From the NCBI GenBank assembly GCA_944385765.1, contig CALWYL010000003.1, positions 1-64,000 of the forward strand: a stretch of 64,000 nucleotides of DNA, in the 5' to 3' direction. The position numbers and the translations under genes are program-made. This DNA comes from an uncultured Oscillospiraceae bacterium. GTDB lineage: Bacteria; Bacillota; Clostridia; Oscillospirales; Oscillospiraceae. The notes beneath the pieces were generated by a model that was given only the letters and a program-made list of their open reading frames with translations, ran no database searches and was not told where the DNA came from. Below, piece by piece: positions 1 through 64,000 of the stretch; position 1 is the stretch's first letter; the number at the start of each line of letters is the position of its first letter.

Positions 1-115
1 CGTCCGCCACCACTTCGCCCAGCATGTTTTCGTAATCGGCGAGTTCCCTGACAAACTGCAGGATGAGGGGCGTGTCCTGCCTCTCGGCATTCCTGAAGCT
101 CAGTTCAGTGTCCAT
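1..115 (-). CDS. GNAT-family N-acetyltransferase, N-terminal part only
   Basis: Only the first 38 codons are inside the window; the gene runs off the left edge. The translation begins MDTELSFRNAERQDTPLILQ and continues with FVRELADYENMLGEVV. This matches the beta1-alpha1-alpha2 opening of small GNAT acetyltransferases (typically IRPAT..D...ILxFIRELAxYE). GNAT enzymes move an acetyl group from acetyl-CoA to an amine; the substrate cannot be told from this fragment. The ATG (113-115) follows a good GGAGG site at 123-127. A possible -10 (TATAGT) lies about 30 bases further upstream. Family assignment is likely; specificity is unknown. Confidence 0.7.
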   Translation of the reverse strand, partial: MDTELSFRNAERQDTPLILQFVRELADYENMLGEVVAD

Positions 116-413
116 TTTGATACCTCCATGCGTTGGATTTTGCTGGACCACTATACTGCCGCCGGCCTCTGAGGAAGACATACGGCGCAAAAGCGCCTTG
201 CCCGAAGCCGTGTGGCCTAAATAAGCAAAGAGTGAAACCCTTTAGAGCGTCACTCCTTGCTATGGCCTATAGATTGTGAGAAAGATACAAAAGCAAAATA
301 AAGAGACTATGCGAATTTTTAACCGTCGTCAGGGGAAAAGCATGCGCGGTAAACACAAACCCATGGCTCATAAATGCTTAAGTAATGCTGCTATGCATAA
401 GCTCATATTGAAC
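116..413. other. Intergenic region between two minus-strand genes, with an imperfect inverted repeat
   Basis: I see no gene in this stretch. Positions 214-267 form an imperfect hairpin: GGCC, an AAGCAA/TTGCTA pair and GAGTGA/TCACTC pair across a loop of about 14 bases. A smaller hairpin, GGCGC-AAAA-GCGCC, lies at 184-197. Neither is followed by a clear T-run, so they are not convincing terminators for the lacI-type gene. The rest is AT-rich and unremarkable. Confidence 0.4.
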
Positions 414-1448
414 TCATGAATTATAGAGATTTTCTAGAATCTTGATCTCAATCTTTGTATGGAATATCTCTTTTTCCGGAGGAATGCCCATTCCCAAATA
501 GTCTAGAAGAATGTCCAGCGGCTTTGCGCCTTGAATGAACGGCTGCTGCTCAATAGTTGCGACAATTGATCCATCCTCTATTAGTGAGCAAGTGGATGGG
601 ATGGTGTCGTGGCTTATGACCTTAATCTTGCCTTTTCGGCCGAGATCTGATACTGCCCTGCATGCGCCGGATACACCGGCAGCTGAAAGATATAATGCGT
701 TGACCTCCGGGTGCCGCTCCAGGAAGTCGCGAGTTTTTGCATAACTCTCTATGTCATCGCTATGGTTGACTATGGTTTCGACTACGCGAAAACGGGAGCT
801 CTCCTCCTGTATCCGGCTTTTGAAACCTGATACACGTTTTTCATCACACAAAACCCATGGAGAGCCGATTATAATCCCGATACTGGTGTCTCCGGGAGAT
901 ATGAGCCTCATGAGCCCCCCGGCCGTTTGGCCACTTTTGTAGTCATCACTGCCAACATAGGCTATTCTACCGCAGTCGGGGATGTCATTGTTGGCTGTGA
1001 CAATTGGCACGCCCTTAGATGAGAGGTCTTTTAACTTATCAACAACAAGGGGGTGGTTGATCGCGATAATTGCGAGGCCGTCAAGCCCCCCGCTTTCCAA
1101 GTCTTCAATGGCGGAGATTTGGCTCTCCGGAGAACTCATCTCAGTTTGCCTGATGTCCACCCTTATGCCGTAGTTGACGAAGGACTCACGCCTCTCCTCA
1201 ATGCCTGAAACCACGTCTTTGAAAAAGGGATTTGTTTCCGTGTCGAAAAGAACATACCCGAATCTTAATTGTTTTTTGGCGATTGCAAGCCTTTTGCCGG
1301 CCAAGTTCGGAGTGTAATTCAGCGCGTTGGCAATGTTGAGAATCCTTTCGGCGGTTTCAAGATTTACAGAACCACGATTGTTCAGAACCCGGTCAACGGT
1401 TCCTCTGGAAACTCCGGCAATTTGCGCAATTTCTTTAATCGTCGGCAA
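414..1448 (-). CDS. LacI/GalR-family transcriptional regulator of the pentose operon
   Basis: DNA-binding repressor with an N-terminal LacI helix-turn-helix (PTIKEIAQIAGVSRGTVDRV, then LNNRG, residues 2-26) and a periplasmic-binding-like effector domain (about residues 58-340; GYVLFDTETNPFF, GLAIIAINHP, IAYVGSDDYKSGQTAGG). The family binds a sugar or sugar phosphate and releases its operator. I place the start at the TTG at 1446-1448, which has an AGAGGGG site 9 bases upstream. The in-frame ATG at 1479-1481 overlaps the -10 box of the gene's own promoter and so cannot be used. It is divergent from the xylose-type operon and flanked by two CTCGAG-centred operators, so it probably controls both directions. 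Effector is inferred to be a pentose. Confidence 0.85.
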   Translation of the reverse strand: MPTIKEIAQIAGVSRGTVDRVLNNRGSVNLETAERILNIANALNYTPNLAGKRLAIAKKQLRFGYVLFDTETNPFFKDVVSGIEERRESFVNYGIRVDIRQTEMSSPESQISAIEDLESGGLDGLAIIAINHPLVVDKLKDLSSKGVPIVTANNDIPDCGRIAYVGSDDYKSGQTAGGLMRLISPGDTSIGIIIGSPWVLCDEKRVSGFKSRIQEESSRFRVVETIVNHSDDIESYAKTRDFLERHPEVNALYLSAAGVSGACRAVSDLGRKGKIKVISHDTIPSTCSLIEDGSIVATIEQQPFIQGAKPLDILLDYLGMGIPPEKEIFHTKIEIKILENLYNS

Positions 1449-1479
1449 AACAACACACCCCTCTCTAGTGCTACATTCC

Positions 1480-1508
1480 ATTATAGGTATACAATCGTAT
1501 TTTGTAAA
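1480..1508 (-). promoter_or_regulatory. Promoter of the LacI-type regulator gene
   Basis: On the minus strand there is TTTACA (1503-1508), a 17-base spacer and a perfect TATAAT (1480-1485). The predicted transcript starts about 1473. This excludes the upstream ATG and supports the TTG start at 1448. The left operator lies just upstream of the -35 box. Confidence 0.75.
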
Positions 1509-1522
1509 GAGCCATTTTGATA

Positions 1523-1540
1523 ATTTTGCTCGAGCACGAA
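1523..1540. promoter_or_regulatory. LacI-type operator, left copy (imperfect)
   Basis: The core TGCTCGAGCA (1527-1536) is a 10-bp palindrome with the central CG typical of LacI/GalR operators. Its right half, CGAGCACGAA, repeats that of the perfect operator 154 bp away. The left half is degenerate. It lies about 15 bases upstream of the regulator's -35 box, so binding could give autoregulation or DNA looping with the second site. Confidence 0.65.
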
Positions 1541-1638
1541 ATACGCCAAATCGATAAATGGGCTGTTCAATTATTACAAATTATTATGCAGTGTAATGTT
1601 ACTATTTCATAAATTAATCGCTGCTAATGACAATGTTA

Positions 1639-1667
1639 TTGACAAACTAATGAGTTTACCCTATTCT
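1639..1667 (+). promoter_or_regulatory. Promoter of the pentose ABC/xyl operon
   Basis: TTGACA (1639-1644), 17-base spacer, then TATTCT (1662-1667). The predicted start near 1674 places the perfect operator at about +3 to +20, the classical position for repression by a LacI-type protein. Confidence 0.7.
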
Positions 1668-1676
1668 ATACTCAAG

Positions 1677-1694
1677 AACGTGCTCGAGCACGTT
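1677..1694. promoter_or_regulatory. LacI-type operator, right copy (perfect 18-bp palindrome)
   Basis: AACGTGCTCGAGCACGTT is a perfect 18-bp palindrome centred on CG. It lies immediately downstream of the operon promoter. The shared core with 1527-1536 and the divergent LacI-type gene make this the probable main operator. Confidence 0.8.
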
Positions 1695-1708
1695 AAGTGA
1701 GAAAAATC

Positions 1709-1769
1709 AACTTGAAAGGAGGAGAATGTCAAGTTTTGTTTTAATGTGAAATGTGGGCATATTACATTT
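1709..1769 (+). promoter_or_regulatory. Operon leader with two small hairpins, one holding a Shine-Dalgarno site in its loop
   Basis: Hairpin 1: AACTTGA (1709-1715) pairs with TCAAGTT (1729-1735), leaving a 13-base loop that contains AAGGAGGAGA and an ATG (1726-1728). That ATG opens a 7-codon ORF (MSSFVLM, stop TGA 1747-1749). Hairpin 2: AAATGT (1749-1754) pairs with ACATTT (1764-1769). Both precede the real GGAGGG site (1775-1780) of the binding-protein gene. The mini-ORF may be a translated leader or a chance match; function is unknown. Confidence 0.4.
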
Positions 1770-1785
1770 GAAATGGAGGGTAAAA

Positions 1786-2904
1786 ATGAAAAAAGTATTA
1801 GCGACAGTGTTGGCATTGCTCATGGCTTTCTCTCTGTATGGATGAGCCGCAGACGAACCGGCAAATGATACACCGAGTGCTGGTGAGACACCGGAAGAGG
1901 TGAATGAAGGGACAGAAACTGGTACGTTGGTAGGTGTTTCGCTTCCGACCAAATCACTGCAGAGGTGGAATCAGGACGGAGAGTATCTGCAGAATGCGCT
2001 GGAAGAGATGGGCTATGAAGTAGACCTTCAGTTTGCTGAGGACAAAACGGAGCTCCAGGTATCGCAAATAGATAATTTGATTACCAAAGGTGCAAAAGTG
2101 CTGATAGTTTGCCCCATTGACGTGAGCACTCTCACAAATGTTTTGGAGACGGCGAAAGAGCAGGGGATTACTATTATTTCTTACGACCGCCTGATAACGG
2201 ATACTGATGCGGTGGATTACTACGCGACGTTTGATAATAACATCATAGGCAAAATAATAGGTGAATATGTTGTGGACGAGCTGGGTCTGGAGGAGGGAAA
2301 CGGCCCGTTCAACATGGAGATAGTCTCTGGCCCCAATAGCGACGCCACTCGTGTTTTGTTTGAAGCCGCTGTTGGAGAGGTTCAGCCCTATATCGATAAC
2401 GGCCAGCTGGTAATTCGCTCGGGTCAGACAGACATGGAGCAGACAGCCACGCCGCTTTGGCAAGAAAAAGAGGCTCAGGCCAGAATGGACAATATCCTTA
2501 CCGCATTTTATGCCGACGAGCATCTCGACGCTGTACTTTGCCTAAATGACTCGACGTCTTTGGGCACGCAGTCGGCGTTGAAAGCTGCCGGATATGGCAC
2601 AGAGGACAACCCCATGCCCCTTATTACAGGTCAGGACTGCGACATTGCCAATGTAAAAGCTATCATAGCCGGTGACCAGTCCATGTCCGTGTTCAAAGAC
2701 ACCAAGATTTTGGCTGCAGCTGTTGCAGAAATGACAGATCAGATCCTTAAGGGGGAAACTGTCATGGTAAACGACACTGAGAATTACGATAATTTTGCGA
2801 AGATTGTTCCCTCCTATTTGATTGAGTCTAAGTTTGTGGATCAGAGCAACTGGGAAGAGCTGCTCGTTGACGGCGGATACTATACGGCGGAGGAGCTCGA
2901 GTAA
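1786..2904 (+). CDS. Sugar ABC transporter substrate-binding lipoprotein (CUT2, ChvE/XylF type), interrupted by TGA at codon 20
   Basis: Periplasmic-binding protein of the family-1 monosaccharide type. The mature domain (ETGTLVGVSLPTKSLQRWNQ..., YYATFDNNIIGKIIGEYVV, AVLCLNDSTSLGTQSALKAAG, ITGQDCD) resembles ChvE/XylF proteins that deliver pentoses or hexoses to a CUT2 transporter. The start ATG at 1786 has GGAGGG at 1775-1780. It begins a signal peptide MKKVLATVLALLMAFSLYG followed by TGA (1843-1845) and then AADEPANDTPSAGE. Other lipoproteins in this window read ...LAACGE, so the TGA sits exactly where the lipobox cysteine is expected. Read literally, the signal peptide is cut off. A restart at ATG 1900 would give a cytosolic protein. 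A point mutation (TGC/TGT to TGA) or a sequence error is most likely. The rest of the frame is intact, and the gene is first in the operon. Confidence 0.75.
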
Positions 2905-2958
2905 ATCTTGCTTTCAGCACGTATGTACACCGAATAAGAATCACATCTAAATAAGAAA

Positions 2959-2995
2959 AGCCATTTTGCTATGGGACAACCATAGCAAAATGGCT
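2959..2995 (+). promoter_or_regulatory. Intercistronic hairpin after the binding-protein gene
   Basis: A perfect 16-bp stem, AGCCATTTTGCTATGG (2959-2974) against its complement (2980-2995), with a 5-base loop. No T-run follows, so it is not a strong terminator. Such hairpins between a binding-protein gene and its ATPase/permease genes commonly protect the upstream mRNA or reduce read-through, giving more binding protein than membrane parts. Confidence 0.6.
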
Positions 2996-3030
2996 GGCAT
3001 TAAACTGACTGATTTGGGAGTACCAGAGAT

Positions 3031-4578
3031 ATGAGTCAAGCACTTTTGAAAATGGAAAAAATCACAAAAGCATTCTCTGGCGTAAAGGCCTTGAATGAGG
3101 TGGATCTAGAAGTGCAGAAAGGCTCCATACATGCTCTCGTTGGAGAAAATGGAGCAGGAAAGTCCACACTGATGAACGTACTGAGCGGAGTTTACCCCTA
3201 TGGAACATACTCTGGGACAATTACTTATGAAAATGAAATTGCACGGTTCAGGACGATACATGACAGCGAGTCAAAGGGAATTGTGATAATTCATCAGGAA
3301 CTTGCCTTGATTCCGGAACTGTCAATTTACGAAAATATATTTTTAGGACACGAAAAATCGAGACTGGGCATTATAGATTGGAACCGGGAAAAGGAGGAAG
3401 CCAGATACTTTGCTGAAGAGGTAGGCTTACAGGAAGACATTTATACACCCTGCAAGTATCTTGGCGTCGGCAAACAACAGCTGGTAGAAATAGCGAAGGC
3501 TCTCTCCAAAAGCGTCAAGCTGTTGATAATGGATGAACCTACGGCGGCATTGAACGACAATGACAGCGAAGCACTTCTGGAGCTGATAGTTAAGCTCAGG
3601 CGTGAACGCGGAGTGACCGTCATTATAATCTCCCACAAGCTTAATGAGATTTTGAAGGTTGCAGACCGTATCACTGTGCTTAGAGATGGGAGCACTATCA
3701 CTACAATGGAGAATGATGGCACAATCTCGCAAAATAATGTAATCCGCAGCATGGTGGGACGGGATATGACAAACCTCTATCCGCCACACACAGCGGAGAG
3801 AAGAGATTTGGCCTTGGAAGTGAAAAACTGGGAGGTATATTCTCCCACTGTCGAAGGAAAGAAAATTGTCGATAGAGTCAGCTTCAAACTCCATTATGGA
3901 GAAATCGTTGGCATAGCTGGATTGATGGGAGCGGGAAGAACTGAACTCGCATTGAGCCTGTTTGGCAAAGCCTATGGAATAAATATTAAAGGGGAAGTAT
4001 TTAAAGATGGCAAGCTTTTGCGTCTGAATTGCGTGAAAAATGCCATAGACAATGGCATTGCCTATATACCCGAGGACAGAAAATTGTCAGGCCTCATCTT
4101 GGATGAGGATACTGTGACAAATATAAGCCTACCTAATCTAGAGCGGTTTAGCAAGCGTGGGGTTATGAATCATGCCGCTGAGGTAAGGGCGGCTGAGCGA
4201 TATACTGAGGAGATACACATAAAGTCTACTTCCGTGTTTCAAAAAACGCGTATGCTCAGTGGAGGAAATCAGCAGAAAGTCCTTGTGGCCAGATGGCTCT
4301 GTAATAATCCGGATATTCTCATACTGGATGAACCGACACGCGGTATTGATGTAGGAGCAAAGTATGAGATATATACCATCATTCAAGAGCTTGCAGCGTC
4401 TGGCAAAGCGGTCTTGTTTATTTCTTCTGAGCTGCCGGAAGTGATAGGTATGAGCGACAGAGTTTATGTAATGAACGAAGGTCGCTTTGTGGGTGAGCTT
4501 TGCAAAGAGGACATATCACAGGAAAAAATAATGCAGCTCATCATTGAAGATAACGGAGGTGACAAAAATGAGACGTGA
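3031..4578 (+). CDS. Sugar ABC transporter ATP-binding protein, double-domain CUT2 type
   Basis: 515-aa ATPase with two ABC domains, as in MglA/XylG/GguA. The first domain has Walker A GENGAGKST (about residue 38), LGVGKQQLVEIAKAL in the signature position and Walker B LLIMDEPTAALND. The second has the degenerate P-loop GLMGAGRTE usual for CUT2, signature LSGGNQQKVLVARWL and Walker B ILILDEPTRGIDVGAKYE. It powers uptake of the sugar bound by the upstream lipoprotein. The Shine-Dalgarno (GGGAG at 3016-3020) is modest. The end overlaps the permease start by 11 bases, so the two are translationally coupled. Closest relatives by motif are GguA/XylG; substrate is inferred as a pentose from xylA/xylB downstream. 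Confidence 0.92.
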   Translation: MSQALLKMEKITKAFSGVKALNEVDLEVQKGSIHALVGENGAGKSTLMNVLSGVYPYGTYSGTITYENEIARFRTIHDSESKGIVIIHQELALIPELSIYENIFLGHEKSRLGIIDWNREKEEARYFAEEVGLQEDIYTPCKYLGVGKQQLVEIAKALSKSVKLLIMDEPTAALNDNDSEALLELIVKLRRERGVTVIIISHKLNEILKVADRITVLRDGSTITTMENDGTISQNNVIRSMVGRDMTNLYPPHTAERRDLALEVKNWEVYSPTVEGKKIVDRVSFKLHYGEIVGIAGLMGAGRTELALSLFGKAYGINIKGEVFKDGKLLRLNCVKNAIDNGIAYIPEDRKLSGLILDEDTVTNISLPNLERFSKRGVMNHAAEVRAAERYTEEIHIKSTSVFQKTRMLSGGNQQKVLVARWLCNNPDILILDEPTRGIDVGAKYEIYTIIQELAASGKAVLFISSELPEVIGMSDRVYVMNEGRFVGELCKEDISQEKIMQLIIEDNGGDKNET

Positions 4579-5743
4579 CATAATAAAGCGACTACGCGGA
4601 GACACGAAAATAGATTTACGTCAGCAGTCGATGCTGATTGCCCTGATAGCTATCTCGGTCTTGTTTCAAATTCTAACAGGCGGAATAATCTTTAAGTCTG
4701 TAAACGTATCTAAACTAATCATGCAGAACAGCTATGTTCTTATACTGGCTGTGGGCATGCTGCCATGTATAATCACGGGGAATGTTGACCTATCAGTGGG
4801 CAGCGTATTGGCGCTTGTGAGTGCCATAAGTGGCAAAATGATTGTTGAATGGAATCTGCCCGTCGCTATCACTATACCAGTACTTTTGTTGATAGGCATT
4901 GCATGTGGAGCATTTCAGGCGTATTGGATAGCCTACACGAGGTTGCCGGCATTTATAGTTACCCTGGCGGGCCAACTTATATTTCGCGGCCTTACCATGA
5001 CGCTGTTGGAAGGAAGAACTTTAGCCCCTTTTCCGGAGTCATTTTCATGGATATCGGCTGGCTTCCTGCCGCAGTACAAAATAGGTAATGTTGATGTAAT
5101 AGCCGTGGGCCTAGGCGTCATCTGTTCGATCATACTGGTTATGATACAGGTCCACTCTAGAATGAAGTCGGCAAAATATCATGCGAAAAGGTCCCACACA
5201 GGCTTTTTTGTCGCAAAAATGGCCGTTCTGGTTTTCATTACCATCTTTTTTACGTATTGGCTTGGGACATACAATGGATTGCCGAGCGTGCTGATACTGA
5301 TGGTTGTCCTCATCATAATATATCAATTTATAACAAGCAACACTGTGCTGGGCAGGAGACTCTATGCCTTGGGCGGCAATGAAACAGCGGCAAAACTATC
5401 CGGTGTCAATACTAATGGCATACTGTTTTTGACATATGCAAACATGGGGCTTATGTCTGCGGTTGCCGCCATTGTGTTCACTGGAAGGCTGAACGCGGCG
5501 ACGCCTACTGCCGGCGTGAGCTTTGAGCTGGATGCGATAGCTGCGTGCTATATTGGCGGCGCATCTGCGACAGGCGGCGTGGGGACGGTTATAGGCGCTG
5601 TTATCGGGGGACTTGTCATGGGTATCCTCAATAACGGAATGTCGATACTGGGCATAGGAAGTGACTGGCAGCAGACCATCAAGGGCTGTGTGCTACTTGC
5701 GGCTGTTGCATTTGACGTGCTGTCAAAAAAGAACAAAAAATAA
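4568..5743 (+). CDS. Sugar ABC transporter permease, CUT2 (XylH/GguB type)
   Basis: Inner-membrane permease of 391 aa with about ten hydrophobic segments. It carries the family motif ITGNVDLSVGSVLALVSAIS (residues about 76-95) and the GGNETAAKLSGVNT cytoplasmic loop (EAA-like region) that contacts the ATPase. Length and the long mid-protein loop (HSRMKSAKYHAKRSH) fit the XylH/GguB group rather than the shorter RbsC group. The start is ATG 4568 with GGAGG at 4556-4560. An upstream in-frame ATG (4544) lies deep in the ATPase gene and has no ribosome site. It forms the transporter with the two genes before it. Confidence 0.92.
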   Translation: MRRDIIKRLRGDTKIDLRQQSMLIALIAISVLFQILTGGIIFKSVNVSKLIMQNSYVLILAVGMLPCIITGNVDLSVGSVLALVSAISGKMIVEWNLPVAITIPVLLLIGIACGAFQAYWIAYTRLPAFIVTLAGQLIFRGLTMTLLEGRTLAPFPESFSWISAGFLPQYKIGNVDVIAVGLGVICSIILVMIQVHSRMKSAKYHAKRSHTGFFVAKMAVLVFITIFFTYWLGTYNGLPSVLILMVVLIIIYQFITSNTVLGRRLYALGGNETAAKLSGVNTNGILFLTYANMGLMSAVAAIVFTGRLNAATPTAGVSFELDAIAACYIGGASATGGVGTVIGAVIGGLVMGILNNGMSILGIGSDWQQTIKGCVLLAAVAFDVLSKKNKK

Positions 5744-5788
5744 TCCCAATACTATACTATTTCTATATGACGAAGGAGAGTGCCTAAG

Positions 5789-7111
5789 ATGAACGAACAG
5801 AAGCAGAGAGTTATGAAGTGGATCGATGAGCACGAGGAAAACATCGTTGAGTTTCTTCGTGACATGGTGAAAATCCCGTCGGTGAACCCGGGTTTTGAGG
5901 AGGGCGAAAACGGGAATAAATCGGTGTGCCACGAGGGCGATTTGCAGAGATACATAAGGGCGCACATGGAGAAACTGGGTGCGGATATAGATATGTGGGT
6001 ACCCGATGTGGAGCATTTGAGAAAATATGAAGGGCAACCCAACTTCTATGATTTCCATGTGTTTGACGACCGCCCGAATCTCGCTGCCAGGCTGAAAGGT
6101 ACTGGCGGCGGCAAAAGCGTCATGCTGATGGGCCACGTTGACACCGTTAAAACGGGTGCCGGCTGGGTGCACGATCCATTCTCTGCAGATGTGGAGCAAG
6201 GCGTAATCTATGGACGCGGAGTGGTCGACATGAAGGGCGGCATTGCCTCCATGATAATGGCCACAGAAGCAATTATTAAGTCGGGGCTTAAGCTGAAAGG
6301 CGATGTTTGCGTCGGGACTGTGGTGGACGAAGAGACCGGTGGTATGGGTACGCTCGATTTTGTGGACCGTGGACACCGGGCGGACGTGTGCATAATGACA
6401 GAAGCTACCAGACAAATAGTTGCGCCACTTTGCCGCGGTATACTCTGGGGCAATATAGTAGTGGAGGGCAGAAGCGGACATATTGAGCTTCCCCAAAAGG
6501 ACTGGCGAGAGGGCGGTACGGTTGACGCTATTCGCAAGGCCCGTCTGATAATGGACGCGATAGACTGGCTGAATGAAGACTGGGCTCTGAGCAAGACTCA
6601 TCCTCTGCTCAAGATACCTAACCGGATAATCATTGGGCAAATCAATGGCGGCGAGTGGCATTCTACATTTGCAAATAAGTGTGATATGGCCTTCGATATC
6701 CAGTATCTTCCCTACGAGCGCGATGAACTGGGTGGGGGCGGCCGTGTAATAAAAGAGTTTGAGGACTTTATCCATGCGGTCGCACAGACGGACCCGTGGC
6801 TCAAGGAGCATCCGCCGGTTATCACTTGGTGCGTGAACTGTGATTGCGGCGAAACGCCCATTGACCACGAACTGGTACAGCTCTTCCTCAAAAATCAGGT
6901 GGAACAGGGATTGCCCTCTGTGGCCGAGGGGTGCTATTTCCATACGGATATGGGTTGGCAGGAAAAGGTCGGCATGCCCGTCGTGAACTACGGCCCGGGA
7001 GACCCCATATGCGCCCACCAGGACAATGAGTCTTTGAGCATATCAGATTTGATTCAGTGCACAAAGGTTCTCGCGCTTACAATCATGGATTGGTGCGGGG
7101 TTGAAGAGTAA
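5789..7111 (+). CDS. M20-family metal-dependent amidohydrolase/peptidase (ArgE/DapE-like)
   Basis: 440-aa M20 hydrolase. Visible metal and catalytic residues are GHVDTV (His and catalytic Asp), GRGVVDMKGG (bridging Asp), VDEETGG (catalytic Glu plus metal Glu), EA in IMTEATRQIV, and the last His in GDPICAHQDNE. These enzymes cleave N-acyl or peptide bonds using two zinc or similar ions. The start is ATG 5789, 8 bases after GGAGAG (5775-5780); the GTG at 5780 is too close to that site. It lies between a pentose transporter and pentose kinase/isomerase genes, an unexpected place for a deacylase. That suggests the imported compound may carry an acyl or aminoacyl group; this is inference. Confidence 0.88.
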   Translation: MNEQKQRVMKWIDEHEENIVEFLRDMVKIPSVNPGFEEGENGNKSVCHEGDLQRYIRAHMEKLGADIDMWVPDVEHLRKYEGQPNFYDFHVFDDRPNLAARLKGTGGGKSVMLMGHVDTVKTGAGWVHDPFSADVEQGVIYGRGVVDMKGGIASMIMATEAIIKSGLKLKGDVCVGTVVDEETGGMGTLDFVDRGHRADVCIMTEATRQIVAPLCRGILWGNIVVEGRSGHIELPQKDWREGGTVDAIRKARLIMDAIDWLNEDWALSKTHPLLKIPNRIIIGQINGGEWHSTFANKCDMAFDIQYLPYERDELGGGGRVIKEFEDFIHAVAQTDPWLKEHPPVITWCVNCDCGETPIDHELVQLFLKNQVEQGLPSVAEGCYFHTDMGWQEKVGMPVVNYGPGDPICAHQDNESLSISDLIQCTKVLALTIMDWCGVEE

Positions 7112-7125
7112 TTGTTGATGTAATA

Positions 7126-7155
7126 GCTTCCCGGATGAATAAAAGTCCGGGAAGC
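7126..7155 (+). promoter_or_regulatory. Intercistronic hairpin between the M20 and M24-like genes
   Basis: GCTTCCCGGA (7126-7135) pairs with TCCGGGAAGC (7146-7155) around a 10-base loop, followed by ATGTTTTA. It may be a weak attenuator or an mRNA-processing/stability element within the operon. Confidence 0.5.
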
Positions 7156-7178
7156 ATGTTTTAAATGGAGGGGAAGAA

Positions 7179-8561
7179 ATGAAAAATGTCGTGATAAAAG
7201 AGTGCCCGGCACGTATCATGAATGAAACTTGTGAAACACCGGTGGAATTGTCACCAGGTGTCTACCTAGACCGCCTGCTGAAGCTGCAAAGGCGCATCAT
7301 GGATAGAGGATTAGATTATGCCGTGCTATATGGTGACAGAGAGCACTTTGCCAATATTGAGTATTTCACACGCTATGACTGTAGATTTGAAGAGGCGTTG
7401 TTTATTTTAGGGGCGGACGGCTCCCGCAGCATCGTGGTTGGAAATGAGGGGGAGGCGTATTGCAGATACATACCGTATAAAGTAAACGTCATTCGCTATA
7501 GAGAATTCAGCCTGCAGGGGCAGCCCCGGGAAGGCTCCCCCCAACTGAGCGAAGTGTTCTCAGCTGCTGGAATAGATGAGGGGGCACATGTCGGCCTGGC
7601 GGGATACAAATACTTTGAGGATGAGAATTTATTTGATGTGCCAGAGTATATAGTCAATGAACTTCGCAGGGCAGCGGGCGAAGAAAATTTGGTTAATTTC
7701 ACTCGTGAATTGACAGGATTACCAGATGGGCTGCGCATGACTGTCCGCACCCCTGAGGAAATATCGGTTATTGCTTACCGCAGCGCAAAGGTTGCCAATG
7801 TCATGAGAAGGCTACTGAAATCTGCCGTGCCTGGAATGACGGAGGAGGAGCTGTCCGGACGTGGCGGTATAGACTTCTCGCCGCAGCAGACTCACTCCAT
7901 GGTGAACTTCGGTGAGGAATCAATAGCAATGGGGATCAAGAGCCCCAGCCCTTTTGTGCGTTTGGTTTATGGCGGGCCTATGAGCATCGCATATTCCCTG
8001 AGGGGCTCTCTTATGTGCAGAGCGGCTTTTGCCGCAGAAGACATGAGTACGATACGGCCTGAATTGCGCAAATACCTCGAGACGCATGTCATGCCATATT
8101 GGGCTGCCGTTGCACTTTGGTATGAAAAGATAGGCGTTGGGTGCTGCAGCGGAGAATTGTATGATTCTATCCACAGCATCATAGGCGGCCCAAGCTTTGG
8201 GTTTAGTTTAAACCCAGGGCACTATATCGGAGGAGACGAGTGGGTGAATTCAGCATTTGCGCATGGCTCCCCAATTCGCGTACACAGCGGTTCGCACATC
8301 CAATGCGATATAATAGCCGCGTCGCCCAATCCTGTGCTGAACGCGATTTGTGAGGATACGGTCGTTATAGCTGACAGCGGACTTCGAGCGGAACTGAAAG
8401 CGGAGTATCCGGCCCTTTATGATGAAATAATGATGCGTAAAACGTTTATGTGCGAATCGATGGGTATAGCGGTCAATGAGGATGTGTTGCCCATGAGTAA
8501 TATGAATGCCGTGATGTTCCCATATATGTTGAACAGCAAACTCATGTTTGCACTTGAGTGA
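7179..8561 (+). CDS. Degenerate M24/creatinase-like protein, probably without a dinuclear metal site
   Basis: 460 aa. Residues about 25-185 resemble the creatinase/prolidase N-terminal domain (RLLKLQRRIMDRGLDYAVLY, EYFTRYDCRFEEALFIL). Residues about 190-440 resemble the pita-bread M24 fold (MTVRTPEEISVIAYRSAKVANVMRR, GMTEEEL, NPGHYIGGDEW, ICEDTVVIADSG). Of the five canonical metal ligands (Asp, Asp, His, Glu, Glu), His348 and Glu392 appear kept. The two Asp positions fall in a divergent stretch (GGPMSIAYSLRGSLMCRAAF) and the first Glu appears replaced around HIQCD. It may thus be a metal-free hydrolase like creatinase, or a binding protein. The ribosome site GGAGGGGAAGAA is strong. Alignment by eye makes ligand mapping tentative. 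Confidence 0.6.
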   Translation: MKNVVIKECPARIMNETCETPVELSPGVYLDRLLKLQRRIMDRGLDYAVLYGDREHFANIEYFTRYDCRFEEALFILGADGSRSIVVGNEGEAYCRYIPYKVNVIRYREFSLQGQPREGSPQLSEVFSAAGIDEGAHVGLAGYKYFEDENLFDVPEYIVNELRRAAGEENLVNFTRELTGLPDGLRMTVRTPEEISVIAYRSAKVANVMRRLLKSAVPGMTEEELSGRGGIDFSPQQTHSMVNFGEESIAMGIKSPSPFVRLVYGGPMSIAYSLRGSLMCRAAFAAEDMSTIRPELRKYLETHVMPYWAAVALWYEKIGVGCCSGELYDSIHSIIGGPSFGFSLNPGHYIGGDEWVNSAFAHGSPIRVHSGSHIQCDIIAASPNPVLNAICEDTVVIADSGLRAELKAEYPALYDEIMMRKTFMCESMGIAVNEDVLPMSNMNAVMFPYMLNSKLMFALE

Positions 8562-8589
8562 AGAGAAAATTATATTTAGGTAAAATGCT

Positions 8590-10068
8590 ATGGCTTATTA
8601 TATAGGAATTGACCTGGGTACGTCATCCATCAAGCTGCTGCTGATGGATGAAAAGGGCAAGATATACAACGAGGTATCAAGGGAATACCCGCTGAGTTTT
8701 CCCCAACCCGGCTGGAGTGAGCAAAATCCTGAGGACTGGAAAAACGCCGTTTTCAAAGGCATTCCACAGCTTATGGAGGGCTTTGACTCAGCCCGGGTCG
8801 CTGGTATAGGTGTGGGAGGACAAATGCATGGGCTCGTCGTGCTTGACAAGAACGATAAAGTCATCCGGCCCGCGATACTGTGGAATGACGGGCGCACTGC
8901 GGTTGAGACAGACTACCTGAATGGGACCATAGGCGAAAAAAGAATAGCGGAATTCACAGCTAATATGGCATTTGCGGGGTTCACGGTGCCAAAAATCCTA
9001 TGGCTCAGAGAAAATGAGCCTGAAAGATTTCTGAGAATAAGAAAGATAATGCTGCCCAAAGACTATGTTAACTACATATTGACAGGAGTGCACAGTTGTG
9101 ATTTCTCGGATGCCTCTGGCACGCTGCTTCTAGACGTCAAAAACAAGAAGTGGAGCCAAGAGATGTTGGACGTATGTGGCGTCTCGATGGACTGTCTGCC
9201 GGAGCTTCATGAAAGTTATGAGGTAATAGGCACGCTTCTGCCTGATATTGCCGAGAAATTGGGATTGCCCAAGACGACTAGGGTGTGTGCCGGGGCTGGT
9301 GACAACGCGGCTGCAGCTGTAGGCACGGGTATTGTGGGGGATGGCGGATGCAATATTTCCCTCGGAACATCGGGCACTATCTTCATATCGTCAAGGGACT
9401 TTATAGATTTAAGCAATCATGCGATACATAACTTTGCTCACGCTGACGGCGGCTGGCATCTCATGGGCTGCATCTTGTCAGCAGCCTCCTGCTACTCATG
9501 GCTTATGGATAGGGTCTATAAGTCACCTGACTATACTCTGGAACAAGTGCCCATAGTCGATGAGATGCTTGGCAGAAACCGTGTATTCTTTTTGCCGTAC
9601 TTGATGGGCGAACGCAGCCCCATAAATGATGTTGATGCCAGAGGAACATTCATTGGGCTTGCAATGGATACTGGACGCGCTGACATAACACAAGCGGTTA
9701 TGGAAGGCGTTGCTTTTGCCATCCGTGACTGTGTTGAAGTTGCGAAATCATTGGGAATCAGCATCTACCGGAGCAGACTATGCGGCGGTGGGGCACGAAG
9801 CGAGCTGTGGCGGAAAATATTGGCGAATGTTCTGAATATAGAATTAGAAATTCCGAGACTTGAGCAGGGGCCCAGTATGGGCGGCGCAATACTGGCAATG
9901 GTGGCCTGCGGAGAATATACAACTGTTCAGACTGCTATAGCCAAGCTTGTGCATGTTGAAAACACAATCAAACCGGAGCCTGAGCTAGTATCCAGATATG
10001 AGATATGCTATCGCAATTTCAAAAAAATATATCCTGCGCTGAAAGAACTGTACAAAGAAATACGATAA
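8590..10068 (+). CDS. xylB: Xylulokinase
   Basis: 492-aa FGGY-family sugar kinase: D-xylulose + ATP to D-xylulose 5-phosphate, entering the pentose phosphate pathway. The N-terminal phosphate-binding motif is YYIGIDLGTSSIKLLLMDEK. GVGGQMHGLVVLDKND is a xylulokinase hallmark, and CGGGARSELWRKILANVL is the C-terminal FGGY signature region. Length is normal for XylB. The ribosome site (TTTAGGTAAAATGCT) is weak compared with its neighbours. It sits 12 bases upstream of xylA in the same operon, which supports the xylulose assignment over other FGGY substrates. Confidence 0.93.
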   Translation: MAYYIGIDLGTSSIKLLLMDEKGKIYNEVSREYPLSFPQPGWSEQNPEDWKNAVFKGIPQLMEGFDSARVAGIGVGGQMHGLVVLDKNDKVIRPAILWNDGRTAVETDYLNGTIGEKRIAEFTANMAFAGFTVPKILWLRENEPERFLRIRKIMLPKDYVNYILTGVHSCDFSDASGTLLLDVKNKKWSQEMLDVCGVSMDCLPELHESYEVIGTLLPDIAEKLGLPKTTRVCAGAGDNAAAAVGTGIVGDGGCNISLGTSGTIFISSRDFIDLSNHAIHNFAHADGGWHLMGCILSAASCYSWLMDRVYKSPDYTLEQVPIVDEMLGRNRVFFLPYLMGERSPINDVDARGTFIGLAMDTGRADITQAVMEGVAFAIRDCVEVAKSLGISIYRSRLCGGGARSELWRKILANVLNIELEIPRLEQGPSMGGAILAMVACGEYTTVQTAIAKLVHVENTIKPEPELVSRYEICYRNFKKIYPALKELYKEIR

Positions 10069-10080
10069 GGAGGGGAAAAT

Positions 10081-11394
10081 ATGTATTTTTCAAATATTCC
10101 GGCCATACGATATGAAGGACCCAATTCCAGGAACCCTTTGGCATTCAAATTCTATGATGCTGACCGCGTAATCATGGGCAAGCCAATGAGAGCGCACCTG
10201 CCTTTTGCAATGGCGTGGTGGCATAATATGTGTGCTTGTGGGACAGACATGTTCGGCGGAGACACGGCCGACAAGTCTTTTGGCGCAGAAAAGGGAACTA
10301 TGGCACATGCTCGGGCAAAAGTTGATGCGGGATTTGAGTTCATGCAGAAACTCGGCATACCGTATTTTTGCTTTCATGATGTCGATTTGGTCCCGCCGGC
10401 AAAAGATATCCGGGAAACTAACAGGCGGCTTGACGAAATATCCGACTATATGCTGGAAAAAATGCAGGAAACCGGTATTAGATGTCTGTGGGGTACGGCG
10501 AATATGTTTGCAAATCCCCAGTACATGAATGGAGCGGGCTCATCCAACTCAGCTGACGTGTTCTGTTTTGCTGCAGCTCAAGTCAAAAAAGCTTTGGATA
10601 TTACAGTAAAACTGGGCGGAAAGGGCTACGTGTTCTGGGGTGGCCGAGAGGGTTACGAGACGCTGTTGAACACTGATGTGAAATTCGAACTGGAGAATAT
10701 CGCGTCTCTTCTGAGAATGGCCGTAGAATACGGCCGCAAAATCGGCTTCACTGGAGACTTTTTTATCGAACCCAAGCCTAAAGAGCCAATGAAGCATCAA
10801 TATGACTTTGATGCGGCGACGGCGATAGGTTTCCTGCGGCAATATGGCCTTGATAAGGACTTCAAACTGAATATTGAGGCCAACCACGCCACGCTTGCGG
10901 GACATACGTTCCAGCACGATCTGAGAATTGCGGCCATCAATGGAATGCTGGGCAGTATCGACGCAAATCAGGGCGATCCTCAGCTGGGATGGGACACAGA
11001 CGAGTTTCCGTTCAACGTCTATGAGACCACTATGTGCATGTATGAGGTGCTGAAGGCCGGAGGCGTGGCAGGGGGTTTCAATTTTGACGCAAAAAATCGC
11101 CGCCCTTCCTATACCGATAAGGACATGTTCTACGCATATATTTTGGGCATGGATGCCTTTGCATTGGGCTTGATAAAAGCGGCAAAGCTGATAGACGATG
11201 GTAGAGTTGACTCGTTTATGGCCGAACGCTATTCCAGCTATAGTAGAGGTATTGGCCTGAAAATACGTTCAAAAAACGTTTCGCTTGAAGAACTGGCGGA
11301 GTATGCCGAGAGAACCGGAAAGCCGGAACTGCCGGGGTCAGGCAGGCAGGAATATTTGGAGAGTATTGTGAATTGCATTTTGTTTTCTGAGTGA
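10081..11394 (+). CDS. xylA: Xylose isomerase
   Basis: 437-aa class II xylose isomerase: D-xylose to D-xylulose, with two divalent metal ions. Visible family features are [11 protein letters not shown] (catalytic His region), [17 protein letters not shown] (metal Glu), [19 protein letters not shown] (metal Glu and His) and [20 protein letters not shown] (metal Asp). Length and sequence fit the long clostridial form. The start has a strong site (AAGGAGGGG, 10073-10081 region). It is the last gene of the operon and is followed by a large hairpin. Together with xylB it defines D-xylose, or a xylose-releasing compound, as the substrate. Confidence 0.96.
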
Positions 11395-11529
11395 CCCTCA
11401 CTCATACACAATGCGAGGTTGCCCAAATACGGCGCCTAAAAAGGCGCACAAGAAATGGGCGGAGCTATCATGGGGCAAGAAGGCCCGCAGAGATGCTTGC
11501 ATTGGGACACAATTCGCAGAAAATGAGGC

Positions 11530-11566
11530 AAAAGTGATGGAGCCGCATAGCGGCTCCATCACTTTT
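11530..11566 (+). terminator. Hairpin terminator after xylA
   Basis: Perfect 17-bp stem: AAAAGTGATGGAGCCGC (11530-11546), loop ATA, complement 11550-11566 ending in TTTT. The A-run and T-run at the two sides mean it can act in both directions. It ends the pentose operon about 135 bases after xylA. Confidence 0.8.
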
Positions 11567-11824
11567 GGGCTTACAGCAAAAATGCAAATTATATTGTTGT
11601 CTTCATTTAGATGAAAGGAGAATCGGTGGAATAGGAGCGGCATACGGATATCGAACGCATAAAGGTGCTTATTGACGGCTCGATTGGCCACACATTAGTC
11701 TTGAAGGCTTGCATGTAGCGGATAACAGCGCTTTGCTGACAAATCAAATATTGGGGATCGGAGAGACCGGGCCCCTATGCGCTGCGCATGTGCATCAGGG
11801 GGGTGTAGGCGCCCGGCCGCTGCT
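11567..11824. other. Intergenic region at the edge of the low-GC island
   Basis: I found no gene here. Frames contain stretches that read like protein (for example LHVADNSALLTNQILGIGET around 11690-11760), but they are broken by stops and have no start or ribosome site. They could be the remnant of a decayed gene. Base composition changes from AT-rich to GC-rich around 11760. No tRNA, attachment-site repeat or transposase is visible. Confidence 0.35.
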
Positions 11825-13024
11825 TTACCTGCCCTCGTGCCGGGTGTAGCTGTAGAGGGCCAGGAGGGAGAAGAGGGGGGCTTCCAGCAGGGGGATGGCC
11901 AACGCGGCGAAGGGCGTCCACACAGCTACGGGGCCCAGGGTGAGAAACTTGCCTGCCTGGATGTCAACTATCATACCCGTACCCAGGCCGAGCCCGCCGC
12001 TGGGCAGCAGCAAACGGAGCCAGTCGCCGAGGGGCATGCCTCGCAAGAGCACCATGAGGAAGGTTGGCGACATGGCCACGGCGAGGGAGACGGCAAGCAC
12101 GGCGACGGGGCGTCTCATGTGCGCGGAGAGCCAGAGCGTGAAGGCCGTCATGGCGAGGACGCTCAGCAGACCGGCGACTAGAGCAAGCAGCAGAACGCCA
12201 TTCATGGTGAGATTTCCCAGAACCAGCGCGTCGAGCGCAAGCTGCGCCGAGGTGCCGTCCGGGCCGAAAACCGCGAGCGTTATCGCCACAAAGGCGGCCG
12301 CGCAGGCGGCATAGAGCGCCGCGCTCAGAGTCAGGGCCGCGAGGACGCGCGTCCCGCCAAGCCGTTTCCGCCCGTAGAGCGCGCAGCGCTGGATGTCATC
12401 CGCGCCGCTGTAGTAGTCGGAGGCGAAAACCGGCGCGCAGATAACGCTGCACACGACTGCGACAGCGAAGAGGCAAACAGGCAGGCTGGACGCCGCGTCG
12501 CTGCCGGTGCCGAAGCCGAACTCGTACTGGAAGGGCTCCGTGGTGCCATCGTCCAGCTTCAGCGCTGTCTCGGCAGCTGCAGGGCCGTAACTCAGCACCG
12601 TGGCCTCCTCAATGTAGGCCTTGCGTTGGCAGTAGTAGTCCGACGCCTCCTCGGGCGAAATCGTGCTGCTATCCGCCACGCCGTAGACCTGCGGTATGCG
12701 GGAGATAAAAGTGTGGATATACGGCTCGATGCTCCGCTTTTCGGCATCAGTGGCTGTGTCGTGATGCTCTCTGACGTGTGCGACCTCGGCAAAAGCATCG
12801 CTTATGCGCTCCGGGGTCCACTCGCCCTTACAGGCTGTTGCGAGGGTGCGCTTATACTCTATGGCTGCCAGCCCGCGCATAGTGACACCACTGCCTATAC
12901 TGGTATAGTAATAGTTGTCGAAAATATTCAGAAGGGCGAGAAAAATGGAGAAAAACATCGCAATTACCGCCAAAATCACTGTAGAGCGCGTTTTGAGTAT
13001 GCGTTTTAGCTCCAGTCTATACAT
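11825..13024 (-). CDS. ABC-2-type transporter permease
   Basis: 399-aa membrane protein. The first hydrophobic helix (STVILAVIAMFFSIFLALLN, residues about 13-32) is followed by a long extracytoplasmic loop of about 140 residues. Five or more helices follow (PVCLFAVAVVCSVICAPVFA, AALTLSAALYAACAAAFVAI, GVLLLALVAGLLSVLAM, AVLAVSLAVAMSPTFLM, PFAALAIPLLEAPLFSL). This is the layout of ABC-2 exporter permeases with an extracellular domain between TM1 and TM2. The start ATG 13022-13024 has GGAGGCACGAGG before it and overlaps the ATPase gene end by 8 bases. The substrate is unknown; drugs, peptides or lipids are all possible for this family. Confidence 0.75.
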   Translation of the reverse strand: MYRLELKRILKTRSTVILAVIAMFFSIFLALLNIFDNYYYTSIGSGVTMRGLAAIEYKRTLATACKGEWTPERISDAFAEVAHVREHHDTATDAEKRSIEPYIHTFISRIPQVYGVADSSTISPEEASDYYCQRKAYIEEATVLSYGPAAAETALKLDDGTTEPFQYEFGFGTGSDAASSLPVCLFAVAVVCSVICAPVFASDYYSGADDIQRCALYGRKRLGGTRVLAALTLSAALYAACAAAFVAITLAVFGPDGTSAQLALDALVLGNLTMNGVLLLALVAGLLSVLAMTAFTLWLSAHMRRPVAVLAVSLAVAMSPTFLMVLLRGMPLGDWLRLLLPSGGLGLGTGMIVDIQAGKFLTLGPVAVWTPFAALAIPLLEAPLFSLLALYSYTRHEGR

Positions 13025-13901
13025 CCTCGTGCCTCCTCTCGTCCTTGAAGAGCCAGAGGTAGAGGTCCTCCAGCCGAGGTTCGGCAAACTCGCTGCCGCG
13101 CAGGAGCGGCGCGTCGGCCACGTAGCGCACAAGCACCTGTGCGCCGTCCATGCCCTTGAGCGAGACAACCCGCACCTCTTGCTCCGCGCGCGGGAGCTCC
13201 GACTCCGGCACGAGCGCGGTGAATACCTTGCCCTCCACGGCACGCAGCAGCTCGGCGGTGGTGCCGAGGCCGATGAGCCGGCCGCCGCGCATGACGGCAC
13301 TTTTGGCGGCGATGTACTCCACGTCGGAGACTATGTGAGTGGAAATCAGCACGATGCGCCCGCGGGCAAACTCGCTCAAGAGGTTCCTAAAACGCACCCT
13401 CTCCCCGGGGTCGAGCCCGCTGGTGGGCTCGTCGAGTATGAGCACCTGTGGGTCGTTTAGCAGGGCCTGAGCTATGCCAACACGGCGCTGTGTGCCGCCG
13501 GAGAGGTTGCGGATTTTGCTCTTGTACACGCGCTCGAGGGAGAGCGTGGCGCAGAGCTCGCCGATACGCTCGCGGGCCGCGCGCCTCTCGAGGCCCTTGA
13601 GCGCGGCCATGTAATCGAGGTAGTCCGCGACGGTGAACTCTGGGTAGTAGCCGAAGTTCTGCGGAAGGTAACCCAATATATCGCGCCAGGCCTCGCCCAT
13701 CTCGCGCGTGTCCGCGCCGCCGCAGAGCACGCGGCCCGACGTGGGAGTAAGTATGCCGGCGAGCATGCGCATGAGGGTGGTCTTGCCCGCGCCGTTGGCG
13801 CCGAGGAGTCCCCAGACGCCGCTGGTGAGCGTGAAACTCACGCCGTCCACGGCGGTTTGGGCACCGAAGCGTTTGGTGAGGTTTTGTATCTCAAGTTCCA
13901 T
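13017..13901 (-). CDS. ABC transporter ATP-binding protein (ABC-2 exporter)
   Basis: 294-aa single-domain ABC ATPase: Walker A GANGAGKTT (about 34-42), Q-loop LPQNFGYYPEFTV, signature LSGGTQRRVGIAQALL, Walker B VLILDEPTSGLDPGER, and H-loop STHIV. The sequence class (LPQNFGYYPE...FARGRIVLISTHIVSDVEYIA) is that of ATPases paired with ABC-2 exporters next to ECF sigma or GntR genes. It overlaps the upstream membrane-protein gene by 11 bases and the permease gene by 8, so the three are coupled. It drives the permease encoded downstream. Confidence 0.9.
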   Translation of the reverse strand: MELEIQNLTKRFGAQTAVDGVSFTLTSGVWGLLGANGAGKTTLMRMLAGILTPTSGRVLCGGADTREMGEAWRDILGYLPQNFGYYPEFTVADYLDYMAALKGLERRAARERIGELCATLSLERVYKSKIRNLSGGTQRRVGIAQALLNDPQVLILDEPTSGLDPGERVRFRNLLSEFARGRIVLISTHIVSDVEYIAAKSAVMRGGRLIGLGTTAELLRAVEGKVFTALVPESELPRAEQEVRVVSLKGMDGAQVLVRYVADAPLLRGSEFAEPRLEDLYLWLFKDERRHEDV

Positions 13902-14649
13902 ATCCTAGCTCCTTCTCGATGTGTTTTTCAGATGTGCTGAACCGGTACTCCCAAGCGAGCGCCAACACTGCGGCGGCGCATACGGCGAGCGCAGCGGAGG
14001 GCGAGACGCGCAGCAGCCCCTGTGCGAAACGCTGGGCCAGAGTCCAGTAGAGTGCCGCCAGGGCGGCGGATAGCCCGACGGCTATGAACGGCGAGCTATC
14101 TCGCTCCGCGAGCAGTGAAACTGCGAGCGCGGCGGCGGAGGTGAGCAGAAATGGCACCGCCACCAGCACCAGCACGTCGAGCCAGCCGCCGCCGCAGAGC
14201 AGTGCGGCGGCGGACACGCAGACCACGTCGCCCACGCCCACGGCGGCCATCCTGGACAGCGCAAGACGCGTTCGGGAGACGCGCGCCGCCGCCTCCACCT
14301 CACTCATGCCGTAGCGGCGCGCCCGGCCGTAGAAGGGCAGGGCGGTCAGAGCCGCCAGCTCGGCGGAGAGGCTGGCGCAGGCCGGTATGGGCAGCGCCGC
14401 GCCATCGACCGTCCTGGAGACGCCCATGACCAGGCATATCACCGAGAGCAGAGCGCCCTGCAGCAGCCACACCGGCAGGGCGGTGAATCTGAGCTGGCGG
14501 CCTATTAGCTCGCGGACCGTAAGCGGCCGCAGCGGCCGCCGGGCACAATATCCCGCCCGGCAGAGCGCGAGGGTGGACGCAACATGTCCGGCGTCCACCG
14601 CCGGCGCGGGCATGGAGCGCAGCGCGGATTTTATATCGCGTGATTTCAT
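13891..14649 (-). CDS. Membrane protein between an ECF sigma factor and an ABC exporter, possible anti-sigma factor
   Basis: 252 aa. The first 50 residues are cytoplasmic in character (MKSRDIKSALRSMPAPAVDA...RRPLRPLTVRELIGRQLRF). About six hydrophobic segments follow (for example LPVWLLQGALLSVICLVMG, LVLVAVPFLLTSAAALAVSLLA, ALAVCAAAVLALAWEY). It starts just after the sigma gene, with GGAGAG 4 bases before the ATG, in a coupled operon. Position suggests a membrane anti-sigma factor, but I see no ZAS zinc motif (HxxxCxxC) or RsgI-type domain, so that role is inferred. Alternatively it is a third membrane part of the exporter. Confidence 0.6.
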   Translation of the reverse strand: MKSRDIKSALRSMPAPAVDAGHVASTLALCRAGYCARRPLRPLTVRELIGRQLRFTALPVWLLQGALLSVICLVMGVSRTVDGAALPIPACASLSAELAALTALPFYGRARRYGMSEVEAAARVSRTRLALSRMAAVGVGDVVCVSAAALLCGGGWLDVLVLVAVPFLLTSAAALAVSLLAERDSSPFIAVGLSAALAALYWTLAQRFAQGLLRVSPSAALAVCAAAVLALAWEYRFSTSEKHIEKELGYGT

Positions 14650-14661
14650 GACGCTCTCCTT

Positions 14662-15162
14662 TCACATTAGGTTTTTCATGTTCCTCAACGCCGTGCGCAG
14701 GCGGGACTGCACCGTACGCAGCGGCTGGCCGGTTATCTCCGCTATCTCGCGCAGCTTCAGCTCATGAGCGTAACGCAGCAGCAACAGCTCACGCTGGGCT
14801 GCGGGGAGCTGGGCCAGCGCGCGAGCGAGGTCTGCCGAGAGCTCCGCCCTGGCGAATCCGGACTCCTCAGCCAAGAGCGAGCTTGACAGCTCGGAGGAGG
14901 GATGTGCGCGGCGATACATATCCGCACAGACGTTGGCCGCTATCTTGTAGAGCCAGGCCCTAAAGTGCCCTCCGTGGACATAGGTCTCAATGTGCCTCAC
15001 ACAGCGCAGGAAGGTCTCCTGCGCGGCGTCCTCGGCACACTCGCGCGTGGGGCAGTGGCGGAGGCAGAAGCGAAGTATCTCCGGATAATACGCGCTCACC
15101 AGCTCGTCCAGCGCTGTCAAGTCGCCTCTGCCGAGCCGCTCAAACAGCTCTGAGTTACGCAT
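14662..15162 (-). CDS. RNA polymerase ECF-type sigma factor
   Basis: 166 aa, with region 2 (YYPEILRFCLRHCPTRECAEDAAQETFLRCVRHIETYV...FRAWLYKIAANVCADMYRR) and region 4 (ALAQLPAAQRELLLLRYAHELKLREIAEITGQPLRTVQSRLRTALRNM), and no region 3. It directs RNA polymerase to a small regulon, most likely including its own operon. The start is ATG 15160-15162 after GGGGAGGTGGGAAC; the GTG at 15180 would precede the ribosome site. A TATAAT -10 (15196-15201, minus strand) lies upstream, with no good -35. Its operon continues with a membrane protein and an ABC-2 exporter, suggesting an envelope-stress or antimicrobial signal. Confidence 0.9.
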   Translation of the reverse strand: MRNSELFERLGRGDLTALDELVSAYYPEILRFCLRHCPTRECAEDAAQETFLRCVRHIETYVHGGHFRAWLYKIAANVCADMYRRAHPSSELSSSLLAEESGFARAELSADLARALAQLPAAQRELLLLRYAHELKLREIAEITGQPLRTVQSRLRTALRNMKNLM

Positions 15163-15247
15163 GTTCCCACCTCCCCACACTGAGCCGTTACACAGATTAT
15201 AACGCGCCGCCGGGGCAAAATGATTTTTCGATCAGGAAAATATAAAG

Positions 15248-15271
15248 CCTCCCGGGGATTTTCCCGGGAGG
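15248..15271. repeat. Hairpin between the pyrophosphatase and sigma genes
   Basis: CCTCCCGGG (15248-15256) and CCCGGGAGG (15263-15271) form a 9-bp stem with a 6-base loop. On the minus strand it is followed by CTTTATATTTTCC, so it could be a second weak terminator behind the pyrophosphatase terminator. On the plus strand no gene points into it. Confidence 0.5.
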
Positions 15272-15286
15272 TTCAGGTACCTGTAC

Positions 15287-15321
15287 GCAAAAAATCGGAG
15301 GCCGGCAGTTGCCGGCCTCCG
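15287..15321 (-). terminator. Intrinsic terminator of the pyrophosphatase gene
   Basis: On the minus strand an 11-bp GC stem (15296-15306 with 15311-15321, loop of 4) is followed by ATTTTTTG. It lies 26 bases after the stop codon of the pyrophosphatase gene. Confidence 0.9.
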
Positions 15322-15346
15322 GGGGATGTTTTTCTGCTCTGCGGTC

Positions 15347-16963
15347 TCAGCCCCAGAGGGCGGTGAGCATGGGGATTATCTGCTTTTTGCGGCTCATCAC
15401 GCCTTTGAGGAAGAGGTAGTTGTCCTTGGGCTCCTTGCTGAAGGCCTGGCGTATCGTCTCGTCGTTGCCCACATAAAAGATGTGCGAGCCCTCCTGCAGC
15501 ACGTCGGTAATCATGAGTATCACCATGTCGAAGTCCTGCTTGTCCCTCAGCTTCTGCATCAGACTGAGGAATTCGTCCCTGCGGCTGAGCAGATGGTCCG
15601 CGTCGATGCAGGTGATTTGGCTGACGCCTATGTTCTGCTCGGCTATGTGGAACTGCTTGTAGTCGGCGTTGAAGAGCTCCTCGGCGCTCTTGCCGTCAGA
15701 GCTGCCGGCGGCATAGAGCTCCTTGCCTATCTCGTCGAGCGAGACGCCGGCTATGCGCGAGAGGCGCTCCGCCATGGCTATGTCCCGCTTGGTGCAGGTG
15801 GGGGACTTGAACATGACCGTGTCGGAGAGTATGGCCCCGGCCATCAGCCCGGCTATCCTGGGCGAGGGGACCACGCCGCGCTCCTGGTACATGCTGGTGA
15901 GGATGGTGTTGGTGCTGCCAACGGGCTCATTGCGCACCCGGATGGGCTGCGTGGTCTGGATATCCGCCAGACGGTGGTGGTCTATTATCTCCAGAATCTC
16001 CACCTGGTCCAGGCCGGGGACGGACTGGGCGGCCTCGTTGTGGTCCACCAGCACCACCTGCTTGCGGCGGGGGCGCAGCAGGTGGAAGCGGGAGATGGTG
16101 CCCACGACCTGGTCGTTTTCGTCCAGGACGGGGTAGCTGCGGTAGCGGCTCTTGAGCATTATCTCGCGCACGTCGTCCAGATAGTCGCTCAGGTGAAAGG
16201 CCACGATGTCCTTGGGCACTATTATCCGCTCCACGGGCAGGGCCTGGTAGATTATGCGGGAGACACGGCGGGCGGAGAGGGGAGTGGAGATGATGCAGGT
16301 GTCACTGCCGGCCTGGGCCCACTGGGGCCGCAGCGTGGCGCGGCAGATGATGAGGCAGCGCACGCCGCTCTCCAGGGCGCGGTCGATTATCTCGGGCTGC
16401 TCGCCGCAGATGAGCACGGTGTCCGGATTGGTGAGGGCGGAGTCCTCGTAGTTCTGCGGCAGGGCGATGTAGAGCTCTCCGGAGACGGCGCTGACCGTGC
16501 AGTTGAGCTCATTGACCAGCGTGCCCTCCAGCACGCTGAGCAGGTTGAAGAGCGGGACGTTGTTCACGCGGTTTTCCGCCATGGTCTGCATGTCATAGGA
16601 GGCGATGTCGCCCGCCGAGAGCATGCCGAAGAGAGTGCCGTCGTCCTGCACGATGGGCACCACGCTCACCTCGCCGTCGCGCATGGTGCGCCAGGCCAGG
16701 TCCAGGGGGACAGAGCGGTTGAGGGCGGGCGTGCGGTCGTAGTCCAGGTCGCAGACCTGGGTGCGAAGGGTCTTGATGAAGGGCGGCGGCGCCACACCGA
16801 AGCGGGAGAGGAGGCGCGCGGTCTCGTCGTTTATGCTGCCTATGCGCACGGGTTTGTATGCCCGGTCGCCCAGCGTGGCATTCTGCAAATTCGCGTAGGC
16901 TATGGACGCGACTATGGAGTCGGTGTCCGGGTTGCGGTGTCCGGTTACATAGATGTCGCCCAT
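15347..16963 (-). CDS. ppaC: Manganese-dependent inorganic pyrophosphatase with CBS-DRTGG-CBS regulatory insert
   Basis: 538-aa family II pyrophosphatase (PPi to 2 Pi). The DHH half carries GHRNPDTDSI (residues about 7-16) and, after the insert, IIDHHRLAD and GSTNTILTS. The DHHA2 half carries the SRR/SRK-type end (GVMSRKKQIIPML). The insert of about 250 residues between the DHH motifs contains two CBS parts (PLDLAWRTMRDGEVSVVPIVQDDGTLFGMLS; VREIMLKSRYRSYPVLDENDQVVGTISR) around a DRTGG-like segment. In clostridia such enzymes are inhibited by AMP/ADP and activated by ATP or diadenosine polyphosphates. The start is ATG 16961-16963 with GGGAGG upstream. Confidence 0.93.
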   Translation of the reverse strand: MGDIYVTGHRNPDTDSIVASIAYANLQNATLGDRAYKPVRIGSINDETARLLSRFGVAPPPFIKTLRTQVCDLDYDRTPALNRSVPLDLAWRTMRDGEVSVVPIVQDDGTLFGMLSAGDIASYDMQTMAENRVNNVPLFNLLSVLEGTLVNELNCTVSAVSGELYIALPQNYEDSALTNPDTVLICGEQPEIIDRALESGVRCLIICRATLRPQWAQAGSDTCIISTPLSARRVSRIIYQALPVERIIVPKDIVAFHLSDYLDDVREIMLKSRYRSYPVLDENDQVVGTISRFHLLRPRRKQVVLVDHNEAAQSVPGLDQVEILEIIDHHRLADIQTTQPIRVRNEPVGSTNTILTSMYQERGVVPSPRIAGLMAGAILSDTVMFKSPTCTKRDIAMAERLSRIAGVSLDEIGKELYAAGSSDGKSAEELFNADYKQFHIAEQNIGVSQITCIDADHLLSRRDEFLSLMQKLRDKQDFDMVILMITDVLQEGSHIFYVGNDETIRQAFSKEPKDNYLFLKGVMSRKKQIIPMLTALWG

Positions 16964-17016
16964 GGGGTCAAGCACCTCCCGTCTGATTGGGGCGGCCCTC
17001 ACGCCGCCGCTTTTTC

Positions 17017-17045
17017 ATTATAGCAGGGCATATCGCTCTTGTATA
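17017..17045 (-). promoter_or_regulatory. Promoter of the pyrophosphatase gene
   Basis: Minus-strand TATACA (17040-17045), 17-base spacer and a perfect TATAAT (17017-17022). A GGCGGC/GCCGCC hairpin lies in the short leader. Confidence 0.6.
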
Positions 17046-17128
17046 GAGGATTTTCGCCCAAATAAAGGCCCCTTGTGGGACAAAAAGTGTGGAAAAGATG
17101 CTCTCCCGCCCATGGGGCCGCGGGGGAG

Positions 17129-17161
17129 CAAAAAAAGGGGAGGGGCTGAAAGCCCCTCCCC
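17129..17161 (-). terminator. Intrinsic terminator of the BMP lipoprotein gene
   Basis: On the minus strand an 11-bp stem (17137-17147 with 17151-17161, loop of 3) is followed by TTTTTTTT. It lies about 35 bases after the stop codon of the lipoprotein gene. Confidence 0.92.
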
Positions 17162-17194
17162 GGGTGTGTGCTGTTGCCTGAGCCGGAACCGGAC

Positions 17195-18457
17195 TCAGAT
17201 GACCTCGATGGTGATGTTGGGCAGCACGCCGTTCAGGCTGGCGGCGTCGTCCATGTCGGTGTCGTCAACCGGGTAATCGGCTTCGACCACGAGGGAGCCG
17301 TCCTTCATGGCGGCGATCTGGGCCTCGTACTCCTCGACGGTGTAGTTGGTGAGGCTCCAGGTCTCGGTGGGCAGGCCGACGGCGTCGTCGGTGGCGCCGA
17401 GGGTGGTGGTGGCTCCGCCTATCTCATCCCAGGTGCCCTCGTAGAAGTGGGTCAGGGCGACCTCGGCGGCCTGGGCGATGCCCTTCATGGCGGAGGTGAT
17501 GACGGTATCGCTGTCGCCGCTCTGGTCGACGTCGACGCCGACGACCAGGCCGTCATTGGCGGAGGCGGCGCTGGAGATGGACTCGAACATGGAGCCGCCG
17601 CAGGCGAACACGACCTCGGTGCCGGTGGTGTACCAGCCGTTAATCATGGTCTGCAGGTCCGGGGAAGCGGTGAAGTTGGCGCCGTACTGCCAGCTGTACT
17701 TCACATTGACGTCCACGCCGGCCTCAGCAGCCGCGGCGCTGGCGCCCTGGAGGAAGCCGTAGCCGTAACGGCAGCAAGCCGGGTTGGTGCCGCCGCCGCC
17801 GCCGGAGAAGCCGAGCTGGGTGTAGCCTTCCTTGACAACGGCGTAGCCGGCCAGGTAACCGGCCTGCTCCTCCTGGAAGTTGATGCCGGCGACGTTGGTG
17901 AGGATGTTGCCCTCAACGTTCGGGTCGGGGTCGTCGTCCAGATAGTAGCCGTCGATGAACACGAACATGACCTCGGGGTTGTTCATGGCGCAGGTGCGCA
18001 GGGCGGCCTCCTGCAGGAAGCCGGCGCAGACCACTATTTTGGCGCCGTTGTTGACGGCGTCCTGCATGGCGTTGACACGGTCGTCGTCGGTGGCCTGGTC
18101 GCCGTTGGCGGGCTGATAGTACTTGTAGGTCAGGCCGTTGTTGTAGGCGTAGAGCTTCACGCCGTTCCAGGTGCCCTCGTTGAAGGACTTGTCGTGCAGC
18201 AGGCCGACGTCGGTGACGAAGGCGACCTCATAGGTGCCGTCATCAGAGGTGATGTTGTCCTCTATGGAGTTGGCGTCGGTGACTGCCTCGGGGGTCTCCT
18301 CCTCAGGGGGGGTCTCCTCATCGGGGGTCTCGCTCTCGGCGGGAGCGGGCTCTTCGCTCTCGGCGGGGGCGGGGCTCTCCTCAGAGGGCTCCTCGCCGCA
18401 GGCGGCGAGCGCGAACACCATCATGAGGGCCAGAATCAGAGCAAGAAACTTCTTCAT
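17195..18457 (-). CDS. BMP-family ABC transporter substrate-binding lipoprotein (PnrA/BmpA type), probably nucleoside-binding
   Basis: 420 aa. Signal peptide MKKFLALILALMMVFALAAC has the lipobox LAAC (Cys about residue 20). An acidic, Pro/Glu/Ser-rich linker of about 50 residues comes next (EESPAPAESEEP...). The BMP domain has VAFVTDVGLLHDKSFNEGTWNG, the family DKSFN motif, and VVGVDVDQSGDSDTVITSAMKG. BMP proteins mostly bind purine nucleosides for a CUT2-like transporter. The next three genes (deoD, udk, tdk) are nucleoside-salvage genes, which fits. No ATPase or permease gene is adjacent, so those must be elsewhere. The start is ATG 18455-18457, 12 bases after GGAGG. Confidence 0.9.
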   Translation of the reverse strand: MKKFLALILALMMVFALAACGEEPSEESPAPAESEEPAPAESETPDEETPPEEETPEAVTDANSIEDNITSDDGTYEVAFVTDVGLLHDKSFNEGTWNGVKLYAYNNGLTYKYYQPANGDQATDDDRVNAMQDAVNNGAKIVVCAGFLQEAALRTCAMNNPEVMFVFIDGYYLDDDPDPNVEGNILTNVAGINFQEEQAGYLAGYAVVKEGYTQLGFSGGGGGTNPACCRYGYGFLQGASAAAAEAGVDVNVKYSWQYGANFTASPDLQTMINGWYTTGTEVVFACGGSMFESISSAASANDGLVVGVDVDQSGDSDTVITSAMKGIAQAAEVALTHFYEGTWDEIGGATTTLGATDDAVGLPTETWSLTNYTVEEYEAQIAAMKDGSLVVEADYPVDDTDMDDAASLNGVLPNITIEVI

Positions 18458-18528
18458 TCTGTTATGTATCCTCCGTTTCATAATATGATTCGGGTTTCCA
18501 GGCGCGGACGCATCCCGCGCCATGATGC

Positions 18529-18557
18529 ATTATATCACAGCCTGTTGTTTGGTTCAA
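18529..18557 (-). promoter_or_regulatory. Promoter of the BMP lipoprotein gene
   Basis: Minus-strand TTGAAC (18552-18557), 17-base spacer and perfect TATAAT (18529-18534). The leader contains a GGCGCGG/CCGCGCC hairpin (7 bp, 7-base loop). This places the lipoprotein gene in its own transcription unit, separate from deoD upstream. Confidence 0.75.
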
Positions 18558-18596
18558 GTAAATTGCACGAAAAATATGACAAAAAGCGCGGATAGC

Positions 18597-19316
18597 TCAG
18601 ATACGCTCCATCAGGGCCGCGGTGTCCAGGGCTATCTCTATCATCTCGTTGAAGGAGGTCTGGCGCTCCTGCGGGCTGAGCTCCTCCGTGCGGTACAGGT
18701 GGTCGGAGATGGTGCACAGGCACAGCGCCCTCTTCCTGCAGCGGGCGGCGTTCATGTAGAGCCCGGCGGACTCCATCTCCACGGCCAGGACGCCCATCTT
18801 CTTCCACTGGTCGGGGCCGTCGGAGCCGTCGTTGTAGAAGTTGTCGCTGCTGAGGACATTGCCGGCGCGCATGCTGACGCCGCGCGCGGCCGCGGCCTCC
18901 ATGGCGGCGCTGAGCAGCGTCCAGTCCGCCGTGGGGGCGAAGGTGCCCTTGAGGCCGAACTGGTGGGCGTAGTTGGAGTCGGTGCAGGCGCCCAGGGCGG
19001 CCACGACGTCCATCAGCCGCAGGTCGTCCGCCAGGCCGCCGGCGGAGCCCACGCGGATGATGTTCTCCACGCCGTACTGCGTGTAGAGCTCCCAGCTGTA
19101 GATGCCTATGCTGGGGATGCCCATGCCGCTGGCCTGGACGGACACGCGTGCGCCTTTCCAGGTGCCGGTGTAGCCCTGGACGCCGCGCACGTCGTTGACC
19201 AGGACGGGGTTTTCGAGGAAGGTCTCGGCGATGAACTTGGAGCGGAGCGGGTCGCCGGGCATGAGCACGGTGCGGGCGAAGTCGCCCGGCATGGCGCTGT
19301 TGTGGGGTGTGGGCAT
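18597..19316 (-). CDS. deoD: Purine-nucleoside phosphorylase, DeoD type
   Basis: 239-aa hexameric NP-I family enzyme that splits purine (deoxy)nucleosides with phosphate into base and (deoxy)ribose 1-phosphate. It starts MPTPHNSAMPGDFARTVLMP. GDPLR is the phosphate-binding Arg motif, IIRVGSAGGL is the NP-I signature region, VLAVEMESAGLY binds ribose, and TISDHL carries the catalytic Asp. The start ATG 19314-19316 lies 7 bases after GGAGGG; an upstream in-frame ATG overlaps that ribosome site. It is divergent from udk-tdk and upstream of the BMP lipoprotein gene, all in nucleoside salvage. Confidence 0.95.
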   Translation of the reverse strand: MPTPHNSAMPGDFARTVLMPGDPLRSKFIAETFLENPVLVNDVRGVQGYTGTWKGARVSVQASGMGIPSIGIYSWELYTQYGVENIIRVGSAGGLADDLRLMDVVAALGACTDSNYAHQFGLKGTFAPTADWTLLSAAMEAAAARGVSMRAGNVLSSDNFYNDGSDGPDQWKKMGVLAVEMESAGLYMNAARCRKRALCLCTISDHLYRTEELSPQERQTSFNEMIEIALDTAALMERI

Positions 19317-19350
19317 GAAAAATCCCTCCATTTACAGGTTTTATGGGACG

Positions 19351-19379
19351 AGTATATAATGCGAAGGGCAAAAAGTCAA
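19351..19379 (-). promoter_or_regulatory. Promoter of deoD
   Basis: Minus-strand TTGACT (19374-19379), 17-base spacer, TATACT (19351-19356). Its -35 box is separated from the udk -35 box by one base, so the divergent promoters are back to back. Confidence 0.8.
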
Positions 19380-19380
19380 T

Positions 19381-19409
19381 TTGCATACCGGGCCTGGCTG
19401 TGGTAAAAT
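19381..19409 (+). promoter_or_regulatory. Promoter of udk-tdk
   Basis: TTGCAT (19381-19386), 17-base spacer, TAAAAT (19404-19409). The predicted start near 19416 rules out the ATG at 19411 and supports translation from ATG 19432 after the GGGGGTG leader. Confidence 0.7.
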
Positions 19410-19431
19410 CATGTCGAATGGGGGTGTGGGC

Positions 19432-20064
19432 ATGGGAGACGTGATCACCATAGGCATAGCCGGCGGCACGGGCAGCGGCAAGACCACCATCACAAGGCGG
19501 CTGCAGCAGCGCTTTTCCGACAGCGTGAGCGTGGTATATCACGACAACTACTACAAAGCGCACGACGACATGAGCTATGAGGAGCGGTCGAAGCTGAACT
19601 ACGACTGCCCCGACGCATTCGACACCGAGCTGCTGCTGCGCGACCTGCGCGCGCTCAGGCGCGGCGAGGCCATACGCTGCCCGGTATACGACTACACGAT
19701 ACACAACCGCTCGGACAAGACCGTGCTGGTGAGGCCGGCGCCGGTGATAATCGTGGAGGGCATACTAATTTTCCAGGACCCGCGCCTCTGCGAGCTGCTG
19801 GATATAAAGATTTTCGTGGACACGGACGCCGACGTGCGCATCCTCCGGCGCATAGTGCGCGACGTGCGCGACCGCGGCAGGAGCCTGGAGAGCGTGGTGG
19901 ACCAGTACCTGAACACGGTCAAGCCCATGCATGAGATGTACGTGGAACCCAGCAAGCGCAACGCGGACATAATAGTGCCGGAGGGCGGCCACAACCTGGT
20001 GGCCATGGACATGCTGATAGAGCGCATAAACGCGCACGTGAACGGGGTGAAGGCGAGTGGCTAA
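19432..20064 (+). CDS. udk: Uridine/cytidine kinase
   Basis: 210-aa nucleoside kinase: uridine or cytidine + NTP to UMP or CMP. P-loop GIAGGTGSGKTT (residues about 7-18), YHDNYYKAHDDMSYEERSKLNYDCPDAFD (nucleoside-binding region typical of Udk), VYDYTIHNRSDKT and IIVEGILIFQDPRL (Walker B-like). DTDADVRILRRIVRDVRDRGRSLESVVDQYLNTVKPMHEMYVEP is the conserved lid and C-terminal region. Length and motifs are standard. The start was chosen from the promoter position. The 3' end overlaps tdk by 8 bases, so the two pyrimidine salvage kinases are coupled. Confidence 0.95.
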   Translation: MGDVITIGIAGGTGSGKTTITRRLQQRFSDSVSVVYHDNYYKAHDDMSYEERSKLNYDCPDAFDTELLLRDLRALRRGEAIRCPVYDYTIHNRSDKTVLVRPAPVIIVEGILIFQDPRLCELLDIKIFVDTDADVRILRRIVRDVRDRGRSLESVVDQYLNTVKPMHEMYVEPSKRNADIIVPEGGHNLVAMDMLIERINAHVNGVKASG

Positions 20065-20635
20065 GCTGTACTTCAAATATGGGGCCATGGGCTCGTCCAA
20101 GTCGGCGCAGGCGCTGATAACGCAGTTCAACTACGAGGAGCTGGGCATGAAGGTCTGGCTGATAAAGCCCAGCGTGGACGACCGCGACGGGGCGAACATA
20201 GTGAAGAGCCGCGTGGGCCTCTCCCGGGAGGCCGAGGTGATAGCGCCGGAGGACAGCATACGCGAGCGCTATTTGGCCACCGGCGGCACCGACGTCATCA
20301 TAGCCGACGAGGCGCAGTTCTTCACGAGCGGGCAGATAGACGAGCTGCGCGACATAGTGGATGAGCTGGACATCCCCGTGCTCTGCTTCGGGCTGCGCAC
20401 GGATTTCCTCACGCACATGTTCCCCGGCTCGCAGCGGCTCATGGAGCTGGCGGACTCCATAACCGAGATTAAGACCGTGTGCGAGTGCGGGGCCAAGGCC
20501 ACCGTGAACGCCCGCATAGCCCCCGACGGCAGGATAATAACCGCCGGAGAGCAGGTGTTCCTCGGCGGGAACGACGCCTATGTGGCCATGTGCCACCGCT
20601 GCTGGAAGCGCAAAATAAAAGAGCAGGGCGGCTGA
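20057..20635 (+). CDS. tdk: Thymidine kinase
   Basis: 192-aa type II thymidine kinase: thymidine + ATP to dTMP. The P-loop is unusual-looking but family-typical (LYFKYGAMGSSKSAQAL). Other features are DVIIADEAQFFT (Walker B), VLCFGLRTDFLTHMFPGSQRLMELADSI (lasso/substrate region), and a structural zinc site with Cys at VCECGAKA and MCHRCWKRK. It starts at GTG 20057 inside the end of udk. A strong terminator follows 28 bases later. Confidence 0.95.
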   Translation: MAKLYFKYGAMGSSKSAQALITQFNYEELGMKVWLIKPSVDDRDGANIVKSRVGLSREAEVIAPEDSIRERYLATGGTDVIIADEAQFFTSGQIDELRDIVDELDIPVLCFGLRTDFLTHMFPGSQRLMELADSITEIKTVCECGAKATVNARIAPDGRIITAGEQVFLGGNDAYVAMCHRCWKRKIKEQGG

Positions 20636-20662
20636 CCGGCCGCCCCGCCACCCCGGAGCATG

Positions 20663-20689
20663 AGCGGCGCCCGCGGGGCGCCGCTTTTT
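20663..20689 (+). terminator. Intrinsic terminator of udk-tdk
   Basis: AGCGGCGCCC (20663-20672), loop GCG, GGGCGCCGCT (20676-20685), then TTTT. It is a typical GC-rich rho-independent terminator. Confidence 0.92.
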
Positions 20690-20699
20690 CCCGCCGCTG

Positions 20700-20956
20700 G
20701 CGGCGGTTATGTTAAGTAGACGTAATTTACAGTTTATTCACACGGAATGTGAATATGGCAGCATGCTGCCTGGAGCTCAAACGCCTTGCGGCAAGCGGGT
20801 TTTCAACATTTTCAACAGGGTTTTGAACAGCGGCGCAGGTCAAAAAACGCCGCTCAATATTCAAAACAGGTTGACATAACGACAACAACCCCAATATGTT
20901 GGGCGGCGGGGCCGCGGGGCGCGCGCCGGGGCGAAAATGCTCCTATTCGGCGGCTA
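20700..20956. other. Intergenic region dense in inverted and direct repeats
   Basis: No gene is visible. The region holds ATTCACA-N5-TGTGAAT (20736-20754), a perfect 14-bp palindrome GGCAGCATGCTGCC (20757-20770), and tandem 9-mers TTTTCAACA (20800-20808, 20809-20817) with a third copy TTTTGAACA (20821-20829). A nested hairpin pairs TTTTGAA/TTCAAAA (20821-20827 with 20860-20866) around AGCGGCG/CGCCGCT (20829-20835 with 20848-20854). The 9-mers differ from the DnaA box TTATCCACA at two positions. Composition is lower in GC than the flanking genes. Confidence 0.5.
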
Positions 20957-22084
20957 TTAATGCGCCAGGGTGGAGGCGGCCTCCGCCAGGGCGCCGCAGA
21001 AGGCGTTTATCTCCTCCTCCGTGGTCTCGCGCGAGAGGCCGATGCGCAGCGTGCCGTCTATCACGGGCGCCGGCAGGCCCATGGCCTCCAGCACGTGGCT
21101 GCGCGCGCCGCGCTTGCAGGCGGAGGAGCGGGAGACGTAGATCCCGCGCTCTTCCAGGAAGTTCATCAGCACCTCGCTCCGGTAGCCGGGCAGGGAGATG
21201 CTGAGGATGTGCGGCGCGCCGCCGCCCACGGTGACCAGCCCGGGGATTTCCCGACCGAGCCTCTCCGCGGCCAGGCCGCGCAGGCGGCGCATCTGCTCCT
21301 GGTATTCCCCGGCGCGCTCGAAGCCCACCCTGGCGGCCTCGCCGAAGGCGCAGATGTAGGGCACGTTCTCCGTGCCGGCCCGGCGGCCGTCCTCCTGGGC
21401 GCCGCCGACTATCAGCGGCCGCAGGCGGACGCCGCTCTTTATGTACAGCGCGCCAATGCCCTTGGGGGCGTGTATCTTGTGCCCGGAGATGCTGATGAGG
21501 TCCGCGCCCAGCGTCTTGGCCCTGAAGGGCACCTTGAGGAAGCCCTGCACGGCGTCCGTGTGCACGAGCGCGCGGGGGTTATTCTTCTTCACGGCCTTCG
21601 AGATGGCGGCGATGTCCGTCACGGCGCCGGTCTCGTTGTTCACCAGCATGAGCGAGACGAGTATGGTGTCCTCCCGCAGGGCGGCTTCCACCTGCCCCGC
21701 GGTTATGGCCCCGGAGCTGCCCGGCGCGAGGCGGGTGACCTCATAGCCGCGGCGCTCCAGCTCGTCCACGGCGTGGCGGACGGCGTCGTGCTCGGCGGTG
21801 GAGCTTATCACGTGCCCGCCCTTGCGGCTGACGTAATCCGCGCCGGACCAGATGGCCCAGTTGTCGCTCTCCGAGCCGCAGGAGGTGAAGGCTATCTCCC
21901 AGGGCTCGCAGCCCAGGGCCCTGGCCAGCTGCTTGCGGGCGTTCATCACCAGCTTGAGGGCCGCGCGGCCCTTGGCGTGGGTGGAACTGGGGTTTCCATA
22001 GTCGTTTACCATGGCGTTCAGCGCCGCCTCCGCCGCCTGGGGACAGACGCGGGTGGTGGCGGCGTTATCGAGATATATCTCCAC
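20957..22084 (-). CDS. Cysteine desulfurase, NifS/IscS class
   Basis: 375-aa PLP enzyme: cysteine to alanine plus enzyme-bound persulfide, supplying sulfur for Fe-S clusters or tRNA thiolation. Start VEIYLDNAATTRV; YGNPSSTHAKGRAA; SGSESDNWAI-like loop (TSCGSESDNWAI); AEHDAVRH; LVSLMLVNNETGA; HTDAVQGFLKVP; PLP lysine in ISISGHKIHAPKGIGALY; and the catalytic Cys in SRSSACKRGARSHVL. I use the GTG at 22082-22084, 8 bases after AAGGAG; longer in-frame starts overlap the divergent mtaB gene. MtaB, 31 bp away and divergent, also needs sulfur, so the pairing is meaningful. Confidence 0.92.
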   Translation of the reverse strand: MEIYLDNAATTRVCPQAAEAALNAMVNDYGNPSSTHAKGRAALKLVMNARKQLARALGCEPWEIAFTSCGSESDNWAIWSGADYVSRKGGHVISSTAEHDAVRHAVDELERRGYEVTRLAPGSSGAITAGQVEAALREDTILVSLMLVNNETGAVTDIAAISKAVKKNNPRALVHTDAVQGFLKVPFRAKTLGADLISISGHKIHAPKGIGALYIKSGVRLRPLIVGGAQEDGRRAGTENVPYICAFGEAARVGFERAGEYQEQMRRLRGLAAERLGREIPGLVTVGGGAPHILSISLPGYRSEVLMNFLEERGIYVSRSSACKRGARSHVLEAMGLPAPVIDGTLRIGLSRETTEEEINAFCGALAEAASTLAH

Positions 22085-22115
22085 AGCTTTCACTCCTTTT
22101 TCAGAGGTGGTTCCC

Positions 22116-23402
22116 ATGAAATACATTATAGACACTTTGGGCTGCAAGGTCAACCAATATGAGACGCAGGCCATGGAGGCCCTGCTGGCGGAGCGCGGGC
22201 ACGAGCGGGCAAAAGACGGGGAGGCGGAGGCCGTGGTGGTCAACTCCTGCGCCGTCACCGCCGAGAGCGGGCGCAAGTCCCGCCAGGCGCTGAGGCACCT
22301 GGCCGAGCGCAACCCGGGGGCCGTGCGGGCCATATGCGGCTGCTGGGCGCAGATAGAGCCGCGGGAGGCGGAGGAGCTGGGGGCCGACCTGGTGTGGGGC
22401 AGCGGCGACAGGAGGGGCTTTGTGGAGGCCCTGGAGCGGGCCGTGGCCGGGCGCGACGAGCCGGAGGTGCGGGTGGACCGGCCCTTTGCCCGCAGGGAGT
22501 TCGAGCGGCTGCCGGCCGGGGCCTTCGCGGGCCACGCCCGGGCCTATCTGAAGATAGAGGACGGCTGCGAGAATTTCTGCACCTACTGCGTGATACCCTA
22601 TGCGAGGGGGCGGGTGCGCTCCCTGCCGCCGGAGGAGGCGGCGGCCCAGGCGGCCGCGCTGGCCGCGGAGGGCTACCGCGAGCTGGTGCTCACGGGCATA
22701 GAGATTGCCTCCTACGGCTCCGACCTGCCGGGGAGGCCGGACCTGGCGGCGGCGGTGGAGGCCATAGCGGACGCGGCGCCGCAGCTGAGGCTGCGCCTGG
22801 GCTCGCTGGAGCCCACGGCGGTGACGGAGGAGTTCTGCGCCCGCCTGGCGCGCACGGGCCGGGTGTGCGACCACTTCCACCTCTCGCTGCAGTCCGGCTG
22901 CGACAGCACGCTCGGGCGCATGAGGCGCAAGTACACCACGGAGGAGTTCTTCGCCGTGGCGGAGCGGCTGCGGCGCCACTTCCCGCACTGCGCCCTCACC
23001 GGCGACCTCATCGCCGGATTTCCCGGCGAGACGGAGAGGGAGCACGAGCAGACGCTGCGCTTTATAGAGCGCTGCGACTTCGCCGCGCTGCACGTTTTCC
23101 CCTACTCGCGCCGCCCGGGCACGCCGGCGGACAAGCTGCCGGGGCAGCTCACCGCCGCGGAAAAGGCCCGCCGCGCGCACGAGGCCCACGCCGTGGCTGG
23201 GCGCAGCAGGGCCGCCTACCTCCGCTCCTGCGTGGGGATGGAGCTGTCCGTCCTCTTTGAGACGGAGGAAAACGGCGTGTCCACCGGACACGCATCAAAC
23301 TACATGGAAGTTTCCGTGCCGGGGACAAACCTCCGGGGCCTTGTGAAAAAGGCACAAATTACGGGAGTTTCCGGAGAAATGCTTGTCGGAGTTGCGGTTT
23401 GA
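22116..23402 (+). CDS. mtaB: tRNA t6A37 methylthiotransferase MtaB
   Basis: 428-aa radical-SAM methylthiotransferase that converts t6A37 to ms2t6A37 in tRNAs reading ANN codons. The N-terminal MTTase domain begins MKYIIDTLGCKVNQYETQAM; GCKVNQYE is diagnostic of MtaB. Cluster-binding Cys residues are in LGC, NSCAV and GCWAQ. The radical-SAM motif CxxxCxxC is in DGCENFCTYCVIPYARGR. A TRAM-like C-terminus (SVLFETEENGVSTGHASNYMEVSV) follows. The start is ATG 22116 after AGAGGTGG. It is divergent from the cysteine desulfurase with very little room for two promoters. Confidence 0.94.
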   Translation: MKYIIDTLGCKVNQYETQAMEALLAERGHERAKDGEAEAVVVNSCAVTAESGRKSRQALRHLAERNPGAVRAICGCWAQIEPREAEELGADLVWGSGDRRGFVEALERAVAGRDEPEVRVDRPFARREFERLPAGAFAGHARAYLKIEDGCENFCTYCVIPYARGRVRSLPPEEAAAQAAALAAEGYRELVLTGIEIASYGSDLPGRPDLAAAVEAIADAAPQLRLRLGSLEPTAVTEEFCARLARTGRVCDHFHLSLQSGCDSTLGRMRRKYTTEEFFAVAERLRRHFPHCALTGDLIAGFPGETEREHEQTLRFIERCDFAALHVFPYSRRPGTPADKLPGQLTAAEKARRAHEAHAVAGRSRAAYLRSCVGMELSVLFETEENGVSTGHASNYMEVSVPGTNLRGLVKKAQITGVSGEMLVGVAV

Positions 23403-23455
23403 CGCGGCGGCGCGCTAAAGCTATTATTATGTATAAAGCCGCGGAGGAGAAACAT

Positions 23456-23500
23456 ATGTCCGCCGTGGAAGTAAAAGGGAGGCGTTCCTATGTCGGATAG
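23456..23500 (+). CDS. Possible 14-codon upstream ORF overlapping the serC start
   Basis: ATG 23456 follows a strong GGAGGAG site and encodes MSAVEVKGRRSYVG, ending TAG at 23498-23500. It overlaps the first codons of serC (ATG 23490) in another frame. It could couple or tune serC translation. It is not rich in serine, so a classic attenuator peptide is unlikely. It may be chance. Confidence 0.3.
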   Translation: MSAVEVKGRRSYVG

Positions 23501-24575
23501 GGTGTACAATTTCGCCGCCGGGCCGGCGACGATGCCGGAGAGCGTGCTGCAGAGGGCGCAGTCGGAGCTGCTCAACTGGCACGGCTGCGGCATGTCCGTG
23601 ATGGAGCTCTCACACCGGGGCAGCCAGTTCGCGGAGATACACGCCGAGGCCAAGGAGCGCTTCAAGCGGCTGCTGGGCGTGCCGGACACGCACGAGGTGC
23701 TCTTTATGCAGGGAGGGGCCACGGGGCAGTTCGCCGCCGTGCCGCTGAACCTGATGGACGGACGCGCGGCCAGCTACGCCGTCACCGGCAACTTCTCCGG
23801 CATCGCGGCGCGCGAGGCGCGCAGGTACGGGGAGGTGTCCGTGGCCTTTGACGGGGCGGAGGAGCACTACCGCCGCATCCCGCGCCAGGAGGAGCTGAGC
23901 ATAGACCCCGGCGCCGCCTATTTCCACTACTGCGCCAACAACACCATCTTCGGCACAGCCTGGGACTACGTGCCGGAGAGCGGCGGGGTGCCCCTGGTGT
24001 GCGACATGTCCAGCGAGATTATGAGCCACCCGGTGGACGTGGCGCGATACGCGCTCATCTACGCCGGGGCGCAGAAGAACATCGCCCCCGCGGGGCTCAC
24101 CGTGGTGGTGCTGGATAAGCGCCTCGCGGGCCGTGAGCGGGAGATAACGCCGCAGGTGTTCAACTACAAGACGATGGTGGACAAGGACTCCATGCCGAAC
24201 ACACCGCCCTGTTGGTGCATATATATGCTGGGACTGGTGCTGGGCTGGATAGAGGAGCAGGGCGGCCTGGAGGAGATGGACCGCCGCCGCCGGGAGCGCA
24301 GCGCCGTGCTCTACGAGGTGCTGGACAACTCGCGGCTGTACCTGCCGCACGCGGAGCGCGGCTCCCGCTCGATGATGAACGTCACCTTCCGCACCCCCAG
24401 CGCGGAGCTGGACGCGGAGTTCGTCGCCGGCGCGAAGGCCAGGGGGCTGCTGAACGTGAAGGGCCACCGCCTCACCGGGGGCATGAGGGCCTCAATATAC
24501 AACGCTATGCCGGTCGAGGGCGCGCGGGCGCTGGCCGAGTACATGAAGGAATTCGAGGTAGAACACCATGTTTAA
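23490..24575 (+). CDS. serC: Phosphoserine aminotransferase
   Basis: 361-aa class V PLP aminotransferase: 3-phosphohydroxypyruvate + glutamate to phosphoserine + 2-oxoglutarate. Start VYNFAAGPATMPESVLQRAQSE; GMSVMELSHRG; VLFMQGGATGQFAAVPLNL; NNTIFGTAWDYVP; PLP lysine in YAGAQKNIAPAGLTVVVL; NTPPCWCIYMLGLVLGWI; C-terminal GHRLTGGMRASIYNAMP. Full length and intact. The ribosome site is GGGAGGCGTTCCT. The 3' end overlaps serA by 8 bases, so the first two steps of serine synthesis are co-translated. Confidence 0.96.
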   Translation: MSDRVYNFAAGPATMPESVLQRAQSELLNWHGCGMSVMELSHRGSQFAEIHAEAKERFKRLLGVPDTHEVLFMQGGATGQFAAVPLNLMDGRAASYAVTGNFSGIAAREARRYGEVSVAFDGAEEHYRRIPRQEELSIDPGAAYFHYCANNTIFGTAWDYVPESGGVPLVCDMSSEIMSHPVDVARYALIYAGAQKNIAPAGLTVVVLDKRLAGREREITPQVFNYKTMVDKDSMPNTPPCWCIYMLGLVLGWIEEQGGLEEMDRRRRERSAVLYEVLDNSRLYLPHAERGSRSMMNVTFRTPSAELDAEFVAGAKARGLLNVKGHRLTGGMRASIYNAMPVEGARALAEYMKEFEVEHHV

Positions 24576-25731
24576 GATACGCACGATGAACACGATATCC
24601 CCCCTGGGCACCAACCTGCTGGCCGAGCGCGGCTGCGAGGTGGGCGCCGAGGTGGAGTCCCCCCAGGCGCTGCTCATACGCTCGGCCGACCTGCACGGGA
24701 AGGCCTTCTGGCCGGAGCTGCTCTGCATAGGCCGCGCCGGCGCCGGCGTGAACAACATCCCCGTCAGCGACTGCACGGAGGCGGGCATCGTGGTGTTCAA
24801 CTCCCCGGGGGCCAACGCCGACGCCACCAAGGAGATGGTGATATTCGAGATGCTGCTGGCCTCGCGCGACATGCTGGGCAGCATAGAGTGGGTCAAGAGC
24901 ATCGCCGACCGCGGCGCGGAGATACCCGCGCTGGTGGAGAAGGGCAAGAGCGCCTTCGCCGGGCCGGAGATATGCGGCAAGAGCCTGGGCGTGATTGGCC
25001 TGGGCGCCGTGGGCGCGCTGGTGGCCAACACGGCGCTGCAGCTGGGCATGACCGTCCGCGGCTACGACCCGTACATGTCGGTGGAGGCCGCCTGGCGGCT
25101 CTCCCGCGAGGTCATACACGTGGACTACGCCGAGGAGATTTTCCGCTCCAGCGACTACATCAGCCTCAATGTGCCCTACACCGAGAGCACGCACCACCTC
25201 ATAGACGCCACGGCCCTCAGCTACATGAGAGACGGCGTGAGGATAATGAACGAGTCCCGCGCCGAGGTGGTGGACGACGACGCCATGCTGGCGGCCATAG
25301 CCTCCGGCAAGGTGGGCAAGTACGTCACCGACTTCCCCAATGAGAAGCTGATTGGGCAGAAGAACGTGATTTGCACGCCGCATCTGGGCGCCTGCACGCC
25401 GGAGAGCGAGGAGAAGTGCGCCGTGATGGCCGCGCAGGAGATATATGACTACCTCTGCAACGGCAACATCCGCAACAGCGTGAACCTGCCCAACGCCTCC
25501 CTGGAGCGCATGGGCAAGAGCCGGCTGTGCGTCATCCACCGCAATGTGCCCAATGTGATAAACTCCATCCTCGACCTCGTCAGCGAGCGGAACATAAACG
25601 TCGAGCACATGCTCAACAAGCCGCGCGACGCCTATGCCTACACCATGATAGACCTCTCCGAGCGGATAAACGGGGAGATTACCTCCCAGCTCTCCGCCCA
25701 CCCGGACGTGCTCCGGGTGCGGGTGCTGTGA
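24568..25731 (+). CDS. serA: D-3-phosphoglycerate dehydrogenase with ACT domain
   Basis: 387-aa NAD-dependent dehydrogenase: 3-phosphoglycerate to 3-phosphohydroxypyruvate. LCIGRAGAGVNNIPV; NAD-binding GLGAVGALVANTALQLGM (residues about 143-160) with GYDPYMSVEAA; VPYTESTHHLID; active-site stretch RIMNESRAEVVDDDAM; TPHLGACTPESEEKCA (catalytic His). The C-terminus (LCVIHRNVPNVINSILDLVS...VLRVRVL) is an ACT domain, usually for serine feedback. It lacks the extra ASB domain of long SerA forms. A terminator follows 20 bases after the stop. Confidence 0.95.
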   Translation: MFKIRTMNTISPLGTNLLAERGCEVGAEVESPQALLIRSADLHGKAFWPELLCIGRAGAGVNNIPVSDCTEAGIVVFNSPGANADATKEMVIFEMLLASRDMLGSIEWVKSIADRGAEIPALVEKGKSAFAGPEICGKSLGVIGLGAVGALVANTALQLGMTVRGYDPYMSVEAAWRLSREVIHVDYAEEIFRSSDYISLNVPYTESTHHLIDATALSYMRDGVRIMNESRAEVVDDDAMLAAIASGKVGKYVTDFPNEKLIGQKNVICTPHLGACTPESEEKCAVMAAQEIYDYLCNGNIRNSVNLPNASLERMGKSRLCVIHRNVPNVINSILDLVSERNINVEHMLNKPRDAYAYTMIDLSERINGEITSQLSAHPDVLRVRVL

Positions 25732-25751
25732 GAGTGCCGGGGAATACGCGC

Positions 25752-25785
25752 ACGCCGCCGTCTCAATAGACGGCGGCGTCTTTTT
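25752..25785 (+). terminator. Intrinsic terminator of serCA
   Basis: ACGCCGCCGTC (25752-25762), 6-base loop, GACGGCGGCGT (25769-25779), then CTTTTT. It separates serA from the convergent XRE gene. Confidence 0.92.
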
Positions 25786-25786
25786 G

Positions 25787-25990
25787 TCACTGGCGCCGGA
25801 ACTCGGCTATGTCCTCCAGTTTGCAGTCCAGTATCTCGCAGAGCTGGTTGAGGGTGTAGGTGCTCACGCTTCCGTTTTTTCTCAGCCGGTCCAGCTGCCC
25901 GGTGCTCACATGGTAGTCCTTTATCAGCTTGTACTGTGATATGCCGCGCTCCCTCATGGTGCTCCAGAGCCTGTCGAAGACTATCATCAT
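25787..25990 (-). CDS. Small XRE-family helix-turn-helix regulator
   Basis: 67-aa single-domain Cro/C1-type DNA-binding protein: FDRLWSTMRERGISQYKLIK, then DYHVSTGQLDRLRKNGSVSTYTLNQLCEILDCKLEDIAEF. This is the HTH_26-type fold common in Firmicutes. There is no effector domain. The start is ATG 25988-25990 (a second ATG follows directly) after AAGGCGG. Its likely promoter (TTGTCA at 26040-26045, TACGCT at 26023-26028, minus strand) shares the -35 region with the divergent lipoprotein gene. Its targets are unknown; the divergent gene is the obvious candidate. Confidence 0.8.
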   Translation of the reverse strand: MMIVFDRLWSTMRERGISQYKLIKDYHVSTGQLDRLRKNGSVSTYTLNQLCEILDCKLEDIAEFRRQ

Positions 25991-26039
25991 ACCGCCGCCT
26001 TCCATGAATATGTAATCAGCGTATGATGTTGCCTTTATA

Positions 26040-26068
26040 TTGACAATTGCCCATAATCGGGCTATAAT
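26040..26068 (+). promoter_or_regulatory. Consensus promoter of the small lipoprotein gene
   Basis: TTGACA (26040-26045), exactly 17 bases, TATAAT (26063-26068): a full match to the housekeeping consensus. Transcription from about 26075 excludes the in-frame ATG at 26040 and leaves the TTG at 26100 as start. Confidence 0.88.
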
Positions 26069-26099
26069 ATGCGCCGAGAAAAAACCAGAGGCGGTAATT

Positions 26100-26414
26100 T
26101 TGAGAAAGATATTGGGATTTCTGCTCGTCCTCTCGCTCTTGCTGGCGTGCTGCGCCGCTCCGCCGGAAGGGCCGGAGGCCCGCGTGCGCCGGGCGGACGA
26201 GCTGCTCTCGCGCTGGAGCATGGAGCTGTACTGCGGCTGCCATTGGGACGGGGAGTACGCCGCGCAGGAGGGGCTGTACGTGGTGATGTTCAGGCGCGTG
26301 GAGAGCCGGGCGCGGCTGGACAGCGAAGCGGCGCTGAGGAGGATAGAGGAGTGCTTCCGCGGCAGCGGGGTGCGCGTGTTGCTCACATCGGGGCCGCTGG
26401 GCGCGGCCCGGTAA
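26100..26414 (+). CDS. Small lipoprotein of unknown function
   Basis: 104 aa. It starts at TTG (26100-26102) 5 bases after GAGGCGG, giving a signal peptide RKILGFLLVLSLLLAC with a lipobox LLAC and a second Cys next to it. The mature part is about 85 residues, charged, with RADELLSRWSMELYCGCHWDGEYAAQEGLYVV and a C-terminal alpha/beta stretch. I do not recognise a family. It stands alone behind a consensus promoter, divergent from a small XRE regulator and convergent with galT, whose terminator overlaps its stop codon. Confidence 0.65.
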   Translation: MRKILGFLLVLSLLLACCAAPPEGPEARVRRADELLSRWSMELYCGCHWDGEYAAQEGLYVVMFRRVESRARLDSEAALRRIEECFRGSGVRVLLTSGPLGAAR

Positions 26415-26450
26415 AAAACGCCGGCAGCGAGCGCAAACTCGCTGCCGGCG
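26413..26450 (-). terminator. Intrinsic terminator of the galKET operon
   Basis: A 13-bp stem (26419-26431 with 26438-26450, loop CGCAAA) followed on the minus strand by TTTTTT (26413-26418). It overlaps the stop codon of the convergent lipoprotein gene and may end both transcripts. Confidence 0.9.
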
Positions 26451-26464
26451 CAGTCTAGTGGGGT

Positions 26465-27955
26465 TTATACCGCGGAGAGGAAGCGCAGAAAGGCCTCTCG
26501 CCCGGCGTCCGTGCGCTTGAACACCCCGGCGTGCTCCAGGACGCGCGCGAACACCAGGCCCGTCTCCCGGCGCACTATATCGCGGGCGTTTTCCGCGGTG
26601 ATGCGGTAATGGGGGGCGAAGCCCTCGGCCCAGTCGGCGTGGGGGGCGGCCAGGGGGTCGGAGCGCAGCTCGGCGCCGGAGACGAGGCCGTCTGCCACTG
26701 CGCCCAGCTCGCTCTTGAGCCGCGAGGGCAGTATGGCCAGGCCCATGACCTCTATGAGGCCGATGTTCTCGCGCTTTATGTGGTGCAGCTCGGCGTGCGG
26801 GTGGTAGAGGCCGAGGGGGTGTTCGGGGGTGGTGAGGTTGTTGCGCAGCACCAGATCGAGCTCGTAGTCGCCGCCGCGCCGGCGGGCTATGGGGGTGATG
26901 GTGTTGTGCATCACGCCGTCCGTCTCGGCGTAGACGACCGCGCTCTCGTCGGTGTAGGAGCGCCAGCGCGTGAGGACGCGCTCGGCCAGGTCCACCAGGC
27001 GCCCGGGGTCGGCGCAGGCGAGGCGGAGCACGCTCATGGGCCACTTGACTATGCCGCAGCGCACGTCCTCAAAGCCGGGGAAGGTGAAGGCGTGCTCCAC
27101 CGGCGCGCGCTCCATGGGGAAGGTGTATCTCCCGCCCTGGAAGTGGTCGTGGGCCAGGATGGAGCCGCCCACTATGGGCAAATCGGCGTTGGAGCCCACG
27201 AAGTAGTGGGGGAACTGGCGGACGAAGTCCAGCAGCTTCCTGAAGCAGTCGCGGTCTATCCTCATGGGCGTGTGCTCGCTGTTGAGGACTATGCAGTGCT
27301 CGTTGTAGTAGACGTAGGGGGAGTACTGCAGGAACCAGGGGGAGCCGTTCACCGTCACGGGGACGATGCGGTGGTTTGCGCGGGCGGGGTGGTCGAGCCT
27401 GCCCGCGTAGCCCTCGTTCTCCGCGCAGAGCTGGCAGCGCGGATAGCCGGCGGCGGGCAGGTCGCGGGCCGCGGCTATGGCCCGCGGGTCCTTCTCCGGC
27501 TTGGAGAGGTTTATGGTGATGTCCAGCTCGCCGTACTCGGTGGCCGTGCGCCACTTCACGTCGCGCTCTATGCGGTCGCGGCGGATATAGTTGGTGTCCT
27601 GGCTGAAATTGTAGTACCAGTCGGTGGCGGCGCGGGGGCTCTGCGCGCAGAGGGAGTTGAACTTCTCTATCACCTGGGCCGGACGGGGGGTGAGGGCGCC
27701 CATCACGGCCGTGTCCAGCATGTCGCGGCAGGTGACGCTGTCCCCGTCGATGAGCCCGCGCCCGGCGGCGTCGTCCAGCAGGGCGTCCAGTATCTCGTGC
27801 AGCGGCGCCTGCGGCACGGAATCCGGCGGGGTGAAGCTGTCCAGCTTGAGCACGGCGAGGACGCTGTTCACGGCCCAGACGCGCTCGCAGCCGGAGATAA
27901 GCCCGCGCTCGGCGGCGTAGGAGACGAGCGCGGCTATGGCCTCGTTGACTGTCAT
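26465..27955 (-). CDS. galT: Galactose-1-phosphate uridylyltransferase, Firmicutes type
   Basis: 496-aa enzyme: galactose 1-phosphate + UDP-glucose to UDP-galactose + glucose 1-phosphate. It belongs to the long Firmicutes GalT class (about 490-500 aa) rather than the E. coli type. Conserved parts: VTVNEAIAALVSYAAERGLI, FNSLCAQSPRAATDWYYNFSQDTNYIRRDRI, INLSKPEKDPRAIAAA, CQLCAENEGYAG, INLS, PYVYYNEHCIVLNSEHTPM, GSILAHDHFQGG (catalytic His motif), NTITPIARRRGG and LGLYHPHAELHHIKRENIGLIEVMGLAILP. GGAGGTCTGAT precedes the start. It is the last gene of galK-galE-galT. Confidence 0.95.
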   Translation of the reverse strand: MTVNEAIAALVSYAAERGLISGCERVWAVNSVLAVLKLDSFTPPDSVPQAPLHEILDALLDDAAGRGLIDGDSVTCRDMLDTAVMGALTPRPAQVIEKFNSLCAQSPRAATDWYYNFSQDTNYIRRDRIERDVKWRTATEYGELDITINLSKPEKDPRAIAAARDLPAAGYPRCQLCAENEGYAGRLDHPARANHRIVPVTVNGSPWFLQYSPYVYYNEHCIVLNSEHTPMRIDRDCFRKLLDFVRQFPHYFVGSNADLPIVGGSILAHDHFQGGRYTFPMERAPVEHAFTFPGFEDVRCGIVKWPMSVLRLACADPGRLVDLAERVLTRWRSYTDESAVVYAETDGVMHNTITPIARRRGGDYELDLVLRNNLTTPEHPLGLYHPHAELHHIKRENIGLIEVMGLAILPSRLKSELGAVADGLVSGAELRSDPLAAPHADWAEGFAPHYRITAENARDIVRRETGLVFARVLEHAGVFKRTDAGREAFLRFLSAV

Positions 27956-27956
27956 A

Positions 27957-28949
27957 TCAGACCTCCGCGTAGCCGTGGGGATGGGAGCGGTGCCAGGCCC
28001 AGGCCGTCTCCACTATCGTGCCTATGTCGCCGTAGCGGGGCTCCCAGCCGAGGACGGAGCGGGCCTTCTCGCTGGAGGCCACCAGCTGGGCCGGGTCCCC
28101 GGCGCGGCGATCGGAGAGCACGGCGGGTATGGGGTGGCCGGTGACCTCGCGGGCTACGTCGATTATCTCCCTCACGGTGAAGCCCACGCCGTTGCCCAGG
28201 TTGAAGACGTCGCTCTCCCCGCCGGAGAGCAGGTAATCCAGGGCCAGGATGTGGGCGTCGGCCAGGTCGGTGACGTGTATGTAGTCGCGCACGCAGGTGC
28301 CGTCGCGCGTGGGGTAGTCCCCGCCGAAGATGGAGACGCTCTCCCGCCGGCCGAGGGGCACCTGCAGCACTATGGGGATGAGGTGCGTCTCCGGGTCGTG
28401 GGCCTCGCCTATGCTGGCGTCCGGGTGGGCGCCGCAGGCGTTGAAATAGCGCAGGGCGGTGTATCTGAGGCCGTGGGCGCGGCTGACCCAGGACATCATC
28501 TGCTCCATGGCCAGCTTGGTCTGGCCGTAGCAGTTGGTGGGCACAGTGGGGTCGCTCTCCAGTATGGGCACGGAGCGGGGCTCGCCGTAGACCGCGGCGG
28601 TGGAGGAGAACACTATGCGCCCCACGTCGTGCGCCACCATGCTCTCCAGCAGCTGCATGGTGCCGTAGAGGTTGTTGTTGTAGTATTTCAGGGGGCGCGA
28701 CATGCTCTCGCCGACCTGGGAGTAGGCGGCGAAGTGTATCACGCCGTCGATGTGCTCGGATTCAAAGAGGGCGTCGAGCGCCTGGCGGTCCCGTATGTCG
28801 AGCTGGTAAAAGCGGGCTTGGGGGTGGACGGCGGCGGTGAAGCCTGTGGCCAGGTTGTCGGCCACCACCACGTCGCGCCCCGCGTCGATGAGCTGGCGGA
28901 CGGTGTGCGAGCCTATGTAGCCGGCACCGCCGAGAACGAGGATGGACAT
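27957..28949 (-). CDS. galE: UDP-glucose 4-epimerase
   Basis: 330-aa extended short-chain dehydrogenase fold: UDP-galactose to UDP-glucose. NAD-binding LVLGGAGYIGSHTVRQLIDAG (about 4-24), VVADNLATGF, HFAAYSQVGESM, catalytic Ser/Tyr/Lys in VFSSTAAVYGEP and NCYGQTKLAMEQM, LRYFNACGAHPDASIGE, TRDGTCVRDYIHVTDLADAH and VFNLGNGVGFTVREII. It starts at ATG 28949, 20 bases after the galK stop, with GAAAGGAG. All three Leloir genes are together. Confidence 0.96.
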   Translation of the reverse strand: MSILVLGGAGYIGSHTVRQLIDAGRDVVVADNLATGFTAAVHPQARFYQLDIRDRQALDALFESEHIDGVIHFAAYSQVGESMSRPLKYYNNNLYGTMQLLESMVAHDVGRIVFSSTAAVYGEPRSVPILESDPTVPTNCYGQTKLAMEQMMSWVSRAHGLRYTALRYFNACGAHPDASIGEAHDPETHLIPIVLQVPLGRRESVSIFGGDYPTRDGTCVRDYIHVTDLADAHILALDYLLSGGESDVFNLGNGVGFTVREIIDVAREVTGHPIPAVLSDRRAGDPAQLVASSEKARSVLGWEPRYGDIGTIVETAWAWHRSHPHGYAEV

Positions 28950-28969
28950 CTCTTACTCCTTTCTCATGT

Positions 28970-30262
28970 TCAGCAGTCTATGATGGCGCCGCCCTCCGGG
29001 CGGACGCGCAGTACATGGCAGCTCCCGGGGCCGAACACGGCCTCCAGCCGGGCGGTGAAGCTGCCGAGCAGGCCGTGGGGGACAAAGGCGGCGATGGTCC
29101 CGGCGAAGCCGCCGCCGTGTACGCGGCAGGCCCCGGCCCCGCCGAGGGCGTCCCGGGCCAGCGCGAGGGCCAGCGGTATGGGCTGCTCCCGCGCGTTGCC
29201 GGCCCAGAGGTTCTCCAGCAGTTCGGCCGAGGAGCGGCCGGACTCGTTCACCAGCGCGAGGAAGGCGGCGAAGTCGCCGGCCCTGAGGGCGGCCGCCTGG
29301 CGGGACACCCGCTCGTTCTCGGCAAAGAAGTGCATGGCGCGGAGCACGGCGCGGTCGCCCAGCGAGCGCCTGAGGGCGGGTATCTCCGCGGAGAAGGCCG
29401 CCGGATCCACCCCGCGCAGGGCGTCGGCCCCGAAGTGCGCGGCCACGGCGCGGCACTCGTCGGGGATGGCGGCGTACTCGGCCGTCAGGTCGTCGTGGCA
29501 GGAGCCGGTGTCCACTATGCAGAGGCTGTGGCCGCTGCGCTCGAAGTCGCAGGCTATGGGCTCCACCTGGGGATGGCCGGGGGTGGCGAAGTCTATGGCG
29601 GAGACGCCGCCCAGGGAACAGGCGGTCTGGTCGAGCAGGCCGCAGGGCTTGCCGAAGTAGACGTTCTCGGCCGCCTGGCCGATGGCGGCCAGCTCCAGCG
29701 GGGGTATGGCCCCGCCGCAGAAGAGGGCGTTCATGACACAGCCCAGCAGCACCTCAAAGGCTGCCGAGCTGGAGAGCCCGGAGCCGGAGAGCACGTCGGA
29801 GGCCACATAGGCGTCGAAACCGGAGACGCGGAAGCCTCGCGCGGCTATGCCGGCGGCCACGCCCCGCACCAGGGCGGCGGTGTGTCCGCGCTCGGCGTCC
29901 ACCGGGGCGGAGAGGGCGGCGGTGTCCACGCACAGCTCGCCGTAGCCCTCCGAGTAGAGGCGTATGAGGCCCAGGCCGTTGGCCCCGGCGCAGGCGAGGG
30001 CGTCGAGCCCGATGGAGGCGCAGAGGACGCGGCCGCGCTGGTGGTCCGTGTGGTTGCCGCCCAGCTCGGCGCGGCCGGGCGCGCTGGCGAGCAGCACGCT
30101 CCGCTTACCGTCGCCGGCGGCGAAGCGCTCAGCAAAGCCGCGCGCGACGCGCAGCGCGCGCTCTCGCGCATATGAGAGGCCCTGGGGGCCGTAGATGGAG
30201 ACTAAGCGGGAGTCCAGCGCTCCTCCGGCGAGGGAGGAGAGCAGCTCCGTGAGCTTTTGCAA
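28970..30262 (-). CDS. galK: Galactokinase
   Basis: 430-aa GHMP kinase: galactose + ATP to galactose 1-phosphate. The galactokinase signature is SAPGRAELGGNHTDHQRGRV (GRxxLxGxHxDH), and the ATP motif is VLSGSGLSSSAAFEVLLG. It also has CGLLDQTACSLGG (catalytic Asp region) and the C-terminal GACRVHGGGFAGTIAAFVP. The start is TTG (30260-30262) after GGGGGTG; no ATG is available nearby. First gene of the operon, with its own promoter. Confidence 0.94.
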   Translation of the reverse strand: MQKLTELLSSLAGGALDSRLVSIYGPQGLSYARERALRVARGFAERFAAGDGKRSVLLASAPGRAELGGNHTDHQRGRVLCASIGLDALACAGANGLGLIRLYSEGYGELCVDTAALSAPVDAERGHTAALVRGVAAGIAARGFRVSGFDAYVASDVLSGSGLSSSAAFEVLLGCVMNALFCGGAIPPLELAAIGQAAENVYFGKPCGLLDQTACSLGGVSAIDFATPGHPQVEPIACDFERSGHSLCIVDTGSCHDDLTAEYAAIPDECRAVAAHFGADALRGVDPAAFSAEIPALRRSLGDRAVLRAMHFFAENERVSRQAAALRAGDFAAFLALVNESGRSSAELLENLWAGNAREQPIPLALALARDALGGAGACRVHGGGFAGTIAAFVPHGLLGSFTARLEAVFGPGSCHVLRVRPEGGAIIDC

Positions 30263-30292
30263 GGTATCACCCCCGTGATATTCTTAAAATTA

Positions 30293-30321
30293 AGTATATT
30301 GTAAGACGGCGGGCTTTGCAA
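30293..30321 (-). promoter_or_regulatory. Promoter of galKET
   Basis: Minus-strand TTGCAA (30316-30321), 17-base spacer, TATACT (30293-30298). No dedicated gal regulator gene or obvious operator is adjacent. Confidence 0.7.
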
Positions 30322-30413
30322 GCGCCGGCACATGGATAATTCGAACCAATAGGGCGAAAAAACGGGGATAAAGAGGGGGCGGGGCGGGGAAAAACGGATG
30401 GCGGAGGGACGGG

Positions 30414-30438
30414 AAAAGGGAGGGCGCGGGGCCCTCCC
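30414..30438 (-). terminator. Terminator of spoVAD-spoVAE
   Basis: On the minus strand GGGAGGGC and GCCCTCCC (30418-30425 with 30431-30438) form an 8-bp stem with a 5-base loop, followed by TTTTCCC, just after spoVAE. The rest of 30322-30413 is G-rich with no visible gene. Confidence 0.65.
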
Positions 30439-30444
30439 GGAGCG

Positions 30445-30810
30445 CTATTTCTCGTGCGGCTTGAATATGAGCGCCACGGCCGCGGCGGCGGTCACGGCGG
30501 CCGTGACGCCGGCGGAGGCGGCGGTGAGCCCGCCGGTGAAGGCGCCCAGCAGCCCGCGCTCGGCCACCGCCTCCCGCACGCCGCGGTAGAGCAGGTTGCC
30601 GAAACCCAGCAGGGGGACGCCGGCCCCGGCGCCGGCCCATTCGGCAAAGGGGCCGTACACCCCCGCGGCGCCCAGCAGCACCCCGGCGACGACATAGCTC
30701 GTGAGGATGCGGGCGGGGGTGAGGGCGGTCTTGTCTATCAGTATCTGGCCCAGGCAGCAGAGGGCGCCGCCGGCCAGGAAGGCCCTGAGGCAGGAGATGA
30801 GCAGCTCCAT
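30445..30810 (-). CDS. spoVAE: Stage V sporulation protein AE
   Basis: 121-aa integral membrane protein with about four hydrophobic segments (CLRAFLAGGALCCLGQILID, ILTSYVVAGVLLGAAGVYGP, GAGAGVPLLGFGNLLYRGV, LLGAFTGGLTAASAGVTAAVTAAAAVALIF). The sequence GVPLLGFGNLLYRGVREAV...GLLGAFTGGLTAASAG is typical of SpoVAEb. It is part of the SpoVA channel that moves dipicolinic acid into the forespore and out during germination. It follows spoVAD directly. Its presence marks the organism as a spore former. Confidence 0.92.
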   Translation of the reverse strand: MELLISCLRAFLAGGALCCLGQILIDKTALTPARILTSYVVAGVLLGAAGVYGPFAEWAGAGAGVPLLGFGNLLYRGVREAVAERGLLGAFTGGLTAASAGVTAAVTAAAAVALIFKPHEK

Positions 30811-30811
30811 G

Positions 30812-31831
30812 TCAGCACCTCTCGCTCTCTATGGCCGCGGCGTGGCAGACGGAGGGGATGCTCTCGCCCTGCTGGGAGACGGTGGGGCTCATCAGCGCGC
30901 CCGTGGCGGCAAAGAGCACACGGCGCCAGAGCCCGTCGCGCATGCCCCGCAGGAAGTGGCCGCAGAGCACACTGGCGGAACAGCCGCAGCCGGAGCCGCC
31001 GCAGTGGACGTCCTGCGCCTTGAGGTCGTATATCAGCACGCCGCAGTCCATGTAGTTCGCGCCCAAATCCACGCCGTCGGCGGCGAAGAGGTCGCGCAGT
31101 ATCTCCTGGCCCAGGCGGCCCAGGTCGCCGGTGAGGATGACGTCGTAGTAGTCCGGGCCGCGGCCGGTGGAGGCGAAGTGGGAGGACAGGGTGTCGTACG
31201 CGGCGGGGGCCATGGCCGCGCCCATGTTGGCCAGGTCCTTCACGCCGGCGTCCACCACGCGCCCGGGAGTGACGCGCGTTATATATGGCCCCGGGCCCTC
31301 GGCGGCGAGCACCACGCAGCCGGCGCCGGTGACGGTCCACTGGGCCGTGGGCGCGCGCACGCTGCCGTACTCCAGCGGATAGCGGAACTGCCGCTCCGCC
31401 GAGCAGAAGTGGGAGCCCGTGGCGCAGGCCGCGCTGGCGAAATAGCCCGCCCCCACCAGCAGCGCCCCCAGGCAGAGCGACTCGGACATGGTGGAGCAGG
31501 CCCCGTAGAGGCCCCAGAGGGGGGCGGGCACGTCGCGCAGGGCGTAGGCCGAGGCGGCGCACTGGTTCTGCAAATCGCCGGCGAGCAGGCACTCCGGGAC
31601 CCCGCCCGGCAGGGCGGAGCGAGAGCAGGCCAGGTCCAGCGCGCGGCGCAGCATGGCGCTCTCCGCCTGCTCCCAGCTCTTCTGGCCGGCGTGCGCGTCG
31701 GGCACTATCTCGTCGAAGCGCGCGCGCAGGGGGCCCTCGCCCTCCTTCCTGCCCACCACGGAGGCGAAGCCGGCCACCGAGGGCGCGCGGGAGAGGGAAA
31801 TGGTGGAGTTTTTAATTGTGCTTTCTGACAT
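30812..31831 (-). CDS. spoVAD: Stage V sporulation protein AD
   Basis: 339-aa thiolase-fold protein of the spore inner membrane; SpoVAD binds dipicolinic acid. Conserved regions: PSVAGFASVVGRKEGEGPL, FDEIVPDAHAGQKSWEQAES, LLAGDLQNQCAASAYALR, PLWGLYGACSTMSESL, SHFCSAERQFRYPLEYG, DLGANYMDCGVLIYD and GSGCGCSASVLCGHFL. Full length. The gene normally upstream, spoVAC, is absent here: the next gene is a racemase on the other strand. No convincing sigma-G promoter could be aligned in the 120 bases upstream. Confidence 0.95.
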   Translation of the reverse strand: MSESTIKNSTISLSRAPSVAGFASVVGRKEGEGPLRARFDEIVPDAHAGQKSWEQAESAMLRRALDLACSRSALPGGVPECLLAGDLQNQCAASAYALRDVPAPLWGLYGACSTMSESLCLGALLVGAGYFASAACATGSHFCSAERQFRYPLEYGSVRAPTAQWTVTGAGCVVLAAEGPGPYITRVTPGRVVDAGVKDLANMGAAMAPAAYDTLSSHFASTGRGPDYYDVILTGDLGRLGQEILRDLFAADGVDLGANYMDCGVLIYDLKAQDVHCGGSGCGCSASVLCGHFLRGMRDGLWRRVLFAATGALMSPTVSQQGESIPSVCHAAAIESERC

Positions 31832-31953
31832 ATCATCACCCCGTGGCTCTAGTCTGCCTGATATGGGGGCGATGTATGCACGCTGCGGCCCTTCCCAGGA
31901 GCGCCGCGGCGTGTTATGATGTGCTCATATTTTAAAAACCGGAGGTTGGGCGC

Positions 31954-32646
31954 ATGAAGACCCTGGGGCTGTTGGGCGGCATGAGCTGGGAGAGCACCGC
32001 CACCTACTACAAACTGATAAACGAGGGCGTGCAGCGGCGGCTGGGCGGGCTGCACTCGGCGCGGCTGCTGCTGCACAGCGTGGATTTCGCCGGCATAGAG
32101 GCCTGCCAGTCGTGCGGGGACTGGGAGCGGGCCGCGGAGATACTCGGCGCCGCCGCCGAGGGGCTGCAGGCGGCGGGGGCGGACTACATCGTCATCTGCA
32201 CCAACACCATGCACAAGGTGGCGGAGCAGATAGAGCGGCGGCTGTCCGTGCCGCTGCTGCACATAGCCGACGCGGCGGCGGACGCCCTGCTCTCCGCCGG
32301 CGTCACCCGCCCGGCCCTGCTGGGCACCAGGTACACCATGACGGAGGACTTCTACCTCGGGAGGCTGCGCCGGCGGGGCATCGAGGCGCTGGTGCCATCC
32401 GCGGAGGACATGGAGCTGGTGGACCGGGTCATCTTCGAAGAGCTGTGCCTGGGCGTGGTCAAAGCGTCCTCGCGCGCGGAGTACGCGCGCATCATAGCCT
32501 CGCTGGCCGCGCATGGCGCGCAGGGCGTGCTGCTGGGCTGCACGGAGATAGGCATGCTGATTGGCCCCGGAGACTCGCCCATACCGGTTTTCGACACCAC
32601 GGAGATACACGCGGAGCGGGCCGTGAGGGCGGCGCTGGAGGGCTGA
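31954..32646 (+). CDS. Aspartate/glutamate racemase family protein
   Basis: 230-aa PLP-independent racemase fold. It opens MKTLGLLGGMSWESTATYYK. The two catalytic Cys are in VICTNTMHKVA and LLGCTEIGML; LGTRYTM and FDTTEIHAERAV complete the family pattern. Such enzymes interconvert L- and D-Asp or Glu (or act on hydantoins). The signature GGMSWEST..YY fits the aspartate racemase/YgeA branch. The ribosome site is CCGGAGG; a TATGAT -10 lies about 45 bases before the ATG. The exact substrate is uncertain. Confidence 0.88.
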   Translation: MKTLGLLGGMSWESTATYYKLINEGVQRRLGGLHSARLLLHSVDFAGIEACQSCGDWERAAEILGAAAEGLQAAGADYIVICTNTMHKVAEQIERRLSVPLLHIADAAADALLSAGVTRPALLGTRYTMTEDFYLGRLRRRGIEALVPSAEDMELVDRVIFEELCLGVVKASSRAEYARIIASLAAHGAQGVLLGCTEIGMLIGPGDSPIPVFDTTEIHAERAVRAALEG

Positions 32647-32649
32647 GGG

Positions 32650-32823
32650 GTGAAATCGGACAGGGCCGGGCGCGGAGATATGGGCTTCGCGGGCGGGGAC
32701 TGGCCGGATGAGGCGGAGAGCAGGCTGAAGAAGGGCCGGCGGCTGGGCGGAGTTTATGCTCAGCTGAGGACCGCGCCGGCCGGCGCGGCCCCCGGAGTGG
32801 ACAGGCGGCGGGAGCTGTGGTAA
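32650..32823 (+). CDS. Possible small protein, 57 aa, unknown
   Basis: GTG 32650 lies three bases after the racemase stop. GAGGG lies directly upstream. It encodes 57 residues, basic in the middle (AESRLKKGRRLGGVYAQLRT) and ending VDRRRELW, with TAA at 32821-32823. Codons have the G/C third-position pattern of the genome, but in such GC-rich DNA this is weak evidence. I recognise no family. It would be co-transcribed with the racemase and is followed by the zinc transporter genes. Confidence 0.35.
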   Translation: MKSDRAGRGDMGFAGGDWPDEAESRLKKGRRLGGVYAQLRTAPAGAAPGVDRRRELW

Positions 32824-32859
32824 TATAACTTGATTCGAGCTCATGAGAGGAAGAGGAGA

Positions 32860-33807
32860 ATGTCAAGGCGTATTCTGTCATGGCTGTGCTGCGCGCTCGC
32901 CCTGCTCGCCCTGTCCGGCTGCGGCCGGGGGGCGGAGGCGGAGGGCGCGGAGGGCGTCTCGGTGGTCACGACCGGCTTCGCGGCCTACGACTTCGCCCGG
33001 CAGCTGCTGGGGGAGCGCGGGGAGGCCGAGCTGCTGATACCGCCCGGCTCGGAGACGCACTCCTTCGAGCCCACGCCGAAGGACATCATAGACATACAAA
33101 ACTGCGACCTGTTCATATATACGGGCGGCGAGTCCGAGGCCTGGGTGGCGGACGTGCTGGAGAGCGTGGGCGGCGGCGTGCGCGCCGTGACGCTGATGGA
33201 CTGCGTGGAGCTGCTGGAGGAGGAGACGGTGGAGGGCATGGAGGACCCGCACGCCGGGCACGACCACGGGCACGGGGCCGAGTATGACGAGCACGTCTGG
33301 ACCAGCCCGCGCAATGCGGCGCTGATATGCGGGAAGATAGCCGCCGCGCTCTCGGAGGCTGACCCGCAGGGGGCGGAGAGCTACGCCGCCGCCCTGGAGG
33401 ACTACTGCGCGCAGCTCGACGAACTGGACGCCGCCTTCACAGAGGTGGTGGAGAGCGGGGCGAGGCGCACGGTGGTGTTCGCCGACCGCTTCCCGCTGCT
33501 GTATTTTGCCCGGGCCTACGGCCTGGAGTACTTCGCCGCCTATCCGGGCTGCTCGGACGACGCGGAGCCCTCGGCGGCCACGGTGGCGTTCCTGATAGAC
33601 AAGGTGAGGGAGGAGGACATACCCGTGGTGTTCCACATCGAGCTCTCCAACGAGCTGATGGCGGACACGGTCTGCGACGAGACGGGGGCGGAGAAGAGGC
33701 TCTTCTCCGCCTGCCACAACGTCACGAGGGCGCAGTTCGAGAGCGGGGTGACATACATGGAACTGATGTGGGACAACGTGGACGCACTGAGGGAGGCGCT
33801 GAGCTGA
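32860..33807 (+). CDS. znuA: Zinc/manganese ABC transporter substrate-binding lipoprotein (ZnuA/AdcA type)
   Basis: 315-aa cluster A-I metal-binding protein. Signal peptide with lipobox LSGC (RRILSWLCCALALLALSGC). ETHSFEPTPKD gives the first metal His. A His-rich loop (HAGHDHGHGAEYDEH, about residues 127-141) precedes DEHVWTSPRNA (second His). The His position before FPLLYFARAYGLEY appears as ADRFPLLY (Asp instead of the usual His), and VFHIELSNELMADTVCDETG follows. The His-rich loop favours zinc. The start is ATG 32860, with GAGAGG 9 bases upstream. First of three overlapping transporter genes. Confidence 0.9.
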   Translation: MSRRILSWLCCALALLALSGCGRGAEAEGAEGVSVVTTGFAAYDFARQLLGERGEAELLIPPGSETHSFEPTPKDIIDIQNCDLFIYTGGESEAWVADVLESVGGGVRAVTLMDCVELLEEETVEGMEDPHAGHDHGHGAEYDEHVWTSPRNAALICGKIAAALSEADPQGAESYAAALEDYCAQLDELDAAFTEVVESGARRTVVFADRFPLLYFARAYGLEYFAAYPGCSDDAEPSAATVAFLIDKVREEDIPVVFHIELSNELMADTVCDETGAEKRLFSACHNVTRAQFESGVTYMELMWDNVDALREALS

Positions 33808-34508
33808 TGGCGCTTATGACATGCCGGGACCTCTCCTTCGCCTACGGCGGGGAGACGGTGCTCAGAGGCGTGAGCTTCACCGTGGAGGCGGGGGACTACC
33901 TCTGCGTGGTGGGGGAGAACGGCTCGGGAAAATCGACGCTGATAAAGGGCCTATTGGGCCTCAAGGAGCCCTCTGGCGGCTCCGTGGAGCTGGGAGACGG
34001 ACTGGAGCGGCGGGAGGTGGGCTATCTGCCCCAGCAGACGGCGCTGCAAAGGGACTTCCCCGCCTCCGTGTTCGAGGTGGTGCTCTCCGGGCGGCTGAAC
34101 GGCCTGGGGCGCAGATGCTTCTACTCCCAGGAGGACCGGCGGGAGGCGGAGCGGAACCTGGAGCGCATGGGCATGCTGGAGCTCAAGAGGCGCTGCTATC
34201 AGGACCTCTCGGGCGGGCAGCAGCAGCGCGTGCTGCTGGCCAGGGCCCTGTGCGCCACCAAAAAGCTGCTGCTGCTCGACGAACCCGTGGCCGGGCTGGA
34301 CCCCGTGGCCACGGGGGAGATGTACAACCTGCTAAAACTCATAAACCTCTGCGACGGGGTGACCGTGGTGATGGTCTCGCACGACGTGGAGGCCGCGCTG
34401 AGATACGCCACGCGCATACTGCACCTGGGGCACGAGCAGCTCTTCTTCGGCTCCGTGGCGGACTACAGGCGCAGCGACGCTCTGCGCCGGCTGAGAGGGG
34501 GCTGCTGA
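33807..34508 (+). CDS. znuC: Zinc/manganese ABC transporter ATP-binding protein
   Basis: 233-aa ABC ATPase: Walker A GENGSGKST (about 37-45), Q-loop GYLPQQTALQRDFPASVFEVV (typical of the metal-type family), signature [15 protein letters not shown], Walker B LLLLDEPVAGLDP, H-loop VMVSHDVEAAL. The start ATG overlaps the znuA stop by one base (TGATG), with GGAGGCGCTGAGCTG upstream. It energises the permease encoded next. Confidence 0.93.
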   Translation: MALMTCRDLSFAYGGETVLRGVSFTVEAGDYLCVVGENGSGKSTLIKGLLGLKEPSGGSVELGDGLERREVGYLPQQTALQRDFPASVFEVVLSGRLNGLGRRCFYSQEDRREAERNLERMGMLELKRRCYQDLSGGQQQRVLLARALCATKKLLLLDEPVAGLDPVATGEMYNLLKLINLCDGVTVVMVSHDVEAALRYATRILHLGHEQLFFGSVADYRRSDALRRLRGGC

Positions 34509-34509
34509 G

Positions 34510-35322
34510 ATGATACTCCTGGAGATGCTGTCCTACCCCTTCCTGGCGCGGGCCATGCTGGTGGGGCTGCTGGTTTCGCTCTGCGCCGCGCTGCTGGGCA
34601 CCTCGCTGGTGCTCAAGCGCTTCTCCATGATAGGCGACGGGCTCTCGCACGTGGGCTTCGGCGCGCTGGCCGTGGCCACGGCCCTGGGCTGGGCCCCGCT
34701 GGCGGTGACCATACCCGTGGTGGTGCTCGCGGCCGTGCTGCTGCTGCGCATCTCCCAGAGCAGCCGCATCAGGGGCGACGCGGCCATCGCCCTCATCTCC
34801 AGCGGCGCCCTGGCGCTGGGCGTGCTGGTGGTGTCGCTGACCAGCGGCATGAACATGAACGTCTCCAACTACATGTTCGGCTCCATACTCACCGTATCCC
34901 GGGCGGACGCCGTGCTCTCCGCGGCGCTCTGCGCGGCCGTGCTGGCGCTGTTCACGCTCTTTTACCCGCGCATCTTCGCCGTCACCTTCGACGAGACCTT
35001 CGCCACGGCCACCGGCACGCGCGCGCAGCTCTACAACACGCTGCTCGCCGTGCTCACGGCGGTGACCGTGGTGCTGGGCATGCGCATGATGGGCGCGCTG
35101 CTCATATCCTCGCTGCTCATCTTCCCCCCGCTCTCCGCCATGAGGGTGTTCCGCTCCTTCCGCTCGGTGACGCTCTGCTCCGCGGCGGTGTCCCTGGCCT
35201 GCTTCGTGCTGGGCATGGTCTGCTCCTACGCCTTTGAGACGCCCTCCGGGGCCAGCGTGGTGGCGGCGAACATCGTCTGCTTCGGCCTCTGCGCCCTGGC
35301 GGGGAAGCTATTGGGGAGATAG
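34510..35322 (+). CDS. znuB: Zinc/manganese ABC transporter permease
   Basis: 270-aa ABC-3 family membrane protein with about eight helices (MLVGLLVSLCAALLGTSLVL, FGALAVATALGW, VLVVSLTSGMNMNVSNYMFGSIL, DAVLSAALCAAVLALFTLFY and others). GTSLVLKRFSMIGDGLSHVGFGALAVA is the family hallmark. It follows znuC by one base, and the three genes form a complete importer. No Zur-like operator is obvious in front of znuA. Confidence 0.93.
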   Translation: MILLEMLSYPFLARAMLVGLLVSLCAALLGTSLVLKRFSMIGDGLSHVGFGALAVATALGWAPLAVTIPVVVLAAVLLLRISQSSRIRGDAAIALISSGALALGVLVVSLTSGMNMNVSNYMFGSILTVSRADAVLSAALCAAVLALFTLFYPRIFAVTFDETFATATGTRAQLYNTLLAVLTAVTVVLGMRMMGALLISSLLIFPPLSAMRVFRSFRSVTLCSAAVSLACFVLGMVCSYAFETPSGASVVAANIVCFGLCALAGKLLGR

Positions 35323-35385
35323 GGCCTTTGTGCAACTTGCCGTATCGCCGGGCCGCGAATGGCAAAATATACATCGACATCTACG

Positions 35386-35456
35386 ATATTCACTGAATAT
35401 TGTATATACAGGGGTGAATACAGGGGAGTTTTCCATCAGTGTTGCATAAATTTGCA
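35386..35456 (+). promoter_or_regulatory. Operator-like region upstream of the amino-acid transporter promoter
   Basis: Three elements precede the promoter. ATATTCA-C-TGAATAT (35386-35400) is a perfect inverted repeat. ATACAGGGG occurs twice, 12 bases apart (35406-35414, 35418-35426). TGCATAAATTTGCA (35443-35456) is a near palindrome resembling half of an ArgR-type box. They suggest control of the transporter by one or more amino-acid-responsive regulators; the regulator is not in the window. Confidence 0.5.
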
Positions 35457-35464
35457 TTTTGCTG

Positions 35465-35493
35465 TTGACAAAAGAGGGCGGGGGTGCTATTAT
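35465..35493 (+). promoter_or_regulatory. Promoter of the amino-acid ABC transporter operon
   Basis: TTGACA (35465-35470), 17-base spacer, TATTAT (35488-35493). The transcript would begin near 35500, about 54 bases before the start codon. Confidence 0.85.
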
Positions 35494-35553
35494 CATCATA
35501 ACCCCAGGCGCCGGAGGGCGCGTGGATTTTGGAATGGAAAGAGGAATTTTAAA

Positions 35554-36426
35554 ATGAAAAAGCTGACCGCACTTCTGCTGGCGCTGTGCATGGTCTTTGC
35601 CCTGGCCGCCTGCGGCGAGGACGCCGAGACCGCCGAGAGCGCCGCCCCCAGCGAGGAACCCGCCGAGAGCGCGGCTCCCAGCGAGGAGCCCGCCGAGAAC
35701 GAAGAGCCCGCCGCCGAATCCGGGTTCACCACCGTGGAGGAAGGCAAGCTCATCATGAGCACCAACGCCGCCTTCCCGCCGTATGAGACCACTGACGACT
35801 CCGGCGCCGTTATCGGCATCGACCCCGAAATCGCCGCCCTTATCGCCGAGAAGCTGGGCCTTGAGCTGGTCATCGACGACGTCGATTTCGACTCCGCCCT
35901 CCTCGCCGTGCAGCAGGGCAAGGCCGACATGGTCATGGCCGGCGTCACCGTGAACGAGGACCGCCTCGCCGTCATGGACTTCACGGCCTCCTACGCCACC
36001 GGCGTGCAGGTCGTCATCGTCCCCGAGGACAGCGACATCGCCGACATGGACGGCCTCGAGGGCAAGCTTATCGGCTGCCAGCGCGGCACCACCGGCTACA
36101 TCTACGCCTCCGACACGCCTGAGAACGGCGGCTACGGCGACGAGAACGTGATTGCCTACGACAACGGCATCACCGCCGTCGAGGCGCTCAAGAACGGCCA
36201 GGTTGACGCGGTCATCATCGACAACGGCCCCGCCAAGGAGTTCGTCGAGGCCAACCCCGGACTGAAGATACTCGAGACACCCTGGGTCGAGGAGGAGTAC
36301 GCCATTGGCCTGAGCAAGGCTGACAGCGCCGACGCGCTCAACGAGGCCATCAGCAACGCCCTGCAGGAGCTGATAGACGACGGCACCGTGCAGAGCGTGC
36401 TCGACAAGTACATCACCGCCGAGTAA
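35554..36426 (+). CDS. Polar amino-acid ABC transporter substrate-binding lipoprotein
   Basis: 290-aa family 3 solute-binding protein. Signal peptide MKKLTALLLALCMVFALAAC has lipobox LAAC. An acidic linker with the repeat SAAPSEEPAE comes next. Then the binding domain: LIMSTNAAFPPYETTDDSGA, GIDPEIAALIAEKLGLELVIDDVDFDSALLAVQQGKADMVMAGVTVNEDR, GCQRGTTGYIYA, DNGITAVEALKNGQVDAVIIDNGPA. Family 3 covers Arg/Lys/His, Gln/Glu and cystine. Ligand is not determined; an ArgR-like box hints at basic amino acids. The ribosome site is AAAGAGGA. Confidence 0.92.
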   Translation: MKKLTALLLALCMVFALAACGEDAETAESAAPSEEPAESAAPSEEPAENEEPAAESGFTTVEEGKLIMSTNAAFPPYETTDDSGAVIGIDPEIAALIAEKLGLELVIDDVDFDSALLAVQQGKADMVMAGVTVNEDRLAVMDFTASYATGVQVVIVPEDSDIADMDGLEGKLIGCQRGTTGYIYASDTPENGGYGDENVIAYDNGITAVEALKNGQVDAVIIDNGPAKEFVEANPGLKILETPWVEEEYAIGLSKADSADALNEAISNALQELIDDGTVQSVLDKYITAE

Positions 36427-36447
36427 TCCCGGCAGATACGCACTGTC

Positions 36448-36476
36448 AAGGGCGGCCCTAGCAGCCGCCCTTTTTT
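36448..36476 (+). terminator. Internal (partial) terminator after the binding-protein gene
   Basis: AAGGGCGGC (36448-36456), 7-base loop, GCCGCCCTT (36464-36472) and TTTTTT. It lies between the binding-protein and permease genes. Since no new promoter is evident, it probably allows partial read-through and keeps the binding protein in excess. Confidence 0.85.
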
Positions 36477-36494
36477 AACCGAGAGGAGTACGCC

Positions 36495-37256
36495 ATGGAA
36501 AACTACATCCTGTGGAAGGAGATGCTCCAGGAGCGCGTGGACATCGGCTTCTGGAAGGAGCAATACGTCTACTTCTACCAGGCCTTCATCGAAAACGACA
36601 GGTGGCTGCAATACCTTCAGGGCGTCGGCACCACGCTTCTCACCACGGCCTTCGCGCTGATACTCGGCGTGGCGCTGGGCATAATCGTGGCCTCCATCCG
36701 CACGGCGCACGATCAGCAGCGTCCGGGGCACAGGAACATTTTCCTCGGCATCCTCAACGCCGTCTGCAAGATATACGTCACCGTAATACGCGGCACGCCC
36801 ATGATGGTGCAGATGCTCATCATGTGCTACGTCATCTTCTCGTCCAGCCGCAGCTTCACCATGATAGGCGCGCTGACGCTGGGCATAAACTCCGGCGCGT
36901 ATGTGGCGGAGATAATCCGCGGCGGCCTCATGAACCTCGACGCGGGGCAGAGCGAGGCCGGGCGCAGCCTGGGCCTGGGCTATGTTGACACCATGGCCTA
37001 CATAGTAATACCGCAAGCCTTCAAGGCCATACTCCCCGCGCTGGGCAACGAGTTCATCATCCTCCTGAAGGACACATCGCTGATAGCCATGATAGGCGGC
37101 AAGGAGCTGCTCCACGCCGCGCAGAACATCTACGGGCGCACCTATGAGTTCATGTACCCGCTCATAGGCATCGCGTGCATGTACCTCGTGATGGTCATGA
37201 TTTTCTCCTGGCTGCAGGGCAAGCTGGAAAGGAGGCTGAGGCAGAGTGAACGCTAA
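36495..37256 (+). CDS. Polar amino-acid ABC transporter permease (HisM/GlnP type)
   Basis: 253 aa, with an N-terminal amphipathic part ([34 protein letters not shown]) typical of HAAT permeases. The helices [22 protein letters not shown] and [20 protein letters not shown] follow. The EAA loop is [42 protein letters not shown], and a last helix is [21 protein letters not shown]. Probably works as a homodimer because only one permease gene is present. GAGAGGAG precedes the ATG. It overlaps the ATPase gene by 11 bases. Confidence 0.93.
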
Positions 37257-37989
37257 CGCGCTCATAAGCGTCCGGGACGTCAAGAAGTACTACAACGGCG
37301 GCAAGGTCAGGGCCCTGGACGGCGTCTCCACCGACATCCAGAAGGGCGAGGTGGTCGTGATAATCGGCCCCTCCGGCGGCGGCAAGAGCACGCTGCTGCG
37401 CACGCTGAACCTGCTGGAGGAGCCCACCGAGGGCAGAGTCATCTTCGACGGCGTGGACATCACCGACCCCAAGACGGACATCGACCTCCACCGGCAGAAG
37501 ATGGGCATGGTGTTCCAGCACTTCAACCTCTTCCCCCACATGACCATACTGCGCAACATGACGCTCGCGCCCATGCGCGTGCTCAAGAAATCGCGCGAGG
37601 AGGCCGAGGCCAAGGCCATGCAGCTTCTCGAGCGCGTGGGCCTCGCCGACAAGGCGGCGAACTACCCCAAGCAGCTCTCCGGCGGGCAGCAGCAGCGCGT
37701 GGCCATCGTGCGCGCGCTGGCCATGGACCCCGAGGTGATGCTCTTCGACGAGCCCACCAGCGCCCTGGACCCCGAGATGGTGGGCGAGGTGCTGGAGGTC
37801 ATGAAGCAGCTGGCCGCCGAGGGCATGACCATGGTCGTGGTCACGCACGAGATGGGCTTCGCCCGCGAGGTGGGCAGCCGCGTGCTCTTCCTGGCCGGCG
37901 GCAAGCTGGTGGAGGAGGGCACGCCGGAGAAAATCTTCTCCAGCCCGGAGAGCCCCAGGCTGCAGGACTTCCTCAGCAAGGTGCTCTGA
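37246..37989 (+). CDS. Polar amino-acid ABC transporter ATP-binding protein (GlnQ/HisP type)
   Basis: 247-aa ABC ATPase: Walker [19 protein letters not shown] (about residues 39-46), Q-loop [18 protein letters not shown] (hallmark of the polar amino-acid family), signature [15 protein letters not shown], Walker [25 protein letters not shown]-loop [12 protein letters not shown]. It starts at GTG 37246 after GGAGGCTGAGGCAGA. It completes the transporter with the two upstream genes. Confidence 0.95.
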
Positions 37990-38009
37990 GCCCAATAGAG
38001 CTCAAGAAA

Positions 38010-38036
38010 TTAGCACTCTCGCAAAGAGAGTGCTAA
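38010..38036. promoter_or_regulatory. CIRCE operator (HrcA binding site)
   Basis: TTAGCACTC (38010-38018), nine bases, GAGTGCTAA (38028-38036): an exact match to the CIRCE consensus. It lies 143 bases before the Hsp20 gene and 21 after the amino-acid ATPase gene. HrcA binding here would repress hsp20 until heat stress. A convincing promoter is hard to place; TGTTCA-16-TATATA around 38074-38101 is the best weak candidate downstream. Confidence 0.92.
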
Positions 38037-38178
38037 TTATTTACGTTTAGTTCATAGTCCGTTCATGAAATGTTCAAATATGTCTTGTATCTTATATACG
38101 AAAGCAAACGAGAGATGTGAATAACAGCTCGAGAGTTTGCAGACACTAGAACGTATATAATACATGGAGGTTTTTATC

Positions 38179-38592
38179 ATGTTTGAACTTACACCTTATT
38201 CCACCCGCAGGAGCATTATGGACCCGTTCAATTTCTTCAATGATTTCTTTGGGACGAACAATGCGCCGATGGAGCTGCGCACGGACATCAGCGACAAGGG
38301 CGACGCCTTTGTGCTGGAGGCGGATTTGCCGGGCTTCAAGAAGGACGACATCAAGATTGACCTGGAGAACGACCGCCTGACGATAAAGGCCGAGAGGCAC
38401 AGCGAGCACGAAGACAACAGGAACGGCTATGTGCGCCGCGAGAGGCATTTCGGCTCCTTTGAGCGCAGCTTTGACGTGAGCGGCATCGACACCTCGGGCA
38501 TCAGGGCCAACTACACCGACGGCGTGCTCACCCTCACCCTGCCCAAGAGGCCGGAGCTGGTGCCCGACAACCGCAGCATCGCCATCGACTGA
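38179..38592 (+). CDS. Hsp20/alpha-crystallin small heat-shock protein
   Basis: 137-aa ATP-independent chaperone that holds unfolding proteins. Short N-terminal arm (FELTPYSTRRSIMDPFNFFNDFF), alpha-crystallin domain from about residue 38 (MELRTDISDKGDAFVLEADLPGFKKDDIKIDLENDRLTIKAERHSEHEDNRNGYVRRERHFGSFERSFDVSG), with the family A-x-x-x-n-G-V-L motif as YTDGVLTLTLPK, and a short C-terminal tail. The start is ATG 38179 with GGAGG 8 bases upstream. The upstream CIRCE indicates HrcA control. Confidence 0.94.
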   Translation: MFELTPYSTRRSIMDPFNFFNDFFGTNNAPMELRTDISDKGDAFVLEADLPGFKKDDIKIDLENDRLTIKAERHSEHEDNRNGYVRRERHFGSFERSFDVSGIDTSGIRANYTDGVLTLTLPKRPELVPDNRSIAID

Positions 38593-38595
38593 CCG

Positions 38596-38931
38596 GGCTG
38601 CGCCCGGGGGCAGTTCGCGCACTGCCAGGCTGCGCCCGGGGGCAGTTCGCGCACTTGCGTGGGCGGTAGACTGGGGTTTGGGCCCGCGCTGGAGGGTGTT
38701 TGCATGAACCGGGCCGACCGGGCTGCGCCTGGAGGCAGTTCGCGCACGTGACGTGGTAGTAGACTGGGGTTTAGGCCCGCGCTGGAGGGTGTTTGCATGA
38801 ACCGTCCCGGTCGGGCTGCGCCTGGAGGCAGTTCGCGCACGTGACGTGGTAGTAGACTGGGGTTTAGGCCCGCGCTGATGGGCGTGCTGGTGAAATGGGC
38901 CGACCGGGCTGCGCCTGGAGGCGGCGGACGG
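38596..38931. repeat. Tandem repeat with exact 93-bp period
   Basis: Units starting GGCTGCGCC occur at 38628, 38721, 38814 and 38907, each exactly 93 bp apart. That gives three full units, with a partial unit (38596-38627) in front and a truncated one (about 38907-38931) behind. The second and third units are identical over their first 65 bases or so; the first differs at several sites, and the end of the third diverges. The period is a multiple of 3, so minus-strand frames show 31-residue repeats, but these lack a start signal and overlap hsp20. It lies between convergent genes just before a bidirectional terminator. Confidence 0.9.
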
Positions 38932-38952
38932 ATTGGGTATACTGTGAAAATT

Positions 38953-38987
38953 AGCGGGCGGTGAACTTGGTTCACCGCCCGCTTTTT
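38953..38987. terminator. Bidirectional terminator between hsp20 and the nucleotidyltransferase gene
   Basis: AGCGGGCGGTGAAC (38953-38966), loop TTG, GTTCACCGCCCGCT (38970-38983) followed by TTTT. The left side has GAAAATT, giving AATTTTC on the minus strand. It can end both convergent transcripts. Confidence 0.88.
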
Positions 38988-39004
38988 CTATTCTCTTCTG
39001 TTGG

Positions 39005-39913
39005 TCAGGCCCAGAGGTTTTCGGGATAGGTTCCGGCGGCCGTGAGCCGGGCCAGGGAGGAGACGACCAGGGGCTTGTCCTCCCGGTAGGTGACGCCGTA
39101 CCAGCGGTCGGGCGTGGGCAGCACGCGCACACGGGCCTGGCCCTCGCCCAGCAGCTGCTCCACGGCGTAGGGCAGGAAGTACTCGGCCTTGAGGGGGTTC
39201 TCCCTCAGCGCGCGCTCCAGGAAGGCGGGGAAGCGCTCCCAGGCGGCGTCCATGAAATTGCGCTGGAAGCCCCAGATGTTCATGGAGACCACCGTGTCCG
39301 GGGGCAGGGGGAGCCAGTTCTGGCCGTCGTCGGTGTAGCATATCCCGCCGCCGCGGCGCTCTATGCGCGTGCGCTCGGTTATCTCGCGCAGGAGGCCGCC
39401 GTCCACGGCGCAGACGCCGCGGGCCACGGAGCCGTTTTCCGTCACCGTGTTCTCCAGGCGGTAGCCGGCCATGGCGTATTCCCGCTCGTCGCCGCCGGAG
39501 GTCAGGTGGGCATAGAGCGCGCGGAAGGCGGCGGGGCCGTAGCAGTCGTCGGCGTTGATGACGGCGAAGGGGCCGTCGACCACGTGCCGGGCGGCGAGCA
39601 TGGCGTGGCAGGTGCCCCAGGGCTTGGAGCGCCCGGCGGGCACGGCGAAGCCCTCCGGCAGGTCGTCCAGCGACTGAGCGCAGTAGTGCACCTCCAGGCA
39701 GCGCTCCACACGCCGGCCGATGGCCGCGTGGAAGTCGCCCTCCGCGCCGGGCCTGACGACGAAGGCCACGCTCTCGAAACCGGCGCGGCGGGCGTCGTAG
39801 AGCGAGTAGTCTATTATCAGCTGGCCGTGGGGGCCCACGGGGTCCAGCTGCTTCAATCCGCCGTAGCGGCTGCCCAGACCGGCGGCCATCACCACGAGCA
39901 CGGGCTTTTTCAC
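39005..39913 (-). CDS. Sugar-phosphate nucleotidyltransferase family protein
   Basis: 302 aa with the NTP-transferase motif KPVLVVMAAGLGSRYGGLKQ (residues 3-22; glycine-rich nucleotide loop), GTCHAMLAAR and the metal-binding FAVINADDCYG. MAGYRLENTVTENGSVARGVCAVD resembles GlmU/GalU-like cores. These enzymes make NDP-sugars from NTP and a sugar 1-phosphate; the substrate is uncertain. The C-terminal part (WYGVTYREDKPLVVSSLARLTAAGTYPENLW) is typical of a clostridial group annotated only as nucleotidyltransferase. The start overlaps the GH13 gene stop by 4 bases, so the two are co-translated. Confidence 0.8.
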   Translation of the reverse strand: MKKPVLVVMAAGLGSRYGGLKQLDPVGPHGQLIIDYSLYDARRAGFESVAFVVRPGAEGDFHAAIGRRVERCLEVHYCAQSLDDLPEGFAVPAGRSKPWGTCHAMLAARHVVDGPFAVINADDCYGPAAFRALYAHLTSGGDEREYAMAGYRLENTVTENGSVARGVCAVDGGLLREITERTRIERRGGGICYTDDGQNWLPLPPDTVVSMNIWGFQRNFMDAAWERFPAFLERALRENPLKAEYFLPYAVEQLLGEGQARVRVLPTPDRWYGVTYREDKPLVVSSLARLTAAGTYPENLWA

Positions 39914-41601
39914 TCAGCATCCTCCTTCTCTGCCGGGCCGAAGCGGTACACCCTCAGCTCATAGGGCCGGGAGGTGAAGCTGTTGTCCACAGCCACGTTC
40001 AGCTCGTAGTTCTTGAATATCAGCTCCCCGTCGGCCAGGTCGAAGCCGGCGGGGGCGGTGAAGTACTGCTCCCTGCCGGAGAAGGAGCAAATCACCAGCA
40101 GCCGCTCGCCCTCATGCTCGCGGGAGTAGACGTAGAAGTTGCCGCTCTGCCGGCAGTGCTCGGTGTAGCTGCCCCAGATGGCGGCCTGGTCGGCGCGCTT
40201 GAAGGCGATGAGGGAGCGGTAGAAGTTCAGCAGCGAGTCCCCGTCCGCCTCCTCGGACTCGACGTTCACCTCGTGGTAGTTCTCGTTGACGTAGAACCAG
40301 GGGCGGACGCTCGAGAAGCCGGCGTAGGGCTCGGCGGACCACTGCATGGGCGTGCGCGCGGAGTCGCGGCAGGAGCGCTGCGCCAGGGTCAGGACCTTCG
40401 AGCGCGGCAGGAACTTTGAGGCGATGCGGCAGTTGTTTTTGAGCATAACGTCCACGTACATGTCTGCCCGGGGGAGGCGCAGGTTCGTCATGCCTATCTC
40501 CTGGCCCTGGTAGACGAAGGCCGTGCCCTGCTGCAGCATGTAGCAGGCGGCCAGCATCTTGCCGCTCTCCGTGCGGTAGTCCTCGCTGCCGTAGCGGCTT
40601 ATCACGCGGGGGTGGTCGTGGTTCTCCAGGTACAGCGTGTTCCACGCGCGGCCGTCTATCTTCTCCTGCCACTCGCTGAAGGCGCGCTTGAGCTTCCTCA
40701 GGCTGAAGGGGCGCTGGAGGAAGTCGGTCATGAGGCAGTCGGCCTCCATGTGCGCGAAATTGAACATCAAATCCAGCTCGCCGCTCTCCAGATAGGTGAG
40801 CGCCGTCTCCGGCTTGAGCCGCGGGGCCTCTCCCAGGAGCATGCAGTCGTACTCGTCGGCCACGGCGCGGTATTCCTGCAGGTACTCATGGATGTTGGGC
40901 CCGTCGGCGTAGAACTCCATGCCGGTGGCCGCGGGGAGCTTGACCTTGGCCGAGGGGAGCCCCGGCGTCTTGGAGATGAAGGTTATCACGTCCTCGCGGA
41001 AGCCGTCCACCCCCATGTCCAGCCAGAAGCGCATTATGTCCTTGACCTCCTGCCTCACGGCGGGGTTGTCGTGGTTCAGGTCCGGCTGCTTTTTGGCGAA
41101 GATGTGCAGGTAGTACTCGCCGCTCTCCGGGTCCTGCTCCCAGGCGCGGCCCTCGAACAGGCTGTCCCAGTTGTTGGGCAGCATCTCCTCGCCGGCGCGC
41201 GAGCGGCGGCCGCGGCGCCAGAAGTAGTAGTCCCGGTAGGGGCTCTCCCGGTCCCGGCTGGCCTGGAACCAGGGGTGCTCGTCGCTGGTGTGGTTCACCA
41301 CCAGGTCCATGAACACGCGCATGCCGCGCTCATGGGCCCCCTCCAGCACCTGCCTGAACACCTCCAGGTCGCCGTACTCCGGGTTGATGCTCCGGTAGTC
41401 GGACACGTCGTAGCCGAAGTCGGCGTTGGGCGAGGGGTAGAGGGGGGAGAACCAGATGGCGTTCACTCCCAGGCTCTCTATGTAGTCCAGCTTGGAGAGG
41501 ACGCCCCAGAGGTCGCCTATGCCGTCCCCGTTGCCGTCGCAGAAGCTGCGCGGCCATATCTGATAGACCACCATGGTCTTGTACCAGTCGCTGCGAGCCA
41601 T
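39910..41601 (-). CDS. GH13 alpha-glucosidase (oligo-1,6-glucosidase/trehalose-6-phosphate hydrolase-like)
   Basis: 563-aa intracellular glycoside hydrolase; no signal peptide. It opens DWYKTMVVYQIWPRSFCDGNGDGIGDLWGVLSKLDYIESLGVNAIWFSP. Conserved region I is DLVVNHTSDEHPWF, II GFREDVI (nucleophile Asp), III LLGEAPRL (acid/base Glu), IV LENHDHPR (transition-state Asp). Family hallmark QPDLNHDNPAVR. It hydrolyses alpha-linked glucose from short oligosaccharides; linkage cannot be fixed by eye. The ribosome site is AAGGAGG; a TATACT -10 is at 41626-41631. Coupled to the nucleotidyltransferase gene. Confidence 0.93.
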   Translation of the reverse strand: MARSDWYKTMVVYQIWPRSFCDGNGDGIGDLWGVLSKLDYIESLGVNAIWFSPLYPSPNADFGYDVSDYRSINPEYGDLEVFRQVLEGAHERGMRVFMDLVVNHTSDEHPWFQASRDRESPYRDYYFWRRGRRSRAGEEMLPNNWDSLFEGRAWEQDPESGEYYLHIFAKKQPDLNHDNPAVRQEVKDIMRFWLDMGVDGFREDVITFISKTPGLPSAKVKLPAATGMEFYADGPNIHEYLQEYRAVADEYDCMLLGEAPRLKPETALTYLESGELDLMFNFAHMEADCLMTDFLQRPFSLRKLKRAFSEWQEKIDGRAWNTLYLENHDHPRVISRYGSEDYRTESGKMLAACYMLQQGTAFVYQGQEIGMTNLRLPRADMYVDVMLKNNCRIASKFLPRSKVLTLAQRSCRDSARTPMQWSAEPYAGFSSVRPWFYVNENYHEVNVESEEADGDSLLNFYRSLIAFKRADQAAIWGSYTEHCRQSGNFYVYSREHEGERLLVICSFSGREQYFTAPAGFDLADGELIFKNYELNVAVDNSFTSRPYELRVYRFGPAEKEDAE

Positions 41602-41687
41602 TTACAGTCCTCCTTTGCTGCAAACAGTATAACAAAGAAGGAGGGAAAAGGAAAATAAAATTTTCAGGTGATTTTTTCAAAAGGGGC

Positions 41688-41716
41688 TTGACAAAACTGT
41701 GTGGCTGTATTATTGT
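41688..41716 (+). promoter_or_regulatory. Promoter of the GntR-ABC-lipoprotein operon
   Basis: TTGACA (41688-41693), 17-base spacer, TATTGT (41711-41716). The -10 box overlaps the palindromic operator. Confidence 0.78.
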
Positions 41717-41734
41717 ATTACTAACCTAATACAA
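41713..41734. promoter_or_regulatory. Probable operator of the GntR/YtrA-type repressor
   Basis: TTGTATTA (41713-41720), 6 bases, TAATACAA (41727-41734): perfect 8-bp arms overlapping the -10 box and transcription start. YtrA-type regulators usually repress their own operon from such a site, so autoregulation is the natural reading. Confidence 0.75.
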
Positions 41735-41759
41735 AGATACAGGAGGTGCTTGTGAGAGG

Positions 41760-42143
41760 ATGGATTGGGAGATAAGAGACGACGCGCCCATCTATTCACA
41801 GCTGGTGGCCCAGATAAAGCTGGGCATAGCGGCAGGCGCGCTCTCGCCCGGGGAGCGGCTGCCGTCCGTGCGGGACCTGGCCGCGGAGGCGGGGGTGAAC
41901 CCCAACACCATGCAGCGGGCCCTGCAGGAGCTGGAGCGCCAGGGGCTGGTTTATTCCCAGCGGACCTCGGGCAGATTTGTAACGGAGGAGACGGACGTGA
42001 TAGAGAATGCCAAGCGCTCGCTGGCCGACGAGCAGGTGAGGAGTTTCCTGGACGCCATGGCCAGGCTGGGCTATATGAGGGACGACATACTGCGCCTGCT
42101 GGAGGCGCGGATAAGGGAGGAGAGCGGAAATGGCGAACTTTGA
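41760..42143 (+). CDS. GntR-family regulator, YtrA subfamily
   Basis: 127 aa: a winged helix-turn-helix (PIYSQLVAQIKLGIAAGALSPGERLPSVRDLAAEAGVNPNTMQRALQELERQGLVYSQRTSGRFV, residues about 10-75) and a short C-terminal dimer helix region without ligand domain. This is the YtrA type that governs ABC operons responding to cell-wall antibiotics. The ATG directly follows GAGAGG, and GGAGG lies 13 bases upstream. It overlaps the ATPase gene by 14 bases. The palindrome over its own promoter supports autoregulation. Confidence 0.92.
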   Translation: MDWEIRDDAPIYSQLVAQIKLGIAAGALSPGERLPSVRDLAAEAGVNPNTMQRALQELERQGLVYSQRTSGRFVTEETDVIENAKRSLADEQVRSFLDAMARLGYMRDDILRLLEARIREESGNGEL

Positions 42144-42825
42144 GTGCAGGGCGCTGGGCAAGCGCTACGGGCACGTGCAGGCGCTGGAGAACGTGGACAT
42201 CACGGTGGAGAGCGGGCGCGTGGTGGGGCTGCTGGGCCCCAACGGCAGCGGCAAGACCACGCTGATAAAGCTGGCGAACGGGCTGCTGACGCCGGATGCG
42301 GGCTCCATAAGCATCTGCGGGAAGGCCCCGGGGCCGGAGACGCGGGCCATGGTGTCATATCTGCCGGACCGGCCCATGCTGCCGCAGTGGATGAGGGCCA
42401 GGGAGCTCATAAAGTTCTACGCGGACTTCTACGCCGACTTCGACACGCAGCGGGCCCTGGACATGCTGGGCCGGCTGGGCGTGCCGGCCGACAGGCGGAT
42501 AAGGCAGATGTCCAAGGGCACGCAGGAGAAGGTGCAGCTGATACTGGTGATGAGCCGCCGGGCCAAGCTCTATCTGCTCGACGAGCCGATAGGCGGGGTG
42601 GACCCCGCCACGCGGGACTTCATACTGGACACCATACTGCGCAACTTCGACGGGGGCTCGTCCATCGTCATCTCCACCCACCTCATCTCGGACGTGGAGA
42701 AGGCGCTCGACGACGTGGTGTTCATCAATAACGGGCACGTCATGCTCCAGAGCTCGGTGGACGACATACGCGAGCGCAACGGCATGAGCGTGGACGCGCT
42801 CTTCAGGGAGGTATTCAAATGCTGA
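42130..42825 (+). CDS. ABC transporter ATP-binding protein (YtrB-like)
   Basis: 231-aa ABC ATPase: Walker A GPNGSGKTTLIKLANGLL (about 34-42), signature region MSKGTQEKVQLILVMSR, Walker B LYLLDEPIGGVDPATRDFI, H-loop ISTHLISDVE. FECRALGKRYGHVQALENVD at the N-terminus is usual for ATPases next to YtrA-type regulators. It overlaps both neighbours (14 and 7 bases), so the operon is tightly coupled. It powers the membrane protein encoded next. Confidence 0.92.
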   Translation: MANFECRALGKRYGHVQALENVDITVESGRVVGLLGPNGSGKTTLIKLANGLLTPDAGSISICGKAPGPETRAMVSYLPDRPMLPQWMRARELIKFYADFYADFDTQRALDMLGRLGVPADRRIRQMSKGTQEKVQLILVMSRRAKLYLLDEPIGGVDPATRDFILDTILRNFDGGSSIVISTHLISDVEKALDDVVFINNGHVMLQSSVDDIRERNGMSVDALFREVFKC

Positions 42826-43643
42826 GCAAGCTGCTGAAATACGAGTTCAAGGCCACGGGGCGGGTGATGCTGCCCGTGCTCATTGCGCTGCTGGCGGTCT
42901 CGGGGCTGCTGAACCTCTGCGGCAGCGTGGCGGAGCACACGCGCAGCCAGATAATCTCCCTCATCACGGGGATGCTGGGCTTTGTCTATGTGATGGCCAT
43001 ACTGGCCATAGGCGTGGTGGCGCTGGTGGCCGTGATATACCGCTTTTACAAGAATTTGCTGACCGACGAGGGCTACCTGATGTTCACCCTGCCGGTGAAC
43101 GTGCACGGCCTGGTCTGGGCCAAGCTGATAGCCGCCGTGGTCTGGCTGGTGGCGGCCTTTGCCGACATCGTGCTCTCCATCTTCGTGCTGGTGGCGCCCC
43201 TGCGCCTGGGCTGGGGAGCGGAGTTCGTGCAGTTCATGGGGCAGTTCTTCCGCGAACTGGCCGCGGCGGGCATAAACGGCTTCGAGGTGGCGGCCTTCGC
43301 GCTGGAGCTGCTGCTGATAGTCGTGCTGGGCATAATAGGCTCGTGCCTGGTGTTCTACACGGCGATGTCCATCGGCTACAGCTTTGCCAACCACAAGGCG
43401 CTGCTCTCCGTGGGCTTCTACTTCGGCATAGGCTTCGTGACGCAGGTACTGGGCGTCTCCCTGCTCATCGGGCTGGGCACCGCGCTGGACGGGGTGGAAT
43501 TCAACTTCGTCTACACGCTGCGCAACGCGCTCAACCTGGGGCACGCCACGCTGCTGGGCATCTGCCTGCTGGAGCTGCTCTATGACGGGGCGCTCTACTT
43601 CGGCACCACATTCATGCTCAAGAGGAGGCTGAACCTGCCATGA
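42819..43643 (+). CDS. ABC transporter membrane protein
   Basis: 274 aa with about six hydrophobic segments (VMLPVLIALLAVSGLLNLCG, GMLGFVYVMAILAIGVVALVAVIY, LIAAVVWLVAAFADIVLSIFVL, AFALELLLIVVLGIIGSCLVFY, VGFYFGIGFVTQVLGVSLLIG, LLGICLLELLYDGALYFG). The N-terminus MLSKLLKYEFKATGRVMLP and the loop YRFYKNLLTDEGYLMFTLPV are characteristic of a Firmicutes ABC-2-like permease family found behind GntR/YtrA regulators. The substrate is unknown. It overlaps the lipoprotein gene by 4 bases. Confidence 0.85.
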   Translation: MLSKLLKYEFKATGRVMLPVLIALLAVSGLLNLCGSVAEHTRSQIISLITGMLGFVYVMAILAIGVVALVAVIYRFYKNLLTDEGYLMFTLPVNVHGLVWAKLIAAVVWLVAAFADIVLSIFVLVAPLRLGWGAEFVQFMGQFFRELAAAGINGFEVAAFALELLLIVVLGIIGSCLVFYTAMSIGYSFANHKALLSVGFYFGIGFVTQVLGVSLLIGLGTALDGVEFNFVYTLRNALNLGHATLLGICLLELLYDGALYFGTTFMLKRRLNLP

Positions 43644-44467
43644 TGAGAAAAAGACTCTGCGCCCTGCTGCTCGCCGCGCTGCTGGCCCTGACGGCCGGCT
43701 GTGCGGCCGCGGAGGAGGATATCCCCACCGCGAGCCCGGAAACGGCCGAAGAACCGTCTCCATCACCCACCCAGACACCGGAACCCACCCCCAGCCCCAC
43801 TCCCAGCCCCACACCGTCCCCCGCGCCGGAGCCCACGCCCCCGCCGACGCTGCTGGGGGAGACGGAGGACATGGGGCAGGAGTATCTGGACTCCATAGTG
43901 TTCTACGGCGACAGCAACACCAACCGCTTCCGCCTGGCGGAAATCTTCGAGGGCGGCTACTGGACCACCCAGGTGTGGACACCCATGAGCGGCACGCTGA
44001 CGCTCAACCGCTGGGACGTGGACAAGATAGTCTACCCCGAGACCTGGACGGAGATAGACGTCACGGAGGCCATGGAGATAAAGAAGCCGGAGTACCTGCT
44101 GATAAACCTGGGCACCAATGGTGTGTCCTTCATGGACGAGGAGTATTTCAAGAGCGAGTACACCGAGATGGTGGAGGCGCTGAAGGAGGCCTGCCCGGAG
44201 ACGAAAATCATGCTCTCCTCGCTGTATCCGGTGGCGCTGAGCTATCCCTACCAGGACGACATCAACAACGGCAAGCTGGCCGCGGCCAGCGGGTGGATAT
44301 ATGAGATTGCCGAGGAGCAGGGGGTGCGCTACATCGACCTGGCCTCCGCGGTGGAGGACGAGAACGGGGACCTGCCGGAGACGAGCCACATTGGCGACGG
44401 CTACCACCTGAGCAAAGACGCCCTGGAGGACGTACTCATGTATATCCGCACACACGCCTACCAGTGA
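43640..44467 (+). CDS. SGNH/GDSL-type hydrolase lipoprotein
   Basis: 275 aa. Signal peptide MRKRLCALLLAALLALTAGC with lipobox TAGC, then a Pro/Thr/Ser-rich linker of about 50 residues (TPEPTPSPTPSPTPSPAPEP). The SGNH domain has block I IVFYGDSNTNRF (nucleophile Ser), block III INLGTNG (Asn) and block V IGDGYHLSKDAL (Asp/His). The domain resembles bacterial surface lipases/acyl esterases. The linker suggests it reaches into the wall. It overlaps the ABC permease gene, so it is part of the YtrA-type operon, an unusual partner. Possible role: removing acyl groups from wall polymers or an antimicrobial. Confidence 0.85.
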   Translation: MMRKRLCALLLAALLALTAGCAAAEEDIPTASPETAEEPSPSPTQTPEPTPSPTPSPTPSPAPEPTPPPTLLGETEDMGQEYLDSIVFYGDSNTNRFRLAEIFEGGYWTTQVWTPMSGTLTLNRWDVDKIVYPETWTEIDVTEAMEIKKPEYLLINLGTNGVSFMDEEYFKSEYTEMVEALKEACPETKIMLSSLYPVALSYPYQDDINNGKLAAASGWIYEIAEEQGVRYIDLASAVEDENGDLPETSHIGDGYHLSKDALEDVLMYIRTHAYQ

Positions 44468-44478
44468 GGGGGCAGGGG

Positions 44479-44898
44479 ATGAGAAGAACAGTTATTGGGG
44501 CCCTGCTCATCGCGCTGCTGCTCTCCGGCTGCGGGGCGGCGGGGGACGGGCCCGACGGGGCCGCCCCCAAAGCCCAGCTCATAGAGGTACGGGACGCGGC
44601 GGGGGAGGAGCTGCTCCGCATCACGGACGGCGCGCAGATAGAGGAATTCGTCTGCGCGCTGGAGACGGAGAGCTGGCTCCCCGCCGGACTGCCGGAGGAC
44701 GCCGGGCTGCTCTGCACGGCGGAGCTGTATCAGGAGCGGACGGTAAAGCTCGGCCAGTCAGAGCCGGAAGGCTGGGATTTGCTGCTGCGCCTGGAGGTGT
44801 ACGAGGGCGGCGTGATAGCCGTCGGGCTGCTATCGGCAACCATGGCGTTCGAGCTCACACAGCCCGCGGCGGAATACCTGGAGGGCCTTGTGTACTGA
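44479..44898 (+). CDS. Small lipoprotein of unknown function
   Basis: 139 aa. Signal peptide MRRTVIGALLIALLLSGC with lipobox LSGC. The mature domain, about 120 residues, starts with a polar Gly/Asp-rich spacer followed by IEVRDAAGEELLRITDGAQIEEFVCALETESWLP, and ends AFELTQPAAEYLEGLVY. No family recognised. I use ATG 44479 after GAGGGGGCAGGGG; the GTG at 44464 would precede the ribosome site. It follows the SGNH lipoprotein gene by 11 bases and is the last gene of the operon. Confidence 0.75.
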   Translation: MRRTVIGALLIALLLSGCGAAGDGPDGAAPKAQLIEVRDAAGEELLRITDGAQIEEFVCALETESWLPAGLPEDAGLLCTAELYQERTVKLGQSEPEGWDLLLRLEVYEGGVIAVGLLSATMAFELTQPAAEYLEGLVY

Positions 44899-44913
44899 AA
44901 ATGGCGGCGGGAC

Positions 44914-44954
44914 AAAAAGCGGGCCGGGAGGGGAAACATCCCCTCCCGGCCCGC
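44914..44954 (-). terminator. Terminator of rpmB, possibly bidirectional
   Basis: A 16-bp stem (44919-44934 with 44939-44954, loop AACA). On the minus strand TTTTT (44914-44918) follows, ending rpmB. For the plus-strand lipoprotein operon the stem is followed only by TTGG, so it is a weaker stop in that direction. Confidence 0.88.
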
Positions 44955-44980
44955 TTGGCCTTGTCTATTTGTGATACGGC

Positions 44981-45169
44981 TCACACCGCGCGGGTGACCT
45001 TGCCGCTGCGGAGGCAGCGGGTGCAGGCGTACACGTGCTTGGGGCTGCCGTCCACTATGGCCTTGACGCGCTTTACATTCGGCTTCCAGGTGCGGTTGGA
45101 GCGCCTGTGGGAGTGGCTGACCTTGATGCCAAAGGCCATATCCTTGCCGCAGAACTCACACTTTGCCAC
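44981..45169 (-). CDS. rpmB: 50S ribosomal protein L28, zinc-binding (C+) form
   Basis: 62-aa ribosomal protein: AKCEFCGKDMAFGIKVSHSHRRSNRTWKPNV..., then a second Cys pair in YACTRCLRSGKVTRAV. The two CxxC pairs define the zinc-ribbon form of L28; C-minus copies are made under zinc shortage in some bacteria. The start is GTG 45167-45169, 10 bases after GGAGG. It stands alone with its own promoter, as rpmB often does. Confidence 0.96.
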   Translation of the reverse strand: MAKCEFCGKDMAFGIKVSHSHRRSNRTWKPNVKRVKAIVDGSPKHVYACTRCLRSGKVTRAV

Positions 45170-45224
45170 TTGTGAAGCACCTCCGTTCCTGTCAATAAGT
45201 CTGTATTCGATGAACAGCTTATCT

Positions 45225-45253
45225 ATAATAGCAGAGAGGAGAGACAAATGCAA
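45225..45253 (-). promoter_or_regulatory. Promoter of rpmB
   Basis: Minus-strand TTGCAT (45248-45253), 17-base spacer, TATTAT (45225-45230). The leader is about 50 bases. Confidence 0.72.
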
Positions 45254-45302
45254 GCTGTATTTTCATCCGCGGGGCCTTTTTATGCCCGGAGGTGAAAAGT
45301 CA

Positions 45303-45331
45303 TTGCCAAAACGGGCCTCATTGGGTAAAAT
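45303..45331 (+). promoter_or_regulatory. Promoter of the hprK operon
   Basis: TTGCCA (45303-45308), 17-base spacer, TAAAAT (45326-45331), about 30 bases before the hprK start. It probably drives hprK-murB-rapZ-yvcK-whiA-dnaE, since gaps between those genes are 1-5 bases. Confidence 0.68.
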
Positions 45332-45360
45332 AAACGTATGAATGAAAGGGGGCATGGCCC

Positions 45361-46299
45361 ATGTCGCAATACTCCATAAGCCTGAGCAGCATCGTGAAAG
45401 AGCTGGGGCTGACGGTCCTGCACGCCGCCAGGGATTTCGACAGCGCCAAGATATGCACGGCGGACGTCAACCGGCCCGCGCTGCAGCTGGCGGGCTTCTA
45501 CGACTACTTCGACCCCAAGCGGCTGCAGCTCATCGGGCGGGTGGAGACGAAGTTCCTCGAGCAGCTCCCGCCGGAGGAGCGGAGGCGGGCGCTGGAGAGG
45601 TTTATGCGCTTCGACCTCTCGGCGCTGATAGTCTGCCACGGCGTGGAGCTGATGCCGGAGTGCCGGGAGCTGGCGGAGCGCTATGACCGCACGCTGCTAC
45701 GCACCCAGGAGGACACCTCCACCTTCATGGCCGACCTCATAAGCATGCTGCGCAACGCGCTGGCCCCCAGGCTGACGCTGCACGGAGTGCTGGTGGAGGT
45801 GAGCGGGGAGGGGCTGCTGATAACGGGCGACTCCGGTGTGGGCAAGAGTGAGACCGCCCTGGAGCTGATAAAGCGCGGGCACCGGCTGATTGCCGACGAC
45901 GCCGTGGAGGTGCGGCGGATAAACCGCACCACCCTCATAGGCACGGCGCCCGCCCTCATACGCTATTATATGGAGCTGCGCGGCATAGGCGTGGTGGACG
46001 TAAGGCACACCTTCGGCGTGGGCGCGGTCAAGCCGGAGACGGACATCGACCTGGTGGTCAATTTCGAGCTCTGGGACGACGGCAAGGCCTACGACCGGCT
46101 GGGGCTGGAGACGGAGTACACCGACATCCTGGGCGTGAGCCTGCCCATGCTCACCATACCCGTGCGGCCGGGGCGGAACCTGGCCGTCATACTGGAGCTG
46201 GCGGCCATGAACAACAGGCAGAAAAAGATGGGCTACAACGCCGCCCAGGCGCTGGCCGCCGAGCATGACGAACTGGTGAACATGGGAAAGGAGTTCTGA
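45361..46299 (+). CDS. hprK: HPr kinase/phosphorylase
   Basis: 312-aa bifunctional enzyme that phosphorylates Ser46 of HPr with ATP or PPi, and reverses it, so setting carbon catabolite control. P-loop GDSGVGKSETALELIKRGHRLIADDAVEVRR (about residues 154-162), LMRGIGVVDVRHTFGVGA-type signature (ELRGIGVVDVRHTFGVGAVK) and a C-terminal PGRNLAVILELAAMNNRQKKMGYNAA. N-terminal domain starts SQYSISLSSIVKELGLTVLH. Full length. It leads a conserved Firmicutes gene block. Confidence 0.96.
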   Translation: MSQYSISLSSIVKELGLTVLHAARDFDSAKICTADVNRPALQLAGFYDYFDPKRLQLIGRVETKFLEQLPPEERRRALERFMRFDLSALIVCHGVELMPECRELAERYDRTLLRTQEDTSTFMADLISMLRNALAPRLTLHGVLVEVSGEGLLITGDSGVGKSETALELIKRGHRLIADDAVEVRRINRTTLIGTAPALIRYYMELRGIGVVDVRHTFGVGAVKPETDIDLVVNFELWDDGKAYDRLGLETEYTDILGVSLPMLTIPVRPGRNLAVILELAAMNNRQKKMGYNAAQALAAEHDELVNMGKEF

Positions 46300-46300
46300 C

Positions 46301-47224
46301 ATGCCTGACTACGCCTTGCTCGCGCGGGAGCTCTCCGCCGCGCTGCCGGGAATGGAGATACGCGAAAACGAGCCCATGAGCGGGCACTGCTCGTTCAGGA
46401 TAGGCGGGCCGGCGCGGCTGATGCTGCTGCCCTCCTGCGCGATGGAGGCCGGGCGGGCGCTGGGCATTCTGCGCGCGGCGGGGGCCGCGGTGCTGATATG
46501 CGGCAACTGCACCAACCTGCTGGTGCCCGACGAGGGCTATCCGGGGGCTGTGCTCTGCATGTCGAGGCCGGCCTCGGCGCTGGAGCTGCTGGACGGGGGG
46601 CGCGTGCGCGCGCTCGCGGGGGCCACGCTCAACGCCCTCGCCGTCTTTGTCGCCGCGCACTCGCTCGCGGGGCTGGAGTTCGCCCACGGCATCCCCGGCT
46701 CGGTGGGCGGGGGCTGCGCGATGAACGCGGGTGCCTACGGCGGCGAGCTGGCCGACGTGCTGGAGAGCGTGGAGTTCGTGGACCTGGACGGGGAGCTGAA
46801 GAGCCTGCCCGTATCGGAGCTGGACATGGGCTACCGGCACAGCGCCTTCTCCGACACGGAGAGGCTGATAACCTCCGCGGTGTTCCGCCTGCGGCCGGGG
46901 GACGGGGCGGAGATACGCGCGCGCATGGCGGAGCTCATCGAAAAGCGCCGCGCCTCCCAGCCTCTCGAGCTGCCCAGCGCGGGCAGCGCCTTCAAGCGGC
47001 CGGCCAGGGGCTACGCCGCGGCCATGATAGACGCCGCGGGGCTCAAGGGCCTCGCCGTGGGCGGGGCGATGGTGTCCCCCAAGCACGCCGGCTTCATCGT
47101 GAACACCGGGGGCGCCACCTGCAGAGACGTGGTGGAGCTCATGCGGGAGGTGCGCAGGCGCGTCTTCGAGCGGGAGGGCGTACTGCTGGAGCCGGAGGTC
47201 AAGCTGGTGGGCCAGGGGTGGTGA
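46301..47224 (+). CDS. murB: UDP-N-acetylenolpyruvoylglucosamine reductase
   Basis: 307-aa FAD enzyme: reduces UDP-GlcNAc-enolpyruvate to UDP-MurNAc in peptidoglycan synthesis. NEPMSGHCSFRIGGPARLML; FAD-binding LICGNCTNLLVPDEG; GLEFAHGIPGSVGGGCAMNAGAYGGELADV; YRHSAFSDTERLITSAVFRL; catalytic Ser in PSAGSAFKRP; Glu in EPEVKLVGQGW. It is the type II (Firmicutes) form. It starts one base after the hprK stop with GGAAAGGAG. Confidence 0.96.
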   Translation: MPDYALLARELSAALPGMEIRENEPMSGHCSFRIGGPARLMLLPSCAMEAGRALGILRAAGAAVLICGNCTNLLVPDEGYPGAVLCMSRPASALELLDGGRVRALAGATLNALAVFVAAHSLAGLEFAHGIPGSVGGGCAMNAGAYGGELADVLESVEFVDLDGELKSLPVSELDMGYRHSAFSDTERLITSAVFRLRPGDGAEIRARMAELIEKRRASQPLELPSAGSAFKRPARGYAAAMIDAAGLKGLAVGGAMVSPKHAGFIVNTGGATCRDVVELMREVRRRVFEREGVLLEPEVKLVGQGW

Positions 47225-47228
47225 GACT

Positions 47229-48086
47229 ATGGACTTCGTGATAATTTCGGGCATGTCGGGGGCCGGGAAGAGCCTGACGGCCGACATACTCGAGGACATG
47301 GACTTCTACTGCGTGGACAACATGCCCGTGGCGCTGCTGCCGCGCTTCGCGGAGCTGTGCCGGGCGGCCGGGGGAAAATACGAGCACGTGGCGCTGGTGA
47401 CGGACGTCCGCGAGGGGGAGAGCCTCTCCGAGCTGTTCAACACCCTGGACGGGCTGTGGAAGATGGGCGTGGAGTACCGCGTCATCTTTGTGGAGGCGGA
47501 CATGCAGACCATCGTGCGCCGCTACAAGTCCTCGCGCCGCCGGCACCCGCTGATGCGGCCAGGCGAGTCCATCGAGGACGCGGTGCGCCGGGAGCTGAAG
47601 GCGCTCGAGCCGGTGCGCGAGCGGGCGGACTATATCATAAACACCACCGGCCTCACCACGGCCATGCTGCAGAGCCGCCTGGCGCCAATAGTCCTGGGCG
47701 CGGACGGGCGCAAGCTGGCGGTGACGGTGACGGCCTTCGGCTACAAGTACGGCCTGCCGCTGGACGCCGACCTGGTGTTCGACGTGCGGTTTTTGCCCAA
47801 CCCCTACTACGTGGAGGAGCTGCGGCCGCTCTCCGGCTTCGACCGGGAGGTGTACGACTACGTGCTGGGCAGCGACGGGGCCAGGAGATTCATGGAGCTG
47901 GCCGAGCCGCTGCTGGAGTTCCTGCTGCCGCGCTACGCGGAGGAGGGCAAGTATACGCTGAACATCGCCGTCGGCTGCACGGGCGGGCGGCACAGGAGCG
48001 TGGCCGTGGCGCGCGCCGTGTCCGCCGTGCTCAGCGCGGCGGGCGTGGAGGCGGCGCTGAACTGCCGCGACATAGACAAGGGGTGA
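47229..48086 (+). CDS. rapZ: RapZ-type nucleotide-binding protein (YvcJ)
   Basis: 285-aa P-loop ATPase/GTPase: FVIISGMSGAGKSLTADILEDMDFYCVDNMPVALLP (Walker A GMSGAGKS), YRVIFVEADMQTIVRRYKSSRRRHPL and FGYKYGLPLDADLVFDVRFLPNPYYVEELRPLSG. The C-terminal domain, NIAVGCTGGRHRSVAVA, resembles a sugar-phosphate-binding site. In E. coli RapZ steers small RNAs that control GlmS; in Bacillus YvcJ is linked to competence and wall precursors. It lies 4 bases after murB and 4 before yvcK. Confidence 0.95.
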   Translation: MDFVIISGMSGAGKSLTADILEDMDFYCVDNMPVALLPRFAELCRAAGGKYEHVALVTDVREGESLSELFNTLDGLWKMGVEYRVIFVEADMQTIVRRYKSSRRRHPLMRPGESIEDAVRRELKALEPVRERADYIINTTGLTTAMLQSRLAPIVLGADGRKLAVTVTAFGYKYGLPLDADLVFDVRFLPNPYYVEELRPLSGFDREVYDYVLGSDGARRFMELAEPLLEFLLPRYAEEGKYTLNIAVGCTGGRHRSVAVARAVSAVLSAAGVEAALNCRDIDKG

Positions 48087-48090
48087 GCTG

Positions 48091-49089
48091 ATGAAAAACA
48101 GGGCCGGTTCAGACCCGAAAATCACGGTAATCGGCGGCGGCACGGGGCTGTCCACCATGCTGCGCGGGCTGAAGAGATATTCGGAGGACATAACCGCCGT
48201 GGTCACGGTGGCGGACGACGGTGGCGGGAGCGGGATGCTCCGGCAGGACCTGGGCATGCCGCCCCCGGGAGACGTGCGCAACTGTATACAGGCCCTGGCC
48301 AACACGGAGCCGACCATGGAGCGGCTGCTGGCCTACCGCTTCACCGAGGGGGTGCTCAGGGGGCAGAGCTTCGGCAACCTCTTCCTGGCCGCGCTCAACG
48401 GCATGTCGGAGACCTTCGACGAGGCCGTGCGCAAGATGAGCGACGTGCTGGCCATCACCGGCAGGGTGCTGCCCGTGACCAATGAGAGCGTCTACCTCGC
48501 CGCGGACTTCGACGACGGGACCGAGGTGCTGGGCGAGTCGCTGATAGCGGAGTTCAAAAAGGGCACGGACAAGCGCATAGAGCGCGTCCGCCTGGTGCCG
48601 GAGCACCCGAAGGCCCTGCCGCAGGTGATAGAGGCCATAGCCGAGGCGGACATGATAGTCCTGGGGCCGGGGAGCCTCTACACCAGCATCATGCCCAACC
48701 TGATAACCGACGGAGTGGCCGAGGCGGTGGCGGGCTCGGACGCCTTCCGCATCTATGTGCTGAACATCATGACCCAGGACGGGGAGACGGAGGGCTACAC
48801 GGCCTCCGACCACATCGAGGCGGTGTTCTCCAACTCCGGCGCCAGGCTGTTCGACTGGTGCCTGGCCAACAGCGCGCCCATACCGGCCGAGCTGACGGCG
48901 CGCTATGGCCGCGAGGGCGCGGAGCCGGTGCGCGTGGACGCCGGGGAGGTGGAGAGGCTGGGCGTGGGGCTCATCTCCGCCCCGGTGGCCGCCTGCGCGA
49001 GCGGTTATGTCCGGCACGACCCGGACGCCCTGGCCCGCGAGCTGCTGAGGGCTTACAGGGAGAAATCTCACACGAGGGTGTACTTATAA
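48091..49089 (+). CDS. yvcK: YvcK-type gluconeogenesis factor / CofD-like protein
   Basis: 332-aa CofD-fold protein: ITVIGGGTGLSTMLRGLKRYSEDITAVVTVADDGGGSGMLR (phosphate-binding loop), LGMPPPGDVRNCIQAL, GQSFGNLFLAALNGMSETFDEAV and ADMIVLGPGSLYTSIMPNL. YvcK binds UDP-sugars and is needed for normal wall synthesis during growth on gluconeogenic carbon. It shares its TAA with the whiA ATG (overlap of one base). Its place between rapZ and whiA is the standard Firmicutes order. Confidence 0.95.
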   Translation: MKNRAGSDPKITVIGGGTGLSTMLRGLKRYSEDITAVVTVADDGGGSGMLRQDLGMPPPGDVRNCIQALANTEPTMERLLAYRFTEGVLRGQSFGNLFLAALNGMSETFDEAVRKMSDVLAITGRVLPVTNESVYLAADFDDGTEVLGESLIAEFKKGTDKRIERVRLVPEHPKALPQVIEAIAEADMIVLGPGSLYTSIMPNLITDGVAEAVAGSDAFRIYVLNIMTQDGETEGYTASDHIEAVFSNSGARLFDWCLANSAPIPAELTARYGREGAEPVRVDAGEVERLGVGLISAPVAACASGYVRHDPDALARELLRAYREKSHTRVYL

Positions 49090-50000
49090 TGTCGTTTTCA
49101 TCGGAAGTGAAGGCCGAACTGACCAGGGCGGAGCCGAAAAAGAAGTGCTGCGCCCTGGCGGAGTGCTATGGGCTGCTGCTCTACTGCAACACCTTCACGG
49201 CGAGGGAGATAAGGGTGATAACCGCCAGCGAGGAGCTCTCCGAGGCCCTGCCGCGGCTCTTCAGGCGGGCCTTTGGGCTGGACTTCGACACCCTGCCGGA
49301 GGGCGGCTGCGCCGGGAAGCGCAGCTTCCTGATGACGGACCCGGACAAGGTGGCCGAGGTGTTCAGGGCCTTCGGCACCGAGGCGGGGGACACGCTGGCG
49401 CTGCACATAAACCTCGGCGTGCTGGAGAACGACTGCTGCCGGGCCGCCTTTGTGCGCGGGGCCTTCCTGGCCGGGGGCAGCATCACCGACCCGGGGAAGG
49501 GCTACCACCTGGAGCTGGCGACCTCGCACATGAGCGTGAGCCGCGAGCTCTACTCCGTGCTGCTGGAGCTGGGCTTCTCGCCCAGGGAGGCGCGGAGGGG
49601 GCGCTCCTTCGTGACCTATTTCAAGCAGTCGGAGGCCATAGCGGACTTCCTCACCTGCATCGGCGCGCCGGTGGCGGCCATGGAGCTGATGGCGGCCAAG
49701 GTGGAGAAGGACATGCGCAACGTGATAAACCGCAAGGTGAACTGCGACACGGCCAACGCGGACAAGACCGTGGCCGCCGCCCAGCAGCAGCTCGCCGCCA
49801 TACGCAGGCTGGAGGAGGAGCCCGGCCTGGGCTCGCTGCCGGAGGGGCTGCAGCAGGCCGCGCTGCTGCGCATAGCCAACCCGGAGGCCAGCCTGGCGGA
49901 CCTGGCGCAGCTCTCCGTCCCCAGCGTGACCAAGTCCTGCCTCAGCCACAGGCTGAAGAAGCTGGTGGAGCTGGCCGAGCGCGGCGCATCGGAGGATTGA
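49089..50000 (+). CDS. whiA: DNA-binding protein WhiA
   Basis: 303-aa regulator with a degenerate LAGLIDADG-type N-terminal domain (SFSSEVKAELTRAEPKKKCCALAECYGLLLYCNTF; RAAFVRGAFLAGGSITDPGKGYHLELATSH) and a C-terminal helix-turn-helix (LRIANPEASLADLAQLSVPSVTKSCLSHRLKKLVELAE). WhiA influences cell division and chromosome segregation in Firmicutes and sporulation in Actinobacteria. It is four bases upstream of dnaE. Confidence 0.95.
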   Translation: MSFSSEVKAELTRAEPKKKCCALAECYGLLLYCNTFTAREIRVITASEELSEALPRLFRRAFGLDFDTLPEGGCAGKRSFLMTDPDKVAEVFRAFGTEAGDTLALHINLGVLENDCCRAAFVRGAFLAGGSITDPGKGYHLELATSHMSVSRELYSVLLELGFSPREARRGRSFVTYFKQSEAIADFLTCIGAPVAAMELMAAKVEKDMRNVINRKVNCDTANADKTVAAAQQQLAAIRRLEEEPGLGSLPEGLQQAALLRIANPEASLADLAQLSVPSVTKSCLSHRLKKLVELAERGASED

Positions 50001-50003
50001 GAG

Positions 50004-53000
50004 ATGGGTTTCACACATCTGCATCTGCACACGGAGTTCAGCCTGCTCGACGGCGCGTGCCGCATAGACCGGCTGGTGGGGCGCGCGAAAGAGCTGGGCT
50101 TCACCTCCCTGGCCATAACCGACCACGGGGTCATGTACGGCGCGGTGAACTTCTACCGCGAGTGCGCCGCCGCGGGCATAAAGCCCATAATAGGCTGCGA
50201 GGTGTACGTGGCGCCGCGCTCGCGCAGCGACCGCGAGCACGGGGTGGACTCGCAGTACACGCACCTCATACTCCTGTGCAAGGACGAGACGGGCTACCGC
50301 AATCTGAGCTACCTCGTCTCCATGGGCTTCATAGAGGGCTTTTACATCAAGCCGCGCATAGACTGGCCGCTGCTCTATGAGCACAGCGAGGGGCTCGTCT
50401 GCCTCTCCGGCTGCCTGGCGGGGGAGATACCGCAGAGGATAATCTCCGGGCAGTACGAGCAGGCCAGGGAGCGGGCCCTGGAACTGAGGGAGCACTTCGG
50501 CGACGACTTCTATCTGGAGATACAGCGCCACGGCATCGCCGAGGAGGACGAGGCGGCCCGGGGGCTCATACGGCTGCACCGGGAGACCGGCATACCCCTG
50601 GCGCTGACCAACGACGCGCACTACATCGACAGGTCCGACGCCTACTCCCAGGATGTGCTCATGTGCATACAGACGGGCAAGACCGTGGACGAGGCCGAGA
50701 GGATGCGCTTTGAGACGCAGGAGTTCTACCTCAAGAGCGAGGAGGAGATGCGCGCGCTGTTCCCGGAGCTGCCGGAGGCGGCGGACAACACGGAGCTGAT
50801 TGCCGCCAAGTGCAACTACGACTTCGTCTTCGGGCACTACCACCTGCCGCGCTTCAAGCTGCCGGAGGGGGAGACGGACGGCTTCGGGTATCTGAAGAAG
50901 CTCTGCGAGCGGGGCTTTGAGCGGCGCTATCCGCAGGACACGGGCGCGGTGCGCGAGAGGCTGGAATACGAGCTCAACATGATAAGGCAGATGGGCTTCG
51001 TGGACTACTTCCTCATCGTCTCCGACTTCATAGGCTACGCCAAGGGGCAGCGCATACCCGTGGGGCCGGGGCGCGGCAGCGCGGCCGGCAGCGTGGTGAG
51101 CTACTGCCTGTACATAACCGACGTGGACCCCATCAAGTACAGCCTCTACTTCGAGCGCTTTTTGAACCCGGAGAGGGTGTCCATGCCGGACATAGACATA
51201 GACTTCTGCGTCAGGCGGCGCGGGGAGGTCATAGACTACGTCAACCGCAAGTACGGCCACGACCACGTGGCGCAGATAGTCACCTTCGGCACCATGGCCG
51301 CCCGGGCGGCCATACGCGACACCGGCAGGGCGCTGAACATCAGCTACGCCGAGTGCGACGCCGTGGCCAAGCAGGTGCCCTTCGCCCTGGGCATGACGCT
51401 GGACGAGGCCATGAAGCTCTCCAAGCAGCTGAGGGATATGTACGAGGGCGACGAGAGGCTGCGGCGGCTGATAGACACCGCGCGCTCCCTGGAGGGCATG
51501 CCCCGCCACGCCAGCACCCACGCCGCGGGCGTGGTGATAACCGAGCGGCCGGTCTACGAGTACGTCCCGCTGGCCAAGAACGACGAGAGCGTGGTCACCC
51601 AGTACCCCATGACCACCCTGGAGGAGCTGGGGCTGCTGAAAATGGACTTTTTGGGCCTGCGCAACCTCACCGTGCTGGAGGACGCGGCCATCCTGGTGCG
51701 CAAGGTCGAGCCGGACTTCGACGTGAACGCTCTGCCCGAGGACGACGACGAGACCTTCGCCATGCTGCGCGCCGGGCGCACCGAGGGCGTGTTCCAGCTG
51801 GAGAGCGCGGGCATGACGGGCGTGTGTACCCGCCTGGGGCCGCGCAGCATAGAGGATATAACGGCCATCATAGCCCTCTACCGCCCGGGGCCGATGGACA
51901 GCATACCGCGCTTCCTGGAAAACAGCGGCCATCCGGAGAAGATAAGGTACAAGCACCCCGCGCTGGAGCCCATACTGGCCGTCACCTACGGCTGCATAGT
52001 CTACCAGGAGCAGGTGATTGAGATTTTCCGCCGCCTGGCGGGCTTCTCCCTGGGGCAGGCGGACAACATCCGCCGCGCCATGAGCAAGAAGAAGCACGCC
52101 GTGATAGACGCCGAGCGTCAGGCCTTCATCCACGGCGACGCCGGGCGCGGCATACCGGGCTGCGTGGCCAACGGCATACCGGAGGCGGTGGCCAACAGCA
52201 TCTACGACGAGATACTCGACTTCGCCAGCTACGCCTTCAACAAGGCGCACGCCGTCAGTTACGCCATCGTGGCCTACCGGACGGCCTACATGAAGTGCCA
52301 CCACCCGCGGGAGTACATGGCGGCCCTGCTCACCAGCGTGCTCGACTCGGCCACCAAGGTGGCGGAGTACATCGGCGAGTGCCGTGAGCTGGGGATAAAG
52401 GTGCTGCCGCCGGATGTGAACGAGTCCGACGCCGACTTCACCGTGGCCGGGCGCAACATACGCTTCGGGCTGACGGCCATCAAGAACATCGGCGCCAGGT
52501 TCATCCACCTGCTGATGGACGAGCGGCGCTCCGGCGGGCCCTTCCGCGACCTGGAGGAGTTCTGCCGCCGCATGTCGGGCAAAGAGCTCAACCGGAGGGC
52601 GGTGGAGAGCCTGATAAAGGCCGGGGCCCTGGACAGCCTGGGCCTGCGGCGGCGGGCCATGCTGCAGATGCTGGACCTGATACTGGAGAGCATAGCCTCC
52701 GAGGGGCGCAGCAACATAGAGGGGCAGTACGACCTCTTCGGGCTGGACGGCGCGGAGCCCTCGGCCTCGGCCAGGATAGCCGTGCCGCCGGTGGAGGAGT
52801 TCACCCGGCGCGAGCTGATGGCCATGGAGAAGGAGATGACCGGCCTCTACCTCTCCGGGCACCCGATGGACGAATACCGCGACGCGGCCAGACGGGCCGG
52901 GGCGGTGCAGATAGGCCCCATAATGGAGGACTTCGCCTCCGAGGAGGGGCCGCAGGAGTACATGGACGGGCAGCTGGTCACGCTGGCGGGCGTGGTAGAG

Positions 53001-53465
53001 TCCAGCCGCACGCGCACCACGAAGAACGGCTCGCTCATGGCCTACATACGGCTGGAGGACGACACGGGCAGCATGGAGCTGCTGGCCTTCCAGCGCGCGC
53101 TGGACTCGGGCGGAGGCTATGTCACGCCCAACGCCGCGCTGCTGGTGAAAGGGCGCATCTCGGTGCGCGACGAGAAGGAGCCGCAGCTGATGGTGGACAG
53201 CATAAGGCCTCTCTCCGACCTGGGGCCCGGCGGGACGGAGGCCCCGCCGCCGCGTGAGAGGAAGCTCTGGCTGAGGCTGAAGACCCTCGACGAGCGCGTC
53301 ATGCGGCGCATAGAGCTGCTGTGCGAGATGTTCCCCGGCCGCGAGAGGATGATAATATTCGCCGAGGACACCGGCAGGCGCATGGGCGCCGAGTGCCTGA
53401 TACACCCCTCCCTGGTGGAGGAGCTGGGGCGCATGCTGGGCGAGGAGAACGTGGTGGTGAAATAA
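50004..53465 (+). CDS. dnaE: DNA polymerase III subunit alpha, DnaE type
   Basis: 1153-aa replicative polymerase. The PHP domain begins FTHLHLHTEFSLLDGACR. The palm contains VGPGRGSAAGSVVSYCL and the catalytic Asp motif MPDIDIDFCVRRR. The fingers/HhH and beta-binding regions follow (LMDERRSGGPFRDLEEFCRRM...). An OB-fold is at about residues 990-1070 (LVTLAGVVESSRTRTTKNGSLMAYIRLEDDTGSMELLAF). Length fits DnaE (as opposed to PolC, which has an internal exonuclease). Firmicutes with PolC use DnaE for lagging-strand priming extension. Intact, and the last gene of the hprK block. Confidence 0.97.
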   Translation: MGFTHLHLHTEFSLLDGACRIDRLVGRAKELGFTSLAITDHGVMYGAVNFYRECAAAGIKPIIGCEVYVAPRSRSDREHGVDSQYTHLILLCKDETGYRNLSYLVSMGFIEGFYIKPRIDWPLLYEHSEGLVCLSGCLAGEIPQRIISGQYEQARERALELREHFGDDFYLEIQRHGIAEEDEAARGLIRLHRETGIPLALTNDAHYIDRSDAYSQDVLMCIQTGKTVDEAERMRFETQEFYLKSEEEMRALFPELPEAADNTELIAAKCNYDFVFGHYHLPRFKLPEGETDGFGYLKKLCERGFERRYPQDTGAVRERLEYELNMIRQMGFVDYFLIVSDFIGYAKGQRIPVGPGRGSAAGSVVSYCLYITDVDPIKYSLYFERFLNPERVSMPDIDIDFCVRRRGEVIDYVNRKYGHDHVAQIVTFGTMAARAAIRDTGRALNISYAECDAVAKQVPFALGMTLDEAMKLSKQLRDMYEGDERLRRLIDTARSLEGMPRHASTHAAGVVITERPVYEYVPLAKNDESVVTQYPMTTLEELGLLKMDFLGLRNLTVLEDAAILVRKVEPDFDVNALPEDDDETFAMLRAGRTEGVFQLESAGMTGVCTRLGPRSIEDITAIIALYRPGPMDSIPRFLENSGHPEKIRYKHPALEPILAVTYGCIVYQEQVIEIFRRLAGFSLGQADNIRRAMSKKKHAVIDAERQAFIHGDAGRGIPGCVANGIPEAVANSIYDEILDFASYAFNKAHAVSYAIVAYRTAYMKCHHPREYMAALLTSVLDSATKVAEYIGECRELGIKVLPPDVNESDADFTVAGRNIRFGLTAIKNIGARFIHLLMDERRSGGPFRDLEEFCRRMSGKELNRRAVESLIKAGALDSLGLRRRAMLQMLDLILESIASEGRSNIEGQYDLFGLDGAEPSASARIAVPPVEEFTRRELMAMEKEMTGLYLSGHPMDEYRDAARRAGAVQIGPIMEDFASEEGPQEYMDGQLVTLAGVVESSRTRTTKNGSLMAYIRLEDDTGSMELLAFQRALDSGGGYVTPNAALLVKGRISVRDEKEPQLMVDSIRPLSDLGPGGTEAPPPRERKLWLRLKTLDERVMRRIELLCEMFPGRERMIIFAEDTGRRMGAECLIHPSLVEELGRMLGEENVVVK

Positions 53466-53484
53466 CAGGCGTCCGCCCCGGCGG

Positions 53485-53521
53485 AAAAAGGCCCCCCGCG
53501 CCCTGAGGCGCGGGGGGCCTT
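53485..53521. terminator. Bidirectional terminator between dnaE and the unknown gene
   Basis: A 15-bp stem (53488-53502 with 53507-53521, loop CTGA). The minus strand has TTTTT following the stem, a good terminator for the gene at 53536. The plus side ends TT and then AGCAC, so it is weaker for dnaE. Confidence 0.82.
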
Positions 53522-53535
53522 AGCACTATTGGGGC

Positions 53536-54549
53536 TCAGCGGGAGGCGCGGCGCAGGCGGTGGAGCCAGTACATGGGCTCGCCCCTGAGTTCGCCGCGGC
53601 CCTTGAGATAGTCGAGCGCGGCGCCGGCGCCTATCAGCGCCAGGGAGGCCCCCAGCGCGGCCCCCTGGGGAATATCGGCCACCAGGCCCAGGACCAGCGG
53701 GGTGTAGGAGCCCGGGGACTTGAGCTCGTCGAGCAGTTTCCGGGCCAGGCCGAAGCGCAGGCCCCTTATCTTGGCCTCCAGGGCCCGCACGGCGGGCTCG
53801 ACCTCGGATGCGAGGATGTCCTGCACCTCCGCCATGTCGCCGGAGCAGCCGCGGAGGGTGCGCCGGAGGTAGGCGCGCAGCTCCTCCAGCTCGTCGTGCG
53901 CGCGGAGCTTCAGCTCCATGGTGTCCTCCAGGGAGAGGGAGTCCCAGCGCGGGAGCAGCACGGCCACGGCGCGGCCGGCGGCGGGCCGGGCCTCCAGCAC
54001 CTCGCGACCGGCGGCCGCGGCGGTGCGCGCGCCGGAGATTATCTCCCGGCAGGAGGCGGTGACGGCTATGTCGTCCTCCGGCTGGGTGGCCGCCAGGATG
54101 GCGAAGGTGCTGCTCAGGGAGGAGCGGTATTTGAAGGTCTCCAGCAGCCGGGGCTCCAGCTGGGAGGCAAAGGCGTCGAAAAACTGCGGGTGTATCAGGT
54201 CCTCGTATGTGAGCCCGTCCTCGCCCGACTCCAGCTGGGGACAGGCCCGCGCCTCGCTGCGCCGGAGATGGTCCGCTATCTCTGCCCGGCAGCGGCGGAA
54301 GCGCTCCGTCTCCGCCGGGGTGAGGCTGGGGAGGACGTTCTCGCCCACGAAGGCCGCGGCGCGGTCCAGCCTCTGCTCGTAGCGGGCCAGGGCGCGCAGG
54401 TCGCCTATGGGCTCGCCGGGGACGTCGGCGAAGAAGCGCTCCATGTATACGGGCGGGGAGACCCGGAAGCCCTCGTCGCTGTAGAGCAGGAAGAGCTTGA
54501 GCATCTCCTTGGAGCCGGCGGAGCCGTCGAAGAGGAAGTTCGCGCCCAT
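53536..54549 (-). CDS. Conserved-looking protein of unknown function, mostly helical
   Basis: 337 aa; I recognise no family. It is Glu/Arg/Leu-rich and predicted largely helical, with no signal peptide. The first part has SKEMLKLFLLYSDEGFRVSPPVYMERFF. The middle has LTYEDLIHPQFFDAFASQLEPRLLETFKYRSSLSSTFAILAATQPEDDI. A long helical section runs through DELEELRAYLRRTLRGCSG. Near the C-terminus a hydrophobic segment (GAALGASLALIGAGAALDYL) precedes EPMYWLHRLRRASR. It is the third gene of an operon with rarA and a DUF951 gene, spaced 1-2 bases. The N-terminal start ATG 54549 lies two bases after the DUF951 stop. Confidence 0.7.
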   Translation of the reverse strand: MGANFLFDGSAGSKEMLKLFLLYSDEGFRVSPPVYMERFFADVPGEPIGDLRALARYEQRLDRAAAFVGENVLPSLTPAETERFRRCRAEIADHLRRSEARACPQLESGEDGLTYEDLIHPQFFDAFASQLEPRLLETFKYRSSLSSTFAILAATQPEDDIAVTASCREIISGARTAAAAGREVLEARPAAGRAVAVLLPRWDSLSLEDTMELKLRAHDELEELRAYLRRTLRGCSGDMAEVQDILASEVEPAVRALEAKIRGLRFGLARKLLDELKSPGSYTPLVLGLVADIPQGAALGASLALIGAGAALDYLKGRGELRGEPMYWLHRLRRASR

Positions 54550-54551
54550 GC

Positions 54552-54740
54552 TCAGCCCTCCGCCGGGCGCTCCACGCCCTTCACGTTGCGCTCGAACTTG
54601 GAGCGGGGGCCCATGACCTCCCGGCGGCAGAGCTCGCAGCGCAGCCGGAAGTCCGCCCCCGTGCGCAGCACCAGCCAGCGGCTGCAGCCGCAGGGGTGGG
54701 GCTTTTTCATCACCAGGATGTCGCCCACGCGGATGTCCAT
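54552..54740 (-). CDS. DUF951 family protein
   Basis: 62-aa small protein of the DUF951 family: MDIRVGDILVMKKPHPCGCS, then LRTGADFRLRCELCRREVMGPRSKFERNVKGV. The pattern GDIxxxKKPHPCG...W.V.R.GADF...C..C.R.vM..RSKFE is diagnostic. The Cys pair (CELC) plus CGC suggest zinc binding. It is common next to replication and repair genes in Firmicutes; its role is not known. It lies between rarA and the unknown helical gene. Confidence 0.92.
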   Translation of the reverse strand: MDIRVGDILVMKKPHPCGCSRWLVLRTGADFRLRCELCRREVMGPRSKFERNVKGVERPAEG

Positions 54741-54741
54741 C

Positions 54742-56007
54742 TCACTCGCCCCCCTTTATGCGCTCCCAGTAGGCCCGGGCGGCCTGTTCCGTCTTGTTCT
54801 CTCCGTAGTGGTAGTAGCGCGTGCCCACCAGGTTGTCGGGCAGGTACTGCTGCTCCACCCAGTGGTGGGGGAAGTCGTGCGGGTACTTGTAGCCCTGCTC
54901 GCGCTCGAAGCCGGCCCCGTCGGCGTGGACGTTCTGCAGCTCGCGCGGATATGGCCCGGCCTTGCCCGCGCGCACGTCGGCCATGGCGGCGTCGATGCTC
55001 ATCACCACGCTGTTCGATTTGGGGGCCGTGGCCAGCAGTATGGCCGCCTGGGCCAGGGGCAGCCGCGCCTCCGGCAGGCCCAGCTGCAGCGCGCTGTCAC
55101 AGCAGGCCTTGACTATGGCCGCGGCCTGGGGATAGGCGAGGCCTATGTCCTCGCTGGCCGAGCAGAGCAGCCGGCGGATGGCGCCTATGAGGTCGCCGGC
55201 CTCCAGCAGCCGGGAGAGGTAGTGCAGCGCCGCGTCCGGGTCGCTGCCGCGCAGGGATTTCATGAGGGCGCTGAGCGTGTCGAAGTGGTCGTCGCCCTCC
55301 CTGTCGTAGCGCATGGCGCTGCGCTGGGTGGCGCTTTGGGCGTCGGCCAGGGTTATCTCCACCGCGCCGCCCGAGCGGGGGGCGGCGGAGAAGAGCAGCT
55401 CCACGGAGTTTATGGCCTTGCGCACGTCGCCGCCGCAGCTGCGGGAGATTAGCTCGGCCACGCCGGGCTCCAGGCGCGCCTCCACCCCCTCGCGGCGGCA
55501 GAGGATGTCCACGGCGCGCATGACGGCGGGGAGCACCTCCTCCGGCGGCACGGTCTTGAACTCGAACACCGTGCTGCGGCTGAGCAGGGCGTTGTAGACG
55601 TAGAAGTAGGGGTTCTCCGTGGTGGAGGCGATGAGCGTTATGCGCCCGTCCTCGATGAACTCCAGGAGGCTCTGCTGCTGCTTTTTGTTGAAGTACTGTA
55701 TCTCGTCCAGGTAGAGCAGCACGCCGCCGGGCGTGAGCATGGTGTCCAGCTCGGCGATGATGGCCTTGATGTCGCCGAGGGAGGCGTTGGTGGCGTTCAG
55801 CCGGCGCAGGCTGCGCTCGGTGCGCCTGGCGATTATGTTGGCGACGGTGGTCTTGCCGGTGCCCGAGGGGCCGTAGAACACCATGTTCGGCACCTCGCCG
55901 GACTCTATCACCCGGCGGAGCAGGCCGCCGGGGCCCAGTATGTGCTTTTGCCCCACCACCTCGTCGAGCGAGGCGGGGCGGATATCGTCGGCCAGGGGCC
56001 TGTGCAT
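54742..56007 (-). CDS. rarA: Replication-associated recombination protein A (AAA+ ATPase)
   Basis: 421-aa RarA/MgsA: RPLADDIRPASLDEVVGQKHILGPGGLLRRVIESGEVPNMVFYGPSGTGKTTVANIIARRT (Walker A GPSGTGKTT), Walker B VLLYLDEIQYFNKKQQQSLL, sensor 1 LIASTTENPYF, and the C-terminal clamp-loader-like region with AMADVRAGKAGPYPRELQNVHADG and YKYPHDFPHHWVEQQYLPDNL. It acts at stalled replication forks. The start is ATG 56005-56007 with GGAGG upstream; further in-frame ATGs upstream lack a site. It is divergent from nth. Confidence 0.95.
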   Translation of the reverse strand: MHRPLADDIRPASLDEVVGQKHILGPGGLLRRVIESGEVPNMVFYGPSGTGKTTVANIIARRTERSLRRLNATNASLGDIKAIIAELDTMLTPGGVLLYLDEIQYFNKKQQQSLLEFIEDGRITLIASTTENPYFYVYNALLSRSTVFEFKTVPPEEVLPAVMRAVDILCRREGVEARLEPGVAELISRSCGGDVRKAINSVELLFSAAPRSGGAVEITLADAQSATQRSAMRYDREGDDHFDTLSALMKSLRGSDPDAALHYLSRLLEAGDLIGAIRRLLCSASEDIGLAYPQAAAIVKACCDSALQLGLPEARLPLAQAAILLATAPKSNSVVMSIDAAMADVRAGKAGPYPRELQNVHADGAGFEREQGYKYPHDFPHHWVEQQYLPDNLVGTRYYHYGENKTEQAARAYWERIKGGE

Positions 56008-56024
56008 ATTATGCGCCTCCATCG

Positions 56025-56053
56025 TTGAAATTGGGCGGGACATGTGATATCCT
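56025..56053 (+). promoter_or_regulatory. Probable promoter of nth
   Basis: TTGAAA (56025-56030), 17-base spacer, TATCCT (56048-56053), ending 18 bases before the nth start. It lies within the short rarA-nth intergenic space. Confidence 0.6.
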
Positions 56054-56071
56054 GTCAGACGGTGATGAGAT

Positions 56072-56707
56072 ATGAGGACTCGGGAACAGGTAAACGCCAT
56101 AGTGGAGCAGCTGGAGGGGGAATACCCCCTGGCCGACTGCACCCTGGACTGGGGGAAGGACTACGAGCTGCTCTTCTCCGTGCGGCTGGCCGCCCAGTGC
56201 ACGGACGAGCGGGTGAACCAGGTGACGCCGGCGCTCTTCGCGCGCTTCCCCACGCTGGAGAGCTTCGCGGAGGCGGACGTGCGGGAGGTGGAGGATTATA
56301 TCCGCTCCTGCGGCTTCTTCCGCTCCAAGGCGCGGGACATAGTGGCCTGCGCGCAGACGCTGCTCATAAAGCACGGCGGGAAGGTGCCGGGCACGCTGGA
56401 GGAACTGGTGGCCCTGCCCGGCGTGGGCCGAAAGACGGCCAATCTGATACTGGGCGACGTGTTCCACGCCCCGGGGGCGGTGGTGGTGGACACGCACTGC
56501 ATCCGCCTCTCCAACCGCATGGGCCTGGTGGACAACCAGAAGGACCCGAAGAAGATAGAGTTCGCCCTGCGCGGGCAGCTGCCGCCGGAGAAGAGCAACG
56601 ATTTCTGCCACCGGCTGGTGCTGCACGGCCGGGCGGTGTGCACGGCGCGCTCGCCGAAGTGCGAGCTCTGCTGCGTGCGCGGCCTCTGTCAGACGGCCTC
56701 GCCCTAA
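56072..56707 (+). CDS. nth: Endonuclease III (DNA glycosylase/AP lyase)
   Basis: 211-aa base-excision repair enzyme for oxidised pyrimidines. Helix-hairpin-helix LPGVGRKTANLILGDVF with the catalytic Lys, catalytic Asp in VVVDTHCIRLSNRMGLV, and the C-terminal [4Fe-4S] loop with four Cys (CTARSPKCELCCVRGLC; spacing C-x6-C-x2-C-x5-C). Length is normal. The stop overlaps the end of the convergent S24 repressor gene by a few bases. Confidence 0.96.
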   Translation: MRTREQVNAIVEQLEGEYPLADCTLDWGKDYELLFSVRLAAQCTDERVNQVTPALFARFPTLESFAEADVREVEDYIRSCGFFRSKARDIVACAQTLLIKHGGKVPGTLEELVALPGVGRKTANLILGDVFHAPGAVVVDTHCIRLSNRMGLVDNQKDPKKIEFALRGQLPPEKSNDFCHRLVLHGRAVCTARSPKCELCCVRGLCQTASP

Positions 56708-57399
56708 CCGGCCGCGGGTCCCAGGCCCACCACCTCGCCGCAGACGCGGAACTGCTCGCCCTCGCGGATGTCTATCGGCGCGTAGCTGGGATTGACGGAC
56801 ACCAGCTGCGCGCCGTTTTTGCTCTGTGCCAGGCGCTTGCAGTAGGCCTCGCCCCGGTAGATGAAGATGCCGAGAGCGCCGCTCTCCAGCACCTCGCGCG
56901 AGCGGACGTAAACGACGGCGCCGTCGGCTATCTCCGGCTCCATGCTGTCGCCGGCGATGCGCACGGCGAAGTCGGCCTCCGGCGGCGCGCCGGGGGCGTC
57001 TATGGGCTCGGAGCTGTCCCCGTCCAGGAACTGGCCCGTGCCGGCGGAGGCCGCCAGGTGGTAGAGCGGCAGGGTGCGCGCCTCCGGCTCCTCGGCGTAG
57101 AGCCCGCTGGCCAGCAGCACGCGTATGTAGCCGTCCACCAGCCGCCGGCCCTCGGCGTTCAGCCCGGAGAGGGCGTCCGCCTCGCCGAGGAAGGCGCTGA
57201 GCACGTCGCGCACGGAGTATATGCGGCAGAGCGCGAGGAACTGCGCGGCGTTGGGCTGCGTGAGGTCCTTCTCCCACTTGCTGATGGCGGCGGGGCGCAG
57301 GGGATAGCCCTCGCGGCCCAGCAGCTCCGCCACCTGCGGCTGGGTGAGCCCGGCCTCGCGGCGGAGGGCCGTCAGTGTCGTGCCCAGAGATTTTTTCAC
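56704..57399 (-). CDS. LexA-like repressor: XRE helix-turn-helix plus S24 peptidase domain
   Basis: 231 aa. The N-terminal XRE domain (TTLTALRREAGLTQPQVAELLGREGYPLRPAAISKWEKD) joins a C-terminal S24 self-cleavage domain. That domain has a probable Ala-Gly cleavage site in LAASAGTGQF, catalytic Ser in AGDSMEPEI and catalytic Lys in AYCKRLAQ. It resembles phage C2-type repressors more than LexA (no LexA-type winged helix). I use GTG 57397-57399, 9 bases after AAAGGAG; ATG 57406-57408 would touch that site. It stands alone, and its promoter contains a palindrome. It might link DNA damage to local genes, or be a relic of a mobile element. Confidence 0.85.
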   Translation of the reverse strand: MKKSLGTTLTALRREAGLTQPQVAELLGREGYPLRPAAISKWEKDLTQPNAAQFLALCRIYSVRDVLSAFLGEADALSGLNAEGRRLVDGYIRVLLASGLYAEEPEARTLPLYHLAASAGTGQFLDGDSSEPIDAPGAPPEADFAVRIAGDSMEPEIADGAVVYVRSREVLESGALGIFIYRGEAYCKRLAQSKNGAQLVSVNPSYAPIDIREGEQFRVCGEVVGLGPAAG

Positions 57400-57421
57400 G
57401 CCCATCATCTCCTTTTAGGAT

Positions 57422-57450
57422 AGTATATACCCCGCGGGGGCGCGCCGCAA
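57422..57450 (-). promoter_or_regulatory. Promoter of the S24 repressor gene with an internal palindrome
   Basis: Minus-strand TTGCGG (57445-57450), 17-base spacer, TATACT (57422-57427). The spacer contains CCCCGCGGGG (57430-57439), a perfect 10-bp palindrome that could be the repressor's own operator. Confidence 0.6.
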
Positions 57451-57453
57451 GGG

Positions 57454-58710
57454 CTAATTTTCGCCCTGGCGCAGCAGCTCGCGGTAGCGCTCCTCCGCCG
57501 AGACGCGGCCCACGGCGGAGAGGGAGACGCGGGAGAAGTCTATCACGCGCTCGGCCAGGCGCTTTATGTCCCGGAGGGTCACCGCCTCATAGCGCTCTAT
57601 GAGCTCCCCGGGCGTGAGGGCCCCGCCGAGGAAGAGCTCGCCGTAGCCCAGGCGGTTCATGCGGGAGCTGGTGGACTCCAGGCTCATGAGGATGGAGGCG
57701 GTCACCTGCTCGCGGGCGCGGTCGAGCTCCGCGGCGGTGACGCCCTCGTCGCGTATGCGCCGCAGCTCGTCCACCGTCAGGCGCAGGGCCCGCTCCTCGG
57801 TCTGGCGGTTGGTGGCCTCGGCCACGGCGAAGAGTCCGGTGTCGGCGAAGCCGGCGGTGAAGGAGTATATGGAGTAGCACAGGCCGTGCCTCTCGCGCAC
57901 GGTCTGGAACAGGCGCGAGGAGGTGTTCCCGCCCAGGATGCCGGAGAAGAGCTGCAGGGCGAAGCGCTCGCCGCTGCCTGTCTCCAGGCCGGGGAAGCCC
58001 AGCACCAGCTGGTTTTGCTCTATGGGCTTGCCCCTGAGCGTGAAGCTCGGGGAGTAGTCCGCGCGGTCCATCTCCCCGGCCGCCACGGGGGGCATGGCGG
58101 CGAAGGGGGCGGAGATGGCCTCCACGTCCGCGTCCGTGAAGCTGCCGGCCAGGGCGAGGACCGTGCGCGCGGCGGTGTAGTTCCTGTCGCGGAAGGCGCG
58201 CAGCGAAGAGCCGCTGAGCCCGGCCAGGGACTCGGCGCTGCCCAGCACGGGCCGGCCCAGCGCGCCGGGGAAGCAGCCGGCGAGCAGGCCCTCGGCCGCC
58301 ACGTCCTCCGGCGTGTCCTCGTACATGTCTATCTCCTCCTGGATTACGCCCTTCTCGCTGGCCACGTCGAGCTCGTCGAAGCGGGAGTTGAAGAACATGT
58401 CCGACAGCACGTCGGACGCGCGCTCCAGGTGCCGGTCCAGCACCCGGGTGTAAAAACAGGTGTTGTCCCGCGTGGTATAGGCGTTCAGCTGCCCGCCCAG
58501 GGCGTCCGCCTCCTCGGCCAGCTGGGCGGCGCTGCGCCGGGCGGTGCCCTTGAAGAGCATGTGCTCGATGAAGTGGGCGCTGCCGGCCTCCTCCGGCGAT
58601 TCACAGCGGGAGCCGGCGCCCACCCAGACGCCGAAGGCCGCCGAGCGCACGCCCTCCATCCGCTCAAAGACCACCCGCACCCCGTTGGGGAGAACTATCC
58701 TCTCGTACAT
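57454..58710 (-). CDS. M16-family zinc peptidase
   Basis: 418 aa. The N-terminal catalytic half has the inverted zinc motif AHFIEHMLFKGT (HxxEH) with the distal Glu in EKGVIQEEIDMYEDTP. The C-terminal half (QNQLVLGFPGLETGSGERFALQLFSGILGGNTSSRLFQTVRERHGLCYSIYSF) has the R/Y substrate motif of the family. It resembles mitochondrial processing peptidase beta-like bacterial enzymes (PqqL/YmxG group). No signal peptide. The substrate is unknown. It has its own promoter. The ribosome site is GGAGG. Confidence 0.93.
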   Translation of the reverse strand: MYERIVLPNGVRVVFERMEGVRSAAFGVWVGAGSRCESPEEAGSAHFIEHMLFKGTARRSAAQLAEEADALGGQLNAYTTRDNTCFYTRVLDRHLERASDVLSDMFFNSRFDELDVASEKGVIQEEIDMYEDTPEDVAAEGLLAGCFPGALGRPVLGSAESLAGLSGSSLRAFRDRNYTAARTVLALAGSFTDADVEAISAPFAAMPPVAAGEMDRADYSPSFTLRGKPIEQNQLVLGFPGLETGSGERFALQLFSGILGGNTSSRLFQTVRERHGLCYSIYSFTAGFADTGLFAVAEATNRQTEERALRLTVDELRRIRDEGVTAAELDRAREQVTASILMSLESTSSRMNRLGYGELFLGGALTPGELIERYEAVTLRDIKRLAERVIDFSRVSLSAVGRVSAEERYRELLRQGEN

Positions 58711-58746
58711 ATGTGCCTCCGTTCGCAGTTGTCGTTCTATTGTGCG

Positions 58747-58776
58747 TAATTATAATGTTATGATGCGCCGCAAGTC
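58747..58776 (-). promoter_or_regulatory. Promoter of the M16 peptidase gene
   Basis: Minus-strand TTGACT (58771-58776), 18-base spacer, TATAAT (58747-58752). Confidence 0.75.
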
Positions 58777-58825
58777 AAGCCGCGGCGGAGTATACATGAG
58801 CTCTCAAATGTCTGGTTTCCTGCAC

Positions 58826-58855
58826 TTGACAAAGCTCTCCGTGGTGTGATAATAT
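58826..58855 (+). promoter_or_regulatory. Promoter of the riboswitch-P-type ATPase unit
   Basis: TTGACA (58826-58831) followed by GATAAT after 16 bases (58848-58853) or TAATAT after 18 (58850-58855). Either gives a start just before the riboswitch. Confidence 0.7.
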
Positions 58856-58860
58856 CACCT

Positions 58861-58989
58861 GCAGTGAGGGAGTAGTCATCCGCCCCCGATATGCGGAGGT
58901 AAGTCAACATTCTGGCGGCCCGCGCCGCCTGGCTTGCATTAAAGGACCAGACTCATGGATAGGAACAAGCGCCTGTCTGTGGGTCTTTT
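58861..58989 (+). promoter_or_regulatory. yybP-ykoY (manganese) riboswitch with overlapping terminator
   Basis: Conserved parts appear in order: GAGGGAGTAG (58866-58875), GTCAACATTCTGG (about 58903-58915), GCCTGGCTTGC (about 58926-58936) and GGACCAGACTCATGG (58944-58958). GTGAG at the 5' side pairs with CTCAT at the 3' side to form P1. A second hairpin, 58950-58963 with 58972-58985, can form 14 continuous pairs (with G-U wobbles) and is followed by TTTTC. Its left arm reuses the 3' strand of P1, so the two are exclusive. Metal binding would stabilise P1, block the terminator and turn on the ATPase. Confidence 0.85.
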
Positions 58990-59026
58990 CTTATATTCTC
59001 TCATAATTTTGAAAGGATGGAGAACA

Positions 59027-61666
<2,640 letters not shown>

Positions 61667-61687
61667 CCCCGGACCACCCTAAAGCCT

Positions 61688-61721
61688 CTCCGGGCGCCCG
61701 TCTCGGGCGCCCGGAGCATTT
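61688..61721 (+). terminator. Intrinsic terminator of the P-type ATPase gene
   Basis: CTCCGGGCGCCCG (61688-61700), loop TCT, its complement (61704-61716), then CATTTTTG. It separates the ATPase gene from the ribosomal operon. Confidence 0.9.
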
Positions 61722-61777
61722 TTGGGAAGATACACAAAAATAAAGTGGGGATTTCAGAGAAAATTCCGAAAAAGCTA

Positions 61778-61806
61778 TTGACAATGCGGGAAGTCTCTGA
61801 TATTCT
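61778..61806 (+). promoter_or_regulatory. Promoter of the S10 ribosomal operon
   Basis: TTGACA (61778-61783), 17-base spacer, TATTCT (61801-61806). The transcript starts near 61813, giving a leader of about 270 bases before rpsJ. Confidence 0.85.
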
Positions 61807-62083
61807 ATCATGGCCTGCCATGGGGCGGGTATGCGTTGAAGCGGGAGATTGCGGCCTCGGCCGGTAACTTCCGTGGAGTATGTCCGGCGCGTCGGAGACG
61901 CGCGGAATCGGGCGGACGAGCACTTTTCCGTACGCGGCGTATATCGCCCGGGCGGGGAGCAGCCGGCCAAAAGCCGGTTTGTTTTTCGGGCGGGGTCTGA
62001 TACGCACGGTTGCGTGTATGGAAAATTGCCTCCGTACCACTGGACGCTCAAAGGCGCCTAAGTACGAATCAGGAGGAAAAGAA
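61807..62083 (+). promoter_or_regulatory. Long structured leader of the S10 operon with attenuator-like hairpin
   Basis: No gene fits here. Visible structures include a GCGCGTC-GGA-GACGCGC hairpin (about 61887-61903). At 61962-61986, CCGGC-CAAAA-GCCGG is followed by TTTGTTTTT, which looks like a short intrinsic terminator about 100 bases before rpsJ. Such a leader could allow attenuation of r-protein synthesis, but it does not match any r-protein leader I can name. Confidence 0.5.
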
Positions 62084-62398
62084 ATGGCAGCAAACAAGAA
62101 AATGATCCGCATCAGGCTGAAGGCCTACGACCACCAGCTCATCGACAAGGCGGCGGAGACCATCGTGGAGACGGCCAAGCGCACCGAGGCCAAGGTGTCC
62201 GGCCCCATCCCCCTGCCGACCAAGAAAGAGGTCGTCACCATCCTGCGCGCCGTCCACAAGTACAAGGACAGCCGCGAGCAGTTTGAGCGCCGCACCCACA
62301 AGCGCCTCATCGACATCGTGAGCCCCACCCAGAAGACTGTGGAGGCCCTGATGAGCCTGGAGCTCCCCGCCGGCGTGGAGATAGAGATTAAGCTCTGA
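62084..62398 (+). CDS. rpsJ: 30S ribosomal protein S10
   Basis: 104-aa S10 (NusE): [98 protein letters not shown]; conserved along its whole length. It begins MAANKK at ATG 62084, with AGGAGG 8 bases upstream. Besides its place in the small subunit, S10 binds NusB/NusG in antitermination. First gene of the S10 cluster. Confidence 0.98.
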
Positions 62399-62507
62399 GC
62401 CGCATAAATCTGTTAACCCGCTTGCCCGCGACTTGCGTGAACGGGCAGGGTCATGTTGGGGTGTCCCGCGAGGCGCTTCAACCAATAACCATTAGGAGGA
62501 AATATAA

Positions 62508-63206
62508 ATGAAGAAAGCCATCATCGGCAGGAAGGTCGGCATGACGCAGATCTTCGATGAGGCGGGCAAGGTCGTTCCGGTGACCGTCATCGAGGCCGGC
62601 CCCTGCGTGGTCGTCCAGAAGAAGACGGCCGACAAGGAGGGCTACAACTCCGTACAGCTCGGCTTTGACGAGTGCTCCGAGAAGAAGCTCACCAAGCCCG
62701 AGCGCGGCCATATCGAGAAGGCCGGCGTCGCCCCGCAGCGCCATCTGCACGAGTTCCGCCTCGAGGACTGCAGCGCCCTGAACGTGGGCGACGTGCTCAA
62801 GGCCGACGTGTTCAAAGAGGGCGAGCGCGTCGACGTCACCGGCATCAGCAAGGGCAAGGGCTTCGCCGGCGTGATAAAGCGCCACGGCGCCCACCGCCTC
62901 AAAGAGAGCCACGGCACCGGCCCTGTGCACCGCCACGCCGGCTCCATGGCCTCCAGCACCGACCCCTCCCGCATATTCAAGGGCAAAATCGGCGCCGGCC
63001 ACATGGGCGTCGAGCAGGTCACCGTGCAGAACCTCGACGTGGTGAAGGTCGATCCCCAGCTGAACATGATAGTTGTCCGCGGCGCCATCCCCGGCCCCAA
63101 GGGCGGCATCGTCTACCTGAAGAACTCCGTGAAGAAGTTCGTCCGCAAGGGCCCGGCCACCCCCACCATCAGCACGAACCCGCAGAAGCGTTCGGCCAGA
63201 GGCTAA
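62508..63206 (+). CDS. rplC: 50S ribosomal protein L3
   Basis: 232-aa L3: [52 protein letters not shown], then [51 protein letters not shown] (the loop reaching the peptidyl-transferase centre) and the C-terminal [15 protein letters not shown]. The 109-base gap after rpsJ is unusually long for this operon and contains TGCCCG/CGGGCA arms (about 62425-62450). AGGAGG precedes the ATG. Confidence 0.98.
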
Positions 63207-63224
63207 GGAAAGGAGAGAGTCATA

Positions 63225-63848
63225 ATGCCCAATGCAGTCATTTACAATATGGCAGGCGAAAAAGTCGGCGAATACGCCCTCTCCGAGGCCGTTTTCGGCA
63301 TAGAGCCCAACGAGGCCGTACTTCACGCGTCCGTCAAGAACTATCTCGCCAACCAGAGGCAGGGCACGCAGAGCGCGCTCACCAAGGGCGAGGTCAGCTA
63401 TACCACCAAGAAGCCCTGGCGCCAGAAGGGCACCGGCAGGGCCCGCGCCGGCTACGCCGGCAGCCCCGTGTGGCGTCACGGCGGCGTGGCCTTCGCGCCG
63501 AAGCCGCGCGACTACCGCTACGCCCTCAACCGCAAGACCCGCCGCCTGGCCCTCAAGAGCGCGCTGAGCGCCAAGGCCGCCGAGAACGCCGTCCTCGTGG
63601 TCGACGGTCTCAAGCTCGAGCAGGTCAAGACCAAGCCCTTCGCCGAGTTCCTCAAGAAGATTGGCGCCGAGGGCAAGGCGATGGTGATAACCGAGAACGT
63701 GGACAGCAACGTCGTGCTCTCCGCCCGCAACATCCCCGGCGTGACCACCACCACGGCCACCATCATCTCCGCCTATGAGATACTGAACAACCGCGTGCTC
63801 GTGGTCGACAAGGCCGCGCTGCAGAAGATCGAGGAGGTGTTCGCCTGA
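63225..63848 (+). CDS. rplD: 50S ribosomal protein L4
   Basis: 207-aa L4: [114 protein letters not shown]. The extended loop ([14 protein letters not shown]) lines the exit tunnel. AAGGAGAG precedes the start. Its stop overlaps the rplW ATG by one base. Confidence 0.98.
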
Positions 63849-64000
63849 TGACTTCCGCTTACGATATCGTGATACGTCCCATCATCACCGAGCAGTCGAT
63901 GGAGGACCTCGACATCAAGAAGTACGTCTTCGAGGTCGCCAAGGACGCGAACAAAATCGAGATAAAGAAGGCCGTTGAGGAGATTTTCGGCGTCACGGTC
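63848..64000 (+). CDS. rplW: 50S ribosomal protein L23, N-terminal part
   Basis: The first 51 codons are present; the gene runs off the right edge. It reads [40 protein letters not shown] and [11 protein letters not shown], the conserved L23 opening (IIRPIITEKS...KYVFEVa..AnKieIK.[10 protein letters not shown]). L23 is at the tunnel exit and docks trigger factor and SRP. The order rpsJ-rplC-rplD-rplW is standard. Confidence 0.97.

Follow-up and report, generated by a model that had tools for sequence, protein, structure and literature searches.

A lone in-frame TGA at the lipobox cysteine position of an otherwise intact ChvE/XylF-type sugar-binding lipoprotein gene

The closest described system to the locus reported here is the ChvE-GguAB multiple-monosaccharide ABC transporter (CUT2), which has the same binding protein-ATPase-permease gene order and whose GguB component is matched above the NCBIfam cut-off. 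Two other known classes resemble it in a different respect. Recent single-lesion bacterial pseudogenes (nonsense null alleles) combine one stop with an otherwise intact frame and intact orthologues, as does our gene. Bacterial selenoproteins, in which UGA specifies selenocysteine (Sec), likewise have an in-frame TGA aligned with the cysteine of their homologues. The lipobox needs the thiol of its cysteine for diacylglycerol transfer. Here we describe a sugar-binding protein gene with a TGA at exactly this position, located in a window of 64,000 nucleotides (the whole stretch of DNA analysed) from an uncultured Oscillospiraceae bacterium.

The frame from ATG 1786 to TAA 2904 on the + strand comprises a signal peptide, TGA 1843-1845 as codon 20, and then 352 open codons. 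The stop TAA 2902-2904 ends the sugar-binding frame, which has no internal stop besides the TGA. Its features are as follows.

1775..1780, + strand: GGAGGG, Shine-Dalgarno-like, upstream of ATG 1786 (from the sequence)
1786..1842, + strand: coding stretch of the signal peptide MKKVLATVLALLMAFSLYG, with L-Y-G before the missing Cys; lines up residue by residue with MKKFLALLLALVMVFALAAC of same-genus homologues
1843..1845, + strand: codon 20, a TGA in frame where the lipobox cysteine should be; TGC at the same place in the closest relative (L200/G171)
1846..2904, + strand: linker, then the sugar-binding domain of ChvE/XylF type, intact; 352 aa, ending in TAA (PF13407, NF040907, PDB)

Shuffling the whole frame gives about 20 stops on average and as few as one in 0 of 2000 shuffles; the frame is thus coding. 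The 352 residues match Pfam Peripla_BP_4 (PF13407; 4.7e-52, 177.5 bits), and the best solved relatives of the domain are PDB 4ys6, 4wwh and ChvE 3urm, with ChvE structures at 6e-99. The score against NF040907 (ChvE) is 437 bits, below the cut-off of 460, so the protein is ChvE-like and not ChvE proper. The Peripla_BP_4 domain and a neighbourhood of CUT2 ATPase and permease genes, both present, place it in the ChvE/XylF type. As sequenced, no cysteine follows the hydrophobic core, LYG being succeeded by the TGA. The remaining signal-peptide features are present, together with a linker that is long, acidic and rich in P/T, as lipoproteins typically have. Translation thus bears out the initial annotation, which had described a signal peptide ending LYG, a TGA in frame with ATG 1786, and an intact binding domain with its own upstream ribosome site. 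The two other lipoproteins with LAAC that it had noted in the window are real (18398-18457, - strand; 35554-35613, + strand). The gene is that of a sugar-binding lipoprotein, otherwise intact and recently functional.

Relatives were sought in samples of 300 family and 391 class genomes. The closest one in those samples is G171, from the same family (82-83% identity), whose N-terminus reads MKKCITIALALTLTLALFGC (LFGC) with TGC as the Cys codon. In the same-genus homologues, Cys at residue 20 occupies the TGA position. An in-frame TGC or TGT is found at the site in nearly all of the 57 closer loci, the exceptions being two signal-peptidase-I type ends and one locus cut by a contig end. A search of relatives for the same codon, which had been proposed from the outset, gave no stop at the lipobox site in any of these 57 loci. 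The Cys codons of the relatives agree with the proposal that the TGA lies at the lipobox cysteine position; a single substitution from TGC or TGT explains it. Several of the more distant relatives are of the signal-peptidase-I type and nearly linker-free. Since the window protein, unlike these, has the long acidic P/T-rich linker, Cys was likely the former residue at codon 20.

The binding-protein gene (SBP) heads a cluster with the order divergent LacI, SBP, ATPase, permease, M20, Creatinase_N-like, XylB and XylA.

414..1481, - strand: LacI-family regulator, divergent, intact (PF00356, 54.2 bits)
3031..4578, + strand: GguA/XylG-like sugar ABC ATPase, intact (NF040905, 770 bits, cut-off 810)
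4544..5743, + strand: GguB-like permease, intact; the listed ORF begins at TTG 4544, a start near 4568 being likely (NF040906, 510 bits, cut-off 450)
5780..7111, + strand: M20 / ArgE-DapE family hydrolase, intact (TIGR01910, 229.5 bits, over cut-off)
8590-10068, + strand: xylulokinase, intact (TIGR01312, over cut-off)
10081-11394, + strand: xylose isomerase, intact (TIGR02630, over cut-off)
1678..1693, + strand: palindrome ACGTGCTCGAGCACGT, candidate LacI-type operator; core conserved upstream of the relative's gene

The product of ORF 7179-8561 (460 aa) weakly resembles Creatinase_N (E 0.005) but has no match above cut-off in Pfam or NCBIfam and none in the PDB; it is kept beside the M20 hydrolase in G171 (65%). 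The spacer that separates the operon from the divergent LacI regulator contains two copies of TGCTCGAGCACG (1528-1539 and 1678-1693), the second of which falls inside the perfect palindrome ACGTGCTCGAGCACGT; the G171 operon is preceded by a nearly identical core. Judged from these sequences, the sites are probable operators of the divergent LacI-type regulator. The SBP leader contains a seven-codon ORF at 1726-1749, MSSFVLM with stop TGA, directly preceded by a strong AAAGGAGG. This ORF has no evident counterpart in front of the G171 gene and may encode a leader peptide or have arisen by chance. A strong inverted repeat, found as a self-match, lies between the SBP and ATPase genes (2959-2995), a gap that is the usual place for an intercistronic stem-loop favouring binding-protein expression.

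Across the eight genes of the cluster, TGA 1843-1845 is the only internal stop, and Cys is encoded by TGC or TGT at 58 codons. TGA terminates four of the eight, namely lacI, the ATPase gene, ORF 7179-8561 and xylA, in line with the earlier remark that neighbours use TGA as a genuine stop. RF2 is intact (prfB, 498 bits, over cut-off). We reject a general change of the UGA code on account of the single in-frame TGA in eight genes, the four genes that end in TGA, and the presence of RF2.

Decoding of UGA at this one site, as selenocysteine or as Cys by a suppressor tRNA, would give a full-length lipoprotein, and would fit both the exact coincidence with the Cys position and the full constraint on the downstream protein. 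The organism's own genome comprises 1.93 Mb in 86 contigs (97.3% complete), one of which, C30, starts within a tRNA cluster. SelA (TIGR00474) has no match in this genome, the best SelB match (TIGR00475; 170 bits, cut-off 242) is EF-Tu, and the best tRNA-Sec match (RF01852; 45.7 bits, cut-off 47) is tRNA-Ser(UGA). A UCA anticodon is found in 0 of the 39 tRNAs found. As tRNA-Cys and tRNA-Trp are also absent from this set, it is incomplete, and so is the tRNA evidence taken alone; assembly breaks at tRNA clusters probably account for these two absences. It is extremely unlikely that a tRNA missing from the incomplete assembly translates the UGA as Cys or Sec, with a lipidated product gated at the lipobox codon.

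Downstream of the TGA, at a permitted distance, lies a weak hairpin, which would favour decoding. The bacterial SECIS model has G in the first two loop positions and 16-37 nt spacing (PMC13188914), and the apical loop of the hairpin, AUACAC, has no G at its first two positions and does not fit this model. The folding energy of the RNA after the TGA is unremarkable relative to shuffles (z -0.8 to -1.6). In a pattern scan of the genome, an MKK-signal-peptide-like stretch ending in TGA occurs once, in this gene alone; the same pattern with a Cys codon has 31 matches, a few of which are plainly not signal peptides. Among the matches listed for 400 family genomes, we found no second case of a signal-peptide-like stretch with TGA. 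The pattern used there took no account of reading frame and matched many stretches; the listed matches that shared the frame of the ATG were judged by eye, and 0 encoded a hydrophobic signal peptide, which is not a clean count. A literature search for a Sec lipobox found nothing relevant. We reject selenocysteine on account of the missing SelA, SelB and tRNA-Sec and the lack of a SECIS match. With plain Cys codons in the relatives as well, decoding of the UGA in any form appears very improbable. The initial annotation had advised searching for selA, selB, selC and a SECIS structure, all with negative outcome here; its default reading of a disabled transporter or a sequence error stands, and the recoding that it thought would be remarkable is unsupported.

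The age of the lesion was approached by comparison with G171. The binding proteins differ by a dN of 0.11. Because synonymous sites are saturated even against this closest relative, only dN and relative-rate counts were used. With G490 and G552 as outgroups, the binding protein has 7-8 amino-acid changes on the window branch versus 16-18 on that of the Cys-bearing G171. Acceleration is likewise absent from the ATPase, permease and regulator. Across 57 highly conserved columns there are 4 departures in the window protein and 4 in its closest relative. Even if all 8 changes arose unconstrained, the unconstrained period would, by a rough estimate, amount to no more than a few per cent of the branch. 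The single lesion and the lack of relaxed or accelerated divergence lead us to reject an old, decayed pseudogene. Since the protein beyond the TGA shows no decay, the stop is either very recent or not real.

The cluster differs in composition from its surroundings. The window from 1 to ~11.7 kb has 46-50% GC and a GC3 near 0.5, whereas the adjoining host-like contig has 63-70% GC, and clear host genes farther along have a GC3 near 0.9. The binding-protein gene lies 1.8 kb from the contig end, and no host sequence is seen to the left of the cluster. In G171 (L257), lacI, SBP, ATPase, permease, M20 and the Creatinase_N-like gene stand in identical order; xylAB is absent there. The G171 copy also sits in a GC-poor stretch within a GC-rich contig. 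From this shared order and setting, the cluster is probably a horizontally acquired sugar-utilisation unit that occurs in the family, rather than random foreign DNA. That a second genome of the family carries this cluster makes a wholly foreign chimera, with a putative junction at ~11.4-11.8 kb, less likely. A mis-join or strain blend at the contig end is still conceivable.

We favour, with some reserve, the reading that the lone nonsense variant at the lipobox Cys is a very recent, real null allele in the strain. The single in-frame TGA is followed by 352 open codons, and the closest relative with the same gene order has TGC at the site. Accelerated decay is absent, RF2 is present, TGA stops the neighbouring genes, and there is no Sec machinery. 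A second ChvE-type binding protein was not found in the genome at E 0.001, which also supports a null allele. A fresh lesion without other decay is equally the appearance of a consensus error, however, and both the contig-end position of the gene and the atypical composition of its segment make strain mixing or mis-assembly more likely. The TGA would then reflect an error of one base in the consensus or assembly, or a strain blend, and the cells would carry an ordinary Cys codon; this is a real possibility, although not the one we prefer. The undiminished constraint on the downstream protein, the lack of a second lesion in the gene or cluster, and a contig-end segment with GC unlike the rest of the genome all speak for it. 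The sequence itself bears no mark of error, and when the window's host-type portion was roughly scanned, no other suspicious in-frame stop came up, the one match being a normal gene boundary.

Returning to the null allele, we infer that the TGA is truly present in the DNA of the cells and that the transporter is disabled. Translation would end with the signal peptide of 19 residues, leaving the transporter its ATPase and permease but no receptor. UGA is the leakiest stop, and GTG 1900 opens a 334-codon frame, so that low-level readthrough or a downstream start might give some binding protein. GTG 1900 has neither a signal peptide nor a well-spaced ribosome site, and its product, lacking the signal peptide, would be cytosolic; readthrough that inserted anything but Cys would yield a protein without the lipid. 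We regard either route as highly unlikely.

As sequenced, this pentose-type ABC transporter is without a receptor, which has little importance beyond annotation. Automatic annotation would misplace the start at GTG 1900 or miss the signal peptide. The locus also illustrates how a stop in place of Cys can mimic recoding, and which quick tests tell the two apart. Compared with ChvE-GguAB, it has a stop at the lipobox of the binding protein, and its ChvE and GguA scores are slightly below the curated cut-offs. In contrast to bacterial selenoproteins, it has no selA, SelB, tRNA-Sec or SECIS match, and the residue concerned is a lipidation site, not a redox site. From recent single-lesion pseudogenes it differs only in that, by coincidence, the affected codon is that of the lipobox Cys. 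The evidence points to an ordinary, fresh mutation that abolishes function, or to an error of one base in the sequence, and not to a new way to read the genetic code.
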